Positions 1 to 64,000 of a DNA stretch of 64,000 bases are shown piece by piece. The first letter of the stretch is position 1. Each line of letters starts with the position of its first letter. The notes below the pieces were generated by a model. The model did no database searches and was not told the DNA's origin. It saw only the letters and a program-made list of their open reading frames with translations. The position numbers and the translations under genes were made by a program. The stretch comes from Cyanobacteriota bacterium SRBZ.bins.94.201705 (GTDB taxonomy: Bacteria > Cyanobacteriota > Cyanobacteriia > Cyanobacteriales > Cyanobacteriaceae). The stretch covers positions 370,196 through 434,195 of the forward strand of contig JAUQQP010000044.1 of NCBI GenBank assembly GCA_030549855.1, read 5' to 3'.

Positions 1-306
1 TTTTGTCTGTCTAAACCAGTTCTACCCAGTGAGACAGTCTACTTACTATACCTAATTATAAGACAATGTTTCCCATCCCGCCCTCACCAGTGCTAGTAAT
101 CATCCCCCTAAACCCCATCCTTACAGCTAGTTGTCTGGTATCCGGACACCCGTTGACAGTGGCCAGTGACAATCTGTATTATTTGGCAAGCAGATAATAG
201 CAGCCAGTGATAGTCCCTATGGTTTTAGGATACAAAGACTACCTGTTGGTTAAAACGGGAATCAGAAAAGGCTAATCCACCTGATCCCCGTTTGAGTAAA
301 ATTATA
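1..306. other. Intergenic stretch downstream of leuA
   Basis: No coding sequence is recognised here. The stretch holds a promoter-like pair on the + strand (TTGACA at 153-158, TGTATT at 175-180, spacer 16) and a long inverted repeat at 253-293 that probably terminates leuA on the - strand. Promoter and hairpin together could delimit a short + strand transcript of about 100 nt, but nothing else supports that. Confidence 0.4.
253..293 (-). terminator. Inverted repeat, probable leuA terminator
   Basis: AAACGGGAATCAG at 253-265 pairs with CTGATCCCCGTTT at 281-293: 13 positions with one mismatch and a 15-nt loop. It lies just past the leuA stop. On the - strand the hairpin runs into a weak T-rich stretch, so it probably acts as a terminator or 3'-end stabiliser, possibly in both directions. 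Confidence 0.55.
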
Positions 307-1944
307 CTAGGCAGGGGTCACCAGATTGGCATGTTGGGCCGTCTTGTCGTTGTTGTTATCATGCCCATTATGATGACGCCCAACTGTAACCGCATAGAGG
401 CGATTCAAGGCAGCTATATAAGCCCGGGCAGAGGCTACAATAATGTCCGTATTGGCAGCATAGCCGGAATAGTTTTTCCCCTGGTGACGCAGACGCACAG
501 TTACCTCTCCCATGGCGTCTATCCCGGCAGTCACAGATTTTACCGAATACTCCACTAACTCGCTGGGAATATTCACCACCTGACTTATAGCCTTGTATAC
601 CGCATCTACTGGTCCTGTGCCTATAGCTACAGAAGTAACATCTTTACCTTCAGGTGTTCTCACAGTGACTGTAGCGGTTGGTACTGCAGGTTCACCACAA
701 GAAACCTGTACCAACTCCAGGCGGTATAATTCAGGAGGCTGTTGGATTTCGTCGCTGACTATCGCCTCCAAATCCCAGTCGGTGATTTCCTTCTTCTTGT
801 CGGCTAACTCCTTGAAGCGAATAAAGGCTTTGTTTAACTCTTCCTCTGACAATTCAAACCCTAACTCCTGCAAACGGGTGCGAAAGGCATTGCGTCCAGA
901 AAGTTTCCCTAGTACAATCTGATTAGAGGTCAAACCGATGGATTCGGCCGACATAATCTCATAGGTGAGGGGATTTTTCAATACCCCGTCTTGGTGAATG
1001 CCAGACTGGTGGGCAAAGGCGTTAGCCCCTACAATAGCCTTATTAGGTTGTACCACCATCCCCGTCAAACTAGACACTAGACGGGAGGTTTTATATATCT
1101 GTTTGGTATCAATATTAGTCAAAGGCTCAGTGGAATCAGCAGGACGTCCCAAATATGGGTTAAAATACTGACGACGGACATGTAACGCCATCACCAATTC
1201 CTCTAAAGCCGCATTGCCTGCCCTTTCCCCAATCCCATTAATAGTACATTCTACCTGTCTGGCACCATTTTTGATAGCTTCTAGAAAATTAGCTACTGCT
1301 AAACCTAGGTCGTTGTGCCCATGGACTGATATAATAGCCTTATCAATATTGCGTACATTCTCCTTTATTCCCTTGATTAAGGCGCCAAATTCCGAAGGCA
1401 CAGTATAACCCACAGTGTCGGGGATATTAACAGTAGTTGCTCCAGCCTCTATTGCCAATTCTAACACCTGATATAAAAATTCTGGGTCAGTGCGTCCAGC
1501 ATCCTCGGCAGAAAACTCCACATCCGGCGTAAAAGTCTTGGCATAGGCCACCATTTCCGGTACTATTTCCAAAATCTCCTTTCTAGTCTTCTTCAACTTA
1601 TACTGCAAATGTATGTCGGAAGTAGCGATAAAGGTATGAATACGACTCTTACAGGCAGGTTTTAAGGCTTCGCCGGCACTTTTTATATCTTGTTTTGTAG
1701 CACGAGCTAAAGCACAGATAACAGGACCATTTTCAGTACCTACCACTTCTGCTATTTTTTGTACAGCGGCAAAATCCCCGCGACTGGCATGAGGAAACCC
1801 CGCCTCTATCACATCTACTCCCAGTTTGGCTAAAGCCTTAGCAATGGTCAATTTTTCCTCCACATTCAAACTAACCCCAGGGGATTGCTCTCCATCTCTC
1901 AAAGTGGTATCAAATATAATAATCCTGTCCGGTTGTTTTGTCAT
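307..1944 (-). CDS. leuA: 2-isopropylmalate synthase
   Basis: LeuA condenses acetyl-CoA with 2-oxoisovalerate, the first committed step of leucine synthesis, in the cytosol. The 545-residue product has the N-terminal TIM-barrel signature [12 protein letters not shown], the [14 protein letters not shown] metal-site region and a full C-terminal LeuA allosteric domain, so leucine feedback is expected. An in-frame start exists upstream at 2067, but the ATG at 1944 is chosen because homologues begin near [15 protein letters not shown] and a GAGGGG sequence lies just before it. The gene stands alone. Enzymes for the same pathway (ilvB, ilvH) are elsewhere in the window. Homocitrate synthase is related, but length and C-terminus fit LeuA. 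Confidence 0.96.
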
Positions 1945-2343
1945 ATTTTCCCCTCTACTGCAATATAGCTCTATTCGCTGATTATAGTCGACTCCTTCTA
2001 CATTTGGCCCCCTTCCTCCCACTTTTTCCCAACAAGCCTGGGTTAAGGGTTTTGTCAACACTCCCACCAGTTTCTCTTTTCCACCGGCTTCCCCTTATCC
2101 AGCAGCCGCACATGCCCTACAATTGACTTCTATTGCACAGACGCCCTATAGGGGTAAAATGGCAAACTGAATAGACATAAAGGCAAAGGCGCCATATAAT
2201 ATTTTGACAAAAAAGCTGGACATTAGCCATGACAATCCCCCCAAGTGGCGGATATAAAGGCTAACCTCAGGCATACAGCCACTCCCCATACCCCCCCGAA
2301 AGGGATGAGTCTGTTATTATGTCATTGCTGTTAACTTGCGAGG
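1945..2343. other. Divergent leuA/gmk intergenic region
   Basis: No convincing gene is seen in these 399 nt. They separate the divergent leuA and gmk genes and carry + strand promoter candidates (see 2172-2200; also TTGACT at 2123-2128 with TATAGG at 2147-2152, spacer 18). In several cyanobacteria a small remA-like gene precedes gmk. I do not see one here. Confidence 0.5.
2172..2200 (+). promoter_or_regulatory. Candidate gmk promoter
   Basis: TAGACA at 2172-2177 and TATAAT at 2195-2200 are separated by exactly 17 nt, a near-consensus sigma-70 pair. Transcription would start near 2207 and leave a leader of about 137 nt before gmk. Confidence 0.5.
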
Positions 2344-2934
2344 ATGGGTAATAGTAATTCAGGACAATCTCAGGGAAAATTAGTGGTTATAACTGGGCCC
2401 AGTGGTGTGGGAAAGGGTACAATTATCAAGAGGCTATTGGCAAAACACCCCCATTTTTTCCTCTCTATCTCAGCCACCACTCGTAATCCCCGTCAAGGAG
2501 AAGTCAACGGCAAGGATTACTACTTTCTTTCTCGTCAGGAATTTGAAACACTCATACACCAGTGCCAGTTTTTAGAGTGGGCAGAGTACAATGGCAACTA
2601 TTATGGCACACCCTGTCAACCGGTAAAAGAACAAATTGCTCAGGGCAAAACTGTTATCCTAGAAATAGAAGTACAAGGGGCAAGGCAGGTAAAGAAAACC
2701 TATCCCTCTGCTGTTAGAATATTTATCATGCCCCCCTCCCTAGAGGAATTGGAAAGACGTCTGCGGCAAAGAGGCACTGATAGTGAGGATTCCATCAGAA
2801 AACGTCTACAACAGGCACAAACCGAATTGGCAGCCAGTGGCGAGTTTGACTACCAGGTAGTTAATGCCCAACTGGAAGACACCATCAGCCAGATTGAGGC
2901 TATTATTCTTAAACATGACCATTCTTCTTGTTAA
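2344..2934 (+). CDS. gmk: Guanylate kinase
   Basis: The enzyme phosphorylates GMP (and dGMP) to GDP with ATP in the cytosol, closing the purine salvage and synthesis route. The 196-residue product has the P-loop GPSGVGKGT at residues 18-26, the GMP-binding segment ISATTRNPRQGE and the YYGTP motif, all standard for the family. The length matches bacterial Gmk. The ATG sits right after a GCGAGG stretch, too close to be an ideal ribosome site. The next gene on the strand is ndhL after about 90 nt containing a short tandem repeat. Confidence 0.95.
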   Translation: MGNSNSGQSQGKLVVITGPSGVGKGTIIKRLLAKHPHFFLSISATTRNPRQGEVNGKDYYFLSRQEFETLIHQCQFLEWAEYNGNYYGTPCQPVKEQIAQGKTVILEIEVQGARQVKKTYPSAVRIFIMPPSLEELERRLRQRGTDSEDSIRKRLQQAQTELAASGEFDYQVVNAQLEDTISQIEAIILKHDHSSC

Positions 2935-2936
2935 CC

Positions 2937-2977
2937 CCCCTTTTGGCTTTCTAAAAACCCCTTTGGCCTTCTAAAAA
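2937..2977 (+). repeat. Tandem 20-21 nt repeat after gmk
   Basis: Two adjacent copies, starting at 2937 and 2958, share the pattern CCCC-TTT(T)-GGC-YTTCTAAAAA. They follow the gmk stop immediately. The role is unknown; replication slippage at a 3' end is the simplest origin. Confidence 0.6.
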
Positions 2978-3026
2978 GAACCCTAACATAGTATCCTAGA
3001 AAAAAAACTACAGTAGCCTATTGATT

Positions 3027-3278
3027 ATGAACAACCTCCTCAACCCAGAAATACTACTTACAGAAACGGCAATCACTGCTGGCTTATATATCCTCATCAG
3101 TCTTTTGTATCTGTTAATTATCCCCGCCATAGTATACTTTTATCTCAACGGTAGATGGTATGTTGCCTCCTCTTTTGAAAGAGGTTTTATGTACTTTTTG
3201 GTGTTTTTCTTTTTTCCCGGCATGTTACTATTAGCACCCTTTCTTAATTTTAGACCTCGTCGTCGTCCATTAAACTGA
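3027..3278 (+). CDS. ndhL: NAD(P)H-quinone oxidoreductase subunit L
   Basis: NdhL is a small membrane subunit found in the photosynthetic NDH-1 complex of cyanobacteria and chloroplasts. It helps anchor the ferredoxin-docking arm for cyclic electron flow and CO2 uptake. The 83-residue product has two hydrophobic helices flanking the family-typical segment YFYLNGRWYVASSFERG, followed by FFFFPGMLLLAPFLNFRPR. The ATG at 3027 is chosen; a TTG two codons upstream (3021) is also in frame. It is followed after 13 nt by a DUF3007 gene and then trpA, an arrangement I recall from other cyanobacteria, which supports the call. Confidence 0.93.
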   Translation: MNNLLNPEILLTETAITAGLYILISLLYLLIIPAIVYFYLNGRWYVASSFERGFMYFLVFFFFPGMLLLAPFLNFRPRRRPLN

Positions 3279-3291
3279 GTAACACTATAGT

Positions 3292-3588
3292 ATGAGGAGG
3301 ATTGATGCCATCCTAATCGCCTTTGGGGTTTTCCTCGTCGGCGGCGTTGCCTATACACTTTTTCAACTTTTCGGTTTCGACTCCATAGATGCTGGAATTT
3401 GGAGTCAGACGGTTTTGATTTTAGGTTTAATTGGCTGGGTTATAACCTATCTCGTCAGAGTTTTCACCAAAAATATGACCTATCACCGCCAGGTTAGAAT
3501 TTATCAGGATGCCCTCCTCGCAAAACAGTTAGAAAAAATGTCTCCCGAGGAGTTGGAAAAACTTATGACTGACGACAAATCCCAATAA
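3292..3588 (+). CDS. DUF3007 family membrane protein
   Basis: This 98-residue cyanobacterial protein has two predicted membrane helices (about residues 5-27 and 36-57) and a charged C-terminal tail ending in a short acidic helix (MSPEELEKLM). It belongs to DUF3007, a family of cyanobacteria and plastids that occurs beside ndhL. Its plant relative is linked to chloroplast NDH complexes. A role with NDH-1 is inferred from context only. It lies 13 nt after ndhL, so the two are probably co-transcribed. Confidence 0.82.
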   Translation: MRRIDAILIAFGVFLVGGVAYTLFQLFGFDSIDAGIWSQTVLILGLIGWVITYLVRVFTKNMTYHRQVRIYQDALLAKQLEKMSPEELEKLMTDDKSQ

Positions 3589-3715
3589 TTTCCCATTTTT
3601 CTCCCCAAAGCCCCTTCTGCTTTTAACCCCTATTTGCTACAATATAGTAGCTCTTTTTTTTTGATATATACCTAGAAAGTAAGACTGGAATAGCATAGAT
3701 AAATTAAACAGAAAA

Positions 3716-4510
3716 ATGACATCAGTATCCCGAACTTTTGCCCAACTAAAGGCCGAATCCAAATGTGCACTAATCCCCTTTATAACAGCAGGAGATCCAG
3801 ATTTGAACACCACGAAAAAAGCCCTAAAAATACTAGCAGAAAATGGCGCAGATTTGATAGAATTAGGAGTACCATACTCTGATCCTCTGGCTGATGGCCC
3901 GGTAATACAAGCAGCCGCCAACCGGGCGTTAAAAAGGGGCACTCGTCTTCAGCAGGTGTTAGATTTAGTAGCAGAGGTGCATAAAGACATAAAATGCCCC
4001 ATTGTACTCTTTAGCTATTATAATCCAATTTTTCATCGTGGGGTGGAAAATTTTCTAGAAGCTATTGCCCAGGTAGGGGTAAAAGGCCTAGTGGTGCCGG
4101 ATTTACCCCTGGAAGAGGCAGAAGACTTTTTATGTCTCAGTGAGAAAAAAGGCATTGAAGTGACGCTATTGGTGGCTCCTACCACCCCTGCGGAGAGGAT
4201 TAAACAAATTGCCCTCAAATCCCAGGGGTTTATTTATCTGGTAAGCGTTACAGGGGTGACTGGGATGCGTGAGGAGGTACAGGAAAGAGTGAGGGATTTG
4301 ATTAGGCAGCTAAAGTCAGTAACAGAGAAACCCGTTGGCGTGGGTTTTGGCATATCTCAGCCAGCACAAGCAAGGAAAATAAAAGAATGGGGCGCAGATG
4401 CCGTTATTGTGGGCAGTGCCTTTGTTAAAAGTCTAGCACAGGAGCCCCCGGAAAAGGGCCTTGCTGCTATTGCCGACTTGTGTTCTAGTTTAAAAAGGGC
4501 ACTCCTCTGA
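3716..4510 (+). CDS. trpA: Tryptophan synthase alpha subunit
   Basis: TrpA cleaves indole-3-glycerol phosphate to indole and glyceraldehyde-3-phosphate and passes indole to TrpB through an internal tunnel. The 264-residue TIM barrel contains the signature [19 protein letters not shown], which includes the catalytic Asp, preceded by the catalytic Glu of ELGVPYSDP, and GVGFGIS for phosphate binding. trpB is not adjacent, as is common in cyanobacteria. The leader between the DUF3007 gene and trpA has a T-rich run and an AATATAG element, so trpA may have its own promoter. Confidence 0.96.
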
Positions 4511-4560
4511 TTTTAAGGCTCCCTAAGGACAAAATCAAGAGACAAACAGTTATGATTTAG

Positions 4561-4923
4561 GTGACAGCCTCCAATCCATCTAGTCTTACCCCCCTCAAAC
4601 CCATGGATACCAATCCCAGTCAAACAACCCTCCAACAAGAAATAGAAAAACTAAGCCAACAAATTTGGCAGTTAGCCTATCAGTCCAAAGACGACATATT
4701 TGCTATACTCTTGTTGTTGAGAGAATTGGAGAAATTACACAGGAAAATCAGAGAGGAAATGTTTGAGCCATCCCTCCCAGATACTCGTCACCAACTGTAT
4801 CTATTATTAAAACATATTGACGAACTTGGTGGCTGGCCTTATATTGAGCGAATGAAATTGAGGGAGATATGTCAGAATCTCATCAGGAAAGAGGCTGAAA
4901 ATGAAGTAGAAAATCAGGGGTAG
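4561..4923 (+). CDS. Conserved hypothetical protein, helical
   Basis: The 120-residue product is hydrophilic, almost entirely helical, and has no signal or membrane segment. The region LQQEIEKLSQQIWQLAYQ is heptad-like. I recognise no named domain; it looks like the small uncharacterised cyanobacterial proteins found near trpA. The frame starts with GTG at 4561. An in-frame ATG at 4603 would give 106 residues and begins just before the helical core. It lies 50 nt after trpA on the same strand and could be co-transcribed. Confidence 0.6.
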   Translation: MTASNPSSLTPLKPMDTNPSQTTLQQEIEKLSQQIWQLAYQSKDDIFAILLLLRELEKLHRKIREEMFEPSLPDTRHQLYLLLKHIDELGGWPYIERMKLREICQNLIRKEAENEVENQG

Positions 4924-5017
4924 TTTTGGGGATGCTGTGACTTTGTCCTCCCGGTTGTACAATACAAGGGGAAGGCTAGATGACCGATTGAACAATTGAC
5001 CAGGGGACAATGGTATC

Positions 5018-6836
5018 ATGTTGTTGGAATATCAGGTCAAATTCCGACGGAAACTAAAAAAGATATTGGGGAGGCTAAAGGCAATTAAAACCAGTCGAGA
5101 ATATGATTTCATCGTCTGTCATTGTGAAGTTAATCAGCATCAAGGAGTTGGTATTCTCCTAAAAAGACTCTTTCCCGATGGGCAAAAAATAGTCTCCATC
5201 CGCTACCTATATGATGGAAAAGAGGATTTCGCCCGTTTTAGCTTTCTAATCAGTCACGACAATAACAAAGATATTGCCGCCGCTGTTGCCAAAATCCAAT
5301 CCCTCATAATCCACATCAACCCTAGGAGAATTCTTGCTATCCCCTACTTCCCCGATGATGTTATAAATGCCATCGCCATCAGACGACTACTTGGAGTCCC
5401 TTTGTGTACATATATAATGAATGGCCAGAATATATATGCACAAGGAATCTCCGACGAATTGATGAGAGAATTGATTTCCCAGTCAGACTTGTGTTTGGGG
5501 ATTTCCAGGGAGATTTGCAGGGAGTATGAGGCCAAATATAACAAAAAATTCTGGTTTTTGCCGCCAGTAGCCCCAGCCTCTCTTGTGGCTAAAAGTCACC
5601 TCATTATGCCTTCTTCCGGGAATAGTAAACATGGAATTATGATAGGGAATGTTTGGAGTCAACAGTGGCTAGAAGACTTAAGAAAGACAGTAAGCAACAG
5701 TGGCATCCAGATTCACTGGTATGGCAACCCCAATAAACAGTGGCTTTCTTTTGACGAAGAGGAATTAGCAGCAGATGGTATTATTTTCCATGGTTATTTG
5801 GGAGAGGAGGAGTTAGTAGACAGACTAAGACAAGCCTATTTTGCCGTAATACCCACCGCCAGTGAATTTAACCCACAGCAAAGGCAGGAAATCGCGCGTC
5901 TTAGCCTACCCTCCCGTATCCCTTTTATTGTTGCCACCTCCCACACCCCTGGTAGTGGGTAACCCAGACACGGCAGCCGCCAGATTTGTCAGACAACACC
6001 AACTTGGGGCAGTATGTAGCTATAACACCCAACAATTCCAACAAACTGTAGCCTGGCTTACTGATGAGACAACTCAAAAAAGTATACGTCACAATGCTTT
6101 AAAAATAGCGCCTATCCTCTCCTCCGAGGGGATAGAGGAATGGATTTGGCAATCTTTGAGGGAAAAATCCCCATTTGCTCAACGTTTTGAAAAACTAGGG
6201 AAACCGTTAAAAGAGGCTACTGTAATTATCACCCATAATGAAGTTAACCACAAACACGGCACCGGTGTACTAGTAAAAAGGATTATTGCCGACACCCCCA
6301 ATATTTATTCTATTCGCACTGACAACCATTACGGGGGCTTACATCACCTTGGGGATATTAGCTATTTTCTACCCCGTAAGGGAATTACCAGAATACAAGC
6401 CTATAAAACAATTATTGAGCTTTTGGAGGATATTACAGTAAAACGCTGTCTTTGTGTGCCCTACTACCCCGATGATTTACTCTTGAGTATAGCCGTAAAA
6501 GACGTCTGCAACCCCTGGGGGTTTATATCATGGATGACCAGAATATTGTGGTAAATAAAATCCCAGACGATTTGATGGCAGAGTTTCTTAGCAAGTGTGA
6601 TTTAAGGCTGGCTACTCACCCGGAATTGAGAGAGGCTTATCAAGAAAAATACGGTCTGCCATTCTATATCCTACCAGCAGTGGTGCCCCACTATTTGCGC
6701 CTAATTTCTCTGCCAAAGACATTAACCGTTGGTTGTGGCAGTCTCTTTCCCAAGGCAAGGTGGCTGACTTGAGATTTGAAACCCTATTTTCCTCCTACTA
6801 TCCCCAAAAATAATTCCTCTTTGACGACTCCCTTTA
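5018..6836 (+). pseudogene. Frameshifted two-domain glycosyltransferase remnant
   Basis: Two homologous halves follow each other. The first (5018-5962) starts with IVCHCEVNQHQGVGILLKR, the second (from about 6220) with VIITHNEVNHKHGTGVLVKR, and both continue into a FPDD/YPDD segment and a Y-I-M-N/D-x-Q-N-I segment. The reading frame breaks at a C run near 5946 (one extra base) and again near 6511 (one base missing). The second half then jumps from PAVVPHYLR to a WLWQSLSQ segment that matches WIWQSLREK at the end of the first half, so roughly 140 codons are deleted. It ends at TAA near 6812. The GT1-like fold is my inference from the Rossmann-like layout; no catalytic motif is certain. Confidence 0.72.
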
Positions 6837-7440
6837 TTACAATGAATTATTTTTATTGGCTTCCACTTGCCGATTCTTATCTTCTCCTTGCTGCCAAAGT
6901 ATGTTTCCCAATCAATCCATAGGAGGAATAGCAAGTTATCTGGCAAATTTACCTCTTTTTAGGACAACAAAAACAGTTAGAGAGTTAATTTTAGAAAAAC
7001 TAGACAACATTATTGTAGAAAACTATGCCCCCTCCCTGGAAACTTTAATAGGCATTGCGGAGGCTATTATCACCCTCCACTACATAGTTATAACTGGACA
7101 GTCTGAAATAATAAACTCGGTAGAGAGAAATAAGTCAAATTTTATCAAACATATTGAAATTCAAAATAGGCCAGTATCTACTCCTAGTGGTTGCTTAATT
7201 GGCTAGGGTGGCGGCGGGGTTAAATCTACTTCTAGATAACCATTATTATAATTACAATTACCCAGTGAAAAAACTCAAAAATTTCTGGATAGCCACTATT
7301 CTAATTGCAACTACCTGGTGGAAAGACTCGAAAATTACCCCTTGACGGGGCAACAGTTTTTCCTGAAAATAACGGCAAAATTGGGAAAGCCAGAAAAAAT
7401 ACTAAAATCCATAAATAAAAGGAGAAAACACCAAGAAAAG
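6837..7440 (+). pseudogene. Remnants of one or two glycan-related genes
   Basis: Short open stretches in shifting frames follow the broken glycosyltransferase. One frame reads FYWLPLADSYLLLAAKV; a second continues GGIASYLANLPLFRTTKTV and ends at 7206. A third runs through the repeat at 7231-7336 into NYPLTGQQFFLKITAKLGK and stops near 7441. Each looks like coding sequence, but no single frame joins them. They are probably the tail of a lost sugar-transferase gene or of several. I do not know the exact family. Confidence 0.5.
7231..7336 (+). repeat. Two tandem 53-nt repeats derived from coding DNA
   Basis: 7231-7283 and 7284-7336 align without gaps, with 11 differences in 53 positions, nearly all transitions. 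In one frame copy 1 reads LDNHYYNYNYPVKKLKNF; copy 2, one frame over, reads LDSHYSNCNYLVERLENY. The repeats therefore descend from an 18-codon (54-nt) coding unit that lost one base. Confidence 0.75.
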
Positions 7441-7441
7441 T

Positions 7442-8140
7442 AAGATAGAAGACATAAGTCTGTCACCAACAGTCGTCTTTACCTCAAAACCCCAGTTAAA
7501 ACCCCTGGAAATGGGTTTGATGAGATGCCTATACTCTTTTCTGCCTAGTAGTCGCAAGGTGGTAGATGTTGGTGCTAATATTGGTGAAGCGAGTGAATGT
7601 CTACTCAAGGCTGGATATGAGGTTTATAGTTTTGAGCCTCATTTGCTTACCTATGAAAAACTAAAATCCCGTATTAGTCACTACCCGCAATTTCACTGCT
7701 ATCCCTTTGGGGAATGAGAATACCACCCACTCACTGGCAATCTACACCTAGCTACTAACAAAACTCCCACGGGGATATATGAAGATAAGAGTCTTTACCA
7801 TAGCCTGATTCTCCACTCCATGTCAGAAGACTTATCTTTTACCAATATCGTAAACCTCACAATGAAAACCCCCGCGAGTTTACAAGAAAGTGGCATTTTC
7901 CCACAGACAGAAGGTTTTGACTTACAAGCAATCCGGGGGATGGGGGAAAATAACCCCCCTGTGATTGTAACAGAATTTTGGGGTGATTGTTGTCCTTTTG
8001 GCAGGGAAATTCAGCAGAGAGGCTATTATTGGTATAATGTCATTTATCCCATTTGGGGGGAGGAAAAAATACCCTCTTATTGCAATCCAACCGAGTCTTT
8101 AGACAACAGTTGGGGAGATGTTTTCTCCTTTAGGGATTAA
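7442..8140 (+). pseudogene. Broken FkbM-family methyltransferase
   Basis: FkbM-type enzymes are SAM-dependent O-methyltransferases, often of surface sugars. Visible pieces are SLSPTVVFTSKPQLK, the SAM motif KVVDVGANIGEAS, EVYSFEPHLLTYEKL and a stop at 7717. A fragment NENTTHSLAIYT follows in the next frame, then KTPTGIYEDKSLYHSL back in the first frame, and a long tail with TEGFDLQAIRGMGENN. The usual F-x-K-I-D segment before TEGFDL is missing, and the stretch after VTEFWGD looks shortened. Two frame changes and two small deletions make this non-functional unless the sequence is in error. It adjoins the glycosyltransferase remnants, which fits an eroded glycan locus. Confidence 0.78.
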
Positions 8141-8204
8141 TCTATTCCCCTAAGCTTGCCGTTGGATAGGGTGTGTATTAACTGAAATCCACCTAGTCTA
8201 AAAC

Positions 8205-9695
8205 TTATTGAAAATCTGCCATCCACTGCTTCAGATGATAGGTAGCCAGACAATCATCCTCGTTGTATATTTTGATGCAGTCTAGCCAAAAAGAATCCCC
8301 TGTCTTCAACCATTGATCATACCAAACAATACACTGGTCACCACCAATAGAGGTGGGATTGTAGGAGTTATTGCCAGTTTTCGGGTTACGCCAGTGGAAG
8401 CCTAGATAGTTGGCAACAGATTTGAGGGAATAGTTTTCTACCGGCAGGAAAAAGGAATGAGTGAGGATTCGATGTAAGTCAAATAGACGAGACAAAAGAG
8501 ACTGCAATTGGCTAGCGGGGGTGTTATAGAGACTAGCCAGTCTTTTCACCGTTTCTACTTCGTATTCAGAATAGTGGAAAATGGGGGCATGGGGGTACTT
8601 TTGGATAAAATGGAGAAAGTCACGCCAAATTGATTTTTCCTCCCCCGGGGATTTGGCCAAAAAAGTGCGATATTCTTGAATCATATTATCATGGTCAACC
8701 CATAACACCCCCAACAAGTAGTCTACATTCCTCCTGGTGTCAGCCTCTATGTCGAAGTATATCTCCACGGAAGATTGAGGGAGAGGCAGGAGATTGGGTT
8801 GTCTTAAAATGGGTTTGCCTGACAGTAGGGAAATAGACTGTTGTTTGATTCTTGTGGCTACCTCTTTCTCGCAGGCAAGAATTTCCTGTAAACGGGATAA
8901 GGGAGTCTGACAGACAGTCTCCAAGTTGTGAATACCATTACTCACCAACAACTCATATCTATTGGGGGTGATGCCGGGGATTAGGGAGAGATGTAGACTA
9001 GACTTGGCTACCTGATAACAGTCATCATACCAAGGACAGAAACCACAACGCTGACGAGAAATGTAGACATCAGGGATTTCTTTGGTTTTTAACATTTCTA
9101 AACATTCATTGACTAATTCTTGGGCACGGGGCAACCATATAGCCAAATCCACCTGATGAGGGGAAGAATTATCTTTCAAGAGGATTTCCCCGCGACTGAG
9201 ACTTATTCCCTGAATACGATTGAGAATATCCACCACAAAGGCAAGAATCAGCTTATATTCGGGTTTTGGATTTTTCCCCAGACTGGCATTGACAGGAAAA
9301 TAACTCCAGTCTCCCCAGCGGGAAGGAATATTCTGTTTTACCAAGAGAGTGGGGGAAGCCATTAGGGTAACCCTATCACCATCTTTGTCGAGAATATCAA
9401 CACTTATCACCCCCTGGTAGATGCCATCCACTCCCTGACTCATAAGTTGTGTAGTAATTGCCGCCAGTTTTTTGTTATCCCTTTCCCCCCAAAGTCTTGG
9501 CTGCTCAACCTTAAGGTTATAATACTGCAACACCTTTTGATTGTGCAATTCCCTTTCCTCCCTTAAAATGCCTAAAAAATCCTTCTCCTGCCTGCAAGTC
9601 ACATTTCCGTAAACATCCAAAAAAGTGCGACGACGACAACGCTTATAGCGAAACAACAACTCATCTGTTAAAAGCATTCTCCCCGTTTCAAACAT
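8205..9695 (-). CDS. TM0106-family RecB-like nuclease
   Basis: The 496-residue product combines an N-terminal RecB/Cas4-like nuclease region with a C-terminal RNase H-like (YprB) exonuclease region. A Cys at residue 20 and a cluster RQRCGFCPWYDDC near residue 220 match the four Cys that hold an iron-sulfur cluster in Cas4/AddB-type nucleases. The C-terminal part shows YFDIEAD, FHYSEYEVETVKRLA and YNEDDCLATYHL, a DEDD-like set. The family is annotated as putative nuclease; the biological role is not established. A start at residue 7 (MLLTDELL) is possible. There are no cas genes nearby, so this is not evidence for CRISPR. Confidence 0.85.
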   Translation of the reverse strand: MFETGRMLLTDELLFRYKRCRRRTFLDVYGNVTCRQEKDFLGILREERELHNQKVLQYYNLKVEQPRLWGERDNKKLAAITTQLMSQGVDGIYQGVISVDILDKDGDRVTLMASPTLLVKQNIPSRWGDWSYFPVNASLGKNPKPEYKLILAFVVDILNRIQGISLSRGEILLKDNSSPHQVDLAIWLPRAQELVNECLEMLKTKEIPDVYISRQRCGFCPWYDDCYQVAKSSLHLSLIPGITPNRYELLVSNGIHNLETVCQTPLSRLQEILACEKEVATRIKQQSISLLSGKPILRQPNLLPLPQSSVEIYFDIEADTRRNVDYLLGVLWVDHDNMIQEYRTFLAKSPGEEKSIWRDFLHFIQKYPHAPIFHYSEYEVETVKRLASLYNTPASQLQSLLSRLFDLHRILTHSFFLPVENYSLKSVANYLGFHWRNPKTGNNSYNPTSIGGDQCIVWYDQWLKTGDSFWLDCIKIYNEDDCLATYHLKQWMADFQ

Positions 9696-9841
9696 ACAGT
9701 TATCAGCAATTATAAACCCTCCTATTGCAAGAAAAAGAAAAGGGTAGTATCGGCAGGGAAGGTAAGAAAAGATACAAAAATGAATCAGACAAGCCGAAAC
9801 ACCCTAGAATATAAGTAAAGGGAGGCAAAAAAGACAAACAA

Positions 9842-10729
9842 ATGAGTACAATTAACGTTCGTGGCGTAAACCACTTTTACCAGTATATTCCACATGTTGA
9901 CAATTCTCGCCCCGTTTTAGTATTTATTCACGGCTGGTTACTAAGTCATTGCTACTGGTTACCCCTCATTGAACAATTAAAGGACAAATATGCCTGTTTG
10001 AGTTATGATCTAAGGGGTTTTGGTAACTCCCAACCCTCTTGTCAAAACCATTGTAACTCGTCTTATAGTCTTCGCAGTTATGCCCAGGATTTACAGGCTT
10101 TACTGACAGCCTTGGAGATAAAGAAGGCATGGTTGATTGGACATTCCCTAGGTGGTAGTATTGCCTTGTGGACTGCTGATATTTGTCCAGATATTGTAAG
10201 AGGGGTATTTTGTATAAATGCGGGGGGAGGCATATACCTACAGGAGGAATTTGAGCGTTTCCGCAAGGCAGGGGAAAATATAGTTAAATTTCGGCCCTCA
10301 TGGTTGCAATTTGTCCCCTTTTTGGATAGAATCTTCGCCAGAATGATGGTAAAACGCCCCTTAGACAGACACTGGGGCCGACAAAGACTAAAAGACTTTC
10401 TTAATGCCAATACCCAGGCTGCTATTGCCTCTCTTTTGGAAGCTACAACAGAAGAACAAGTGCACTACCTACCCCAAATAGTTGCCCGTCTCCCCCAACC
10501 AGTATACTTTTTAGCGGGAAAGCAAGACAAGGTGATGGAAATCCAATACGTCAACCATCTAGCTAGTTTCCACCGTCTTTTCCACCAACACCATCAACAA
10601 ATCGTATTTGAAATCGACAACTGCGGCCATTTTGCTATGCTGGAACAAACTGATACTGTTGTTAGATATATACTAGAATTATTATATAAACACGAAGAAA
10701 ATTGTGTCGTGAGTCAGAATCAGTGTTAA
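9842..10729 (+). CDS. Alpha/beta-fold hydrolase
   Basis: The 295-residue product has the oxyanion-hole segment FIHGW, the nucleophile elbow GHSLGGS (Ser near residue 102), a late Asp in AGKQDKVMEI and the final His in NCGHFAML, which completes a Ser-Asp-His triad. No signal peptide is visible, so it is cytosolic. Such proteins include esterases, haloperoxidase-like enzymes and lipid hydrolases; the substrate cannot be read from sequence. It is preceded by a 146-nt gap from the divergently oriented nuclease gene and may be transcribed alone. Confidence 0.88.
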   Translation: MSTINVRGVNHFYQYIPHVDNSRPVLVFIHGWLLSHCYWLPLIEQLKDKYACLSYDLRGFGNSQPSCQNHCNSSYSLRSYAQDLQALLTALEIKKAWLIGHSLGGSIALWTADICPDIVRGVFCINAGGGIYLQEEFERFRKAGENIVKFRPSWLQFVPFLDRIFARMMVKRPLDRHWGRQRLKDFLNANTQAAIASLLEATTEEQVHYLPQIVARLPQPVYFLAGKQDKVMEIQYVNHLASFHRLFHQHHQQIVFEIDNCGHFAMLEQTDTVVRYILELLYKHEENCVVSQNQC

Positions 10730-10843
10730 AATGAAAGGGGAAAGGAAAAAGTAACTAGAGCGTGTGTCAGTCAGGAATGAGAAAATGGAAGTCTAAGGCA
10801 ACTATAAAAGTCCCAACCCGACCCTTCACACCCGTGTTTAGGC

Positions 10844-10957
10844 TATAATAGTAAGGTTGACCAGAAGTGCAGGTAGGGAAGTCGCTGCCGGAATCCCGTA
10901 TGGGGGTTGAGTCGGCCTTTGATAATATATTGTACAAGTAAAATAGAGGAGAAGTCT
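10844..10957 (+). promoter_or_regulatory. -10 element and about 100-nt leader of the 10958 gene
   Basis: TATAAT at 10844-10849 is a clear -10 box; no good -35 box precedes it. Transcription near 10857 would give a leader of about 100 nt. The leader contains possible pairing of GCCG (near 10888) with CGGC (near 10913) around CCC-GTAT-GGG. AGAGGAG just before the ATG is a strong ribosome site. The leader may be structured, but no known riboswitch class is recognised. Confidence 0.4.
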
Positions 10958-11272
10958 ATGTTAGACCGCAAGATTTACCAATTATACAAGGAAGGGTGCG
11001 AAGTCTCTATTTTCTTGCGGGATCAACAACGCTGGATAGAAGATGCCAGAATTACAGGGATAGAAGGAGACGTCGTTACCATCCGCTACGAGATGGAGGA
11101 AGACTACGAAAGCTCCTCCTGGGAGGAAATCGTCCGTCTTGAAAGCATAGGGGCCATCAGCCGGAAGTTGTCCTCAGTGCCACGAGGGTACTACGGAGAT
11201 ATACCGGTTTCCGAAGACTGCCCGGAAGCAGAACAAATCTATCCTCGTCGTCATGACCAGGATTCCTACTAG
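10958..11272 (+). CDS. Conserved cyanobacterial protein (DUF6679-like)
   Basis: The 104-residue product starts MLDRKIYQLYKEGCEV and contains IFLRDQQRWIEDARITGIEGD followed by an acidic stretch and SWEEIVRLESIGAI. It resembles small uncharacterised cyanobacterial proteins that I believe fall in DUF6679. The fold looks like a small beta barrel with an acidic tail; function is unknown. An upstream in-frame GTG (10907) was rejected because AGAGGAG lies seven bases before the ATG at 10958. The gene ends 2 nt before the RNase D-like gene, so the two are likely co-translated. Confidence 0.75.
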   Translation: MLDRKIYQLYKEGCEVSIFLRDQQRWIEDARITGIEGDVVTIRYEMEEDYESSSWEEIVRLESIGAISRKLSSVPRGYYGDIPVSEDCPEAEQIYPRRHDQDSY

Positions 11273-11274
11273 CC

Positions 11275-11910
11275 ATGCTGCCAGAGAAATTCCAGGTTTG
11301 CGAGGGCGATTTGTCGTCTGAGTTGCTACAAGAGTACCTAAAAGCGGACTGCCTGGCGATGGACACGGAAACCATGGGGTTAATACCCCAGCGGGATCGT
11401 CTTTGTTTAGTGCAAATATGCGATCGCCAGGGCTTGGTCACCGCTATCCGCATCAAAAAAGGACAAACCGCCGCCCCAAATTTGCAGCAGCTGCTGGAGG
11501 CTAAGTCTATTCTCAAGATATTCCACTATGCCCGCTTCGATGTGGCTATATTGAAGTATACCTTCGGCGTGGAGACTACACCCATTTTCTGTACCAAGGT
11601 GGCAAGCAAACTCGCCCGCACTTATACTCAGAGTCATGGACTAAAGAGTCTAGTACAGGATTTACAGGGGGTAGAATTGGACAAGAAGGCACAGAATTCC
11701 GACTGGGGCAGCGTGGATAGTCTTACCCCTGAACAATTGGCCTATGCCGCTAATGATGTATTGTACCTTATCCCCATCAAGGAGAAACTAGAGGAAATGC
11801 TCAAGCGAGAGGGGCGTTGGGAATTGGCACAACGGTGTTTTCAGGTAATACCGGTATTGGCAGAGTTGGACCTGTTGTTGTATAGTAACGTTTTTGAGCA
11901 TCAGTCCTAA
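11275..11910 (+). CDS. RNase D-like 3'-5' exonuclease
   Basis: The 211-residue product is a single DEDDy exonuclease domain. Exo I is DTETMGL (residues 30-36), Exo II lies in HYARFDVAILK, and Exo III is YAANDVLYL with the catalytic Tyr. The HRDC domains of full RNase D are absent, as in the short cyanobacterial and plastid-type homologues. It probably trims structured RNA 3' ends. It lies 2 nt after the preceding gene and 2 nt before a lipoate ligase-like gene, so the three form one tight transcription unit. Confidence 0.88.
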   Translation: MLPEKFQVCEGDLSSELLQEYLKADCLAMDTETMGLIPQRDRLCLVQICDRQGLVTAIRIKKGQTAAPNLQQLLEAKSILKIFHYARFDVAILKYTFGVETTPIFCTKVASKLARTYTQSHGLKSLVQDLQGVELDKKAQNSDWGSVDSLTPEQLAYAANDVLYLIPIKEKLEEMLKREGRWELAQRCFQVIPVLAELDLLLYSNVFEHQS

Positions 11911-11912
11911 CT

Positions 11913-12647
11913 ATGCCCCTTAAACCCTACCCGGTATGGCGTCTTATTCCCCTCCACCAAGGGGATGGACGTCTGCAGATGGCTATTGATTCTTGGCTTC
12001 TGAGACAACATAGATGTCACCAACACCCCCCAACCCTCCGCTTTTATACCTGGAATCCCCCCGCCATCTCCCTAGGCAAACACCAAAAAAAGCATATCCC
12101 CCCACACTGGCATAGTCTTCCTCTCCCTCTGGTAAGACGCCCCACTGGCGGTAGGGCGGTTTTGCATCAGGGGGATTTGTGTTATGCCGTCATTACTTCT
12201 GGGGGGGGAAGTGTGTTGACAATTTATCGAGAAATCTCTCAATTCCTTATTGAAGGTTGGCGCCGTCTCGGTCTACAATTACAATTTGGTAGTAAGCAGG
12301 ACTGTCTTTCCTCCCCCAACTGCTTTCACCTGGCAACCGCCGCCGATTTAGTGGATAGTCGGGGGGAAAAGGTAGTAGGCAGTGCCCTCCTAAAACAGGG
12401 TAACTCCATTCTCCAACACGGCTCCATGCTATTATACCCCAACCCCCAGCTTTTTGAGCAGGTATTTCAGTCTCCCCCCCCTCGGCCTCTTATACCCCCC
12501 TCCCTCTCTCTACCCCAGATTATCCATTCCCTCACCATTGCCGCCGAGGCTTATTTCCATTGTCAATTCATCCCACAACCCCTCTCATCCCAAGAAATTC
12601 TGGAAATAACCCAAGCACAAGGGCTTAATGATAGCCCCCAGGATTAG
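11913..12647 (+). CDS. Lipoate/biotin protein ligase-like protein
   Basis: The 244-residue product is a BPL/LplA/LipB catalytic domain that attaches or transfers lipoate or octanoate to carrier proteins such as E2 subunits or GcvH. The family signature RRPTGGRAVLHQGDLCYAV is near residue 75, and the catalytic Lys region VVGSALLKQGNSILQHGS near residue 155. It lacks the C-terminal accessory domain of E. coli LplA, like LipM/LipL-type amidotransferases. It starts 2 nt after the exonuclease stop. The precise activity (ligase versus octanoyltransferase) is not decided by sequence. Confidence 0.84.
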   Translation: MPLKPYPVWRLIPLHQGDGRLQMAIDSWLLRQHRCHQHPPTLRFYTWNPPAISLGKHQKKHIPPHWHSLPLPLVRRPTGGRAVLHQGDLCYAVITSGGGSVLTIYREISQFLIEGWRRLGLQLQFGSKQDCLSSPNCFHLATAADLVDSRGEKVVGSALLKQGNSILQHGSMLLYPNPQLFEQVFQSPPPRPLIPPSLSLPQIIHSLTIAAEAYFHCQFIPQPLSSQEILEITQAQGLNDSPQD

Positions 12648-12684
12648 CTACAATAGAAGGATCATCCCTTTTTAGCAGTTGTCT

Positions 12685-13152
12685 ATGAAGGATTCCGATA
12701 AGCCAGTCAAAGTTATCTGTGATAACCGTCAGGCACGACACCTGTATGATATACTCCAAACCTATGAAGCGGGAATCCAACTGTTGGGAACTGAGGTAAA
12801 ATCTATACGCAAGGGGAAAGTTAACCTAAAAGACGGCTACGCCCTAATTCGCAATGGGGAAGCCTGGCTTACTAATGTCCATATCTCCCCCTGTGACACC
12901 ACTGGTAAATATTTTAACCACGACCCGAAACGAGATCGCAAGTTGCTTCTCCATAAGCGGGAAATCAATAAACTCATAGGGGCACTCCAGGAAAAAGGAT
13001 TAACCCTAGTGCCACTAAAAATGTATTTTAAGGGAGAATGGGTAAAAGTGAGTCTAGGTCTAGCCAGGGGTAAGAAATTACACGATAAACGAGAAACTAT
13101 CAAACGCCGGGAAGCAGAAAGAGAAATGCAAAGGGCAATGAAACGATACTAG
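12685..13152 (+). CDS. smpB: SsrA-binding protein
   Basis: SmpB binds tmRNA and brings it to stalled ribosomes for trans-translation. The 155-residue product shows the core [39 protein letters not shown] and the basic C-terminal tail [19 protein letters not shown] that enters the decoding centre. The ATG at 12685 is preferred over a TTG two codons upstream. No ssrA (tmRNA) gene is seen in the window, so the partner RNA must be elsewhere. It is followed 9 nt later by a small membrane-protein gene. Confidence 0.96.
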
Positions 13153-13161
13153 TGGTAGCCT

Positions 13162-13467
13162 ATGAATGATAGACAAGATAATTGGCAAAAATTTCGCCTC
13201 TCTCTCTACCTTATGCCCATTTTTGGCCCCGTTTTCAGTTTCCTAACCCTCCAATCCTCCCCCCGCGGCAGGGAGAAAAAAATTGCCCGTCTTTCCATCC
13301 TCTGGGGTTTGTTGTGGCTGGCATCCTACACCCTCTTATCCCTAGGAGGCGCCACTGCTAGCGACATTTGGGCTTTTCGTCTTTTATACCTCAATGGCGT
13401 GATTACCACTACCTATTTCCTCGTCTCCTTCCTCTGGATTTATCTGTTATGGAAGCGTAATAGTTAG
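13162..13467 (+). CDS. Small membrane protein, unknown function
   Basis: The 101-residue product has three hydrophobic stretches (about residues 14-30, 46-66 and 74-97) separated by a basic loop SSPRGREKKIAR, suggesting three membrane helices. No family is recognised with confidence. It lies 9 nt after smpB and 4 nt before cbiT on the same strand, so it is probably translated from a shared message, but that gives no clear functional hint. Confidence 0.68.
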   Translation: MNDRQDNWQKFRLSLYLMPIFGPVFSFLTLQSSPRGREKKIARLSILWGLLWLASYTLLSLGGATASDIWAFRLLYLNGVITTTYFLVSFLWIYLLWKRNS

Positions 13468-13471
13468 TACT

Positions 13472-14074
13472 ATGACTGTACAATGGCCCTATATAACCCC
13501 CGGCATCCCCGATGGATTATTCGCCTCTCTCCCTGGCATCCCCCTCACCCCACGAGAAATAAGACTTTTAATCCTCTCCGCCTTACGCCTGAAAAAAGAA
13601 TCTACCCTCTGGGATATAGGCGCTGGCACTGGTACTATTTCTATTGAAACTGCCCTTCTCTGCCCTAACGCCCAAGTAATCGCTATTGAAAGGGATCCAG
13701 ATGTAGCCCAGCTTATCAGAAAAAATTGTCAAATATTCCAAGTAGAAAATGTCCAGGTGTTTGAAGGAAGTGCCCCAGAATGCTTCCCCCAACTGCCCCT
13801 AAAACCTGATCGCATTTTCATCGGCGGTGGCAAGGCTGTCAAGACTATTCTAATCCAAGGATGGGAATATCTGCCCCCCGGTGGCCGCCTCGTGGCTACC
13901 GCCAGTAATCTCGATAGCCTCTTCCAAATCTCCGAGTCTTTGGCACAATTAGGCGCCTGTAATGTAGAGGTAGTACAAGCTTCCACCAATCGTCTTGAAA
14001 CCCGCGGACTTACTCAAGTCTTCGCAGCTATCGACCCCACTTTTATCCTCAGTGGTGAAAAGCTTTCTCATTAA
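13472..14074 (+). CDS. cbiT: Cobalt-precorrin-6B C15-methyltransferase
   Basis: CbiT methylates C15 and decarboxylates the C12 side chain of the corrin precursor in cobalamin synthesis, using SAM. The 200-residue product has the class I methyltransferase motif LWDIGAGTGTISIE near residue 47 and AIERDPDVAQLIRKN. The segment FIGGGKAVKTIL is typical of CbiT/CobL C-terminal domains. CbiE is not fused or adjacent here. cobA at 43.3 kb supplies precorrin-2 for the same route. The start ATG is 4 nt after the upstream gene. Confidence 0.88.
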   Translation: MTVQWPYITPGIPDGLFASLPGIPLTPREIRLLILSALRLKKESTLWDIGAGTGTISIETALLCPNAQVIAIERDPDVAQLIRKNCQIFQVENVQVFEGSAPECFPQLPLKPDRIFIGGGKAVKTILIQGWEYLPPGGRLVATASNLDSLFQISESLAQLGACNVEVVQASTNRLETRGLTQVFAAIDPTFILSGEKLSH

Positions 14075-14113
14075 TCCTCAAAAATTTTCCCCTTAACAAG
14101 TCTTAAAAGTTTA

Positions 14114-14142
14114 TTGAAAAAAATTAGCAAAGTTATTAAAAT
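14114..14142 (+). promoter_or_regulatory. Promoter of the split feoB genes
   Basis: TTGAAA (14114-14119) and TAAAAT (14137-14142) are spaced by exactly 17 nt, about 33 nt before the first feoB ATG. The surrounding AT-rich sequence could hold a Fur site, but I see no clear 19-bp Fur box. Confidence 0.6.
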
Positions 14143-14175
14143 GGTCACAGGTCGGAGTTATTAGTAAGAATTCCC

Positions 14176-14739
14176 ATGTCTTGCTACGGTTGTAGTGGGA
14201 ATAAATGCAAGTCTAGGCGGTGGTTATCCCTGGCATCCAATCCCTCCCCCGAAGAAGGCATCATAGCCTTGGTGGGAATGCCCAATGTGGGGAAAAGTGT
14301 TTTATTTAACCGGCTAACTGGTACTTATGTCACAGTATCTAACTATCCCGGTACTACGGTGGAAATAGCCAGGGGAAAAACCCAAATCGGCAACAAGTAT
14401 GTGTCTGTTATCGATACCCCGGGCATGTATTCCCTAATCCCCATCACCGAAGAAGAAAGGGTGACTAGAGACTTGTTATTGAGGGAAGACATTTCCCTGG
14501 CTATCCATGTGGTGGAGGCTAAAAACCTCGGAAGGATGCTTGCCCTCACCTTTCAACTTTTAGAGGTGGGTTTGCCTCTCCTTTTGGCAATCAATATGAT
14601 TGATGAAGCCAAGCGGATGAATATCGCCGTTGACTCCTTGTCTTTGGAGGAAAAACTGGGAATTCCTGTTGTCACAATGTCTGCCGCCAAAAGGCAAGGA
14701 ATTGAACAACTGAAGATGAGAATTGCCTCTTATGTATGA
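14176..14739 (+). CDS. feoB: FeoB N-terminal G domain (separate frame)
   Basis: FeoB imports Fe(II). This 187-residue product is its cytosolic G-protein part: P-loop VGMPNVGKS (residues 33-41), G2 YPGTTVE, G3 DTPGMYSL and G4 NMIDEAK. The N-terminus carries CYGCSGNKC, three Cys in nine residues, which could bind metal. The frame stops at TGA (14737-14739), where a full FeoB would continue into the helical spacer. The membrane part continues in another frame, overlapping by 8 nt. This is either a genuine split FeoB with coupled translation or a one-base frameshift in a single gene. Confidence 0.82.
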   Translation: MSCYGCSGNKCKSRRWLSLASNPSPEEGIIALVGMPNVGKSVLFNRLTGTYVTVSNYPGTTVEIARGKTQIGNKYVSVIDTPGMYSLIPITEEERVTRDLLLREDISLAIHVVEAKNLGRMLALTFQLLEVGLPLLLAINMIDEAKRMNIAVDSLSLEEKLGIPVVTMSAAKRQGIEQLKMRIASYV

Positions 14740-16201
14740 AGTAAAATATCCCCACTTGATTGAACAATTAATCAATAATATTGAGGATTTATTGCAACAA
14801 AGCTGGCATGACGTCCTACAGGAGTATTCTCACCTCTCCCCAAGAGGGTTATCCCTCCTGATATTGGAAAAAGACAAAGACATTCTCTCCCGCCTCCAAC
14901 AGACGGCTGTTATATCCCCCATCCAAACTCTAGTTGCCCAACTAGAATCCCAACTGGCTAAGCCTATATCCCAAGTCATCCAGGAAACTAGATCCCAAAG
15001 GGCACTAGAATTAGAACAGCAGGTTTTACTCCTCCAAGGTGACAGTAATAGACGAGGGATTAGCCAGCTGGGGATTGGGGAAAAACTACACCACTTGATG
15101 ATTCACCCCATAACTGGCTTTTTAATCCTAATACTCGTCGTCTACTTTGGTATTTATCAGTTTGTGGGCAACTTTGGGGCTGGTACCCTAGTAGACACCA
15201 TTGAAGGATACTTTGAAGAAAAAATCAACCCCCTGGTGAACAAAATAGTAGCCCTTCTTTTCCCCTGGCCAGTTATTCAAGACTTGTTGGCCAACGATTA
15301 TGGCATTATCACCCTTGGGATTCGTTATGCCACGGCTTTAATCCTCCCCATTGTATCTACCTATTTTCTCATGTTTGCCCTTCTGGAAGACACTGGCTAT
15401 TTGCCACGACTTTCCCTCATGTTGGATAGACTATTTAAACTAATTGGCTTGTCTGGCAGGGGGGTTATCCCCATGGTTTTGGGGTTGGGTTGTGATACCA
15501 TGGCTACCGTCGTAACTCGCACTTTGGCAACAAAACGGGAAAGAATTATTGCCACCTTCCTCTTGGCATTAGCTGTTCCCTGTGCCGCACAATGGGGTGT
15601 TATTCTGGGATTATTGGCTTCCCATCCCAAGGGATTATTGATTTGGGCAGTGGTTGTAACTAGTATCTTTCTTATTGCTGGTGCCACCATTTCCCGTATT
15701 CTACCAGGAAAGGCCGCATATTTCTACATGGAAGTGCCACCCTTAAGACTCCCCAAACTAGAAAATGTCCTCCTCAAAACCTACACCCGCATGAAGACAT
15801 ATTATCTAGAAATCCTCCCCTTGTTTGTCTACGCCTCAATTTTCATCTGGTTTGGCAGAATCACAGGCATATTTGATTTAATCATCGGCTGGTTAAACCC
15901 CTTGACTGTGTCTCTAGGATTACCCGAAGCCGTATCTCCCGTATTTCTCTATGGTTTCTTCCGTAGAGACTATGGCGCCGCCGGTTTGTTTGATATTCAG
16001 GAAACCCTTACAATAAACCAGTTGGTGGTTTGTGCCATTATTCTCACCCTATTTCTCCCCTGTATCGCCCAATTGCAGGTGATGTTAAAAGAAAGGGGTT
16101 GGAAAACCACCCTGGCAATAATTAGCTTTATCTTTCCCTTTGCCTTCTTTATCGGCTTTGTCACCAGTCGAATTCTCCTCTTCACTGGCCTTTTCCTCTA
16201 A
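14732..16201 (+). CDS. feoB: FeoB membrane transport domain (separate frame)
   Basis: This 489-residue product starts with the FeoB spacer (YEVKYPHLIEQLINNIEDLL) and has the two Gate regions and FeoB core. Family marks are GLGCDTMATVVTRTLATKRER, AVPCAAQWGVILGLL and YGFFRRDYGAAGLFD, which match the cyanobacterial FeoB type. About 8-9 membrane helices are visible. The ATG at 14732 overlaps the end of the G-domain gene; a TTG at 14723 is also in frame. The sum of both parts (about 676 residues) is near single-chain cyanobacterial FeoB length, so nothing substantial is missing. Confidence 0.85.
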   Translation: MYEVKYPHLIEQLINNIEDLLQQSWHDVLQEYSHLSPRGLSLLILEKDKDILSRLQQTAVISPIQTLVAQLESQLAKPISQVIQETRSQRALELEQQVLLLQGDSNRRGISQLGIGEKLHHLMIHPITGFLILILVVYFGIYQFVGNFGAGTLVDTIEGYFEEKINPLVNKIVALLFPWPVIQDLLANDYGIITLGIRYATALILPIVSTYFLMFALLEDTGYLPRLSLMLDRLFKLIGLSGRGVIPMVLGLGCDTMATVVTRTLATKRERIIATFLLALAVPCAAQWGVILGLLASHPKGLLIWAVVVTSIFLIAGATISRILPGKAAYFYMEVPPLRLPKLENVLLKTYTRMKTYYLEILPLFVYASIFIWFGRITGIFDLIIGWLNPLTVSLGLPEAVSPVFLYGFFRRDYGAAGLFDIQETLTINQLVVCAIILTLFLPCIAQLQVMLKERGWKTTLAIISFIFPFAFFIGFVTSRILLFTGLFL

Positions 16202-16320
16202 CCCTTTATTAAGTTTTGTCAACAAGTAATTTAAAAAAAATCCCATTAAAGGTGGACAAAAAAAGCCGGAGGGAAGGTGATATTCCCCACAGTTTGTTAA
16301 ATTGCTTTTACGTATTGGCT

Positions 16321-16836
16321 ATGTCAGGAGTGTCTCATATTAAAATACTGGAATCCGTTGAAATCTTGAAAAAATTACTGGAACAACAGAAAGCCGTTGA
16401 CCGTTTTCAGAAAGTACAGGTTTTATACTTATTAAAAAGCGGAAAAGTCAAAACTATAACCGAAGTAGCCCAGGTTGTAGGCAGACATCGTGTCACTGTC
16501 CAATATTGGTTAAAATGTTATCAGCAAGAAGGAATAGAGGGACTTTTAAAAAACAAAAAAAGAGGCGGCCGAAATTCTCTTATACCCCCTTCTGTCGTGG
16601 CTATACTCAGTCGTGAATTGGCTAACAATCCCTCTTTTACTAGTTATAAAGACATTCAACTATGGCTTGAACAAAAGTTTCAAATCCAAGTGGGCTATGA
16701 TGTTGTTTATTATCTGGTGAAGAAGAAACTAAATATCATCCTCAAACCCAATAGGAAACATTTTTTTCTCCTCCACTTTTATCCCTTGCTGTATTTGATT
16801 TTCTTCCCCTATCTTTTCTCCCCGTTAATCACCTGA
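16321..16836 (+). CDS. HTH protein, IS630-transposase-like remnant
   Basis: The 171-residue product has a helix-turn-helix (KTITEVAQVVGRHRVTVQYW), a LKCYQQEGIEGLL segment and a winged second domain (SYKDIQLWLEQKFQIQVGY) as in the N-terminal half of IS630/Tc1-type transposases. After KPNRK the sequence turns into hydrophobic low-complexity residues and stops. The DDE catalytic half is absent and no inverted repeats are found. An upstream in-frame TTG (16216) is unlikely. It sits between feoB and feoA, probably as an insertion remnant or a domesticated DNA-binding protein. Confidence 0.65.
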   Translation: MSGVSHIKILESVEILKKLLEQQKAVDRFQKVQVLYLLKSGKVKTITEVAQVVGRHRVTVQYWLKCYQQEGIEGLLKNKKRGGRNSLIPPSVVAILSRELANNPSFTSYKDIQLWLEQKFQIQVGYDVVYYLVKKKLNIILKPNRKHFFLLHFYPLLYLIFFPYLFSPLIT

Positions 16837-16869
16837 GGGCCGCTATTTTTTGGCCCCTATAAAACCCCT

Positions 16870-16898
16870 TGCACTTCCTCCATCTGTAATTTAATTTT
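16870..16898 (+). promoter_or_regulatory. Candidate promoter upstream of feoA
   Basis: TTGCAC at about 16870-16875 is followed after 17 nt by TAATTT, about 155 nt before feoA. A small hairpin (GGGCC/GGCCC around 16837-16856) just upstream may end the preceding gene. Together they suggest that feoA and the genes after it form an independent transcription unit. Confidence 0.4.
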
Positions 16899-17054
16899 TC
16901 GGCTGCGATATAGGGAGGCAAAAGTAGTTAAAAAACATTAGCTTTAAAAACAAGAATATTACCTTGAACAGCAGGAGAAAATAAGTTAACATTTAAAAGA
17001 GAGGTAATGAAGAGTAAAACTTGGGAAAACCACAAAAAGAGATGAAGAAAAAAA

Positions 17055-17294
17055 ATGCAAGAGTATTCAGCCTTGCCCCTGTCAGAATTAAAGGTAAAAC
17101 AGAGGGCGACAGTATTGGAGTTAAAAACAAAAGATGAGGCGGTTATGCGCCATTTAATGGCCATGGGCATAAGGGAGGGATGCACCATTTTTTTAGAAAG
17201 CAAATTTCCTGCTTATGTGGTGCAAGTGGGGAGAAGTAGGGCTGCCTTTGACCGACAAACCGCCGATTGCATCTGGGTAACGCCAGTCTGCTAA
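17055..17294 (+). CDS. feoA: FeoA ferrous iron transport protein
   Basis: FeoA is a small SH3-like cytosolic partner of FeoB. The 79-residue product has the family pattern LPLSELKVKQRATVLEL, HLMAMGIREGCTIFLESKF and a closing VGRSRAAFDRQTADCIWV. Length and motif order are typical. In most bacteria feoA directly precedes feoB; here it follows, separated by the HTH remnant, and leads a run of ATPase-linked genes. It may serve FeoB, the ATPase cluster or both; that is inference. Confidence 0.9.
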   Translation: MQEYSALPLSELKVKQRATVLELKTKDEAVMRHLMAMGIREGCTIFLESKFPAYVVQVGRSRAAFDRQTADCIWVTPVC

Positions 17295-17328
17295 ATAAAC
17301 ATTCTACCGCGGAAGGAGGAATAGGAAA

Positions 17329-17610
17329 GTGTTAGAAAGAGTCAGAAATATGTATCATCGTAATCCCGGGAGGTTGATAGCCTTTGGAATTGGGGCGGTA
17401 GTCTTAGGGCCTACCATTATTTCTCTGTTAAAACCTTTGGCAAAAGCAACCATTAAAACCGGGGTTATATTGTATCAAAAAACCAAGGAAACCCTTGCGG
17501 AAACGGGGGAACAATTGGCAGATATAGTCGCCGAGGCTAAGGCAGAGGTGATGGCAGAAAAAACAGTAGGCAGCGACAATTTTGCCAAAACAGAATCCGC
17601 CGAAAACTGA
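17329..17610 (+). CDS. DUF5132-type small membrane protein
   Basis: The 93-residue product has one hydrophobic helix (about residues 16-36, containing FGIGAVVLGPTIISLLKPL), an amphipathic helix and a charged Ala/Glu-rich tail. The pattern G-x-G-A-x-x-L-G-x-x-x-x-P fits DUF5132. The start is GTG at 17329 with a strong GGAAGGAGGA eleven bases upstream. A second, shorter relative lies at 20357 at the far end of the cluster. Its position between feoA and a metal-ATPase gene suggests a helper role at the membrane. Confidence 0.72.
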   Translation: MLERVRNMYHRNPGRLIAFGIGAVVLGPTIISLLKPLAKATIKTGVILYQKTKETLAETGEQLADIVAEAKAEVMAEKTVGSDNFAKTESAEN

Positions 17611-17654
17611 AATTTACTAGGGAGCAATCTTACCGGATTAACTAGGAGGAGAAG

Positions 17655-18194
17655 ATGGCAGAATCCACCCTACTAAAGTCTCCTTCCAACACTTCCACGG
17701 AGATAGCAAACTTTTTGAGGGAACATGAGGAAATAGAAACTATTTTCCCCGTATTGATAGGATTATTAATAACAAGTCGCTTCCAATTGCGAGGCGCCAA
17801 TGCCCTACTGGTAAATTTGGGGGTGGCCACCATCTGTAGGCAATTGTTTAGAGAATTGAAAAAAAACTCTTCATCCCCAGTCTCTACCCCAGAAATATCC
17901 CAAGCTTCTCTATTAGAGAATGAGGAAGTAAGGGTAATTCATAAAATCCCGGGGAGAATCCGTTTGCGTATCCCCAGAATCAGAGAGGATGGCCTTTTTG
18001 CTAAACGACTCAAAAAACTCCTAGAAAACGAGGAGAATGTTATTGACGTCCGTATTAATCGTACAGTAGCTTCCGTGGTGATAAACTACGACACAGGGGG
18101 AAGCACAGAAATAGAATTAGGTTTGCGGTTGATGAAGATTATTGAGAAAGCAAAACAGGACAACCACTCCCAATCCCACTCGGAGGTTGAATAG
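17655..18194 (+). CDS. HMA2-domain protein
   Basis: The 179-residue product has an N-terminal helical part with a hydrophobic stretch (residues about 30-60) and a C-terminal ferredoxin-like HMA2 domain beginning VRVIHKIPGRIRLRIPRI. HMA2 domains resemble heavy-metal-associated domains but lack the CxxC metal site, and indeed no CxxC is present here. The GGAGGAGAAG site before the ATG is strong. It ends 4 nt before the P-type ATPase gene, which starts with a related HSVRGRVRLRIANL segment, so the two probably work together. Confidence 0.78.
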   Translation: MAESTLLKSPSNTSTEIANFLREHEEIETIFPVLIGLLITSRFQLRGANALLVNLGVATICRQLFRELKKNSSSPVSTPEISQASLLENEEVRVIHKIPGRIRLRIPRIREDGLFAKRLKKLLENEENVIDVRINRTVASVVINYDTGGSTEIELGLRLMKIIEKAKQDNHSQSHSEVE

Positions 18195-18198
18195 GGCA

Positions 18199-20304
18199 AT
18201 GGTAGCGGTTAATTATACTGTCATTCACAGTGTCAGGGGGAGAGTTAGACTAAGGATAGCCAATCTCAACAAAAATGTAGAAGCAAGGCTGGCAAAACGC
18301 CTATCAAAAATAATAGGGGTGGAAACCTATCGTTTCAACCATGCCGCATCTTGTCTTGTGATTCGCTATACCCCCCATCTTCCCCTGACAAGTCTTTTGG
18401 ACTTACTATTTGCCCAGGGACCACCACAACAGTATAACACTGACAAAAGAAAAATTCAAGGGGTGCCGCGGGAAGAGAAGAGGAAAAGGAGAATTCCAAA
18501 GAATAGTCTCAGCCTGCCACTGATTGCCATAGCCTTAGCTTGTCTAACCACTCGTTATCCCCCCCCTGTATTCAGGTGGCTAGCCAGAGGCGTCTTGATA
18601 ATGGCCGCCTTGCCAGTAGCACAAAGAGCGGTAAAAGGTATTATAAAGGGTAAATTAAACATTGACTGTCTGGATTTGCTGGCAATTGGATTCAGTAGTT
18701 TACAGGGGAAAATCTTAACCCCCGCTTTAGTCATAACCCTCCACCAGTTAGGAGACTTGATTCGGGAATACACTGCCCGGGCTACTGCCCAAAAAACTGC
18801 TAGTCTATTAGATAGTATAGGCAAAGAGGCCTGGGTGGAAAGGGAAGGCCGAATCGTCAAAATCTCCAGCGAAAAGGTTGCTGTTGGAGAAATAGTCATT
18901 GTCTACCCCGGTGAGAGAATCCCTGTGGATGGATTTGTAATTTCGGGGGAAGCAAGCGTAAATCAAAGCCAGCTAACAGGGGAGTCAATGCCTATAATTG
19001 TCCAGAGGGGGAGTTATGTATACGCCTCTACCTTAGTACAATGGGGGAAATTGAAAATTAGGGCGGAAAGAGTGGCAAATCAAACTCGGGCGGCAGCTAC
19101 TATTCAACTTCTACTTCATGCCCCCGTCCATGATACCAGAATGGCCAACTATGCTGCTATTGTTGCCGAAAAACTCCTCCTGCCCAGTTTACTATTAGCC
19201 ATATTGGTTTTAATAATCACCAAAGATGCCACCAGGGCAGCCTCTATTCTAACTCTGGATTTTATCACTGGCATAAGGGTATCTATTCCCACGGCCTTCT
19301 TAGTGGCACTAAACCATACCACCCGTCATGGGGCATTAGTAAAAAGTGGACGGGCCTTGGAATTGCTGTCCCAAATTGATACCATTATCTTTGATAAAAC
19401 AGGTACCCTTACGGAGGGGAAAGTTAAGATAGTTGGGGTAAGCCCCGTGAGTGATAAAATAACCTCCAAAAGACTGCTACAATTGGCAGCCTCTGCTGAA
19501 CAACGAATCAACCACCCCCTAGCCAAGGCCATTGTGGAATACAGTCAGCAAGAGGGAGTGGAAATTCTGCCAACAGAAGAATGGAGTTATCAGGTAGGGG
19601 GAGGCATTGTAGCCACTATAGATGGTGTGGAGGTTTTAGTCGGCAGTGAGAGATTTTTACGCACCCGAGGAGTCGCCATTGAAACTCCCCCCACCAATGG
19701 GGCGGTATGTATAGCCGCCGGTGGGGAATTGCTAGGCTATATTGAGTATAACGACCCTCTCCGAAAAGACACTATACCCCTATTGTCATCCTTAGAACAG
19801 TATAACATCCAAGTGCATCTTTTAACAGGGGATAATCAGAACAGGGCCTTGGAAGTAGCAAATATTGTTGGCATCCCCACCGAGAGGGTTTACGCAGAGG
19901 CCTTTCCCGAAGACAAAGCCAAAATAGTCTGCCACCTGCACCAAGAAGGGAAAGTGGTTGCCTTTGTGGGGGATGGTTTAAATGATGCCGCCGCCTTAGC
20001 CTACGCCGATGTTTCTGTTTCCTTCGCCTCCGCTTCCCACATTGCCCTGGATACTGCTGACGTAGTACTAATGGACGACAAACTTTTAGCCCTCAGAGAC
20101 GCCATCGCTATTGCCAAGGAAACCCGGAGTTTGATTGAGCAAAACATTGTATTAGTGGTGGTGCCCAATTTCATTGCCCTGGTTTTTGCCTGTACAGTGG
20201 GCATAAATCCCCTTATTGCCACCCTTATCCACAATGGTACAGCTATTCTAGCGGGCCTTAACAGTTTACGTCCCCTTCTGCCACACCTCCAAGAAAGGAT
20301 ATAA
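18199..20304 (+). CDS. P1B-like heavy-metal P-type ATPase without CPx
   Basis: The 701-residue product has an N-terminal HMA2-like domain (residues 3-75), an actuator domain with LTGESMP (near 260), the phosphorylation site FDKTGTLTEG (near 398), the P1B hallmark INHPLAKAIV and the hinge GDGLNDAAALAYADV. The membrane helix that carries CPC, SPC or CPH in P1B pumps instead reads LTLDFITGIRVSIPTAF, with no Cys, so the transported ion is not predictable from known classes. The ATG at 18199 is preferred to an upstream in-frame start at 18142 that overlaps the HMA2 gene. Neighbours suggest a transition metal. Confidence 0.85.
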   Translation: MVAVNYTVIHSVRGRVRLRIANLNKNVEARLAKRLSKIIGVETYRFNHAASCLVIRYTPHLPLTSLLDLLFAQGPPQQYNTDKRKIQGVPREEKRKRRIPKNSLSLPLIAIALACLTTRYPPPVFRWLARGVLIMAALPVAQRAVKGIIKGKLNIDCLDLLAIGFSSLQGKILTPALVITLHQLGDLIREYTARATAQKTASLLDSIGKEAWVEREGRIVKISSEKVAVGEIVIVYPGERIPVDGFVISGEASVNQSQLTGESMPIIVQRGSYVYASTLVQWGKLKIRAERVANQTRAAATIQLLLHAPVHDTRMANYAAIVAEKLLLPSLLLAILVLIITKDATRAASILTLDFITGIRVSIPTAFLVALNHTTRHGALVKSGRALELLSQIDTIIFDKTGTLTEGKVKIVGVSPVSDKITSKRLLQLAASAEQRINHPLAKAIVEYSQQEGVEILPTEEWSYQVGGGIVATIDGVEVLVGSERFLRTRGVAIETPPTNGAVCIAAGGELLGYIEYNDPLRKDTIPLLSSLEQYNIQVHLLTGDNQNRALEVANIVGIPTERVYAEAFPEDKAKIVCHLHQEGKVVAFVGDGLNDAAALAYADVSVSFASASHIALDTADVVLMDDKLLALRDAIAIAKETRSLIEQNIVLVVVPNFIALVFACTVGINPLIATLIHNGTAILAGLNSLRPLLPHLQERI

Positions 20305-20356
20305 GTGATAATTTTGTGCAATAATATAGAGCATAGTTCCCAATTGTTAGGAAGCT

Positions 20357-20566
20357 ATGTCTCTCATTCACTGGGATAAGTCGGTGTTGGCACTCCATCT
20401 GCGGGAAATGATAGAAGATAAGGGAAAGGGTGACAAAACGGCCTTGGCCGGATTGGGGGCGATTTTGCTTGGGACGGTGGTAATTCCGGCTACTGTCACC
20501 GTAGGCAAACCCATTTTGAAGAATATTATCAAAACTGCCCTATTAATAATGCAGGACTATAAATAA
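20357..20566 (+). CDS. Short DUF5132-like membrane protein
   Basis: The 69-residue product has one hydrophobic helix (ALAGLGAILLGTVVIPATV) and ends in an amphipathic segment GKPILKNIIKTALLIMQDYK. The pattern G-x-x-L-G-x-V-V-x-P and the following K-P-x-x-K resemble the 17329 gene, although it is shorter. It lies 52 nt after the ATPase gene and closes the cluster before the convergent argC gene. Confidence 0.65.
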   Translation: MSLIHWDKSVLALHLREMIEDKGKGDKTALAGLGAILLGTVVIPATVTVGKPILKNIIKTALLIMQDYK

Positions 20567-20601
20567 AAAGAGTTTTAACTTTGTTGGCCAGGGAGGGTCT
20601 G

Positions 20602-21666
20602 TTAGGGATAAAATGCTAGAGTAGGTAAACCCAACTCTTCTGGCCATCCCATCATCAAATTAAAACATTGAACTGCCTGCCCTGCCTGTCCTTTTATCAG
20701 ATTGTCAATGGCAGACATTACTATTATCCTACCAGTGCGAGGGTCCACCTCTAGGCCTATATATGCCACATTAGTGTTACAGGCCCATTTGGTTTGGGGA
20801 TAAACCCCCCTGTCTAGGATATTGACAAAAACACTGTTGCGGTAAAAGGCACGATAGATAGTAATAAGGTCGTCTGTAACTAAACCAGGGTCAGTTAGTG
20901 TACCATAGACTGTAGCGAGAATACCCCTAGGCATGGGGACTAGATGGGGTGTAAACTGAATTTTAACCTCCCGCCGTGCCAAGTCAGAGCAGACTTGTTC
21001 AATTTCTGGGGTGTGACGATGTTTGGCCACCCCATATGCCCCAAGGGAGTTATCTGCCTCCGCCAGTAGTAGATGTATTTTCGGCTGTCTGCCTCCACCA
21101 GAAGTACCGGATTTTGCGTCTATGATGATACTTTCTGGCACTACCAATCCCTGTTTTAACAGCGGCGCCAAGGCGAGTAAACTAGCAGTGGGATAGCATC
21201 CGGGGCAACCTATCAATACGCCATTTTTGATCTGTTCTCGATATAATTCTGGTAGACCATATACCGCCTTACTTGCCGTTTCCCCATCATCCCTTTCTAC
21301 ATTGTACCAGGTGGTGTAGGTTTCTAGGTCCTTAAAGCGATAATCCGCAGATAAGTCTAACACTTTGCACCCTTTTTCCAGGAGGGTAGGTGCCATTTTA
21401 CAAGCCAAGCCATTGGGAAGCCCCAAAAATACCACCTCGCAACGGGAGGCAATGGTGTCCAGGTCTATGGGCTCAATTTTCCTTTTCACCTTATGATGTA
21501 AATGGGGATACAAGTCTCCATATTCCTTACCGGCACTACTTTCCCCCCCCAAATATGTAATTTCTACCTGGGGGTGAGTTAACAAAAGACGCACCAGTTG
21601 TACTCCACCGTATCCTGACGCGCCTACAATGCCTACAGATACCTTTTTCGTGCTTGAATCACTCAT
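20602..21666 (-). CDS. argC: N-acetyl-gamma-glutamyl-phosphate reductase
   Basis: ArgC reduces N-acetylglutamyl phosphate to the semialdehyde with NADPH in arginine synthesis. The 354-residue product has the nucleotide-binding start [18 protein letters not shown], the active-site Cys in [14 protein letters not shown] (near residue 155) and [10 protein letters not shown], all diagnostic. argH lies at 47.9-49.3 kb, not adjacent, in line with scattered arginine genes in cyanobacteria. It converges with the small gene ending at 20566. Confidence 0.96.
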
Positions 21667-21757
21667 GGGATTATGGCAAAGACGATGGCTAATATCTTTG
21701 CTGAATTTTAATATGAAACCCTCCTGATTTGATCTGTTTTACCTGTTAATTTTTCTT

Positions 21758-23278
21758 CTAAAACAGCTTCCACCACAGGCGACTGCCATCGGGAAAAGTG
21801 GTAAAAGCGTTTACTTTGGCCTTTTTTAGTTGTTCCCGGTTTATTTTCGCATTTTTCAGGTTAGCCCCGCAGAAATTAGCATTGGTGACATCGGCATTGG
21901 TAAAATCAGCACTAGTCAGATCTGCTCCCTTGAAATTAGCATTTTGGAGGTTACTTTTGACAAAATAGGCCTGTGCTAGATTGGCTTTGCTAAAATTAGT
22001 ATTGGTCAAGTTAGCCCCGTAGAAATTCCCCTGACACGCCTGGACTTGACTTAAATTGGCATCTTGAAGAGAACTGTAGCGAAATATACATCTGTTCAGT
22101 TTTTCTCCCTCAAGATTTAAACCCTGTAAATCCTGTTCACTAAAGTCCTTTTTGCCATTCCTTAATGCGGTGATAAATCTTTCTTCATCCCATTTTATTG
22201 CTATTTTTTTCCCTGTCTCTTTTCGTTTTTCTATGGCCTTCTTTAATTGTTCCTCCGGTGATATAGTTTTGCTTATTTCCGTGTTGGGATTACTAGCAAC
22301 ACTAATATCCGTCTTAGGCAGAGAAGTTATACCGGTATTCATTCCAGACTTAGGAATTTGCACCAAAATCCCCTCCATATTTTCAATACCTAAATCCTCC
22401 ATTAACTGCTCAACATTTCTGTAACGCTCCCTTGTATTAATAGCCAGCATTTTTTCGAGTATCCTCACCATTTTATCACTTAAGGATACCTCATTTTGCC
22501 ATAACAATTCGCCGGTATCTGGGTGAATAGGGAAATTCTTAGGAGACTTTCCAGTTAATAGATAAAGACAAGTGGCACCGAGGGCATAAATATCACTAGC
22601 ATAAACTGGACGCATGGCCAATTGTTCAGGGGGGGCATAACCCATAGTACCCACAGAAAACTTAGTTAACGCCGTTTGGCCATAGGTTTTTGCCAGTTGA
22701 GTATTTACCTCGTCCTTCACTGCCCCGAAGTCTATTAGCACCAATTTACCATCTTTTTTTCGTCTTAAAATGTTAGCAGGTTTGATGTCTCGGTGGATAA
22801 TTTTCTGGGAATGAATGTATTGAATAACGGGAGTAATTTCCGCTAAAAATCTCCTTAAAGCTAACTCTCCATACACCCCTTCTTCCTTGACTTCTTTTTG
22901 TAAGTTTTGGCCATTTATTAATTCCTGAATCAGATAAAAATGCCCATTTTCTTCAAAGTAATCAAAGAGACGAGGTATTTGGGGGTGACTAATTTGTCCT
23001 AAAATTTTCGCCTCCCTTTCAAACAAACTAAGGGCGGTTTTAAAAGCCTGGGGGTCATCTGTATTTGGTCGTAATTGTTTGATAACACAAAGAGGGTTAC
23101 CCGTGATAGTTAAATCCACACCAATAAAGGTAGCGCCAAAACCACCCCTTCCTAAAACTTTTATGGCCCTATAACGATTTTTTAAAATGAGACTCCAGCC
23201 GCAGGTATAACACTTTTTCAGTTTAGGGTGATTTTTGGGTTGGGGGCAGTTGGGATTGAGGCAGTAACTAATAATCAT
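21758..23278 (-). CDS. spkB: Ser/Thr protein kinase with pentapeptide repeats
   Basis: The 506-residue product starts with a zinc-ribbon-like Cys motif (YCLNPNCPQPKNHPKLKKCYTC). A complete Hanks-type kinase domain follows: P-loop LGRGGFGATF, catalytic loop HRDIKPANIL, DFGAV and GTMGYAPPEQ. After a linker come about a dozen A(D/N)Lxx pentapeptide repeats (residues about 380-490). This architecture matches SpkB of Synechocystis, a kinase tied there to oxidative stress and motility. It is monocistronic and has no membrane segment. Confidence 0.88.
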   Translation of the reverse strand: MIISYCLNPNCPQPKNHPKLKKCYTCGWSLILKNRYRAIKVLGRGGFGATFIGVDLTITGNPLCVIKQLRPNTDDPQAFKTALSLFEREAKILGQISHPQIPRLFDYFEENGHFYLIQELINGQNLQKEVKEEGVYGELALRRFLAEITPVIQYIHSQKIIHRDIKPANILRRKKDGKLVLIDFGAVKDEVNTQLAKTYGQTALTKFSVGTMGYAPPEQLAMRPVYASDIYALGATCLYLLTGKSPKNFPIHPDTGELLWQNEVSLSDKMVRILEKMLAINTRERYRNVEQLMEDLGIENMEGILVQIPKSGMNTGITSLPKTDISVASNPNTEISKTISPEEQLKKAIEKRKETGKKIAIKWDEERFITALRNGKKDFSEQDLQGLNLEGEKLNRCIFRYSSLQDANLSQVQACQGNFYGANLTNTNFSKANLAQAYFVKSNLQNANFKGADLTSADFTNADVTNANFCGANLKNAKINREQLKKAKVNAFTTFPDGSRLWWKLF

Positions 23279-23493
23279 GGGTGTGTGAAGAAATAATCGG
23301 TAAATTCATTCAAAAGACTGGTGAGGTAAAAAGCCAGTTTTAACAATTGTCAAAAACAGTAAAATCCTGTTGTTAATGCACCTATTATAGCCCTCTGTAT
23401 GATATTAACAATGTTAGCTAGGTAATATAGACAGACAAAGTGCCTCACACCCCCTTAAAACTAGGCAAGATAAATAATACCCACTTTCATTAT

Positions 23494-24381
23494 ATGCGAT
23501 TTGATTTTTACACTCTGGACGTATTTGCCAATCGGGTTTTTTGTGGAAATCAACTAGCAGTTTTCCCTTCCGCCGAAGGCTTAGACACAGAAACAATGGC
23601 AAAAATTGCGAGGGAATTCAACTTCTCAGAGACTGCTTTTGTTTTTCCTCCTGTGGACAGATATGCCGATTATCTAGTACGTATTTTCACCCCCGGCGGC
23701 GAAATCCCCTTTGCAGGACATCCTACCATCGGCAGTGCTTTTTTGTTGGCCAGCCTTGACAAATCTAAGGCCACAAAACTGATTTTGGAGGAAAAAATAG
23801 GACTGGTGCCAGTGGAAGTCCATAGACAGGGAGAAAAGGTAATAGCAGCCCAATTGACTACACCTAGTATTCCCAAATTCCTGGAATATTTACCACCCCG
23901 GGAAACACTGGCAGGGACAATCTGTCTTTCCCAAGAAGACTTACACCCCCATTTTCCCCCTCAGGCAGTAGCCTCCGGCTTGCCCTTTCTGATTATACCC
24001 CTTGCCAGTAAGTCTGCCCTTGCCCATGCCAGAATCAATTATCCCCTATGGCAGGAAATACTAGCCCCATCTCCTGCCCCTCACATTTATCCTTGTGTTC
24101 CTCTGAGTGACAAACAATGGCAAGTACGGATGTTTGCACCTCTACTGAATATACCAGAAGATCCGGCCACAGGCTCAGCGGCCAGTGCCTTTGGTGCCTA
24201 TTTAGCCCAACTACAGCCGGAAACAGATGGTACATGGGAGTGGCAAATCAGTCAGGGGGTGGAGATGGAAAGGCCAAGTCAAATTACGGTGATTGCTACT
24301 AAACAGGCAGGACAAATAAGAGATATAAAGGTAAGAGGAGAATGTGTTATTGTCAGCCACGGGACTTTCCACCTAGACTGA
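23494..24381 (+). CDS. PhzF-family isomerase-like protein
   Basis: The 295-residue product begins RFDFYTLDVFANRVFCGNQLAV, the PhzF N-terminal signature. It contains NFSETAFVFPP with the conserved Glu, RIFTPGGEIPFAGHPTIGSA and, in the second half, DPATGSAASAFGAYL. PhzF proteins have a diaminopimelate-epimerase-like fold; apart from true phenazine PhzF their substrates are mostly unknown. No phenazine genes are nearby, so a phenazine role is unlikely. An upstream in-frame GTG (23440) was rejected because the family starts at the RFDFYTLD segment. Confidence 0.88.
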   Translation: MRFDFYTLDVFANRVFCGNQLAVFPSAEGLDTETMAKIAREFNFSETAFVFPPVDRYADYLVRIFTPGGEIPFAGHPTIGSAFLLASLDKSKATKLILEEKIGLVPVEVHRQGEKVIAAQLTTPSIPKFLEYLPPRETLAGTICLSQEDLHPHFPPQAVASGLPFLIIPLASKSALAHARINYPLWQEILAPSPAPHIYPCVPLSDKQWQVRMFAPLLNIPEDPATGSAASAFGAYLAQLQPETDGTWEWQISQGVEMERPSQITVIATKQAGQIRDIKVRGECVIVSHGTFHLD

Positions 24382-24420
24382 GGGGATAAAATAGAGGTAA
24401 ACACAAGAATAGGAGGTAGT

Positions 24421-25149
24421 ATGGCTACAACCAGCGACTTCAGACAAGCCATTGAAAAGGCAAAAAACCGCGCCCTAGTGGGCCCCAATGTGATAGATAA
24501 AGCCCTACCCTATCTAGGAGGGGGATTAGTGCTGACTGCGGTGGGCGTTTATGGAGGCTTGGGCATAATCCAATCCAACCCTAGTCTCTTCATGTCCACC
24601 TTCTGGCTGGCTATCATTGCCGAGTGTATCCTCTTCTTCATCGCCAGTGGGGTTGCCGATAGGGGGAATAACGCCAATGCCTTGCCTCTTCTTGCCCTCT
24701 ATAGTACCCTTAGTGGTTATACCCTTAGTGGTATTGTGTTTGTAGCCCTAGGCACTGAGGGAGTTGGTTTTAACGGGGTTGCCCTTGCCGCCCTCAGTTG
24801 TGGAATCACTTTTGTAATAGCAAGAAACATAGGAACCAATTTGAGTGAGGAAGACGGGTTAGCCTTGGGCACCACCATAAGACTGGGGATGGTGGCCCTT
24901 CTCGTAGTACTGTTGCTACAGTTGGTATTATCCTTTTTTGGCATTTACACCCCCAGTTGGTTAGAGGTAGGGATTTCCGGATTTGGTGTGCTTTTGTTCG
25001 TGGGGGCTTCTGTGGTAGACTTCTATGTACTACCCAGAGCTTACAGAGACGACCAGTACTTAAGTGTGGCCCTCTCCATGTATTTAACCTACATCAACCT
25101 CTTTATCTTCATTCTCCGTCTCCTCATTGCCTTAAATCGTCGTGACTAG
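24421..25149 (+). CDS. Bax inhibitor-1-like (BI-1/YccA) membrane protein
   Basis: The 242-residue product has seven hydrophobic segments and the BI-1 pattern: a cytosolic N-terminus, paired helices with SGVADRGNNANALPLLALYS, SGYTLSGIVFVALG and a C-terminal LSMYLTYINLFIFILRLL. The late Asp in VDFYVLPRAYRDD may correspond to the Asp switch of the calcium-leak members. The role in bacteria is unsettled (possible Ca2+ leak or protease interaction). The start has a good AGGAGG site. It converges with ilvH. Confidence 0.85.
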   Translation: MATTSDFRQAIEKAKNRALVGPNVIDKALPYLGGGLVLTAVGVYGGLGIIQSNPSLFMSTFWLAIIAECILFFIASGVADRGNNANALPLLALYSTLSGYTLSGIVFVALGTEGVGFNGVALAALSCGITFVIARNIGTNLSEEDGLALGTTIRLGMVALLVVLLLQLVLSFFGIYTPSWLEVGISGFGVLLFVGASVVDFYVLPRAYRDDQYLSVALSMYLTYINLFIFILRLLIALNRRD

Positions 25150-25205
25150 TGACTAGTAGCGAGAAAATTGCGGGTAAGAGTGCCCCCTTTTTCCTCTTAC
25201 CCTTT

Positions 25206-25739
25206 TTAGTTGGCGGAGACTTTGCCCACGGAGTCCAGGGTTTTGAGGTATTCCGTGTTGACGCCAGACTCCCTGACGAGGGCGATTTTACCGGTGCGGG
25301 CAATTTCTTTAATGCCAAACTTTGTTAACATGGAGATAATGGCCACCATCTTCCCTGGATCTCCCACTACTTCCAGGGTTAGGGTATCCTCAGATATATC
25401 TACCACCTTAGCCCTAAATATCTGAACTATTTGTAAGACTTCTCCCCGATTGCTGCTGTTGGCATGGACTTTTACCAACATCAACTCCCTTTCCACACAG
25501 GGCACTTCTGTTATATCCGACACCTTGATTACATTTATCAGCTTGTTCAACTGTTTAGTCAACTGTTCAATAGTCCTCTCGTCTCCCGGGACTACCATTG
25601 TGATACGAGAAATCCCCTCTTGTTCGGCAGGTCCAACCGCCAGACTCTCGATATTATAGCCTCTACGGGCAAATAAGCCGGCGATTCTTGTCAATACCCC
25701 TGCCTCGTCCTCTACCAAAACTGACAGTGTGTGTTTCAT
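25206..25739 (-). CDS. ilvH: Acetolactate synthase small subunit
   Basis: The regulatory subunit of acetohydroxyacid synthase confers valine feedback and raises activity of IlvB. The 177-residue product begins [27 protein letters not shown], a classic ACT domain. It contains [22 protein letters not shown] and the C-terminal domain ending [12 protein letters not shown]. Length fits the single-ACT-pair type. Its catalytic partner ilvB lies at 41.4 kb, so the two subunits are encoded 16 kb apart. Confidence 0.95.
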
Positions 25740-25848
25740 TTATAGCTACAAAAAGATAAGGGTCTACAATAACAACGATAAAACAAATCGCGGCCCAGAG
25801 GTCATAGGAGAAAAAAATGCCCCCCGGGGAGACTGGTGTAAATTTTCT

Positions 25849-27024
25849 TTAAGAACGAAGTTGGGCAGTGGTAATATTGAGCTCTAACTGTCGGTCATTG
25901 CGGATGACAGTAAACCGGAGAGTCTGATTGATTTTAGTTCTTTCTACCAGTCGTTGTAATTGGGTGGCGTCCTTAATAGGCTGACCGTCCACTTTTATTA
26001 TCACATCCCCACGACGCATACCGCCAGCCTGGGCAGGGGAATCCGGCAACACGTTGACTACTAAAATCCCTTCTATTTCTGGCAGGTAGAAGCTGGCATT
26101 TGGATCTTGGTTATTCTGACGGGCCAATTCTGGTGTAAGATTTACCATTTGAATGCCGATGTAGGGGTGTGGCACTTGTCTACCAGCAGCCAGAATAGGG
26201 GTTAACTCCTTAGCCTTATTGATGGGGATGGCAAAACCAATACCGGTAGCATCGGCGCGAATAGCAGTGTTAATGCCGATCACTTCTCCCCAGGCATTTA
26301 ACAATGGCCCTCCTGAATTGCCGGGATTAATTGCCGCATCGGTTTGGAGGAAATCAATCCTCTTGTCTAGAATCCCCACTTGGGAAGAGGGGCGATTGAG
26401 GGTACTAATAATCCCCAAGGTGACTGTGTTATCAAGTCCTACAGGGTTACCTACGGCAATAGCCCAATCTCCCACTTTAACTTTATCAGAATCTCCCAGC
26501 ACAGCCACAGGCAATTTTTGCCCCTGGGGGTTTATCTTGACTACGGCCAAATCAGTGACGTCGTCTTTACCCAAGACTGTGCCTTGAAACTTTCTCCCAT
26601 CTTTAAGTGTCACAGTCACCCTGTCTGCCCCACTTACCACATGGGCATTAGTCAGAATAATACCATTTTTGTCAATAATAAAACCAGAACCCAACCCCTG
26701 TACTACTCTTTCCCTAGGAATCAAAGTCCGAAATCTATCTCCGAAGAATTGGCGGAAAAAGGGATCATCCAAGAAGGGATCTAAAGCCGGACGAAAAGTT
26801 ATAATCTTTTCTGTGTCAATGCGTACCACTGCATCTCCTGTCCTTGCCACCGCCCTAGTGACAAAACTTTCTTCCGAAAGAGGGATGTTACGTTGAGCAA
26901 CAGTATTTTCATCTACCAAGGCTTGGGCGGTTAAATGACTCATTCCCCCAAAAGCCAATCCCATCCCCACCAGCAAAGCCAAGAGATGGGAGACAAGCTG
27001 ACGCAAGGGTTTAGCAATCCTCAT
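25849..27024 (-). CDS. Deg/HtrA-type serine protease
   Basis: The 391-residue product has an N-terminal signal/membrane segment (LVSHLLALLVGMGLAFGGM) and a trypsin-like domain with His in LTNAHVV, Asp in TDLAVV and Ser in AAINPGNSGGPL. One PDZ domain follows (VNVLPDSPAQAGGMRRGDVI). It is probably periplasmic or thylakoid-lumenal and degrades or refolds damaged proteins. Cyanobacteria carry three paralogues (HtrA, HhoA, HhoB); the sequence is nearest the HhoA/HhoB type in my judgement, but I do not assign one. It stands alone upstream of apcF, divergently oriented. Confidence 0.92.
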   Translation of the reverse strand: MRIAKPLRQLVSHLLALLVGMGLAFGGMSHLTAQALVDENTVAQRNIPLSEESFVTRAVARTGDAVVRIDTEKIITFRPALDPFLDDPFFRQFFGDRFRTLIPRERVVQGLGSGFIIDKNGIILTNAHVVSGADRVTVTLKDGRKFQGTVLGKDDVTDLAVVKINPQGQKLPVAVLGDSDKVKVGDWAIAVGNPVGLDNTVTLGIISTLNRPSSQVGILDKRIDFLQTDAAINPGNSGGPLLNAWGEVIGINTAIRADATGIGFAIPINKAKELTPILAAGRQVPHPYIGIQMVNLTPELARQNNQDPNASFYLPEIEGILVVNVLPDSPAQAGGMRRGDVIIKVDGQPIKDATQLQRLVERTKINQTLRFTVIRNDRQLELNITTAQLRS

Positions 27025-27209
27025 GGCCTTTTAGCATGATGTAAAGATTTTATACTTTTCTTAATCAAGAGACGCCAATAAATAAGATAATGGTTTCGCT
27101 GTCCATATCATTTACCATTCTAAGATATAGACAATGGCAGCCCCAGTGGGGGAGAGGCCGAGTTTTTAAAATTAATTATTTTCTAGTCATCGGATAGGGA
27201 GAAAAAAAA

Positions 27210-27722
27210 ATGTTAGTAGACGCTGTCACCAGTCTAATAAAGAATTACGATGTGACAGGGCGTTATTTAGATCGGGATGCCCTAGATACCCTCAAAGAAT
27301 ACTTCAAATCCGGCACTGCTAGGGTAAAGGTAGCCGCCATGATCAACGGTAACTCCGCTGACATCGTCAAATCTGCCTCTCGTCGGCTGTTTGAAGAAAT
27401 TCCCGAGTTGATCCGTGCAGGCGGCAATGCTTATACCACCCGTCGCTATTCCGCTTGTCTGAGAGACATGGATTATTATCTCCGTTATGCCACCTATGCC
27501 CTAGTAGCCGGCAACAACAGTGTTTTGGATGAGAGGGTTTTACAGGGGTTAAGGGAGACTTATAACTCTTTAGGTGTACCCATTGGCCCTACTGTCCGTG
27601 GTATTCAGATAATGAAAGAGATTGTAAAGGAAATGGCCATGCAAGAGGGCATAGAAGACACCAGTTTCATCGACTCTCCCTTTGATCACCTCACCAGGGA
27701 ATTGAGTGATGTTTCTGTTTAG
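27210..27722 (+). CDS. apcF: Allophycocyanin beta-18 subunit
   Basis: ApcF is a minor allophycocyanin subunit of the phycobilisome core that helps pass energy towards chlorophyll through the ApcE region. The 170-residue product reads NYDVTGRYLDRDALDTLKEYF, GGNAYTTRRYSACLRDMDYY with the bilin-binding Cys near residue 83, and RGIQIMKEIVKEM with the ApcF-type C-terminus (EDTSFIDSPFD). Asn73 is the position that is methylated in beta subunits. The P of the usual PGGN is A here. The C-terminus separates it from ApcB. It is monocistronic and followed by a strong terminator. Confidence 0.95.
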   Translation: MLVDAVTSLIKNYDVTGRYLDRDALDTLKEYFKSGTARVKVAAMINGNSADIVKSASRRLFEEIPELIRAGGNAYTTRRYSACLRDMDYYLRYATYALVAGNNSVLDERVLQGLRETYNSLGVPIGPTVRGIQIMKEIVKEMAMQEGIEDTSFIDSPFDHLTRELSDVSV

Positions 27723-27749
27723 CTATTATTAATAACTCTCTCTACTTTT

Positions 27750-27771
27750 GCCCCCGGGGAGGGGCTTTTTT
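27750..27771 (+). terminator. apcF intrinsic terminator
   Basis: GCCCC at 27750-27754 pairs with GGGGC at 27761-27765 around a short GC loop and is followed directly by six T, 27 nt after the apcF stop. It is a textbook rho-independent terminator. Confidence 0.85.
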
Positions 27772-27785
27772 AAGCACATTTAGTG

Positions 27786-28676
27786 CTACAGAAAGCGCAC
27801 TTCCCCCTCATCCCCATCTATTTCTACTAATCCCCCTACCGGTAGACAAGCATTGTCACCCCCATGGCCAAAGGGTAAATCACTAATAATAGGAATCTTT
27901 AAATCTGCCAGTCTATCTCTTAACACCTCTGCCACTGTCCAACTGTTGCCATCCCGCGGCAGGTTACAATCACTAAAACGTCCTAATAATATCCCTTTGA
28001 GTTGCCAAAAAATGCCCATCAGTCGCCACTGGGTCAACATGCGATCGATGCGATAGGGCGCCTCTTGGACTTCTTCTAGGGCCAAAATAACCCCCCTAAA
28101 GTCAGGACAAATAGGGGTGCCTAACAGATGAGTGGCCACAGTAAGATTGCCAGGCAACAGTCTCCCCCGTGTCTTCCCTCCTCCCCAACCTTTCCCTCTC
28201 AAGGGTGGTAATCCTTTCCCCTCCAGATAGTCGAAAAGCCGATTCAATGACCAATCCGACTCCTGGGCAATGGTAGTCAAAACTGGGGCATGAAGACTCA
28301 CAATCCCCTGACGGTACAAACTCCATAACAGACTAGTCACATCAGAAAAGCCAATCAGCCACTTAGGAGGGTTTATTGGCGGCCATTGCCAATTTTCCAA
28401 CAGTCTCGCACTGCCATAGCCTCCCCTCACACACACAATCCCCCTGCAGTGGGGATGACTCCAAGCCATTGCCAATGCCTGTCGTCGCACCTGGTCATCC
28501 CCGGCCAGATAGCCGGCCTTTGCCTGACAATTTGGTTCTAAAATGATTTTGTAGCCCCTTTTCTGCCAAATTCTTAGTCCTTTTTCTAACCTTTCTCTTT
28601 CTCCCTCTCTTAGTCTTCCACTAGGGGCAATAGCCATCAAAAAATCTCCCTGACGCAAGGGGGGTGGTAACAGCAT
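27786..28676 (-). CDS. ldcA: Muramoyltetrapeptide L,D-carboxypeptidase
   Basis: LdcA (peptidase S66) removes the terminal D-Ala from tetrapeptides during peptidoglycan recycling. The 296-residue product has IAPSGRL near the N-terminus, CVRGGYGSARLL, the nucleophile Ser in GFSDVTSLL (near residue 113), the catalytic Glu in ILALEEVQEAPYRIDRML and the His in LPFGHGGDNACLPVG, which complete the Ser-Glu-His set. Length is typical. It converges on apcF's terminator and is divergent from psaA. Confidence 0.92.
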   Translation of the reverse strand: MLLPPPLRQGDFLMAIAPSGRLREGERERLEKGLRIWQKRGYKIILEPNCQAKAGYLAGDDQVRRQALAMAWSHPHCRGIVCVRGGYGSARLLENWQWPPINPPKWLIGFSDVTSLLWSLYRQGIVSLHAPVLTTIAQESDWSLNRLFDYLEGKGLPPLRGKGWGGGKTRGRLLPGNLTVATHLLGTPICPDFRGVILALEEVQEAPYRIDRMLTQWRLMGIFWQLKGILLGRFSDCNLPRDGNSWTVAEVLRDRLADLKIPIISDLPFGHGGDNACLPVGGLVEIDGDEGEVRFL

Positions 28677-29011
28677 TTTTACCTACTCCGCTTTTGTGCT
28701 GGTCGGTCTCCTCTATTGTTTCCGGCAGTTAGACAAATGTCAATTGTTATCCCAAAATAGTCTCTATTTTCTAATAGTATTTTCCCCCTGTACATAGAGA
28801 CAAATTAATGTTAAGATAAAATTTTCACAAATTAAAGAAAGGTAACAGAATCCTAAACGCAGTCTAACATAGTGTCGCCTGGAAGCCTTTATCTGAGAAA
28901 GGGTGGACCAAATTTTAAATATTGTTAAGGAAGAATCACAAAATTGACAAACAACCCTTATCATCTTGAGTAATGTAGTAGTTAAAGTATTGGTCAAGAG
29001 AGGAAGACCTC
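28677..29011 (+). promoter_or_regulatory. ldcA/psaA divergent regulatory region
   Basis: There is no gene here, only 335 nt of AT-rich DNA upstream of psaA. TTGACA at 28944-28949 is the clearest -35-like box, but no good -10 box lies 16-18 nt downstream. A small inverted repeat GGTC/GACC near 28992-29009 encloses the ribosome site AGAGGAAG. psaA transcription in cyanobacteria responds strongly to light through upstream elements; I cannot point to a certain RpaB (HLR1) site. Confidence 0.45.
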
Positions 29012-31264
29012 ATGACAACAAGTCCTCAAAAAGAGGCGAAAGCTAAAGTGGTAGTAGACTATGATCCTGTCCCCACGTCCTTCGAGAAGTGGGGGAAACC
29101 AGGACACTTCGACCGCACTTTAGCTAGAGGGCCAAAAACCACTACCTGGATTTGGAACCTCCACGCCGACGCCCACGACTTCGATAGCCAAACCAGTGAC
29201 CTAGAAGATGTATCCCGCAAAATCTTCAGCGCTCACTTCGGTCACCTGGCAGTAGTATTTGTATGGCTCAGTGGGATGTACTTCCACGGGGCCAAGTTTT
29301 CTAACTACACCGCTTGGTTGGCAGATCCTCTCCATGTAAAACCAAGCGCCCAAGTAGTATGGCCTGTAGTAGGTCAGGATATACTCAATGCCGACGTGGG
29401 AGGAGGCTTCCACGGCATCCAAATTACCTCCGGCTTCTTCCAACTGTGGAGAGCCTCTGGGATTACCAATGAATACCAGCTATACGTAACCGCCATCGGT
29501 GGGTTGGTAATGGCAGCCCTAATGCTGTTCGCCGGCTGGTTCCACTACCACAAGGCGGCACCCAAGCTGGAGTGGTTCCAAAATGTGGAATCCATGCTGA
29601 ACCACCACCTGGCTGGTCTGCTGGGATTGGGCTCCTTGGCTTGGGCTGGTCACCAGATCCACGTTTCTCTGCCTATTAACAAGCTGTTGGATCAAGGTGT
29701 AGCCCCCGCCGATATACCCCTGCCCCATGAGTTCATCCTGCAACCGGCCAAGATGATTGAGCTGTATCCAAGCTTCGCCCAAGGGTTGACCCCCTTCTTT
29801 ACCTTGAACTGGGGAGTATACTCCGACTTTCTCACCTTCAATGGCGGGTTGAACCCTGTAACCGGCGGGTTGTGGCTGTCCGATACTGCTCACCATCACC
29901 TGGCCATCGCGGTACTGTTCATCATCGCCGGTCACATGTACCGCACCAACTGGGGGATCGGCCATAGCATCAAAGAAATCCTAGAAGCCCACAAAGGCCC
30001 CTTCACCGGTGAAGGCCACAAAGGACTCTACGAAATCCTAACCACCTCTTGGCATGCCCAGCTGGCCATTAACCTGGCACTGATGGGGTCACTGAGCATA
30101 ATAGTGGCTCACCACATGTATGCCATGCCCCCCTACCCCTACCTGGCCACCGACTACGGCACTCAATTGTCCCTGTTCACCCACCACGTGTGGATTGGGG
30201 GCTTTTTGATTGTCGGCGCCGGGGCCCACGCCGCTATCTACATGGTGCGCGATTACGACCCTGCTAAGAATGTAAACAACCTGTTAGACAGGGTAATTCG
30301 CCACCGCGATGCCATCATCTCTCACCTTAACTGGGTATGTATCTGGTTGGGCTTCCACAGCTTCGGGTTGTACGTCCACAACGACACCATGAGAGCTTTG
30401 GGACGCCCCCAAGATATGTTCTCAGATACTGCAATTAAACTACAACCAGTATTCGCCCAATGGCTCCAAAAAATTCACGCTGCTGCTGCCGGAAACACCG
30501 CTCCCTGGGCCAGTGCTCCCGCTAGCTACGCCTTCGGGGGAGATGTGGTAGCAGTGGGGGGCAAAGTGGCGATGATGCCCATCACCCTGGGCACCGCCGA
30601 CTTCATGGTGCACCACATTCACGCCTTCACCATCCACGTAACCGTGCTCATCCTCCTGAAAGGGGTGCTGTTCGCCCGCAGCTCCCGTCTCATCCCTGAC
30701 AAGGCTGAGTTGGGCTTCCGCTTCCCCTGCGATGGGCCCGGCCGTGGTGGCACCTGTCAAGTGTCCGCCTGGGACCACGTATTTCTCGGCCTGTTCTGGA
30801 TGTACAACTCCCTCTCCATCGTCATCTTCCACTTCAGTTGGAAAATGCAGTCCGATGTGTGGGGAACTGTACTACCAGACGGCACTGTTTCCCACATCAC
30901 CGCCGGCAACTTCGCTCAGAGCGCTATCACCATCAACGGTTGGTTGAGGGACTTCTTGTGGGCTCAGTCCGCTAACGTCATCAACTCCTATGGCTCCGCC
31001 CTGTCCGCCTATGGCATCATGTTCCTGGCAGGCCACTTCGTCTTCGCCTTCAGCTTGATGTTCCTGTTCAGCGGCCGTGGCTACTGGCAGGAGTTGATTG
31101 AGTCCATCGTCTGGGCTCACAACAAACTGAAATTGGCCCCCGCGATCCAACCCCGCGCCCTGAGCATCATCCAGGGCCGCGCTGTGGGTGTGGCTCACTA
31201 TCTGCTGGGTGGCATCGTAACCACCTGGGCCTTCTTCCTCTGCCGCATCCTCTCCGTGGGTTGA
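29012..31264 (+). CDS. psaA: Photosystem I P700 apoprotein A1
   Basis: PsaA and PsaB form the heterodimeric reaction centre of photosystem I in the thylakoid, binding P700, most antenna chlorophylls, phylloquinones and the FX cluster. The 750-residue product has eleven membrane helices rich in His ligands. The FX-binding loop [19 protein letters not shown] supplies two Cys. Length is standard. It is followed by psaB 277 nt later. The large frames visible on the opposite strand are codon-bias shadows. Confidence 0.99.
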
Positions 31265-31358
31265 GAAGAGAATGTAAAATTTCTCTAAACTCAACGCCCT
31301 ATCCGCGGCAAAATAGGTTATAAAATATCAGATAAAGCCGCTTTAACTAACAGGAAAT

Positions 31359-31407
31359 AGTTAATAGTTCAAGGTCTATGGTCACCGTAGATTCTTGACT
31401 ATTAACT
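31359..31407. other. Long inverted repeat between psaA and psaB
   Basis: AGTTAATAGTTCAAG (31359-31373) is the reverse complement of CTTGACTATTAACT (31394-31407) apart from one bulged T. The interior also pairs (TCTATGGT with ACCGTAGA), so the whole 49-nt segment can fold into one long hairpin about 95 nt after the psaA stop. No T run follows, so it may be an RNA-stability or processing element rather than a terminator. Confidence 0.75.
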
Positions 31408-31426
31408 ACCTAAAAAAGTTAGTTTA

Positions 31427-31466
31427 AGCCCTTGCCCGGCCTAGAATTCCGAGGGCTGGGCAGGCT
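31427..31466. other. Second GC-rich inverted repeat before psaB
   Basis: AGCCCTTGCCCGGCCT (31427-31442) pairs with AGGGCTGGGCAGGCT (31452-31466) with small bulges around TAGAATTCCG. It lies 75 nt before the psaB ATG, right after the first hairpin. Together they could set the ratio or stability of psaA and psaB messages. Confidence 0.65.
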
Positions 31467-31541
31467 AAAATAAAAGACGAACAACAGGGTCTAATCAAGT
31501 TAGACTAAAATTGTCGACAAGGCAAATTCCTAACAGAAGCT

Positions 31542-33770
31542 ATGGCAACAAAATTCCCAAAATTTAGCCAAGATCTAGCTCAAGATCCAACTACGAGAAG
31601 GATCTGGTACGGGATTGCCACCGCTCATGACTTTGAAACCCATGACGGGATGACCGAAGAAAATCTATACCAAAAAATCTTCGCCTCCCACTTCGGTCAC
31701 TTGGCAATCATCTTCCTCTGGACTTCCGGGACAGTATTCCACGTAGCCTGGCAGGGTAATTTTGAACAGTGGGTAAAAGACCCCCTCAACACCCGTCCTA
31801 TTGCTCATGCCATCTGGGATCCTCACTTCGGCAAAGGGGCCATCGAAGCCTTCACCCAAGCAGGAGCCTCTAGCCCCGTAGATGTAGCCTACTCCGGTGT
31901 GTACCACTGGTTCTACACCATCGGGATGACCAATAATCAAGACCTGTATCAAGGGGCAGTGTTCCTCTTGATTCTGGCATCCCTCTTCCTCTTCGCCGGT
32001 TGGTTACACCTGCAACCTAAGTTCCGTCCCAGTCTGGCTTGGTTCAAAAACGCTGAGTCCCGTCTCAATCACCACCTGGCTGGGTTGTTCGGTGTAAGCT
32101 CCCTGGCTTGGGCCGGTCACCTCATCCACGTGGCTATCCCCGAATCCCGCGGAATACATGTGGGTTGGGATAACTTCCTGAGTGTTAAACCTCACCCAGC
32201 GGGCTTGGCTCCCTTCTTCACCGGCAACTGGGGGGTTTATGCTCAGAATCCCGATACCGCCAGCCATGTGTTCGGGACTTCTGAAGGTGCAGGGACAGCA
32301 ATTTTGACCTTCCTGGGGGGATTCCATCCTCAAACCGAGTCCCTCTGGTTGACTGACATCGCTCACCACCACCTGGCTATTGCTGTTCTCTTCATCATCG
32401 CCGGCCACATGTACCGCACCAACTGGGGTATCGGTCACAGCATCAAGGACATCTTGGCCGCCCACAATCCGCCCCAAGGTACTCCCTTCGGTGGTTTGCT
32501 CGGTGCTGGTCACAGAGGCCTTTATGACACCATCAATAACTCCCTCCACTTCCAGTTGGGCCTGGCGCTAGCTTGCTTAGGGGTAATCACCTCCCTGGTA
32601 GCCCAGCACATGTACTCCCTGCCCTCTTATGTGTTCATCGCTAAGGACTACACCACTCAGGCAGCCCTCTACACCCACCACCAGTACATCGCTGGTTTCC
32701 TGATGGTAGGGGCCTTCGCCCACGGTGCCATCTTCTTCGTCCGTGACTATGATCCCGAGGCCAACAAGGATAACGTCCTGGCCCGGATGCTGGAACACAA
32801 AGAGGCGATCATCTCCCACCTGAGCTGGGTATCCCTCTTCTTGGGCTTCCACACCCTCGGACTCTATGTCCACAATGATGTAGTTGTAGCCTTTGGAACC
32901 CCAGAAAAACAAATCCTCATCGAGCCTGTATTCGCTCAGTGGATTCAGGCAGCCCACGGGAAAGCTCTATACGGGTTTGATGTGCTCCTGTCCAACCCCG
33001 ACAGCATTGCAACCACTGCATGGCCTAACCATGGCAATGTATGGTTGTCCGGTTGGTTGGATGCCATCAACAGCGGCACTAACTCCCTCTTCCTAACCAT
33101 TGGCCCCGGTGACTTCCTGGTACACCACGCCATTGCCCTCGGCTTGCACACCACCACCCTGATTCTGGTTAAAGGTGCACTGGATGCCCGTGGCTCCAAA
33201 CTGATGCCAGATAAGAAGGACTTTGGTTATTCCTTCCCCTGTGATGGTCCAGGCCGTGGCGGTACCTGCGACATCTCCGCCTGGGACGCCTTCTACCTCG
33301 CCATGTTCTGGATGCTCAATACCCTGGGGTGGTTGACCTTCTACTGGCACTGGAAACACCTCTGCGTCTGGAGTGGCAACGTGGCCCAGTTCAACGAAAA
33401 CTCCACCTACCTCATGGGTTGGTTCCGTGACTACCTCTGGGCTAACTCCGCTCAGTTAATCAACGGTTACAACCCCTATGGGGTAAATAACCTCTCCGTC
33501 TGGGCTTGGATGTTCCTCTTCGGACACTTGGTCTGGGCTACTGGCTTCATGTTCCTCATCTCTTGGCGCGGTTACTGGCAAGAGTTGATCGAAACCATTG
33601 TTTGGGCCCACGAGCGTACTCCCTTGGCTAACCTGGTTCGTTGGAAAGACAAACCGGTTGCCCTCTCCATCGTACAGGCTCGTTTGGTAGGCTTGACCCA
33701 CTTCACCGTGGGCTATATCCTCACCTATGCGGCCTTCCTGATTGCCTCCACTGCCGGTAAGTGGGGTTAA
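31542..33770 (+). CDS. psaB: Photosystem I P700 apoprotein A2
   Basis: This is the second reaction-centre subunit of photosystem I; it shares P700 and FX with PsaA and docks plastocyanin or cytochrome c6 on the lumenal side. The 742-residue product has eleven His-rich helices and the FX loop [20 protein letters not shown]. It begins [20 protein letters not shown], as expected. The small AGAAG site precedes the ATG. A strong terminator follows at 33817-33849. Confidence 0.99.
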
Positions 33771-33816
33771 TCTCAAAGGGGGGTTACCCCCCCGTGGCAT
33801 GAGTTAAATCACAAAG

Positions 33817-33849
33817 CCCTCCACCTCTCTCTGGTGGGGGGTTATTTTT
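33817..33849 (+). terminator. psaB intrinsic terminator
   Basis: CCCTCCACC (33817-33825) pairs with GGTGGGGGG (33833-33841) around a CT loop and is followed by TTATTTTT. It should stop psaA-psaB transcription 18 nt before the ZorA-like start codon. A smaller GGGGGG/CCCCCC hairpin at about 33777-33793 precedes it. Confidence 0.85.
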
Positions 33850-33866
33850 GTATATACTTGAAATCC

Positions 33867-35387
33867 ATGGTAACTGTAATTGGATTGTTGACCATTGTAC
33901 TATTAAGTTTAGAAATCCTCAGTGTTATCGGCTATGGCAGGAGAGAGTTTTTACTGTTAGACAAGGCCATTAGTTTTTTGAAAACACGACAATCTGAGGT
34001 AATCTTTACCCGAAAACACTGTGATGATGACGACTTGTTTTTATGGCTTGGTGGACATTTGGCAGGAGAGATTTCCCAGGATGCCATAAAACCTAAAAGA
34101 GACAGTAGAGGCTATTTCCTCCTCTCCCACTACCCAGAAATACTCCAGAAAAAAACACCTCCTAGTATTGTTTATTATTCCCCCACTCTCCTGACGTCAA
34201 TGGGAATTCTAGGCACATTTTTGGGCATATTTTTGGGCTTACAAAAGGTGGGGACTAATATTGAAAATACCGAATCCCTCCTCACCTCCGCCAATCAACT
34301 GTTGTCGGGAATGAAAACCGCTTTTTCTACTTCTTTAGCAGGCTTGGGTGGCGCCTCTGTTATGATTATTGTCATGGCATTGGGGGCCAATTTTAAACAG
34401 AGAAAAAAAGCCAATTTTAGAAGAAAACTCGGTGAAATTTCCTACCTACAACCTCCTCAACAACTCCTATCCACCATCGAAAACTACGTTATTACCACAA
34501 ACTGTAAACCCCCTCAACCCCTTTTGAATGCCCAAGAAATAGCCTCCGCCATTGAAAGAGTCTTCGCCCCCTATTTGAGGAGCATAAAAGAGGAAATAAA
34601 AGCCATAAAATACCAGGAGGAACATAATAACAAAATTTTCCAGTCATTGGAAGCGAAAATAACGCTACAATTCGAGACATACGAGAAACTAAACAAGGAG
34701 TTATCTCTTATTGTCCAGGAGTTTAGAAAGGAAATAATTACACCCCTGAAAGAAGAAATAGACAAAGGCAATCAACTGGGAGAAAAGTTTTTATCAACAG
34801 TCACCAGCATGGAACAACAAATAGAAAACATAAGCAATGTGGTAAGGGAAATAATGGAAAAAAACCAAAAATTACAACAAGAAATAAGTCAACAATTCCA
34901 AGTTACTCTGTTAGGATTTAGAGTTGACAGTGAGAAAGTTTTACACCAGACAGCAACAGAGATGAAAACAGCTGTAACAGAAGGAGTAATGGCAATGGAA
35001 ACTCAAAAACAAGCCTATGAAACTACTGCCGCTGAATTTGTTAACACCTTCCGAGAGACTAGACAACAACTAGAAGAAACTCTGCTTACCCAATTAAGTC
35101 TACAAAAAGAGATGTTGGAAGGAGTAAAAAAGTCCACAGAAAAGATTCTCACCTCCACCACTCTTGTCTTCACTCAACAGGCAGAAACCATCAAAACCAT
35201 AGGGATGGAATCCTCCTCCTTGTTACATAAAACAAAAGAAAATCTCTTGGAAACCCTCATGAATATCGACGGAATCTTAGAACAGATATACACATCTTTT
35301 AGGGAACAAATGGAACAGTTTTTACTACAATACCAAGAATTGTTAGCCGAATTTTTACAACGCCATAAGGACGAATTTTTTTCATAA
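33867..35387 (+). CDS. ZorA-like MotA/ExbB-family channel with coiled-coil tail
   Basis: The 506-residue product has a membrane helix at residues 2-23, then a cytosolic segment, and two helices at about 103-126 and 152-174. These carry the MotA/TolQ/ExbB marks SPTLLTSMGILGTFLGIFLGL and MKTAFSTSLAGLGGAS. Residues 180-506 form a very long, charged, Gln/Glu-rich coiled-coil tail (for example QLEETLLTQLSLQKEMLEGV). This layout is that of ZorA, the stator of the Zorya antiphage system. The ATG at 33867 is chosen; an upstream in-frame GTG (33834) lies inside the psaB terminator stem. A MotB-like partner follows after 21 nt. Function here (defence, envelope or motility) is not proven. Confidence 0.8.
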   Translation: MVTVIGLLTIVLLSLEILSVIGYGRREFLLLDKAISFLKTRQSEVIFTRKHCDDDDLFLWLGGHLAGEISQDAIKPKRDSRGYFLLSHYPEILQKKTPPSIVYYSPTLLTSMGILGTFLGIFLGLQKVGTNIENTESLLTSANQLLSGMKTAFSTSLAGLGGASVMIIVMALGANFKQRKKANFRRKLGEISYLQPPQQLLSTIENYVITTNCKPPQPLLNAQEIASAIERVFAPYLRSIKEEIKAIKYQEEHNNKIFQSLEAKITLQFETYEKLNKELSLIVQEFRKEIITPLKEEIDKGNQLGEKFLSTVTSMEQQIENISNVVREIMEKNQKLQQEISQQFQVTLLGFRVDSEKVLHQTATEMKTAVTEGVMAMETQKQAYETTAAEFVNTFRETRQQLEETLLTQLSLQKEMLEGVKKSTEKILTSTTLVFTQQAETIKTIGMESSSLLHKTKENLLETLMNIDGILEQIYTSFREQMEQFLLQYQELLAEFLQRHKDEFFS

Positions 35388-35408
35388 TGCCAATTAGCAA
35401 AGGAAAAA

Positions 35409-36059
35409 ATGAGCGACTATTTTATGTGGCAAGAAGAAGAGGAAAAACCAGAAGGAGAAGATTCAGGCGTCTGGTTGTCAGTAGGCGACTTAATGTCAGG
35501 ATTGTTAATGTTTTTTGCCCTCCTGTTTATAGCTACCTCTGCCCAACTGGTAAGATACGAGGAAATAATAAAAACACTGCCAGAAAGAATTATAGCCTCA
35601 TTCCAAGAAAAAACAGGAGTCTACGATAAGCTAAAAAAAGACGAAAAAACAGGAGACTTAATTCTCCCCACAGAAATACTGTTTGCAGAGGGAAGTCATC
35701 AGTTGAAACCAGAAGGCAAACAGTTTTTGGATGAATTTATTCCAGCATTTAGTGAAGTAATTTTTAACGATAAACTGATTGCTAACAAGATAACTAGTAT
35801 TGTCATTGAGGGCCACACCAGTTCAAAAGGAACAGAAAAAGACAACATGGAATTGAGTTTTAAACGGGCATTGGCAGTAGGGGAATACATCAACAGCATT
35901 GACTTTTCCCACAGACAATCCTTCCGACAAAAAATAGTAGTAGCAGCAAGAGGAGAAACAGAGGCAGACCAAAAGTTCGACAATCCCAAGGACAGAAAAG
36001 TAAAAATTAAATTCCAATTCACAAGAGATTATTGGCACAACCCCCGTAGTCAAAACTAG
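35409..36059 (+). CDS. ZorB-like MotB/OmpA-family partner
   Basis: The 216-residue product has a short acidic N-terminus, one membrane helix (residues 25-47) with an Asp at its start in SVGDLMSGLLMFFALLF (Asp27, the expected ion-carrying residue), and a C-terminal OmpA-like peptidoglycan-binding domain. That domain shows ILFAEGSHQLKPEGKQFLDE, IVIEGHTSSKG and ELSFKRALAVGEYI. The layout equals ZorB and MotB. It forms a two-gene unit with the ZorA-like gene. No ZorC, ZorD or ZorE homologue follows; the next gene is hemF. Confidence 0.82.
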   Translation: MSDYFMWQEEEEKPEGEDSGVWLSVGDLMSGLLMFFALLFIATSAQLVRYEEIIKTLPERIIASFQEKTGVYDKLKKDEKTGDLILPTEILFAEGSHQLKPEGKQFLDEFIPAFSEVIFNDKLIANKITSIVIEGHTSSKGTEKDNMELSFKRALAVGEYINSIDFSHRQSFRQKIVVAARGETEADQKFDNPKDRKVKIKFQFTRDYWHNPRSQN

Positions 36060-36134
36060 CTTTATATTGCAGAATATTAAAAACCGGAAAAAACACTGGT
36101 CTAAAGAGGAGCAAAGGGTTTAGATTTTAACACT

Positions 36135-37199
36135 ATGACTATCAGCAACAAGAATAGAAATCAGTCTATGGTAACACAAGAAAATCAGCAGCAAAAAACC
36201 CCAACCATCCCCCCCCCAGACGCAAAAAAAAGAGTCAGCGAATTCATGAAAACCCTTCAAGATGAAATTTGTGCCGCCTTGGAAACCCTGGATGGCAAAG
36301 GAAAATTCCGAGAAGACACCTGGGAAAGAGAAGAAGGAGGAGGGGGGCGCACCCGTATCCTCGTCGACGGCAACCTCTTTGAAAGAGGCGGAGTAAATTT
36401 CTCTGAAGTATGGGGTAAACAATTACCACCTAGTATACTACAACAATACCCTTCGGCCGCCGGGCAGCCGTTTTACGCAACCGGCACTTCTATGGTGCTA
36501 CACCCCAAAAACCCCTATGTGCCGACAGTACACCTAAATTATCGCTATTTTGAAGCAGGGCCAGTATGGTGGTTTGGAGGCGGCGCCGATTTAACCCCCT
36601 ATTACCCCTTTCCTGAAGATGCCCATCATTTCCATATCACCCTAAAACAAGCCTGTGACAAACACCACCCAGAATACTATCCCGTATTCAAACGTTGGTG
36701 TGACGAATACTTCTATCTAAAACACCGGGGGGAAACTAGAGGCATAGGCGGTATTTTCTTCGACTACCAGGATGGGACAGACCCCCTTTATCGAGGGCCT
36801 CACCCCGACAAACCAGCCGCTATATACAGCAATCAGTTACCCCCCCAGCCCCAACGCAGTTGGGAAGACTTGTTCGCCTTTGTTGTCGACTGCGGTAAAG
36901 CCTTTCTCCCCGCCTATGTACCAATAGCCGAAAAACGCCGTAATATGGAGTACGGGGAAAGAGAACGCAATTTCCAACTGTATCGTCGCGGCAGATATGT
37001 AGAATTCAACTTAGTGTATGACCGCGGTACTATTTTTGGATTGCAGACTAACGGCCGAATAGAGTCCATATTAATGTCCCTACCTCCCCTAGTACGTTGG
37101 GAATACGACTATAAGCCAGAACCTAATACCCCAGAAGCCCAACTGTATGAAGTATTCTTAAAACCCCAAGATTGGGCCCAGTGGCCTTTTCAGCAATAA
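36135..37199 (+). CDS. hemF: Coproporphyrinogen III oxidase, oxygen-dependent
   Basis: HemF converts coproporphyrinogen III to protoporphyrinogen IX with O2 for haem and chlorophyll synthesis. The 354-residue product shows [54 protein letters not shown] and the C-terminal [22 protein letters not shown], all family marks. An internal ATG at 36168 would shorten a non-conserved N-terminus. An AGAGGAG lies about 27 nt before the first ATG, so the exact start is less certain than the identity. Confidence 0.96.
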
Positions 37200-37232
37200 T
37201 TGTTTAAAAAAAAATAAAGAATAAGACTTTTT

Positions 37233-37252
37233 TCCCCCCCAGGGGGATTTTT
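37233..37252 (+). terminator. hemF intrinsic terminator
   Basis: TCCCCC (37233-37238) pairs with GGGGGA (37242-37247) across a three-base loop and is followed by TTTTTATT, about 35 nt after the hemF stop. Confidence 0.75.
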
Positions 37253-37397
37253 ATTGTCTGTAGGAAAAAATCAACACAACCAACCCCCGTCAGATGCGCT
37301 AACATTTATAGAGTCAGAGTTTTCCCGCAAATTTATGTGGTCTTAATAGAGTCCTAGTTCTAGCAAAAAAACCAATGAATTCAAGAGAAGTGTTGGA

Positions 37398-39329
37398 ATG
37401 GATGGCTCATTTACCCTTACCCTGCAAATAATAATCACAGTAGTAGCGGGAATCACGGCCCAGGTATTAGCAGAGGCATGGCAGATTCCCAGCATAGTAT
37501 TCCTGCTCATATTTGGCATTGTTTTGGGCAGAGATGGACTAAAAATACTACACCCAGAATTATTAGGTCCGGGATTAGAAGTATTAGTAGCCCTAGCAGT
37601 AGCTATTATTCTCTTTGAGGGGGGATTGAATCTAGAGTTAAAAAAAATCGGACAAGTATCTGGCAGCATCCGCAATCTGGTGACTATAGGCACATTGATC
37701 ACCTTCTTGGGAGGAGGAATGGCCGCCCACTGGCTAGCAGAATTCCCCTGGGAAATTGCCTTCCTCTACTCCTCCCTAGTGGTAGTAACCGGCCCTACCG
37801 TAATTGGGCCCCTTTTGAGACAAGTGGCAGTGGATGCAAGAGTAGCCACCATTTTAGAAGGAGAAGGAGTATTAATTGACCCCGTTGGCGCCATTTTGGC
37901 TGTAGTAGTATTGAATACAATATTAAACAAAGAAGCCGACTCCCTCACCATCATCTCCGGCTTACTATTACGGTTGAGTCTGGGAGGAACCTTAGGAGGG
38001 ATAAGCGGTTGGTTATTGGGAAAATTCTACAAGCAAGCCGATTTTATTAGTGATGACCTTAAAAACCTGGTAGTATTGGCAGGGGTATGGGGCACCTTCG
38101 GCCTATCCCAGATGATTATCAGTGAGTCGGGATTAATGGCAACAGTAACTGCAGGGATAGTACTAAGGGCCGCCGGCATACCAGAAGAAAGGCTTTTATT
38201 GCGCTTCAAGGGACAACTAACAGTATTGGGGGTGTCAGTACTATTCATCCTCCTGGCGGCAGACTTATCCCTTGCCAGTATCGTAGCCCTGGGTTGGGGC
38301 AGTGTACTCACTGTACTATGTCTCATGTTAGTAGTACGACCCCTCAGCATAATCATATGCACCTGGGGCAACGGCATGAACTGGCGACAAAAATTCTTCC
38401 TAGCCTGGGTAGCACCCCGTGGTATCGTCTCCGCCTCCGTAGCCTCCCTTTTTGCCATCCTCCTCACCGAAAACGGCATCAATGGCGGCAACTCCATTAA
38501 AGGACTAGTTTTTCTCACCATAATGATGACAGTATTCATTCAAGGCCTCACCGCCGGCCAATTGGCCAAACTACTCCGCATCACCGCCGACAGGGCCGAA
38601 GGATTTATGCTCATCGGCTGCAACCCCCTCGCCCGTCTCATTGCCTCCCTAATTCAAGCAGAAGGAGAATCAGTGGTACTCATCGACACCAATAAGGAAG
38701 ACTGCGAAAAAGCTAGACAGGAAAACCTCAATGTATATGAAAGTAGTGCCCTAGACCACAGAGTCCTGGAAAAAGCAGGCATCAACTCCATCGGCACCTT
38801 CATCGCCATGACTAGTAACCCCGATGTTAACCTGATGGTATCCCAAAGAGTCCTAGAAGAATTCTCCCCCCCCAGAATCCTCGCCCTCTTCCCCAACAAC
38901 TCCTCTAATCAAATTAGAAGCAACAAACAAAAAATACTCCAAGCCTTCAGCCCCAATTTCTCCCTCAAAGACTGGAATAGACATTTACAAGAAGGCCAAT
39001 ATAAGTTGGGCAAAACTACAATTAAATCCCCCCCCGAAATACAAATAAACCATCTCCAAAAACTCAGAGAATCCGGTGAACTATTGCCCCTTTTGTGTAA
39101 AACTAAAAACCGTCTCCAAGCAGTAGCCGTTGGTGAACAGTGGCAGGAAGGAGATGAAATCATTTACCTGTTGTACGACTCTCGCCCCCTCCTCCTCAGA
39201 CAACTATCCGGCAGCACCACTCCCCCCCCCCGCCCTGTTAGAATTGCCAGAAGTAGAGGAAATCCCCCTCTCCCCCTAAACCCCCACACCTTTTATAATA
39301 GAACAGTAAACAAATATCTTTCCCTATGA
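37398..39329 (+). CDS. Cation/proton antiporter with TrkA-N domain
   Basis: The 643-residue product has a CPA-family Na+(K+)/H+ exchanger domain of about twelve helices (residues 1-400). It includes AVAIILFEGGLNLEL, the ion-binding EGEGVLIDPVGAILAVVV and APRGIVSASVASLFAILL. A soluble Rossmann-type TrkA-N domain (about 405-500, FMLIGCNPLARLIASLIQAEG) and a TrkA-C-like end follow. It exports Na+ or K+ in exchange for H+, probably regulated by nucleotides. Its stop overlaps the dndE start by 4 nt (ATGA), so the two are translationally coupled. Confidence 0.9.
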   Translation: MDGSFTLTLQIIITVVAGITAQVLAEAWQIPSIVFLLIFGIVLGRDGLKILHPELLGPGLEVLVALAVAIILFEGGLNLELKKIGQVSGSIRNLVTIGTLITFLGGGMAAHWLAEFPWEIAFLYSSLVVVTGPTVIGPLLRQVAVDARVATILEGEGVLIDPVGAILAVVVLNTILNKEADSLTIISGLLLRLSLGGTLGGISGWLLGKFYKQADFISDDLKNLVVLAGVWGTFGLSQMIISESGLMATVTAGIVLRAAGIPEERLLLRFKGQLTVLGVSVLFILLAADLSLASIVALGWGSVLTVLCLMLVVRPLSIIICTWGNGMNWRQKFFLAWVAPRGIVSASVASLFAILLTENGINGGNSIKGLVFLTIMMTVFIQGLTAGQLAKLLRITADRAEGFMLIGCNPLARLIASLIQAEGESVVLIDTNKEDCEKARQENLNVYESSALDHRVLEKAGINSIGTFIAMTSNPDVNLMVSQRVLEEFSPPRILALFPNNSSNQIRSNKQKILQAFSPNFSLKDWNRHLQEGQYKLGKTTIKSPPEIQINHLQKLRESGELLPLLCKTKNRLQAVAVGEQWQEGDEIIYLLYDSRPLLLRQLSGSTTPPPRPVRIARSRGNPPLPLNPHTFYNRTVNKYLSL

Positions 39330-39781
39330 GTGACCAACCCCTCCCACCCTCCTCAGAGTCTCCAGAAACTCTAATAATAGAAGACTGCCCCATAGACAGA
39401 GTCAGACTTTCCAATCAGGCCAAGAATCAACTTATTAAACTCAAAAGGATCACCAAAATAGAACACTGGAATGTATTATGTCGGTGGGCCTTTTGTCGTT
39501 CCCTCGCCGAACCCCACAAACCAGCACCCTACAACCCCCCCGCCGATAGCAACCTGGAAATGACCTGGCATACCTTTGCCGGAGATTTGGACGAAATTTT
39601 ACTTCTGGCTTTGATTTATCGTTGTCACAAAGATGGACTACCTACAGACCCAGAAACCCTCAAGCAACAATTCCGCCTACACCTACACCGAGGTATTGGC
39701 TATCTGGTAGCAGAATGTGAAGTCAAGAAATTAACCCACTTCATCCGACTGCTATATCGAGAAAATAAAAACACTGACTGA
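39326..39781 (+). CDS. dndE: DndE-family protein, solitary
   Basis: The 151-residue product has the DndE core [35 protein letters not shown], a [20 protein letters not shown] segment and [14 protein letters not shown]. DndE is the small subunit of the DNA phosphorothioation (Dnd) complex and binds nicked DNA in structural work. dndB, dndC and dndD, needed for sulfur incorporation, are not in this window. It is coupled to the antiporter by an ATGA overlap and followed 16 nt later by a photolyase gene. Confidence 0.82.
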
Positions 39782-39797
39782 GCCTCCATTTGGGGAA

Positions 39798-41216
39798 ATG
39801 ATTATATTTTGGCACCGTAGAGATTTAAGAGTACACGACAATATTGGACTGGCAGCCGCTAGGGAAAAAACTAACAAGATAATAGGAGTTTTCTGTCTGG
39901 ATCCTGATATTCTAGGCAGAGACGATATTGCCCCAGCCAGAGTAAAATACATGCTGGGCTGTCTGAAAGAATTACAACAAAAATACCAACAACTAGGAAG
40001 TCAGCTACTGGTCTTCCACAACTCCCCCCATAAAATCATACCCCAACTGGCCAAAAAACTCCACTGTCAAGCAGTATACTGGAACTTAGATGTAGAACCC
40101 TACTCCCGTCAAAGAGACGAAAAAATCATTAACATCCTAAAAGCAGAGGGAGTGGAAGTAAAAACCTTTTGGGATCAATTATTACACCCCCCAGGAGAAA
40201 TATTGTCCAAAGACAACCAAAAACCCTACACAGTGTATACCCCCTTCTGGCGTAACTGGTCAAGCCGAAAAAAACTACCCCCCTTCCCCACCCCCACCCA
40301 CCTAGTAGGGTTGGACGAAACAGAAAAACAAATTGTAGCCAGTCTTGGCCCAATCCCTATCCCCTCAGAAAAAGAATTGGGCTTTGCCTTTTCTGCCCCC
40401 CTCCCTCTCACCCCCGGAGAAACCGCCGCCTGTCAACGCTTAGACTACTTTTGTAGTAACCTGATACATCAATACGCGGAAAACCGCAACTACCCCGCCA
40501 TAGATGGCACCTCCCAACTAAGTGCCGCCCTCAAATTCGGCGCCATAGGCATCAGAAAACTATGGCAAAGGGCAGAAGAAGAATTACAAAACTGTAACAG
40601 CGAAGAAGCCAAAAACAGCATCATCACCTGGCAAAAAGAAATAGCCTGGCGAGAATTCTACCAACACTGTCTCTATTTCTTCCCCCAGTTAGCCGAAGGC
40701 CCATATAAGCCTAAATTCAAACAATTCCCCTGGCAAAACCGAGAAGACTGGTTTCAAGCCTGGTGTGAAGGCCAAACCGGTTATCCCATCGTCGACGCCG
40801 CCATGAGACAACTCAATGAAACCGGTTGGATGCACAACCGCTGTCGCATGATTGTCGCTAGCTTCCTCACCAAAGACTTATTAATAGACTGGCGTTGGGG
40901 CGAAAAATACTTCATGCAGAAACTCTACGATGGCGACTTGGCAGCTAACAACGGCGGCTGGCAGTGGAGTGCCTCCAGTGGCATGGATACCCAACCCTTG
41001 AGAATCTTTAACCCCTCCTCCCAGGCACAAAAATTTGACCCCCATGGCGAATATATCCGTAAATGGTTGCCAGAAATCAGTCACCTGGACACCCAAGAAT
41101 TACTAACCGGCAACATCCCCCCTCTCGTCGCCCAAAATTGTGGTTACCCCACCCCCATCGTCTCCCACCAGCAACAACAAAGAGAATTCAAACGCCTCTA
41201 TGCCCAAATGCCATAG
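39798..41216 (+). CDS. phr: Class I deoxyribodipyrimidine photolyase
   Basis: The enzyme repairs cyclobutane pyrimidine dimers with blue light. The 472-residue product has the antenna-domain start [17 protein letters not shown] and the FAD domain with [57 protein letters not shown] and [13 protein letters not shown]. The C-terminus ([19 protein letters not shown]) fits the 8-HDF type known from Synechococcus, so a deazaflavin antenna is likely. It follows dndE after 16 nt. Confidence 0.94.
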
Positions 41217-41420
41217 ACCATGTCGCCTCCCCACCCCATTGCTTTTTGTATTTCATAGAGCCATCTGAATGTTACCAAAAACCTTTATATACATCCCTTG
41301 CGTAGTGTCAAAAATTTAACATAGAATTAATCTTTAACCTAATTACACCTGAAAGTGATTCCCCCCTTCGGTGGCACAATCTACAATGAGTATATAACCC
41401 TATTGGAGAACAGAAAAAAT

Positions 41421-43280
41421 ATGGTAGTAACCAATGTCAAAAATGTCGAGCTAGAAAAGGATGTAGTACCAATCCGGTGTACAGGGGCCTACGCCTTAAT
41501 AGACAGTCTCCGTCGTCATGGCGTTAAACACATCTTCGGGTATCCCGGCGGCGCCATCCTTCCCATCTACGACGAATTGTATAGGGCAGAACAAAGAGGC
41601 GAAATACAACACATCCTTGTAAGACACGAACAAGGGGCTGCCCATGCCGCCGACGGTTACGCCCGTGCTACAGGGAAAGTGGGAGTGTGTTTCGGCACAT
41701 CAGGGCCAGGTGCTACTAATCTGGTAACAGGAATTGCCACCGCCCACATGGACTCCATCCCCCTTGTGGTTATTACCGGACAGGTTTCTAGGGCAGCTAT
41801 CGGCTCCGATGCCTTCCAGGAAACAGATATCTTCGGTATAACCCTCCCCATTGTAAAACATTCCTACGTGGCTCGCAAGGCCGCTGATATACCCCGGATA
41901 GTAGCCGAAGCCTTCCACATCGCCAGCACAGGCCGTCCTGGGCCAGTACTAATCGACATCCCCAAAGACGTGGGACTAGAAGAATTCTACTATCAGCCCG
42001 TAAAACCAGGACAAGTCAAGTTGAGGGGGTACAAGCCCACCATCAAAGGTAATCCCCGTCAAATCAATGCCGCCCTCGAGTTAATCGTAGAAGCCAAAAG
42101 ACCACTGTTGTACGTAGGCGGAGGGGCCATAGCCAGTGGCGCCCATGCCGAAATACAAGAACTAGCAGAAATGTTCCAAATCCCCGTCACCACCACCCTC
42201 ATGGGATTGGGCGCCTTCGATGCCAATCACCCCCTCTCTGTAGGCATGTTGGGCATGCACGGCACCGCCTACGCCAACTTCGCCGTCACCGAGTGCGATT
42301 TGCTTATCGCCGTAGGGGCAAGATTTGACGATCGAGTCACCGGCAAATTGGATGAATTCGCTAGTAAAGCCAAAGTAATCCACATTGACATTGACCCCGC
42401 CGAGGTAGGCAAAAACCGTCGTCCAGACGTCCCCATTGTCGGCGATGTGAGAACCGTATTACGGCAGATAATACAAAGAGCTAAAGAATTAGAACTGTCC
42501 AACGACGGCAAAACCAAAGAATGGTTGAACAGGATTGAGCGTTGGAAAGAAGACTATCCCCTCATAGTGCCCCATCCCTCCGACTGCCTCTCCCCCCAAG
42601 AGGTAATAGTAGAAGTGGGACGTCAAGCGCCAAACGCCTATTATACCACCGATGTGGGCCAACATCAAATGTGGGCAGCCCAATTCCTCAAAACCGGCCC
42701 CCGTCGTTGGATTTCCAGTGCCGGGTTGGGCACCATGGGCTATGGCCTACCCGCCGCCGTGGGGGCAAAAATCGCCCTCCCCGACGAACAAGTAATTTGT
42801 ATCAGTGGCGATGCCAGCTTCCAAATGAACCTCCAAGAATTGGCCACCGTCGCCCAGTACAACGTCAAAGTCAAAGTCGTCATCATCAACAACGGGTGGC
42901 AGGGAATGGTACGTCAGTGGCAAGAAGCCTTCTATGGCGAGCGCTACGCCGCTTCTAACATGGAGGCTGGTATGCCCAATTTTGAACTCCTAGCCCAAGC
43001 CTACGGCATCAAAGGCATGACAGTAAGGCACCGCAGTGAGTTGGCCCCCGCCATCGCCTCCATGTTGGCCCACGACGGCCCTGTAGTCATGGATGTCCAC
43101 GTCAAGAAAGATGAAAACTGCTATCCCATGGTAGCCCCCGGCAAAAGCAACTATCAGATGATGGGACTGCCCAAACAATCCCCACAACTAGGACGTCCAG
43201 CCTCTATAATCTGCCCCAACTGTGGCACAGAAAACCCAGGAGACCATAACTTTTGTCACTCCTGTGGGAGCAAACTGTAA
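41421..43280 (+). CDS. ilvB: Acetolactate synthase large subunit with zinc-ribbon tail
   Basis: The ThDP enzyme makes acetolactate or acetohydroxybutyrate, the first step to valine, leucine and isoleucine. The 619-residue product shows [46 protein letters not shown] and the ThDP motif [16 protein letters not shown]. After the usual MMGLPK end it carries [19 protein letters not shown], a four-Cys zinc ribbon. The ATG at 41421 is chosen (GGAGAAC upstream); an upstream in-frame GTG at 41355 adds a non-conserved N-terminus. Its small subunit is ilvH at 25.2 kb. Confidence 0.95.
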
Positions 43281-43336
43281 CCTCCCCCCCTAGCATGGAG
43301 ACAAGCCCCACCCCTGCACCCTACCCCCTATTCCCC

Positions 43337-44053
43337 ATGACAGTATACTTCGTGGGCGCCGGCATTGGTGGCCCGGATTACCTCACCCTAAAAGCCTATA
43401 AAATTCTATCCCAGGCAGAGGTAATAATCTACGACGCCCTTATAGACAGGGAAATTCTCAGTATAGCCCCAGAAAACTGCATAAAAATCCACGCAGGTAA
43501 ACGAGGGGGAGAAAAAAGCACCCCCCAGGCGGAAATAAATCGTCTACTGATTCAATATGCCACCAAGTATAAGGTAGTTGTCCGTCTCAAGGGGGGGGAT
43601 GTGGGCGTTTTTGGCCGTTTAACGCCAGAATTGGCCACCCTCAGGGCCATCGGTGTCGACTATCAACTCATCCCCGGTATTTCCTCCGCCCTAGCCGCAC
43701 CCCTTTTTGCCCATATCCCCCTCACCGACAAGGACTCCAGTACCGGGTTTATGATTGTAAGTGGTCATAATCCGGAAAGGCTCAACTGGGAAGTCCTCAG
43801 CCAAATAGACACCCTCGTGATTTTAATGGGGGGGAAGAATTTACCTTTGATTGTGGAGAAACTACAAAAATACGGCCGCCCCCCCTCCCACCCCATCGCA
43901 GTCATTAAGGAAGCAGGCAGTAATAACACACAGATATGGAAAGGCACACTCGCCACCATAGTAGCACAAACCCTTAACATTTCTTTATCCCCTTGTGTCA
44001 TCGTTGTTGGTACAGTAGTAGACCAAACGTATCAAGACGGTAAAAATGACTAG
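43337..44053 (+). CDS. cobA: Uroporphyrinogen-III C-methyltransferase
   Basis: The enzyme makes precorrin-2 from uroporphyrinogen III with two SAM, feeding sirohaem and cobalamin. The 238-residue core starts TVYFVGAGIGGPDYLTLKA and contains VIYDALIDREIL, VRLKGGDVGVFGRL, LIPGISSALAAP and FMIVSGHNPE. Longer starts exist (ATG at 43295), but the family begins at the TVYFVGAG segment. It ends 8 nt inside hemD, so the two are coupled. It follows ilvB closely and may be co-transcribed with it. Confidence 0.93.
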   Translation: MTVYFVGAGIGGPDYLTLKAYKILSQAEVIIYDALIDREILSIAPENCIKIHAGKRGGEKSTPQAEINRLLIQYATKYKVVVRLKGGDVGVFGRLTPELATLRAIGVDYQLIPGISSALAAPLFAHIPLTDKDSSTGFMIVSGHNPERLNWEVLSQIDTLVILMGGKNLPLIVEKLQKYGRPPSHPIAVIKEAGSNNTQIWKGTLATIVAQTLNISLSPCVIVVGTVVDQTYQDGKND

Positions 44054-44894
44054 TCATCAGGAAATCTTCACCCAGCCAAAACAGACAAACCCCAATCAAC
44101 CCCTAAGTGGCAAAACGGTTTTAATTACCCGTGCCGCAGACAGCAACCCCGAATTCCGACAGCTGTTAGAATCAGTAGGGGCAACTGTCTTGGAAATGCC
44201 AGCCTTGGAAATCATACCCCCTTCCAGTTGGCAACCCCTGGACAATGCCATCCAAAACCTAGATTCCTTTGACTGGTTAATTCTCACCTCTGTCAATGGT
44301 GTACAATACTTCTTTCAAAGACTAGACTTTAAGGGGAAAAATATCCAGCAGTTTCCTCGTCTGAAAATAGCAGTGGTAGGCAAAAAAACCGCCCAGTTTC
44401 TCTCCCACTACGGAGTATCCCCCCACTTCATCCCCCCCGACTTCATCGCCGACTCCCTGGCTAGTAATTTCCCCGAAGAATTACAAGGCAAACAAATCCT
44501 CTTCCCCAGGGTGGAAACCGGTGGCAGAGATGTATTAGTACAACAGTTAACTCAAAAAGGGGCAACAGTGGTAGAAGTAGCCGCCTATCAGTCTGTTTGC
44601 CCGGACAAAATGGATGAAACCATCTGGAAGGCCTTTGTAAACAAGACTATTCACGTTGTCACCTTTGCTAGCTCAAAAACAGTCCGCAACTTCCATCAGA
44701 TTCTCAGTCAAACCCTGCAACACCACCCCGAGTATAGCATATCATCCTTGTTACAACCCGTCATAATCGCCTCCATCGGCCCCCAAACCTCCGCCACCTG
44801 TCGAGAAGTATTGGGCAGAGTAGATGTACAAGCCAAAGAATACACCCTCGAAGGCCTAGTCCAGAGTCTAATAGAGTTTTTCCAACAACCCTAA
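44046..44894 (+). CDS. hemD: Uroporphyrinogen-III synthase
   Basis: HemD closes and inverts ring D of hydroxymethylbilane to give uroporphyrinogen III. The 282-residue product shows PLSGKTVLITRAADSNPEFRQLLES, FDWLILTSVNGVQYFFQRL and VVTFASSKTVRNFHQIL, typical of this loosely conserved family. It overlaps cobA by 8 nt. The arrangement places the substrate-maker of the tetrapyrrole branch beside the enzyme that uses its product. Its end overlaps the convergent 44891 gene by 4 nt. Confidence 0.92.
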   Translation: MTSHQEIFTQPKQTNPNQPLSGKTVLITRAADSNPEFRQLLESVGATVLEMPALEIIPPSSWQPLDNAIQNLDSFDWLILTSVNGVQYFFQRLDFKGKNIQQFPRLKIAVVGKKTAQFLSHYGVSPHFIPPDFIADSLASNFPEELQGKQILFPRVETGGRDVLVQQLTQKGATVVEVAAYQSVCPDKMDETIWKAFVNKTIHVVTFASSKTVRNFHQILSQTLQHHPEYSISSLLQPVIIASIGPQTSATCREVLGRVDVQAKEYTLEGLVQSLIEFFQQP

Positions 44895-45397
44895 CGGGCT
44901 ATTATATTCCCCCTTATGTCCGTCACCACTACATCCCACTGTCCATTATTAGCTACTTCAAATGTAATTTTATCTCCTTTGCTACTAATCATGGGGTTGC
45001 GGATTTCTTTCTCCGTCTGAGGTATCAACAGACGTTTTTGTTGTGTACTTCTATCATACAAATATAAACCCGATTTACCAGGGGCTACCACAGTAAAGAC
45101 AATATAGCGCCCATCCTCAGACACAGAGGGAGAAGAAGCCACCTCGTCAAAGGCATTCAAGCCGGGCAAGTCAACCAACCGACGGTTTTTAGCATCATAC
45201 AAGTAAACATCCTGAGAGCCATTGCGGTCAGATATAAATGTGATATAATGCCCGGCAATAAAAGGACTTAATTCCGCCCCTCGGGTGTTAAAACTGCGGG
45301 GGTTGTCCGAAAAAGGAAAACTCAAAATTCTAGGATAACCTCCACACCCCCCCGTCAGTAGGAGTATTCCTGCCAAAAGCAAGTGAACAGTCTTCAT
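44891..45397 (-). CDS. TolB-like beta-propeller lipoprotein
   Basis: The 168-residue product has a lipoprotein signal (ILLLTGGCGG, Cys near 18) and then WD40-like PD40 blades: ELSPFIAGHYITFISDRNGSQDVYLYD, EDGRYIVFTVVAPGKSGLYLYD and SSKGDKITFEVANNGQWDV. About three blades are present, fewer than the TolB propeller (six), so it may be a short family member or part of an oligomer. It is probably anchored in the outer or inner membrane facing the periplasm. No Tol-Pal genes are nearby. Function is unknown. Confidence 0.8.
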   Translation of the reverse strand: MKTVHLLLAGILLLTGGCGGYPRILSFPFSDNPRSFNTRGAELSPFIAGHYITFISDRNGSQDVYLYDAKNRRLVDLPGLNAFDEVASSPSVSEDGRYIVFTVVAPGKSGLYLYDRSTQQKRLLIPQTEKEIRNPMISSKGDKITFEVANNGQWDVVVTDIRGNIIAR

Positions 45398-45435
45398 ACT
45401 CCCTTATTACTCATTCTACCAAAAATCGGTTTCTC

Positions 45436-45464
45436 TTGATAAACTTACAACAGGACCTTATAAA
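45436..45464 (+). promoter_or_regulatory. Promoter upstream of the Wzc-type gene
   Basis: TTGATA (45436-45441) and TATAAA (45459-45464) are separated by 17 nt. The inferred start near 45471 leaves a leader of about 115 nt before the tyrosine kinase ATG. Confidence 0.6.
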
Positions 45465-45586
45465 TCCTTACCACTTACCAGATATAAGCCCTTACATAAT
45501 ATTCGGCTTCCCATTCTATAAACCCCCTCACTCCTCCCTCTCCCGTAAAACAATGTCTATTACCACAAATAACACACAGTAGAGAA

Positions 45587-47896
45587 ATGTACTCAAACAG
45601 TTACAACAACCATTACAACTACTACAATCGAAATCAATCTCTGCCAGTAGAAGGCAACGGCTTCAACTATATTAACCACAACCGTGGGGGAGAAGAAGAG
45701 GAAATAGATTTGGCCTCCCTTTTCGGGGCAATCAAAAGAAGAAGCCTGCTGATGGTGGCTACAACCCTGGCCTTGGCTATTCCACCCTCTGTTTGGATTC
45801 TCTCCCAACCCCCCGTATACGAAGGCAAAGTGGAAATATTAGTGGAACCCCCTAATCAGAGGAATGAGGGTTCGATTGTGGTTGCCGGCAGGGGATTAGG
45901 TGGTCCCAGGAGCAACTTGGACTATGATAGTCAGATTAGAGTTTTAAGAAGTCCTGCCATTCTTGCCCCTATTGTAAAATCCATACAGTCTAAGTATCCC
46001 GAAATTCTCCTTTTTCCCCCCGCCGACAAGGAAGATAAAAAAAAAGAAGGATTGACTGAGGCGATCAAAATCAAACGGGGCGCAAAGGACACCAGAATAC
46101 TAGAAGTCAGTTATGGAAACGAATCTCGGGAAAAAGTATTATTCGTCCTCCAACAAACAGTACAGGGCTATCTCCAATATCAGAGAAAAGAACATATAGA
46201 CAGTCTTAGCCGGCAAATAGCCTTCACAGAAGAAGAAATAAGAAGGGCAAGGGCAGAAGTAGCCAGATGGGACTCTGAGTTGGAAAAATTCCAGAAAAAC
46301 AGGGGCATAATGACTCCAAACCTACAGGGGAATGCATTTCAAGCACAGTTGGCCTTCATTCAGGGAGAGAGAGAAAAAGTAAAAATAGAGTTGGAGGGAC
46401 TCAAAAAACTCTCCCGAGAATTACAAAACAAACTACAGTTAACCCCCGAACAGGCGGACGTAGTAACCCTTCTGAATAGACAGCCATACTATCTTCAACT
46501 GATTTCGCGTTTGAGGGAAACTGAAACTCAAATAGCCCTAGAAACAGTCAAACTCGGCAGTGAACATCCCGCAGTCAGAGAGTTGAAACTTAAAAAAGAG
46601 CAATTAGTATTCTTGCTGGAAATAGAAACAGACAAAATACTAAAAAATCCCCCCGCCAATTTGTCTTTGGACTTCCTCGTTTCCATCCCCCAAAACCGGC
46701 TAGAAACGGTTCAACAATTTTTTGATGTCAACAATCAGATTCAAGTACTACAAGCAAAAGATAGGGGCTTGTCAGAGGCGTTAGAAAAGCTGAATCGGAA
46801 CATTAGCAGTTTCTCCAGCACCAACATCCAGTACAACAGAATCCTAAGGGAATCACAAATAGCCAATCAAAGACTCACTAGACTCCTAAGCACCATGGAA
46901 AATCTACAATTCCAGCTGTATGCCTCCCTGTTTCCCTGGCAAGTTTTAACCCCTATCGACGAAAACATTATTAAAGACGCCTCCAAGAAAGAGCTAAAAC
47001 TAGCAGTGATTATCATTTCCAGTGTTTTCCTTGCCCTTGTAGTTGGCCTGTTGTTGGAATTCTCAGACAAGAAATTTAGAAGTCTTGAGGAAATCAGAAG
47101 TACCATCAATCTGCCTCTGTTAGCCACTGTTGCCTACAACAAAAATTTGGCCTCTTTTAACCACAAAAAAGCTAGGAAAAAAGGTATAATCTCCCAGCAA
47201 ACCTTCCATGAAGCCCTTAACCTAACACTAGACAACTACTGTCACCTCTATACCAATATCAGTCTTCTGTCTGCCGATAAGCCCATCAATAGCATTGTCA
47301 TCTCTGCCGCAACTCCAGGAGAAGGAAAAAGTACCACCGCCGTGGGTTTAGCCAAAGCCGCTGCCCTTTTGGGCAAAAAAGTCCTCCTAGTAGACACCGA
47401 CATGCGTCACCCTTCCCTCCACTCCTGGCTAGGGATAGATAATCATACTGGCCTGAGTCACCTTATCACCAACAACCTATCTGTAGAAGAGGTTATTAAA
47501 CCAGACCCTCAACAGGAGAACCTGTTTGTAATAACAAGCGGTACAGTCCCCCCTAACCCCACCCGTCTGTTAGCCTCCCACAAATGGCATTCTCTTATGG
47601 CACAATGGCACAGTCAATTTGATTTTGTTATCTACGACACCCCGCCTTTGGCCCTTTTCCCAGATGCTAAGAGTATTGTCCCCCACACCGACGGCCTGGT
47701 GTTAGTCCTAGGTATGGGGAAAGCCTTACGGCCGGTAATACAACAGCTCCTCACTGAACTACAAGTAGCCCATATTACAGTCTTGGGGATGGTAGTCAAC
47801 GGCCTTAAAAAGGAATTCAACTCTTCCTACGGCTACTACGGCTACTACGGCTACTACGGTTATGGTGACAACCACTATGCTACCCGAAGGAGTTAA
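45587..47896 (+). CDS. Wzc-type polysaccharide co-polymerase/tyrosine kinase
   Basis: These proteins control length and export of surface polysaccharides through cycles of tyrosine phosphorylation. The 769-residue product has a Wzz region with two membrane helices (about 55-75 and 470-490), a periplasmic coiled coil and a C-terminal BY-kinase domain with Walker [17 protein letters not shown], Walker A' [16 protein letters not shown] and Walker [13 protein letters not shown]. The tail [17 protein letters not shown] supplies many Tyr for autophosphorylation, and the N-terminus ([11 protein letters not shown]) is also Tyr-rich. It is similar in layout to Synechocystis Wzc. Confidence 0.92.
47828..47863 (+). 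repeat. 9-nt tandem repeat coding Gly-Tyr-Tyr
   Basis: The unit GGCTACTAC (Gly-Tyr-Tyr) repeats about three and a half times near the 3' end of the kinase gene. The number of units could change by slippage and so change the number of phosphorylatable Tyr. Confidence 0.7.
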
Positions 47897-49293
47897 CCCA
47901 AGCCCCCCTCCCCCTCAAGATAGGTTTTAAATCGGGCAATGGCCTGACGCACCTGTTCAAAGCCAGTGCCTCCATAACTGTTACGCCGGGCAACCACCCG
48001 TCTGGGAGAAATTGCCTCATAAATGTCCTTTTCAAAGGCAGGATGAAACTGTTTCCACTCCTCCTCCGATAAGTCCTTCAGCAGTTTACCCTCCCCTATA
48101 CAGGTTTTCACTATCCTCCCCACTAGGTTGTAAGCCTCCCGGAAAGGTACCCCCTTCGCTGCTAGGTAATCTGCTACATCTGTAGCATTTGAGTAATCTT
48201 CATTGACGGCTCTTTCTAGTCTCTCAGTACAAAACTCTAAACCCTCATTAAACAAAATCGTCATCGCCCGTAAGCAAGCTTTAACCGTCTTTACCGCATC
48301 AAAAATCGCCTCTTTGTCCTCCTGTAGGTCCTTGTTGTAAGCTAAAGGTAATCCTTTCATCACCGTCAGCAACCCCATAAGATGCCCAAATACTCTCCCC
48401 GTCTTCCCCCTCACCAACTCCGGCACATCTGGGTTTTTCTTCTGCGGCATTATACTTGAACCTGTGGCACAACTGTCCTTTAGAATTACAAAGCCAAACT
48501 CATGAGAAGCCCATAAAATCAACTCCTCGCTAATACGACTCAAATGCATCATAATCAGGCTAGCCGCACACAAAAACTCAATGGCAAAATCCCGATCACT
48601 CACCGCATCCAGGCTATTCTCGTACAAAGAGGCAAAATTCAACTGTTTGGCCGTAAAATCTCTGTCTATAGGAAAAGTAGTACCCGCCAATGCCCCACAC
48701 CCCAGGGGCGAAACATTGGTACGATTGTATATCTGCCCCAGTCTCTCCCAGTCCCTTTGCGCCATGTGCACATATGCCATTAAGTGGTGGGCCAAACTAA
48801 TAGGCTGTGCCCTTTGTAAATGGGTGTAACCCGGGATTAGAGTCTCTACATGTTCCTCTGCATGCCTTAATAACGCCTTTTGCCACTCTCTCAACAACTC
48901 CCTAATCTGTCCAATCTCCTCCCGCAAGTACAAACGAATGTCTGTACCTACCTGGTCATTTCTTGATCTGGCCGTATGTAGCTTCTTCCCTACCTCCCCT
49001 ACAATTTCCGTTAACCTCCTCTCCACCGCCAAATGCACATCTTCCTCCTCCACCCCCGGTTTGAATTCCCCCCTTTTGTACTCCTCTCTTATCTGTTCCA
49101 ATCCTCTTACTAATGTTTCCGATTCTTCCTCACTTATAATCCCCGTTTTCCCCAACATTTTTGCGTGGGCTATTGAGCCCATTATGTCGTATTCCAACAA
49201 CTCTATATCAAAGCCAATACTGGCATTAAATTCCCCTATAAACGGATTCAGCGGCGAATCAAAACGGGCACTCCAGGTCTGTTTTTTATCCAC
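47893..49293 (-). CDS. argH: Argininosuccinate lyase
   Basis: ArgH splits argininosuccinate into arginine and fumarate. The 466-residue product has [19 protein letters not shown] at the start, [19 protein letters not shown] with the catalytic region, [18 protein letters not shown] and the superfamily signature [12 protein letters not shown]. Length is typical. It overlaps the convergent kinase gene by 4 nt at their ends. A small gene (49338-49505) lies 44 nt upstream on the same strand and may share its promoter. Confidence 0.97.
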
Positions 49294-49337
49294 TTTTATC
49301 CTCTTTTTTTGTCAAAACCAATTTTCTATATTATAAC

Positions 49338-49505
49338 CTAAAAACGAGTAAAAGAAGCAAAGGTGTAACCCAAAAATATCCCAATTAGCAAAGCCCAAAT
49401 TTGCCCCGATTGTACAAAATTCTGCCAAGCAGAAACCATCTGGCCAATTACATCCGGATCCTTTATCTGGGCTATGTACAATCCCCCCATCCACAAACCT
49501 TCCAT
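49338..49505 (-). CDS. Small membrane protein upstream of argH
   Basis: The 55-residue product reads EGLWMGGLYIAQIKDPDVIG, then QMVSAWQNFVQSG and a hydrophobic helix IWALLIGIFLGYTFASF. The ATG at 49505 is preferred because GGAGG sits five bases before it; an upstream ATG at 49517 adds MEGL. I recall similar short proteins in other cyanobacteria but know no function. Coding is supported by the clean frame, the ribosome site and the membrane helix. It may be translated from the argH transcript. Confidence 0.65.
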   Translation of the reverse strand: MEGLWMGGLYIAQIKDPDVIGQMVSAWQNFVQSGQIWALLIGIFLGYTFASFTRF

Positions 49506-49517
49506 CAAACCCTCCAT

Positions 49518-49980
49518 ATTTCTTTTTTTTACATGTGGACATGGTAATTATACACCATTTTGCCTTTGTCTCCACTAACCCCTCCTCTCCCCCTTACTAA
49601 ACCCCAAGGAGATTGTTTTTTTGTCTCCTGAATTAGAGTGTCACTTTCCCAATAAAACAAGTCACACTCTTGCCGTGTTAGTCCTCCCTATTTACCTAAT
49701 CTTCAGCAGCAAATATCTTCCATCGGAAAGCCATTTTATTGTACTTAAAAAAAGTAAGAACTTCCCGAAAAAATCCAAAATACCAAAATCCTCCCCATAA
49801 AACCCTCAGCTGAATAATAATCTATGAACATCAGTTGTTTTTATTTATGCTCCCAAAAACGACAACAGCAAAGAGGGGAAAATCAGCACAATCTAAAGCA
49901 AAATAGAAACAGTCAGTCACTATAAAGAGGAAAAATTGGGGTAAAATTTTCATTGTTCATGATAGCATTTTAAGTAGGCT
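49518..49980. other. Intergenic region between the argH unit and comB
   Basis: No gene is seen in these 463 nt. AGGAGA (49607-49612) and TCTCCT (49624-49629) form a hairpin with a T-rich loop. A second inverted repeat GAGTGTCAC/GTCACACTC follows within about 50 nt. TATAAA at 49921 and an ATTTTC-rich stretch before comB may serve its promoter. The divergent arrangement of the small gene and comB suggests promoters for both are here. Confidence 0.45.
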
Positions 49981-50721
49981 GTGGAAATCTTTGTCTATTA
50001 CACCCCTGAATCAACACCAGATAATGGCTACCCTGACTGCGTGGTAGCTATAGATGTACTGCGAGCTACAAGCACCATTATTACCGCCCTACACAATGGC
50101 GCCCAGTCGGTAAAAGCCTATGGCGACATGGACTTGTTAACCCAAGAAAGCGAATTGCTACCACCAAATGTCCGACTCCGCCTGGGAGAAAGAGGAGGCA
50201 AAAAAGTGGACTTCTGCGACTTGGGCAATTCCCCCCTGGATTGTACCCCTGAAGTAGTCGCCGGTAAACATATTTTTATGAGTACAACCAATGGCACAAG
50301 GACACTACAAAAAGCCAAGGGGGCAAGTGTGGTACTAGTAGGAGCTATAATCAACTTCCAGGCAGTGGTAGACTATTTACAAAAACATCAGCCTCACAAG
50401 GTATGGCTGGTAGCATCCGGCTGGGAAGGAGGCTACTCCCTGGAAGACGCCGTTTGTGCCGGCGCCATCGCCTCTAGTTTCTTCAGTCTCGACAACCCCC
50501 ACAACGGAAAGGCAAAAGTCGGCAACGACGAAGTAATAGCCGCCATCTCCCTCTACCAACAGTGGCAGCATAGACTCCTAGATTTATTTAAACTCTCCAG
50601 TCACGGCCAAAGACTGTTAAACTTGGGTCTAGAAGAAGATTTAAAATATTGTGCCCAAAAAAATATCACCCGTATCCTGCCCATTCAAACAGAAACTGGA
50701 ATCGTAGTCTATCACGACTAA
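49981..50721 (+). CDS. comB: ComB-family (2-phosphosulfolactate phosphatase-like)
   Basis: In methanogens ComB removes phosphate from 2-phosphosulfolactate for coenzyme M synthesis. The 246-residue product shows DCVVAIDVLRATSTIITAL, LRLGERGGKKVDFCDLGNSP, STTNGTRTLQKA and LVASGWEGGYSLEDAVCAGA, all family marks. Cyanobacteria do not use coenzyme M, so the physiological substrate is unknown. Translation starts at GTG (49981). It is followed by pmbA after 44 nt, suggesting co-transcription. Confidence 0.88.
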   Translation: MEIFVYYTPESTPDNGYPDCVVAIDVLRATSTIITALHNGAQSVKAYGDMDLLTQESELLPPNVRLRLGERGGKKVDFCDLGNSPLDCTPEVVAGKHIFMSTTNGTRTLQKAKGASVVLVGAIINFQAVVDYLQKHQPHKVWLVASGWEGGYSLEDAVCAGAIASSFFSLDNPHNGKAKVGNDEVIAAISLYQQWQHRLLDLFKLSSHGQRLLNLGLEEDLKYCAQKNITRILPIQTETGIVVYHD

Positions 50722-50765
50722 TACCCCCCTTGGCCAATCGAAACACAAAAAAATATAATCCGCCT

Positions 50766-52109
50766 ATGTTTAAAGTAGAAGATATTGCTAACACCGCCCA
50801 GGATAGAGCACAAAAACTGGGTATCCGCAAATTCGACCTTTATGGCTCTAGTATAGACCAAACCAGTGTCCAAGTATTCCAAGGACAACCTAAACAAGTA
50901 AAAGCCTCCCAAAAATCCAGCATCATCGTCAGAGTCTGGAATGAAAAAGGACAAGTGGGCGTCACCACCACCACCGATGTCCATCCCACTGGGATAGAAT
51001 TAGCACTCCAAAACGCCCTCCAGGCTAGTTACTATGGTGTTACAGAACATGTACCAGACTTTAGCCCCCTCGCCAAATCCCCCCTTCCCCCCATTCACAG
51101 AGAATTGGGACACCCTACACCCCCTTCCCAACTCATCTCCACCCTTATATCCCTAGAAACCGAGTTGTTAAACGCCCACCCCGCTATCGCCGCTGTTCCC
51201 TATAATGGCCTAGGAGAACAAAAAATAGAGCGTTTCTATCTTAACAGCGATGGGGCCCTTAGGGAAGAAACTCGCACCTATGCTTCCATCTATCTCTATG
51301 CCACCACCAAGGAAGACAACCATCGTAAACCCCGTAGTGGTGGGGCCTACAAGGTGGCTACCAGTATGGCCAAACTCGACATCAGAGGCTGTTTTCAAGA
51401 AGCCTTAGACAAAACCATCAGTCACCTCAACTATCAGCCAGTCAAATCTGGTAAATACACAGTGGTGTTCTCCCCCGAAGCCTTTTTGAGTCTACTAGGC
51501 GCCTTCAGTAACCTCTACAACGCCCAAAACATCCTCGACAAACAGAGTCTTTCCACCCCTGACTCTCTAGGCAAACAAATAGCCTCTCCTCTTATCTCCA
51601 TTTACGATAATCCCCTCCATGAGGGCAACGTCAGCGGCGAAACCTTTGATGGCGAAGGCACCCCTACTCGCAACCTCCCCATAATAGAAAAAGGAGTTTT
51701 AGTCAACTTCCTCCACAGTAGCGTCACCGCCAAACGGATGAATGCCACCCCCACCGGACATGCTAACATAGGCGCCAAAGTCACCATTAGCCCCAATTAC
51801 CACCATGTCATGCCTGGCGAAACACCCTCCTCTCAATACAGTCTAGATACCGCCGACAATGTCATCCTCATTGACGAACTTCAGGCACTACATGCCGGTG
51901 TCAACCCTCTCCAAGGCTCATTTTCTCTTCCTTTCGACGGTTGGCTTATCAAGAATGGGGAAAAAATCAGTTGTGACTCCGCTACCGTTGCCGGCGACTT
52001 CCTCCAACTCCTCCAATCTATTATCTTTGTAGAAGATACCCCACAAATTACCCCTGCCGGTGTCTCCCCCCGTATCTGGGTTGATTCCCTCTCTATTACT
52101 GGACAATAA
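50766..52109 (+). CDS. pmbA: PmbA/TldE-family metalloprotease subunit
   Basis: TldD and TldE (PmbA) form a heterodimeric protease that processes small peptides such as microcins and the CcdA antitoxin. The 447-residue product begins FKVEDIANTAQDRAQKLGIR and contains VFSPEAFLSLLGAFS and FDGEGTPTRNLPIIEKGVL. TldE lacks the zinc-binding HExxxH of TldD, and no such motif is present here, consistent with the PmbA side. The ATG at 50766 is chosen; upstream in-frame codons read back into comB in another frame. tldD is not in the window. Confidence 0.9.
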   Translation: MFKVEDIANTAQDRAQKLGIRKFDLYGSSIDQTSVQVFQGQPKQVKASQKSSIIVRVWNEKGQVGVTTTTDVHPTGIELALQNALQASYYGVTEHVPDFSPLAKSPLPPIHRELGHPTPPSQLISTLISLETELLNAHPAIAAVPYNGLGEQKIERFYLNSDGALREETRTYASIYLYATTKEDNHRKPRSGGAYKVATSMAKLDIRGCFQEALDKTISHLNYQPVKSGKYTVVFSPEAFLSLLGAFSNLYNAQNILDKQSLSTPDSLGKQIASPLISIYDNPLHEGNVSGETFDGEGTPTRNLPIIEKGVLVNFLHSSVTAKRMNATPTGHANIGAKVTISPNYHHVMPGETPSSQYSLDTADNVILIDELQALHAGVNPLQGSFSLPFDGWLIKNGEKISCDSATVAGDFLQLLQSIIFVEDTPQITPAGVSPRIWVDSLSITGQ

Positions 52110-52153
52110 TCCCCGGTCATTTCAATATCGTAAACCTCAGTATTACAATAAAC

Positions 52154-53704
52154 ATGGGCAGACTAGAAGAGATTGCCACTGTGGCGGTTACCGCACAACA
52201 AATGAGGCAAATAGAAGAGGAAATCTTTGCCCAAGGGATGCCTGTTGCTAGCCTCATGGAAAAAGCCGCCCAAAAAGCCGCCCAGAAAATTCAAGACATT
52301 TATCCCCTCTCCACCCACCCCAAAGTCGGATTTCTTATTGGTTGTGGGCACAATGGGGGAGATGGTTTAGTCATTGCCAGAGAATTATTCCTCTCCGGCT
52401 ATCATGTTTCCATTTATGCCCCTTTAGCAGACAAGTCCAAAGACTTGACCGCCCATCATCTGCAGTATGCCAAATTCTTGGGGATACATTTCGTCTCCCA
52501 CCTAGAAGACTTATTCTCCTCCGACTTTTTGGTTGACGCCCTATTTGGCTTCGGCTTGACTCGAGTCATAGAGGGAGATATAAAACAAGCCATAGACACC
52601 CTCAACCGCCAACTTCTCCCAGTTGTCAGCATCGACTTACCCTCCGGCATCCACACCGACACCGGCGAAGTCTTAGGCACAGCCGTCAAAGCCTCCCACA
52701 CCCTTTGTTTGGGCTTGTGGAAAATTGGCCTATTCCTTCCCCCCGCCATTGAATACACTGGCCAATTGCACCTGATAGACATAGGCATCCCCTCCCACCT
52801 AGTCCAACCACTAGACTCCTCCACCCCCCACCTAGTCACCCCCTCCCTTGTCAAAGCCTCCCTTCCCACTCGTCACCCACTCACCCACAAATATAAACAA
52901 GGTCATTTACTCTTGGTTTGTGGTTCCTGGCAATACGCTGGTGCTGCAATTCTAGCCGGCTATGGTGTTAAAGCCAGTGGGGTGGGAATGGTCACCTTTG
53001 TTACCCCTGCCTCCCTTAAACCCCTCCTTTTAAACCACTTCCCCTGGGCTTTAGTCATCGGTTGTCCAGAAACAGAAGAAGGTACCCTCAAATCCCTCCC
53101 GGAGTTAGAATTTAACCGTTACAATGCCATTGCCTTTGGTATGGGCATCTCCACCTCCTTCCCCCATTCCCTCCTCCTTTCCTTCCTCAACGCCCAAATC
53201 CCCTTGTTAATAGACGCCGACGGCTTAAACCTCATCGCCCAAAACCCCCACCTATGGGAAACCATCCGCCAAAGGTCAGCTTACACCATTCTTACCCCCC
53301 ATGACGGCGAATTCCAACGACTCTTCCCCCATCTCCCCCTCAACCGCCGACTAGAAAGTCTCCAACAAGCCGCCGCCACTACCAACACCATTATCCTCCT
53401 CAAAGGCGCCAAACCCCTCATTTCCGCCCAAGGCTTACAACAATGGCTAGTTAAAGACACCACCCCCGCCCTAGCCCGAGGTGGCTCCGGCGACGTCCTT
53501 AGTGGCTTTCTTGGCGGCCTTCTCGCTCAAGCTGGCACCATTCCCGCCTCCCTGCACACCTGTCCCCCTATCCCCCTTCTCGTCGCCGCCGCCGCCTGGT
53601 TACACCAACAAGCCGCCCTAGAAGCCGCCTCTACTCATACCGATATGGGCGTTGACCCTCCCTCTCTTTGTGAATATATATTAAGAACCATCAAAAAACT
53701 TTAA
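52154..53704 (+). CDS. nnr: Bifunctional NAD(P)H-hydrate repair enzyme
   Basis: The 516-residue product fuses an N-terminal NAD(P)HX epimerase (YjeF_N, about residues 10-210, with GCGHNGGDGLVIARELFL) to a C-terminal ADP-dependent dehydratase of ribokinase-like fold (about 230-510, with LTPHDGEFQRLF and ARGGSGDVLSGFLGGLLAQ). Together they repair hydrated NADH and NADPH. Both active-site regions are intact. It lies 44 nt after pmbA on the same strand. A hairpin at 53712-53746 follows the stop. Confidence 0.94.
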   Translation: MGRLEEIATVAVTAQQMRQIEEEIFAQGMPVASLMEKAAQKAAQKIQDIYPLSTHPKVGFLIGCGHNGGDGLVIARELFLSGYHVSIYAPLADKSKDLTAHHLQYAKFLGIHFVSHLEDLFSSDFLVDALFGFGLTRVIEGDIKQAIDTLNRQLLPVVSIDLPSGIHTDTGEVLGTAVKASHTLCLGLWKIGLFLPPAIEYTGQLHLIDIGIPSHLVQPLDSSTPHLVTPSLVKASLPTRHPLTHKYKQGHLLLVCGSWQYAGAAILAGYGVKASGVGMVTFVTPASLKPLLLNHFPWALVIGCPETEEGTLKSLPELEFNRYNAIAFGMGISTSFPHSLLLSFLNAQIPLLIDADGLNLIAQNPHLWETIRQRSAYTILTPHDGEFQRLFPHLPLNRRLESLQQAAATTNTIILLKGAKPLISAQGLQQWLVKDTTPALARGGSGDVLSGFLGGLLAQAGTIPASLHTCPPIPLLVAAAAWLHQQAALEAASTHTDMGVDPPSLCEYILRTIKKL

Positions 53705-53711
53705 GAGTAAG

Positions 53712-53746
53712 GCCCCTCTTTGTGGACAGAAGGGGGAAAAAGGGGC
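53712..53746 (+). terminator. Hairpin after nnr
   Basis: GCCCCTCTTT (53712-53721) pairs with AAAAAGGGGC (53737-53746) with one mismatch, 8 nt after the nnr stop. There is no T run after it on the + strand. Read on the - strand it could also end a transcript from the 53772-53837 element. Confidence 0.55.
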
Positions 53747-53771
53747 TATACTGGGGTTAGGTGAATAGGGT

Positions 53772-53837
53772 GGCGGTGGGCGGAGGGACCACCAAAACTG
53801 CTGTGCTGAAAATAATTTAAATAAGAATAATTGTCAA
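53772..53837 (-). repeat. Copy A of a diverged intergenic element
   Basis: This segment aligns without gaps to 56385-56450, with 44 of 66 positions identical by hand count. The best conserved blocks are GGCGGT, a CCAA-x-AC stretch, TGTGCTG and a closing TCAA; pyrimidine/purine-rich DNA flanks both copies. On the - strand it begins with TTGACAATTATTC, promoter-like, and continues into CAGCACA. It could be a small RNA gene, a regulatory element or an old duplication. Confidence 0.5.
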
Positions 53838-54050
53838 TTTTCTCCGAGAGAGGAGGCGAGGGAGGGGGAAGGGGAGGTAGGGACGTTAGAAAATTTATGG
53901 GGTAGTTATCGGTTTGACAAACAATAAAAGATGGCAACAAAGATATCAGAAAGGAGAAAAGAAAAAGAAAAAAGAAAGAGAGAAGTCATGAACCAAAATG
54001 TGCCTATAAAATGAAGGCAAGGAAAAGCAGTGTGACCAGGGAGAGAAAAG

Positions 54051-55289
54051 ATGAAGAAGAGAATAGGTATATTGACCAGTGGGGGGGACTGCCCAGGACT
54101 GAATGCAGTAATTAGGGCAGTGGTAAAATATGCAAACCTAAGAGGATGGGAAGTATTCGGCATCCCTAGAGGGACAGATGGATTTATAGACTACGTGCGA
54201 GGGGAAATAACAGAAGAACAATTGAGAATACAGCCCCACGGTTATGATCTGCCAGGAGTACTACAGGGGTTGGACATTCTCCAATTCATGAGTGGCAGTG
54301 TGTTAGGATCTCTAAGTAAGGGCAATCCCAGAGATGAAAAGGTAATCAAAGATATTCTAGAAGGGTATAAAAGACTAAAACTGGACGCCCTTATAGCCAT
54401 AGGTGGTGACGGCAGTCTGGACATAATCTACGACTTGGCCAAAAAAGGAGGCTGGAATCTAGTAGTTATACCCAAAACCATCGACAACGATGTGGCCTTC
54501 ACAGAAAGATCAGTAGGATTTGACACCGCTTGTAACACTGTAACTCAAGCCTTGTACGACCTCACCTTCACCGCCGCCAGTCACGAGAGAATAATGGTAG
54601 TACAAGTAATGGGGAGAGATGCAGGACACCTTTCCCTCCACTCAGGAATAGCCGGTGGTGCCGACTGTATCCTCATCCCAGAATTAACCCCCAAACTTAC
54701 AGAGGAAACCCTCCAGGGATTATGTGACTACATTGCCCAACTGAGACGAGACGGAAGGAAATTCGCCCTCATCGTCATAGCTGAAGGCGTGAGAGGCTTA
54801 GATGGTAAAAAAGACCCTCACATTGCCGAAACCCTTGCCGCACTTCTGAAAGAGCGTTGTCACCAACTCTCCTGTACCGATAAAGAGGACTATCGTTGTC
54901 TTGCCCAGGTAGACACCCGTGCCACAATCCTTGGACACCTACAAAGATGTGGAGTACCCACCTACTTCGACCGTATTATAGCCACCATGTTTGCCATCAA
55001 AGCGGTGGATTTGATTGGAGAAGAGTGTTATAACCGACTGGTGATTTGGCAAAATGGCACCGTAGACAGCAAATCCCTGGAACAAATAATGCCTATGATA
55101 AAATGGTGTCATCAGGAGAACATCTGTCCCTCTCCTGTTGATCCAGAAGGCTTCATGGTTAAAACCGCACTCTCCCTTGGTATCTACCTAGGAGAAAATC
55201 GTACCCTTCCCAAAACCTTCCCCATCGAATCCTCGCAAAGTGAAAAAAGAATCCCCGCACCCGAATTGGTTGGTAGTAATCCCGAGTGA
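54051..55289 (+). CDS. pfkA: 6-phosphofructokinase
   Basis: The enzyme phosphorylates fructose-6-phosphate in glycolysis. The 412-residue product starts [20 protein letters not shown] and contains [28 protein letters not shown], the [19 protein letters not shown] segment and EGVRGLDGK. The Gly in GGDGS favours ATP as donor, while the Lys in PKTIDND is the residue common in PPi-dependent and long-clade enzymes. The donor is therefore not certain. The last 35 codons overlap the convergent vanY-like gene. The long purine tract upstream is unusual. Confidence 0.93.
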
Positions 55290-56221
55290 TAGTATACTCC
55301 AATTATCTGGGCGAAATACCGAGGGATAGTAAAAACCCTTCTCGCCTCCTCACTCCCCACAAACCGCCAATGCCAAGGCTCAAAACCTACCCCCTGGGCA
55401 TTGTTAGCGGGGAAAGACTGTTCAAATCCATAACTAGAGGCATTCTCTGTCAGCCACCTATAGGCTTCACTGTTAGCAAAATCCAATTTTAAATCCCATT
55501 CTGGCCTTTTCCCATCCCCTATATCCAAAGCATAACCCGTATGATGTTCACTATAGCCTGGGGGGGCACTCCATAAAGCTGCTACCCCTACACCCCCCTT
55601 TCTTTGTATTTGTCTGTTAAACAACTCCCTTTGCGCCTCTACGCTTCTAAATCCCGAGATTAGCACCAACTCCACTCCCTCCCCCTTCGCTGCCTCCCTC
55701 ATTCTCTTAAAAGCCTCAGCCGCCTCCCTGTGCAAATACTCCCTCCTGTTATAATATTGTCCTACCTCCACCAACTCTTCCCTGGAAACCTCTGGAAAGT
55801 CAAAATGGCCAAGACGGCTACTTTTACAAACCACCTCAGCCATCTCCGTCATAATCCCCTCCCTTTCCCCTTCCTCAGTTGTATTTGTATTCCCCTTCCC
55901 CCTCCTCCCATACTCTGACGGCATGCCATTTCCCTTTGCCTCTTCCATTCCCTCCCTGCTAATAGCCTTTGTGTCATCCCCTGTGCCATTGCCTGCCACC
56001 ATCCCCTGGCTGTCACCCCCTTTCTCTCCATTTCCCCCCTTTGTCACATACTCCCTTGTACTCCCTCCAGCATTCTTGTCTAGCACCTCCTTTTTCTGTG
56101 ATTCCCCCCCATAATACCAAAAACCCACTGCCAATACCACTGTAAAAGACACAAAAAAATTCAGAATCTGGAAATCTGCCAGTACCCCCCTCCTCACCCC
56201 TTTCCTTTCCCGTTGCCCCAT
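55184..56221 (-). CDS. M15/VanY-type D-alanyl-D-alanine carboxypeptidase
   Basis: The product trims D-Ala from peptidoglycan precursors. The 345-residue protein has an N-terminal membrane anchor ([20 protein letters not shown]), a Gly/Glu-rich low-complexity linker (residues about 45-125) and a VanY domain with [15 protein letters not shown], the zinc site [13 protein letters not shown] and EPWHWRFVG. After WHWRFVG about 58 further residues follow, the last 35 of them antisense to the pfkA 3' end (106-nt overlap), probably a read-through extension. The start has GGAGGG before the ATG. Confidence 0.86.
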
Positions 56222-56551
56222 TTTTCCTCCCTCCCTCTGTACCTACTGCCTTTCCCCACATGATACAACAACTGGCCCTTCACTACAATTTGCCATCCCA
56301 TTGCTATCCCAAAATCTTTCTACCCCCGTCCCCTTGACAACCGCTTCTATTTTGTGTTAGAGTGGGGGGAGAATGGAAGGATGGGGCGGTAGGTGTAGAG
56401 ACTGCCAAGACGTTTGTGCTGGGCGTTTTTTAAAAAGAAGAAATTATCAACAAAAGAGAAAAAAGGGGGAGGCAAGAGAGGAGAAAACCTAAAAGCCCGG
56501 TGGAGGGAGTAAATAAAAGCCCCAGCTAAAGAAGCCCAGCCGCAAGAAGCC
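56222..56551. other. Intergenic region upstream of the vanY-like gene
   Basis: In these 330 nt I see no gene. They contain copy B of the diverged intergenic element (56385-56450) and purine-rich flanks. An open frame on the - strand (56347-56610) lacks codon structure and overlaps the SDR 3' end, so it is not called. Confidence 0.45.
56385..56450 (-). repeat. Copy B of a diverged intergenic element
   Basis: Gapless relative of 53772-53837 (about two thirds identical), oriented the same way. On the - strand it runs TTGATAATTTC to CAGCACAAACG and then towards the vanY-like gene about 160 nt further on. See copy A for the shared blocks. Confidence 0.5.
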
Positions 56552-57331
56552 CTAGTCCACCTCAGCGGGGCCAGTGGCGGCAAAGAAGGCATACCAATCA
56601 GTAGTAACAACGGCGCCAGGGAAATTCTCGGGTTTGGAAATCAAATCAAAGGCCTTATTTCTGGCATAGGGATTATTGAGGGCTTGAACAATAACATTGG
56701 CCAAGTCACCCCTAGGAATGGAAGGAGAGACGCCAGGGGGTGGAGACTTCAAAAACTCGTCATTCTTTCCCGTTAGCAACTCCCTTTTTCCCTCTGGGGC
56801 ATCCAACAACCCCCCCGGTCTAATTATAGTATAGTTCAAACCAGAAGCCACTAGATACTTCTCTGCCTTTTTCTTCCAAACTAAAATATTGCCGTTGCCG
56901 ATACGATTAAGGGGATGATCAGGGACAGTACCACCCATGGAACTTACTAGGATAACATGTTCCACCTTTGCGCGGACAGCCTCGTCGATTTGATTTTTTT
57001 GCCCTAGCCAATCTACTATTTCTGGCCTACCCCTTTCTTCAAATTCAAACTGCGGCGGATTATCACCCATTGCCGGCTTCACCATTTTGGGAATCGCACT
57101 GGTTAAAATCACCAATGCCTGACATCCCTCTAATGCCTTTGCTATGTCTTGTGGGTTTAAAATATCTCCGTAAAAAAAGCCATTGGTATCCCCAAATATT
57201 TCCTCTACCTTACTACGAGAGCGAGCAAACCCCCTTACTTCCCATCCATATTCTCCCGTCCTTAATTTTTTTACCACAAGTGAGCCTGTCCGCCCTGTAG
57301 CGCCCGTTACTAAAACTATTTTCTTCTTCAT
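56552..57331 (-). CDS. NAD(P)-binding SDR-family oxidoreductase (atypical)
   Basis: The 259-residue product has the Rossmann motif VLVTGATGRTGSLVVKKL, an acidic-strand region with VRGFARSRSKVEEIFG, and HVILVSSMGG followed by KKKAEKYLVASGLNYTIIRPGGLLD, as in the atypical SDR5-like group found in cyanobacteria and plastids. The classical YxxxK catalytic pair is not obvious, so it may bind NADP without classical dehydrogenase chemistry. It is transcribed away from hsp20 with a good GAGGG ribosome site. Confidence 0.87.
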   Translation of the reverse strand: MKKKIVLVTGATGRTGSLVVKKLRTGEYGWEVRGFARSRSKVEEIFGDTNGFFYGDILNPQDIAKALEGCQALVILTSAIPKMVKPAMGDNPPQFEFEERGRPEIVDWLGQKNQIDEAVRAKVEHVILVSSMGGTVPDHPLNRIGNGNILVWKKKAEKYLVASGLNYTIIRPGGLLDAPEGKRELLTGKNDEFLKSPPPGVSPSIPRGDLANVIVQALNNPYARNKAFDLISKPENFPGAVVTTDWYAFFAATGPAEVD

Positions 57332-57533
57332 TTTTCCCTCTTTACCTCTTTCCCTTATTCTTCCATCTTAGCATGTTTTAATCTCTCTGTTTCTTCCTAT
57401 TAGCCCCAGTTATTTCTTTTTGCTGGCCTGTCATGATTAGAGCAAATTTTGCCACCTATTACGGCAATAAGCCAACTTTTACGCCCTACAAAAAAATTCA
57501 GGATTCTTGTTAACAATTGGAGATATAACCAAA

Positions 57534-57556
57534 TAAAAAAACCGCCCAGGAGGCGG
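57534..57556 (-). terminator. hsp20 intrinsic terminator
   Basis: On the - strand CCGCC, loop TCCT and GGGCGG form a stable hairpin (57542-57556) followed by a run of seven T (57535-57541). It lies 19 nt after the hsp20 stop. Confidence 0.88.
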
Positions 57557-57574
57557 CAACAAAAGGCGAGAAAA

Positions 57575-58069
57575 TCAACCTTGTTTGTCAGCAGAATTGG
57601 TTACGGTTTCAGCCTTAGCTTCTACAGTCTTGTCGTCTGAAGCGAGATGGATTTTGACGATTTTGTGTCTGGCTTCTTCAACTTTGGGGAGAGTAAGGGT
57701 TAATACCCCGTCTTTATACTCGGCAGTTACCTTGTCATTTTCAATTTCTACAGGCAAGTCTATATGACGCTCAAACTTGCCATAACTGAATTCTGCAAGG
57801 TAATAGTCACTGTCTTTATCTTCTTCTTGACGGTATTGGCCACTTATAGTAACACCATCACGGGTGACACTAATATCTAAGTCTTTCCTGTCTACACCGG
57901 GAATCCAGAATTTGAGAATAAACTGCTCCCCATTATCCCTCAATTCTGCAGGAGGAGTGAAGAAATAGTCTTCATGCCCATTCCAAGGATAAATTTCTTC
58001 CAGGAGGCGATTGACTTGACGATGCAATGCAGTTATTTCTTGGAAAGGATCAAACCTTACCAATGTCAT
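57575..58069 (-). CDS. hspA: Hsp20 small heat shock protein
   Basis: The 164-residue product is an alpha-crystallin-type holdase. It shows TLVRFDPFQEITALHRQVNRLL at the N-terminus, the core PPAELRDNGEQFILKFWIPGV and DLDISVTRDGVTISGQY, and GVLTLTLPKVEEARHKIVKIHL at the end. The start is ATG 58069, the family-typical begin; the frame is open further upstream but with a non-conserved extension. It is probably heat- and light-induced; the long 5' leader (58070-58120) could fold as a thermosensor, but I cannot show that. Confidence 0.93.
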   Translation of the reverse strand: MTLVRFDPFQEITALHRQVNRLLEEIYPWNGHEDYFFTPPAELRDNGEQFILKFWIPGVDRKDLDISVTRDGVTISGQYRQEEDKDSDYYLAEFSYGKFERHIDLPVEIENDKVTAEYKDGVLTLTLPKVEEARHKIVKIHLASDDKTVEAKAETVTNSADKQG

Positions 58070-58121
58070 ACCCGCCAACACCTCCCTCTGATAATTTATC
58101 CTAGGGCTGCACTTTCTAGTT

Positions 58122-58150
58122 CTATTTTTAGCTTGCCATATTTTCGTCAA
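58122..58150 (-). promoter_or_regulatory. hsp20 promoter candidate
   Basis: On the - strand TTGACG (58150-58145) and AAATAG (58127-58122) are 17 nt apart, about 53 nt before the start codon. No CIRCE inverted repeat is present. Confidence 0.45.
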
Positions 58151-58293
58151 TTTCTAAGGGGAGAAAACCGAAAAAAACAGTAAGGATTCCCGTATCTCTG
58201 TTAACTTTTTTTTCAGTTTTGTCATTATGTTTTAATGTACGTCACTATGTTTTAATATACAAACTAGACCACCATAATAAGGGGGGCCTAGTC

Positions 58294-58416
58294 ATGGATG
58301 TTAAAATACTAATGATGACACTCACAGTACTTTTTGTAGTATCCGCTCTGTTCTTTGGTACTAAAAACGGCTACTACGACACAGAGTACTACGATGGTAA
58401 TGGCACGGCCCATTGA
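58294..58416 (+). CDS. Very small membrane protein, unknown function
   Basis: The 40-residue product has one hydrophobic helix (MMTLTVLFVVSALFFGT) and a polar tail with TKNGYYDTEYYDGNG. AGGGGGG lies close before the ATG. An in-frame TTG at 58219 adds a non-hydrophobic leader and is rejected. I recall related short cyanobacterial proteins of this type but cannot name a function. It ends 12 nt before the beta-CASP gene, so the two are probably co-transcribed. Confidence 0.62.
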   Translation: MDVKILMMTLTVLFVVSALFFGTKNGYYDTEYYDGNGTAH

Positions 58417-58428
58417 GCAAATGTCCTT

Positions 58429-60081
58429 ATGAGTAAAAGGCAGGAGGGTTTTTCTACCTCGGAAATTACCTTTTCTTGCTATCCCTTTGGTGTGGGGAAT
58501 TACACCGAGGGGGTTTGTTTGTTACTGACGGTAGGAAAATACCGCATCTTATTAGACTGTGGTCTTACTGATATTACCCCCTTGTGTGTATCTAGTCAAC
58601 CCCCCGCCGACTGGGTTTTTTGTAGTCATGCCCATGAGGATCATGCCCGTGGTCTGTTAGAATTACGTCGTCGCTATCAAGATTTGCCTATATACACCAG
58701 CGAGGTTACGGCAAAGCTACTCCCCCTCAATTGGTTAACAGAAGGGAGAATACCACAGTTGCCCCCAATAGCAGAAACCTTGCCGTGGCATCACCCCATA
58801 GCCTTGACATCAGACTTGACAGTGGAATTATTCCCAGCAGGACATCTACCTGGGGCCAGTTGTTTTTTGTTTAAATATCATCCTGGGGGGAGAGTGTACA
58901 AAATTTTCTACACCGGCGATTTTTGTCTTTCCCATTTGCAACTGGTGGAGGGTTTGTCTCTAGATAGTCTCAGGGGATTAAATCCAGATGTTCTCATTAT
59001 AGAGGGAAGTTATGGTACTGCCCGTCATCCCCACCGCCGTCACCAAGAAAAACAATTGATGACTAGAATCAAACAAGCCATAGACTCAGGGGTTAGCGTT
59101 ATTCTGCCACTCCCCACTTTTGGTTTAGCCCAAGAGATATTAAAATTATTACGCTCCCACCATGAATTCACCGGCAAAGATTTAGATATTTGGGTAGATG
59201 GAAACATTCCTCTTGCCTGTGATTTATATTTGGAATTACTGGACTATTTTCCTGAAAATGTCCGCAATTTTGCCAAACATCAACCACTTTTTTGGGACGA
59301 AAAAATAAAGCCCAGAATGAGGAGGGTTGCAGATAGAAAAAGAGAAGAAATAATTACAAAACCCTCCATCGTCTTAACGGATAAACTAAGTCATTTAAAA
59401 CTGTACTGTCAGAATCCGGAAATCCCACAAAAGTGGCTGGTTTTAGTGCCCTATCACTCCAAAATATCACAGGCAGGCGAAATAAGAGAAATAAGGGAGA
59501 GAAGTGACCCAGAAAAAGTCATAATCGAAGACTATATTCTAGCAGAGCACAGTGACGGCAGAAATACCACCCAGCTGATACATAACCTTAAACCACAGCA
59601 TATCATATTCGTCCACGGCCTCCCCAATTATCTAGCAGATTTAACCAGTCTGGAAGAGTTACAAAACCGTTACCAACTTCACTCTCCAGAAGCAGGGGTA
59701 AGGGTAGAATTACCTATTGGGGCCCAATTTATTCAACCGAAAATGACACCCCAAACCACTTATGAGGGAGAATTAAACGAAACGGGGGCCTATATTACTA
59801 TAACCTTACCAGAACAGATAAGTAGAGACCCTCGCTGGCAGAATTTTGCTGATACCGGCTTGGTGGAAGCCAGATGGCAGGGGGAAGAATTGGTCATCCG
59901 CGGCTTATCCCAGAGAGAGTTGCTACAACAAAACAGTCTCCTCAAAAGACAACTACACCCAGAATCCTGTGGTAACTGTCGTTATTATCGGGAACAGTAC
60001 TGCTACAATGAAGAATCGCCCCTAAGAGGCTTTAATGTCCCCCCGGACGGTTATTGTCCCTTATTTGAGCCCCGCATATAG
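58429..60081 (+). CDS. MBL-fold beta-CASP-like hydrolase
   Basis: The 550-residue product has a metallo-beta-lactamase domain with SHAHEDHARG (HxHxDH) near residue 66, FPAGHLPGASCFLF and YTGDF. A beta-CASP-like insert with SVILPLPTFGLAQEIL follows, and the motif-C-like HSDGRNTTQLIHNLKPQHIIFVHG. This is the layout of CPSF/RNase J-type RNA nucleases. The last about 60 residues hold five Cys (ESCGNCRYYREQYC and GYCPLF), a possible metal-binding tail not usual for RNase J. Substrate and role are unknown. It follows the 40-residue gene by 12 nt. Confidence 0.84.
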   Translation: MSKRQEGFSTSEITFSCYPFGVGNYTEGVCLLLTVGKYRILLDCGLTDITPLCVSSQPPADWVFCSHAHEDHARGLLELRRRYQDLPIYTSEVTAKLLPLNWLTEGRIPQLPPIAETLPWHHPIALTSDLTVELFPAGHLPGASCFLFKYHPGGRVYKIFYTGDFCLSHLQLVEGLSLDSLRGLNPDVLIIEGSYGTARHPHRRHQEKQLMTRIKQAIDSGVSVILPLPTFGLAQEILKLLRSHHEFTGKDLDIWVDGNIPLACDLYLELLDYFPENVRNFAKHQPLFWDEKIKPRMRRVADRKREEIITKPSIVLTDKLSHLKLYCQNPEIPQKWLVLVPYHSKISQAGEIREIRERSDPEKVIIEDYILAEHSDGRNTTQLIHNLKPQHIIFVHGLPNYLADLTSLEELQNRYQLHSPEAGVRVELPIGAQFIQPKMTPQTTYEGELNETGAYITITLPEQISRDPRWQNFADTGLVEARWQGEELVIRGLSQRELLQQNSLLKRQLHPESCGNCRYYREQYCYNEESPLRGFNVPPDGYCPLFEPRI

Positions 60082-60171
60082 TATATCAGACCATGGTATG
60101 GTTTCCCAGGGCCATTGACAGTCATTATCCATTCTTAGAGTCCAGTCCACACATGGCATGTCCTACTGTGG

Positions 60172-60177
60172 TATAAT
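60172..60177 (+). promoter_or_regulatory. -10 box of petG
   Basis: TATAAT at 60172-60177 lies 34 nt before the petG ATG. No clear -35 box is seen at the right distance. Confidence 0.5.
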
Positions 60178-60211
60178 CACTGTCGGAAAGATAGGAAAGC
60201 ATTTAGATATA

Positions 60212-60328
60212 ATGGTTGAACCTCTACTGTTGGGCATTGTACTGGGGTTGATTCCCGTTACCCTAATTGGCTTGTTTTTCTCCGCCTATCGTCAATACCG
60301 ACGCACCAACCAAATAGGACTAGAATAA
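60212..60328 (+). CDS. petG: Cytochrome b6-f complex subunit 5
   Basis: PetG is a single-helix subunit at the edge of the cytochrome b6-f complex, needed for its stability. The 38-residue product begins [20 protein letters not shown], continues [13 protein letters not shown] and ends GLE, which matches PetG closely in sequence and length. It has its own -10 box and stands alone between the beta-CASP gene and glgA. It is easily missed because it is so short. Confidence 0.93.
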
Positions 60329-60494
60329 TCCTTCCATCCCCCGGCAAGGTTTCCTCTTTTACTGGGGGATATCCCCGGGGTGTGGCTGTTTCCCAGCCAA
60401 TATAATTATCATAGTTTACAAATCCTGCTACGAAACTAGCCCCCCCAGGGAAGGAGGAGGGAAAGCAATCCGCCTCTGTTAGGGGGGCAACCCA

Positions 60495-61925
60495 CTAGCC
60501 AGCAATAGCAACTAGGGAGGAGGGGTTGTCCTGTTGCCGCAAAAGGGCATTTTTCTGGTCAATGGCCTCCTTGTACATTCTGACGTACTGAAGGGCAGAC
60601 TTGTGCCAACTAAAATCCTGTTTCATACAGCGAATTTGCAATTTACGCCAGTCTTTCTTAAAGCGAAAACCCTCATAGGCCCGAACCATGGTAGTATAAA
60701 AATCTAAGGGGTCATAGCGCTCAAAAAGGTAACCAGTACCCCGTTCACTGTAGGGATGGTAGAAAGAAACAGTGTCTGCTAACCCCCCCGTTTTCCTTAC
60801 TATGGGCACTGCACCATAACGCATGGCAATGAGTTGACTGATGCCACAAGGCTCAAACCGAGAGGGCATGACGAAAGCATCTATACCACTGTAAACCCGT
60901 CGAGAAAGTGCCTCATTGTAGACCAATTGTACCGAAACACGTCCGGGATAACGGTTAGAAATCTCCCACAGTTGAGATTCATAACGACGCTCCCCAGTAC
61001 CCAAGATGATAAACTGAGAATCAGTATAGGTCAAAAAACGGTCTAAAGTCTGAATTACCAAGTCAATGCCCTTTTGTTCCACTAAACGAGACACCATCCC
61101 CAACAAAAACCTATTCCGGTTTACTTCCAAACCCGACTCCTCCTGCAACTTCAGCTTATTGGCCACCCTCCTTTCCAGGGTTTTAATGGAGAAATTCTGT
61201 TCTATGTACTTGTCTGTAGCCGGGTTGTAAACATCTGTATCTAAACCATTGACGATACCCCTTAGTTTACCCTTAATCCAGGATAGAAGATGGTGGAGGC
61301 CTTCGCCATACTCGGGAGTTTGGATTTGGCAGGCATAGGTAGGAGAAACGGTGTTGACAATGTGGGCAAAATGCAAACCAGCCGCCATGGCATTCTCTCC
61401 CTGCATGTAATCAGGACACCATGTAATCCGTTGGAGTATGTCCCGGCCGGGCCCACGATAGGCTAAATTGTGAATAGTCAAAACCGTGGCTACCGAGGGG
61501 TGTCGGTGTAGCCAAACAGGAATCATAGCAGTATGCCAGTCGTGGCAGTGTACTAAATCCGGTTGCCAGTAATGCCAGACAAACTCTGCTGCCCCATTGG
61601 CAAAGAAGGTAAAACGCCAGTATTCATCGTGGTCGCCATATATAATACGACGAGCAAAAGCCGCATGGCCAAGGAGATAAAGGGGGACATTACTGTCAGG
61701 CAACACCGTCTGGTACACCTCAAACTCTTGCCCCATAGCCTTCCCCCGCCAAATAGGTGAGGAGGGAATCTGCAACTTCTCCGGCAAAAAGCCATAATAG
61801 GGAAGGAAAATCCGAACGTCATGCCCCATTCTTCTCAACACCTTAGGCAAGGCACCTACCACATCCCCCATGCCACCCACCTTGGCTACCGGTGCCGCCT
61901 CCGCCGCCACAAACAAAATCTTCAT
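60495..61925 (-). CDS. glgA: Glycogen synthase
   Basis: GlgA extends alpha-1,4-glucan from ADP-glucose. The 476-residue GT5 enzyme begins KILFVAAEAAPVAKVGGMGDV with the ADP-glucose-binding KVGG. It contains HCHDWHTAMIPVWL, LVSRLVEQKGIDLVIQ and RFEPCGISQLIAMRYGAVPIV. The KVGGMGDVVGALPKVL type matches GlgA1 of cyanobacteria rather than GlgA2. The ATG at 61925 is chosen; ten more codons are open upstream but unconserved. It is convergent with petG and divergent from dps. Confidence 0.95.
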   Translation of the reverse strand: MKILFVAAEAAPVAKVGGMGDVVGALPKVLRRMGHDVRIFLPYYGFLPEKLQIPSSPIWRGKAMGQEFEVYQTVLPDSNVPLYLLGHAAFARRIIYGDHDEYWRFTFFANGAAEFVWHYWQPDLVHCHDWHTAMIPVWLHRHPSVATVLTIHNLAYRGPGRDILQRITWCPDYMQGENAMAAGLHFAHIVNTVSPTYACQIQTPEYGEGLHHLLSWIKGKLRGIVNGLDTDVYNPATDKYIEQNFSIKTLERRVANKLKLQEESGLEVNRNRFLLGMVSRLVEQKGIDLVIQTLDRFLTYTDSQFIILGTGERRYESQLWEISNRYPGRVSVQLVYNEALSRRVYSGIDAFVMPSRFEPCGISQLIAMRYGAVPIVRKTGGLADTVSFYHPYSERGTGYLFERYDPLDFYTTMVRAYEGFRFKKDWRKLQIRCMKQDFSWHKSALQYVRMYKEAIDQKNALLRQQDNPSSLVAIAG

Positions 61926-62096
61926 ATTAGTTGACTTAATTCCAATTTCTTGCAAAACACTAAGAAAACTGTCCCATAACCTTCAACAATCTTATTCTAT
62001 TCCGGTCATTTTGGAGATGGGGGGATTTTCTTTTGGCTCTTATGGCGAGAAATAAGGCTATATTGGAAGAAAGTGACGAAAAGGAGTAGGTTAAAA

Positions 62097-62594
62097 GTGA
62101 GTACAAAACTGTATGACAGCAAAATCGACTTAAGTGCGGAAGTAAGGGAAAAAGTAATAGGTATACTAAACGTAACTCTAGCCACTACCATAGACTTGAA
62201 AACCCAAACAAAACAAGCCCACTGGAATGTGAGGGGTACCAACTTCTATTCCCTCCATCAAATGTTTGACCAGATGGCAGGGCAATTGGAAGAATATATA
62301 GACATGGTGGCGGAAAGGGTGACGGCCTTGGGAGGTGTGGCCTTAGGCACCGCCCGTATAGCCTCTCAGAATTCCCTCCTCCCAGAATACCCCTCCGAGA
62401 TTGCCGAAGGACTACAACATGTAGCCGCTCTAGCCGAACGTTATGCCATCTATGCCGCCCATGTGCGAGATGCCATTGTCAAAACCGAGGAGTTAAAAGA
62501 TGTAGACACCGCCGACTTGTACACGGAAATCTCTCGCACTATCGATAAGCATCTTTGGTTTCTAGAAGCCCATTTACACTCTTCTGGCGGCTAA
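62097..62594 (+). CDS. dps: Dps/DpsA-like ferritin
   Basis: Dps proteins form 12-mers that store iron and detoxify peroxide and may bind DNA. The 165-residue product shows TTIDLKTQTKQAHWNVRGTNFYSLHQMFD, the family ferroxidase region (His, Asp, Glu) and a long helix DMVAERVTALGGVALGT. The start is GTG at 62097 with GGAG about ten bases upstream; an upstream GTG (62073) lacks such a site. It is probably induced by oxidative stress or iron, as in relatives. Confidence 0.93.
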   Translation: MSTKLYDSKIDLSAEVREKVIGILNVTLATTIDLKTQTKQAHWNVRGTNFYSLHQMFDQMAGQLEEYIDMVAERVTALGGVALGTARIASQNSLLPEYPSEIAEGLQHVAALAERYAIYAAHVRDAIVKTEELKDVDTADLYTEISRTIDKHLWFLEAHLHSSGG

Positions 62595-62680
62595 CTCTAA
62601 TTCCCCCTGTCATGACAAGAAGGTAACCCCGCGGGGGCTGTTAACATATAAACTGTCCACACTAGCAACAGGATAAGCTA

Positions 62681-63454
62681 ATGCACCCGCAAAATGACCC
62701 CTCCCTGTGGCAGTGGCAACAGACAGACAGGGGGCGTTATCTGACTTGTAGTTTGTTGGCCAAATGGCCTCATGGCTTTTTCACCTCCCATTTTCAAGGC
62801 TGTCACCCCCGGCAACTAGTACAATACCTCCACCCCCAAGCCAAGGTTTACTGGCTAAAGCAAATCCACAGCAATATCATTGTTACTACCAGCCAGATGG
62901 ACTCTTGTGAAACACAATTAGAGGGGGATGGCATTATCACCGAATCCCCCCTCCAGTCAGTATGGTGTGCCAGTGCAGACTGTACCCCTGTACTAATTGC
63001 CTCCCCCGACACTGGCAGAGTCATGGCGATTCATTCCGGCTGGCGGGGTAGTGCCAAGGAAATTGTGCCTAAAGCCATATCCTTGATGACATCTTTGGGT
63101 TGTAAAAAAGAAAATCTCCTCTTTGCCCTTGGCCCGGCTATCCATGGTAAAGTTTATCAAGTAGATGAAAACGTGGCTCTTGAGGTGTTAAAAACTGTTA
63201 TAAAAAATAGCTCCTCTTCTGCCGAAATTCTCCAAATTGCCTACGAAAATCAACTAGCCTACCCCGACTCCCTACCAGGAAAAGTAAGACTACACGTCAG
63301 TGCCGTTATTTGTCAGCAGATTCTACAACAAGGTATTGATTCCTCCCAAATTGCCATGGCCCCTTATTGTACCTATCAGGATGCCTCTGACTTTTTTTCC
63401 TATCGTCGCAGTGGGGAAAAAAAAGTACAGTACAGTGGTATCGTCTCTATCTAA
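62681..63454 (+). CDS. pgeF: Peptidoglycan editing factor PgeF (laccase-domain)
   Basis: PgeF (YfiH, DUF152) is a multicopper-oxidase-like enzyme that removes wrongly placed L-Ser from peptidoglycan precursors in E. coli. The 257-residue product has HPQAKVYWLKQIHSN, WCASADCTPVLIASPDTGRVMAIHSGWRGSAKEIV with the metal-binding Cys and His, and LGPAIHGKVYQVDE. Length is typical. It follows dps by 86 nt and precedes rpaA on the same strand. Confidence 0.9.
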   Translation: MHPQNDPSLWQWQQTDRGRYLTCSLLAKWPHGFFTSHFQGCHPRQLVQYLHPQAKVYWLKQIHSNIIVTTSQMDSCETQLEGDGIITESPLQSVWCASADCTPVLIASPDTGRVMAIHSGWRGSAKEIVPKAISLMTSLGCKKENLLFALGPAIHGKVYQVDENVALEVLKTVIKNSSSSAEILQIAYENQLAYPDSLPGKVRLHVSAVICQQILQQGIDSSQIAMAPYCTYQDASDFFSYRRSGEKKVQYSGIVSI

Positions 63455-63541
63455 TCCACATTTTTACAAAGGTGGGGAGATGGTTGTTCAATTATTAGTT
63501 ACAAATGGTAAATAAATGTCTTCATAATCAGAAATATTGCG

Positions 63542-63547
63542 TATAAT
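63542..63547 (+). promoter_or_regulatory. -10 box upstream of rpaA
   Basis: TATAAT at 63542-63547 lies 67 nt before the rpaA ATG in a very AT-rich stretch. The -35 region is weak. Confidence 0.45.
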
Positions 63548-63614
63548 TGTAAATAAAAAAAGTAAGACAAACTAAAAAAAAATTAACCTATTAACCATCA
63601 GCAGTGGGCGGATA

Positions 63615-64000
63615 ATGTCTCGAATACTAGTAATAGATGACGATCCAGCTATCACCGAATTGGTATCCATCAACCTGGAAATGGCTGGCTATACCCCTAT
63701 TCAAGCGGAAGACGGCATTAAAGGACAGGCACTAGCAGTACAAACCCAACCCGACTTAATCATTTTAGACATAATGTTACCAAAGGTAGACGGACTGACA
63801 GTATGTCAAAGATTGCGAAGAGACGAAAGGACTGCCCATATCCCAGTCTTAATGTTAACAGCCCTAGGACAAACACAAGACAAGGTGGAGGGATTCAATG
63901 CCGGTGCCGACGATTACCTTACCAAGCCCTTTGAAATAGAGGAGATGCTGGCAAGGGTAAAGGCACTTCTACGTCGCAGCGACAGGAGTCCACATCCCCC
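63615..64000 (+). CDS. rpaA: RpaA-type response regulator (partial)
   Basis: RpaA is the OmpR-type output regulator of the cyanobacterial circadian clock and acts with SasA. The 128 residues inside the window are a full receiver domain: acidic pocket DDD after SRILVI, phosphorylation Asp in LIILDIMLP, Thr in LMLTALGQ and Lys in [14 protein letters not shown]. The run [20 protein letters not shown] and the [11 protein letters not shown] segment match RpaA as I recall it; RpaB and ManR differ there. The DNA-binding half lies beyond the window end. Confidence 0.85.

What the first reader, a model, noticed from the sequence alone, without database searches (positions are those of the whole stretch)
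33867..36059. Orphan ZorAB-like motor pair directly after psaB
The sequence shows a MotA/ExbB-type protein with three membrane helices and a coiled-coil tail of over 300 residues, followed 21 nt later by a MotB/OmpA partner with an Asp at the start of its helix. That is the ZorA-ZorB layout. Known Zorya systems add effector genes (ZorC and ZorD, ZorE, or others), but the next gene here is hemF. The pair may be a two-gene derivative, use an effector elsewhere, or have an envelope role unrelated to phage. This is the best candidate for an undescribed system in the window.
Basis: partly seen in the sequence, partly recalled or inferred. Interest (0 to 1): 0.75.

Follow-up and report, generated by a model that had tools for sequence, protein, structure and literature searches.

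The report
Effector-less Zorya motor with clipped tail
The two genes encode a membrane motor descended from a bacterial anti-phage system (Zorya) that has lost its effector genes and the end of its motor's tail, yet both genes are still kept intact by selection, and the same stripping has happened at least four times in cyanobacteria.

Summary
At 33867-35387 and 35409-36059 lies an intact zorA-zorB pair: three membrane helices plus a ~300-residue helical tail, then 21 nt to a TM-Asp/OmpA partner. It is ZorAB by profile (ZorA1 4e-104, ZorB1 3e-63) and by fold, not flagellar or TolQR. Its nearest homologues sit in a cyanobacterial operon, c2-zorA-zorB-zorC, where c2 is an undescribed ~115-aa protein and no zorD is nearby. 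The window genome and its sister species keep only zorAB, between psaB and hemF. They have no ZorC or c2, and ZorA stops just before the best-conserved tail segment. Among 129 non-redundant pairs, all 96 with a local ZorC keep the tail tip, and all 20 without the tip lack a local ZorC. In one genus ZorC has moved elsewhere in the genome and the tip is kept. Tip and ZorC were lost together on 6 branches (at least 4 forced by support). The window pair is under purifying selection (omega 0.14 and 0.13), so it is not obvious debris. I read it as a convergently reduced, effector-less Zorya stator. That its output is ion flux or an unlinked partner is inference. The tail tip as the ZorC coupling site is testable.

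The parts
33867..35387 (+). zorA-like gene (506 aa): MotA/TolQ/ExbB-type motor subunit with long helical tail, clipped before the conserved tail tip
   Evidence: PADLOC ZorA1 PDLC00597 4.4e-104 covering profile 8-517 of 683; AF2 model; Foldseek top hits are solved ZorA
33867..34454 (+). motor domain of ZorA (three membrane helices plus small alpha/beta cytoplasmic insert), residues 1-196; conserved GTF and STS motifs
34455..35384 (+). cytoplasmic coiled-coil-like tail, residues 197-506; ends at about full-length model position 528 of 693, just before the QNNLLxxTLxxQRxGLxxVV segment
35388..35408 (+). 21-nt zorA-zorB gap with an AGCAAAGGAAAAA ribosome-binding-like stretch
   Evidence: sequence
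35409..36059 (+). zorB-like gene (216 aa): MotB-type TM helix plus OmpA peptidoglycan-binding domain
   Evidence: PADLOC ZorB1 PDLC00609 3e-63; Pfam OmpA 3.9e-13; MotB_plug 2.4e-4
35487..35489 (+). codon of Asp27 at the start of the ZorB TM helix (ion-pathway Asp)
   Evidence: invariant in 16 homologues; equivalent D24 needed for defence in known Zorya I (PMC11890865)
35679..35993 (+). OmpA-like peptidoglycan-binding domain, residues 91-195 (H136, T137, L149, R153, R196 kept)
33815..33843 (+). terminator-like hairpin after psaB; the zorA ATG lies 23 nt further on

Best explanation
This is a reduced Zorya stator: a ZorA-ZorB pair that descends from a four-gene cyanobacterial Zorya-type operon (c2-zorA-zorB-zorC) and has lost c2, the EH-signature protein ZorC and the C-terminal tip of the ZorA tail, while keeping the motor, the ion-pathway Asp, the peptidoglycan-binding domain and most of the tail shaft. 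SHOWN here: homology, derivation, co-loss with ZorC, recurrence, intact frames, purifying selection. INFERRED: five ZorA and two ZorB assemble as in solved ZorAB; ZorB holds peptidoglycan; disturbance of the wall gates ion flow that turns or bends the ZorA rod. INFERRED from the pattern: the lost tip is where the tail couples to ZorC, so this pair cannot recruit that effector. Its output is most likely the ion flux or rod movement itself, or a partner encoded elsewhere. I put about 0.85 on the origin (effector-less derivative) and about 0.35 on ion flux, rather than a partner in trans, being the output.
For: Profiles: ZorA1 4e-104, ZorB1 3e-63. Fold: the only hits below E 1e-3 are solved ZorA chains, among them a tail-tip deletion (8qyy) that still formed a solvable complex. 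Ancestral operon: c2-zorA-zorB-zorC in the nearest family members; zorC = PADLOC ZorC1 up to 2.5e-200, Pfam EH_Signature. Window and sister species share psaB-zorA-zorB-hemF, with no ZorC or c2 in either genome. Rule: 96/96 pairs with local ZorC have the ZorA tip; 20/20 clipped pairs lack local ZorC; of 11 full-tail pairs without local ZorC, 10 belong to genus g6, where every genome tested carries ZorC elsewhere. Length is not the cause: ZorA as short as 481 and 533 aa keeps the tip beside ZorC, and 599-aa orphans lack it. Tree: 6 changes, at least 4 forced by well-supported branches, bootstrap 6-6; window + sister nested (100/100) among four-gene systems of their own family. In Nostocales the reduced pair lies at the same locus as intact four-gene systems. 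Selection: omega 0.14 (zorA; motor 0.11, tail 0.16) and 0.13 (zorB) between the two species, against 0.20-0.51 for ZorA and 0.08-0.48 for ZorB in intact systems.
Against: Nostocales orphans end at different tail positions (model 463-585), which looks like erosion. The stem branch to the window pair is long (1.12 per column), which fits relaxed constraint as well as a change of function. Published ZorAB pairs without effectors do not defend (PMC8565338; PMC11890865). The sign test over independent pairs has too few pairs to be significant (4 pairs, p 0.125). No third gene recurs, so there is no positive evidence for any partner. dS of 1.3 for zorA is near saturation.
Confidence: 0.7

Rival explanations
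1. A relic: zorAB is what is left of a dead Zorya system and is on its way out.
For: Effectors gone; tails end at varied points in Nostocales orphans; long stem branch; one clipped locus (L280) has only a partial c2 remnant.
Against: Both genes intact and syntenic in two species at about 71%/80% identity; omega 0.14 for zorA, lower than in the intact systems compared, and 0.13 for zorB, within their range. 20 pairs in 6 clades keep open frames; TM Asp and key peptidoglycan-binding residues invariant in the aligned homologues, orphans included.
Confidence: 0.17
2. Still an anti-phage system, working with an effector encoded elsewhere in the genome (not ZorC), which binds the shortened tail.
For: Split systems occur: one cyanobacterial genus keeps ZorAB and ZorC at separate loci. 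A SWI2/SNF2 helicase similar to the ZorD profile exists in the window genome.
Against: No ZorC in the genome. The helicase hits lie far from zor loci and also occur in control genomes, so they look housekeeping. Nothing recurs beside orphan pairs.
Confidence: 0.22
3. Domesticated envelope stator: an ion-driven, wall-anchored device for cell-wall or outer-membrane upkeep, loosely like Tol-Pal.
For: Fixed chromosomal places among housekeeping genes within clades; purifying selection; in genus g171 an orphan zorB was found in all six genomes that matched, the full system in four.
Against: No envelope gene recurs beside the pairs; the genome has its own ExbB/TolQ-type protein; sporadic distribution argues against a core role.
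Confidence: 0.25
4. A flagellar-type or TolQR/ExbBD stator that merely resembles Zorya.
For: Shared MotA_ExbB and OmpA domains.
Against: MotA_ExbB is below its cut-off; ZorA/ZorB profiles are far better; Foldseek gives ZorA at E below 1e-3 and MotA/TolQ only at E above 0.3; long tail.
Confidence: 0.01

Closest known systems
Zorya type I (ZorABCD), e.g. ZorAB of E. coli (PDB 8QYD, 8QYY) and Shewanella ANA-3 (PDB 8VVN)
   Same: Homologous motor, TM Asp, OmpA domain, long cytoplasmic tail; best profile and fold matches
   Different: No ZorC, no ZorD; ZorA lacks the tail tip; placed among housekeeping genes
Cyanobacterial c2-ZorA-ZorB-ZorC operon (found here; ZorA1 PDLC00597, ZorB1 PDLC00609, ZorC1 PDLC00618)
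   Same: Same subfamily; the window pair nests inside it with full support
   Different: Window pair lacks c2, ZorC and the ZorA tip
Zorya type II (ZorABE) and type III (ZorABFG)
   Same: ZorAB core
   Different: No ZorE, ZorF or ZorG beside the pair; ZorA2 and ZorA3 profiles far weaker
MotAB, TolQR, ExbBD stators
   Same: 5:2 ion-driven motor superfamily
   Different: No long tail; weak sequence and fold match

Membership tests
ZorA/ZorB protein families (subfamily ZorA1/ZorB1) | Profile match to ZorA and ZorB, adjacent in that order | tested here: met
   4.4e-104 and 3e-63, 21-nt gap
ZorA/ZorB protein families (subfamily ZorA1/ZorB1) | TM Asp in ZorB and OmpA peptidoglycan-binding residues | tested here: met
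   D27, H136, T137, L149, R153, R196, against mutants listed in PMC11890865
ZorA/ZorB protein families (subfamily ZorA1/ZorB1) | Full-length ZorA tail including tip | tested here: not met
   Ends at model position about 528 of 693
Zorya type I system | ZorC present | tested here: not met
   No PDLC00618 match in the genome at E 0.01 or 0.001, while the same search rings in many relatives
Zorya type I system | ZorD helicase in the operon | tested here: not met
   Next gene is hemF; SNF2-like matches lie on other contigs
Zorya type II system | ZorE HNH protein in the operon | tested here: not met
   Neighbours are psaB and hemF
Zorya type III system | ZorF and ZorG in the operon | tested here: not met
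   Neighbours are psaB and hemF
Zorya system of any type | Protection against phage | not testable with these tools
   Needs plating assays
ZorAB complex | ZorA5-ZorB2 assembly with ion flow | not testable with these tools
Flagellar MotAB / TolQR / ExbBD | Best profile and fold match to those families | tested here: not met

The most novel reading that the evidence does not exclude
Cyanobacteria have repeatedly turned an anti-phage motor into a stand-alone two-gene machine by removing its effector together with the tail tip that couples to it; the stripped motor has a function of its own, driven by ion flux and wall anchoring.
Probability: 0.4. Interest if true: 0.75.

Novelty: new variant of a known kind. 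Interest (0 to 1): 0.6.

Why it matters
How the ZorA tail passes a signal to the effectors is an open question in Zorya. Nature has deleted the tail tip several times, in every sampled case together with the local ZorC, and kept it where ZorC merely moved elsewhere in the genome. That points to the tip as the ZorC coupling site and names a short, testable stretch. It also shows that effector-less ZorAB is retained under selection, so defence-finder hits to ZorAB alone should be neither counted as complete Zorya nor dismissed as fragments.

Tried and rejected
Flagellar/TolQR origin: rejected. Hidden effector beside the pair: no recurring third gene among 21 orphan loci, and no ZorC relic within the fetched loci. 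ZorC or c2 elsewhere in the genome: none. ZorD elsewhere: only unlinked SNF2 helicases that also ring in control genomes; a first accession tried turned out to be another ZorC model and rang nowhere, so it shows nothing. Empty site between psaB and hemF in relatives: hemF has other neighbours outside this genus, so no empty site could be shown. First genome-contig scan with the single ZorA sequence found nothing. Simple tail shortening as the rule: rejected, because short ZorA with a tip occurs beside ZorC. c2 fold: confident model (pLDDT 93) but no PDB match below E 1e-3 and only helical-hairpin hits at Z up to 7.3; not evidence of a new fold. The paper on E. coli Zorya structure (doi 10.1038/s41586-024-08493-8) is not held; its tail deletions are known here only through PDB titles.

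Full report
1. What is there. Between psaB (stop 33770) and hemF (start 36135) lie two intact genes on the + strand. The first (33867-35387, 506 aa) has three membrane-type helices, a small alpha/beta insert and a long helical tail (AF2). The longer start GTG 33834 falls inside a terminator-like hairpin after psaB (33815-33843), so ATG 33867 is preferred. The second (35409-36059, 216 aa) has an Asp at the start of its membrane helix and an OmpA domain.

2. What family. PADLOC profiles give ZorA1 4.4e-104 and ZorB1 3e-63. Pfam sees MotA_ExbB just below its cut-off and OmpA above it. In Foldseek the only PDB hits below E 1e-3 are ZorA chains (8qyh, 8qyd, 8qyk, 8qyy, 8vvn); MotA and TolQ come at E above 0.3. 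NCBIfam Zorya models are hit but below their curated cut-offs. So the proteins are ZorA and ZorB, in a subfamily far from the NCBIfam models.

3. What the intact system looks like. I surveyed cyanobacterial homologues and named genomes. The usual operon is c2-zorA-zorB-zorC. zorC matches PADLOC ZorC1 (up to 2.5e-200) and Pfam EH_Signature. c2 is a ~115-aa protein with no Pfam or PADLOC match, found in 23 of 386 cyanobacterial genomes, nearly all with this ZorA. No zorD lies nearby; the SNF2-type hits in these genomes are unlinked. The same c2-zorABC unit occurs in Vibrio, right after a type II set zorA2-zorB2-zorE.

4. What is missing in the window. The window genome (99.9% complete, 51 contigs) and its sister species have neither ZorC nor c2. 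Their ZorA ends at about position 528 of the 693-position full-length model, directly before the best-conserved tail segment (0.95 bits per position, consensus FeeQnnLLeetLgkQregLaeVVen). There is no room for remnants (21 nt between the genes, 75 nt before hemF).

5. A rule across loci. Of 129 non-redundant pairs (anchored on zorB; tandem zorB copies count separately), 96 have a local ZorC and all 96 keep the tip. Twenty are clipped and none of these has a local ZorC. Eleven keep the tip without a local ZorC, and two lie at contig ends. Of the eleven, ten belong to one genus (g6, Microcoleus/Tychonema), where all 13 genomes tested carry ZorC elsewhere, and one is a Pelatocladus locus whose genome I did not search. 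Length does not explain it: ZorA of 481 and 533 aa beside ZorC keeps the tip; orphans of 589-599 aa lack it. Four genomes carry both a full system and a clipped pair.

6. How often. On a tree of motor domain plus ZorB (tail columns left out) the orphans need 6 changes; well-supported branches force at least 4, and the bootstrap range is 6 to 6 (FastTree agrees). The 6 tip-loss branches coincide with 6 of 8 local ZorC-loss branches; if branches were exchangeable the chance is about 1e-10. That assumption is generous: the stricter sign test has only 4 usable pairs and cannot reach significance (p 0.125). The window pair and its sister nest with 100/100 support among four-gene systems of their own family. 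In Nostocales, clipped pairs (L285, L298, L279, L091) lie at the same chromosomal place as intact systems (L084, L093, L098, L222, L294), with matching genes on one or both sides. This shows reduction in place.

7. Is it alive? Between the two species omega is 0.14 for zorA (motor 0.11, tail 0.16) and 0.13 for zorB. Nine neighbouring genes gave 0.01-0.16, leaving aside psaA, whose comparison is not between matching copies because the sister contig ends there. Intact systems gave 0.20-0.51 for ZorA and 0.08-0.48 for ZorB. dS for zorA is 1.3, so the value is rough, but decay is not what it looks like. The stem leading to the pair is long (1.12 per column): a burst of change followed by constraint, as expected after a change of function, though loss of constraint at the reduction step would look similar.

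8. How it probably works. From solved ZorAB (PMC11890865; PDB 8QYD, 8QYY, 8VVN) I infer a ZorA5-ZorB2 ion-driven motor held to peptidoglycan by ZorB, with a cytoplasmic rod. Ion-path and peptidoglycan-binding residues are kept. In known systems ZorA tail mutations and loss of any component abolish defence, and ZorAB alone does not defend. So this pair most likely does not act through ZorC-type effectors. Its output may be ion flux, rod movement on an unlinked partner, or envelope upkeep; nothing here separates these. The tip-ZorC rule suggests that the lost tip is the coupling site.

9. Standing. It is ZorAB by family but not a Zorya system by the defining gene content of types I, II or III. 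I found no paper on effector-less ZorAB or on c2 in the held library; most subscription papers are not held, so prior description is not excluded.

Noticed in passing
L065:9294-9638, L235:5627-5977, L263:5541-5879 and others: c2: an unnamed ~115-aa protein next to ZorABC in cyanobacteria and gammaproteobacteria, no Pfam or PADLOC match, confident AF2 model (helical hairpin plus sheet), no PDB fold match. With no zorD nearby, c2-ZorABC may be an undescribed Zorya type.
   Followed up: partly
L263:1943-10650 (Vibrio jasicida); similar gene order in L271, L282, L300, L306, L310, L312: A type II set (zorA2-zorB2-zorE) directly followed by c2-zorA1-zorB1-zorC in one gene run: two Zorya motors in one locus.
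   Followed up: partly
L072, L204, L209, L211, L212, L216: Operons with one zorA and two different zorB genes in tandem (about 250 and 220 aa), which suggests a heterodimeric ZorB.
   Followed up: no
L071, L085, L086, L184, L188 with L169-L171: Split system in Microcoleus/Tychonema: zorAB next to spermidine/putrescine-type transport genes, zorC alone elsewhere in the genome.
   Followed up: partly
L002:1060-2959 (own genome, contig C45): A second long-tailed MotA/ExbB-type protein (479 aa) with a 156-aa partner; only weak similarity to ZorA profiles.
   Followed up: no
window 33778-33867: Two hairpins follow psaB (GGGGGGTTACCCCCC and 33815-33843) and a TATACT-like box sits just before the zorA ATG, so the zorA message may be leaderless or made by read-through from psaAB.
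   Followed up: no
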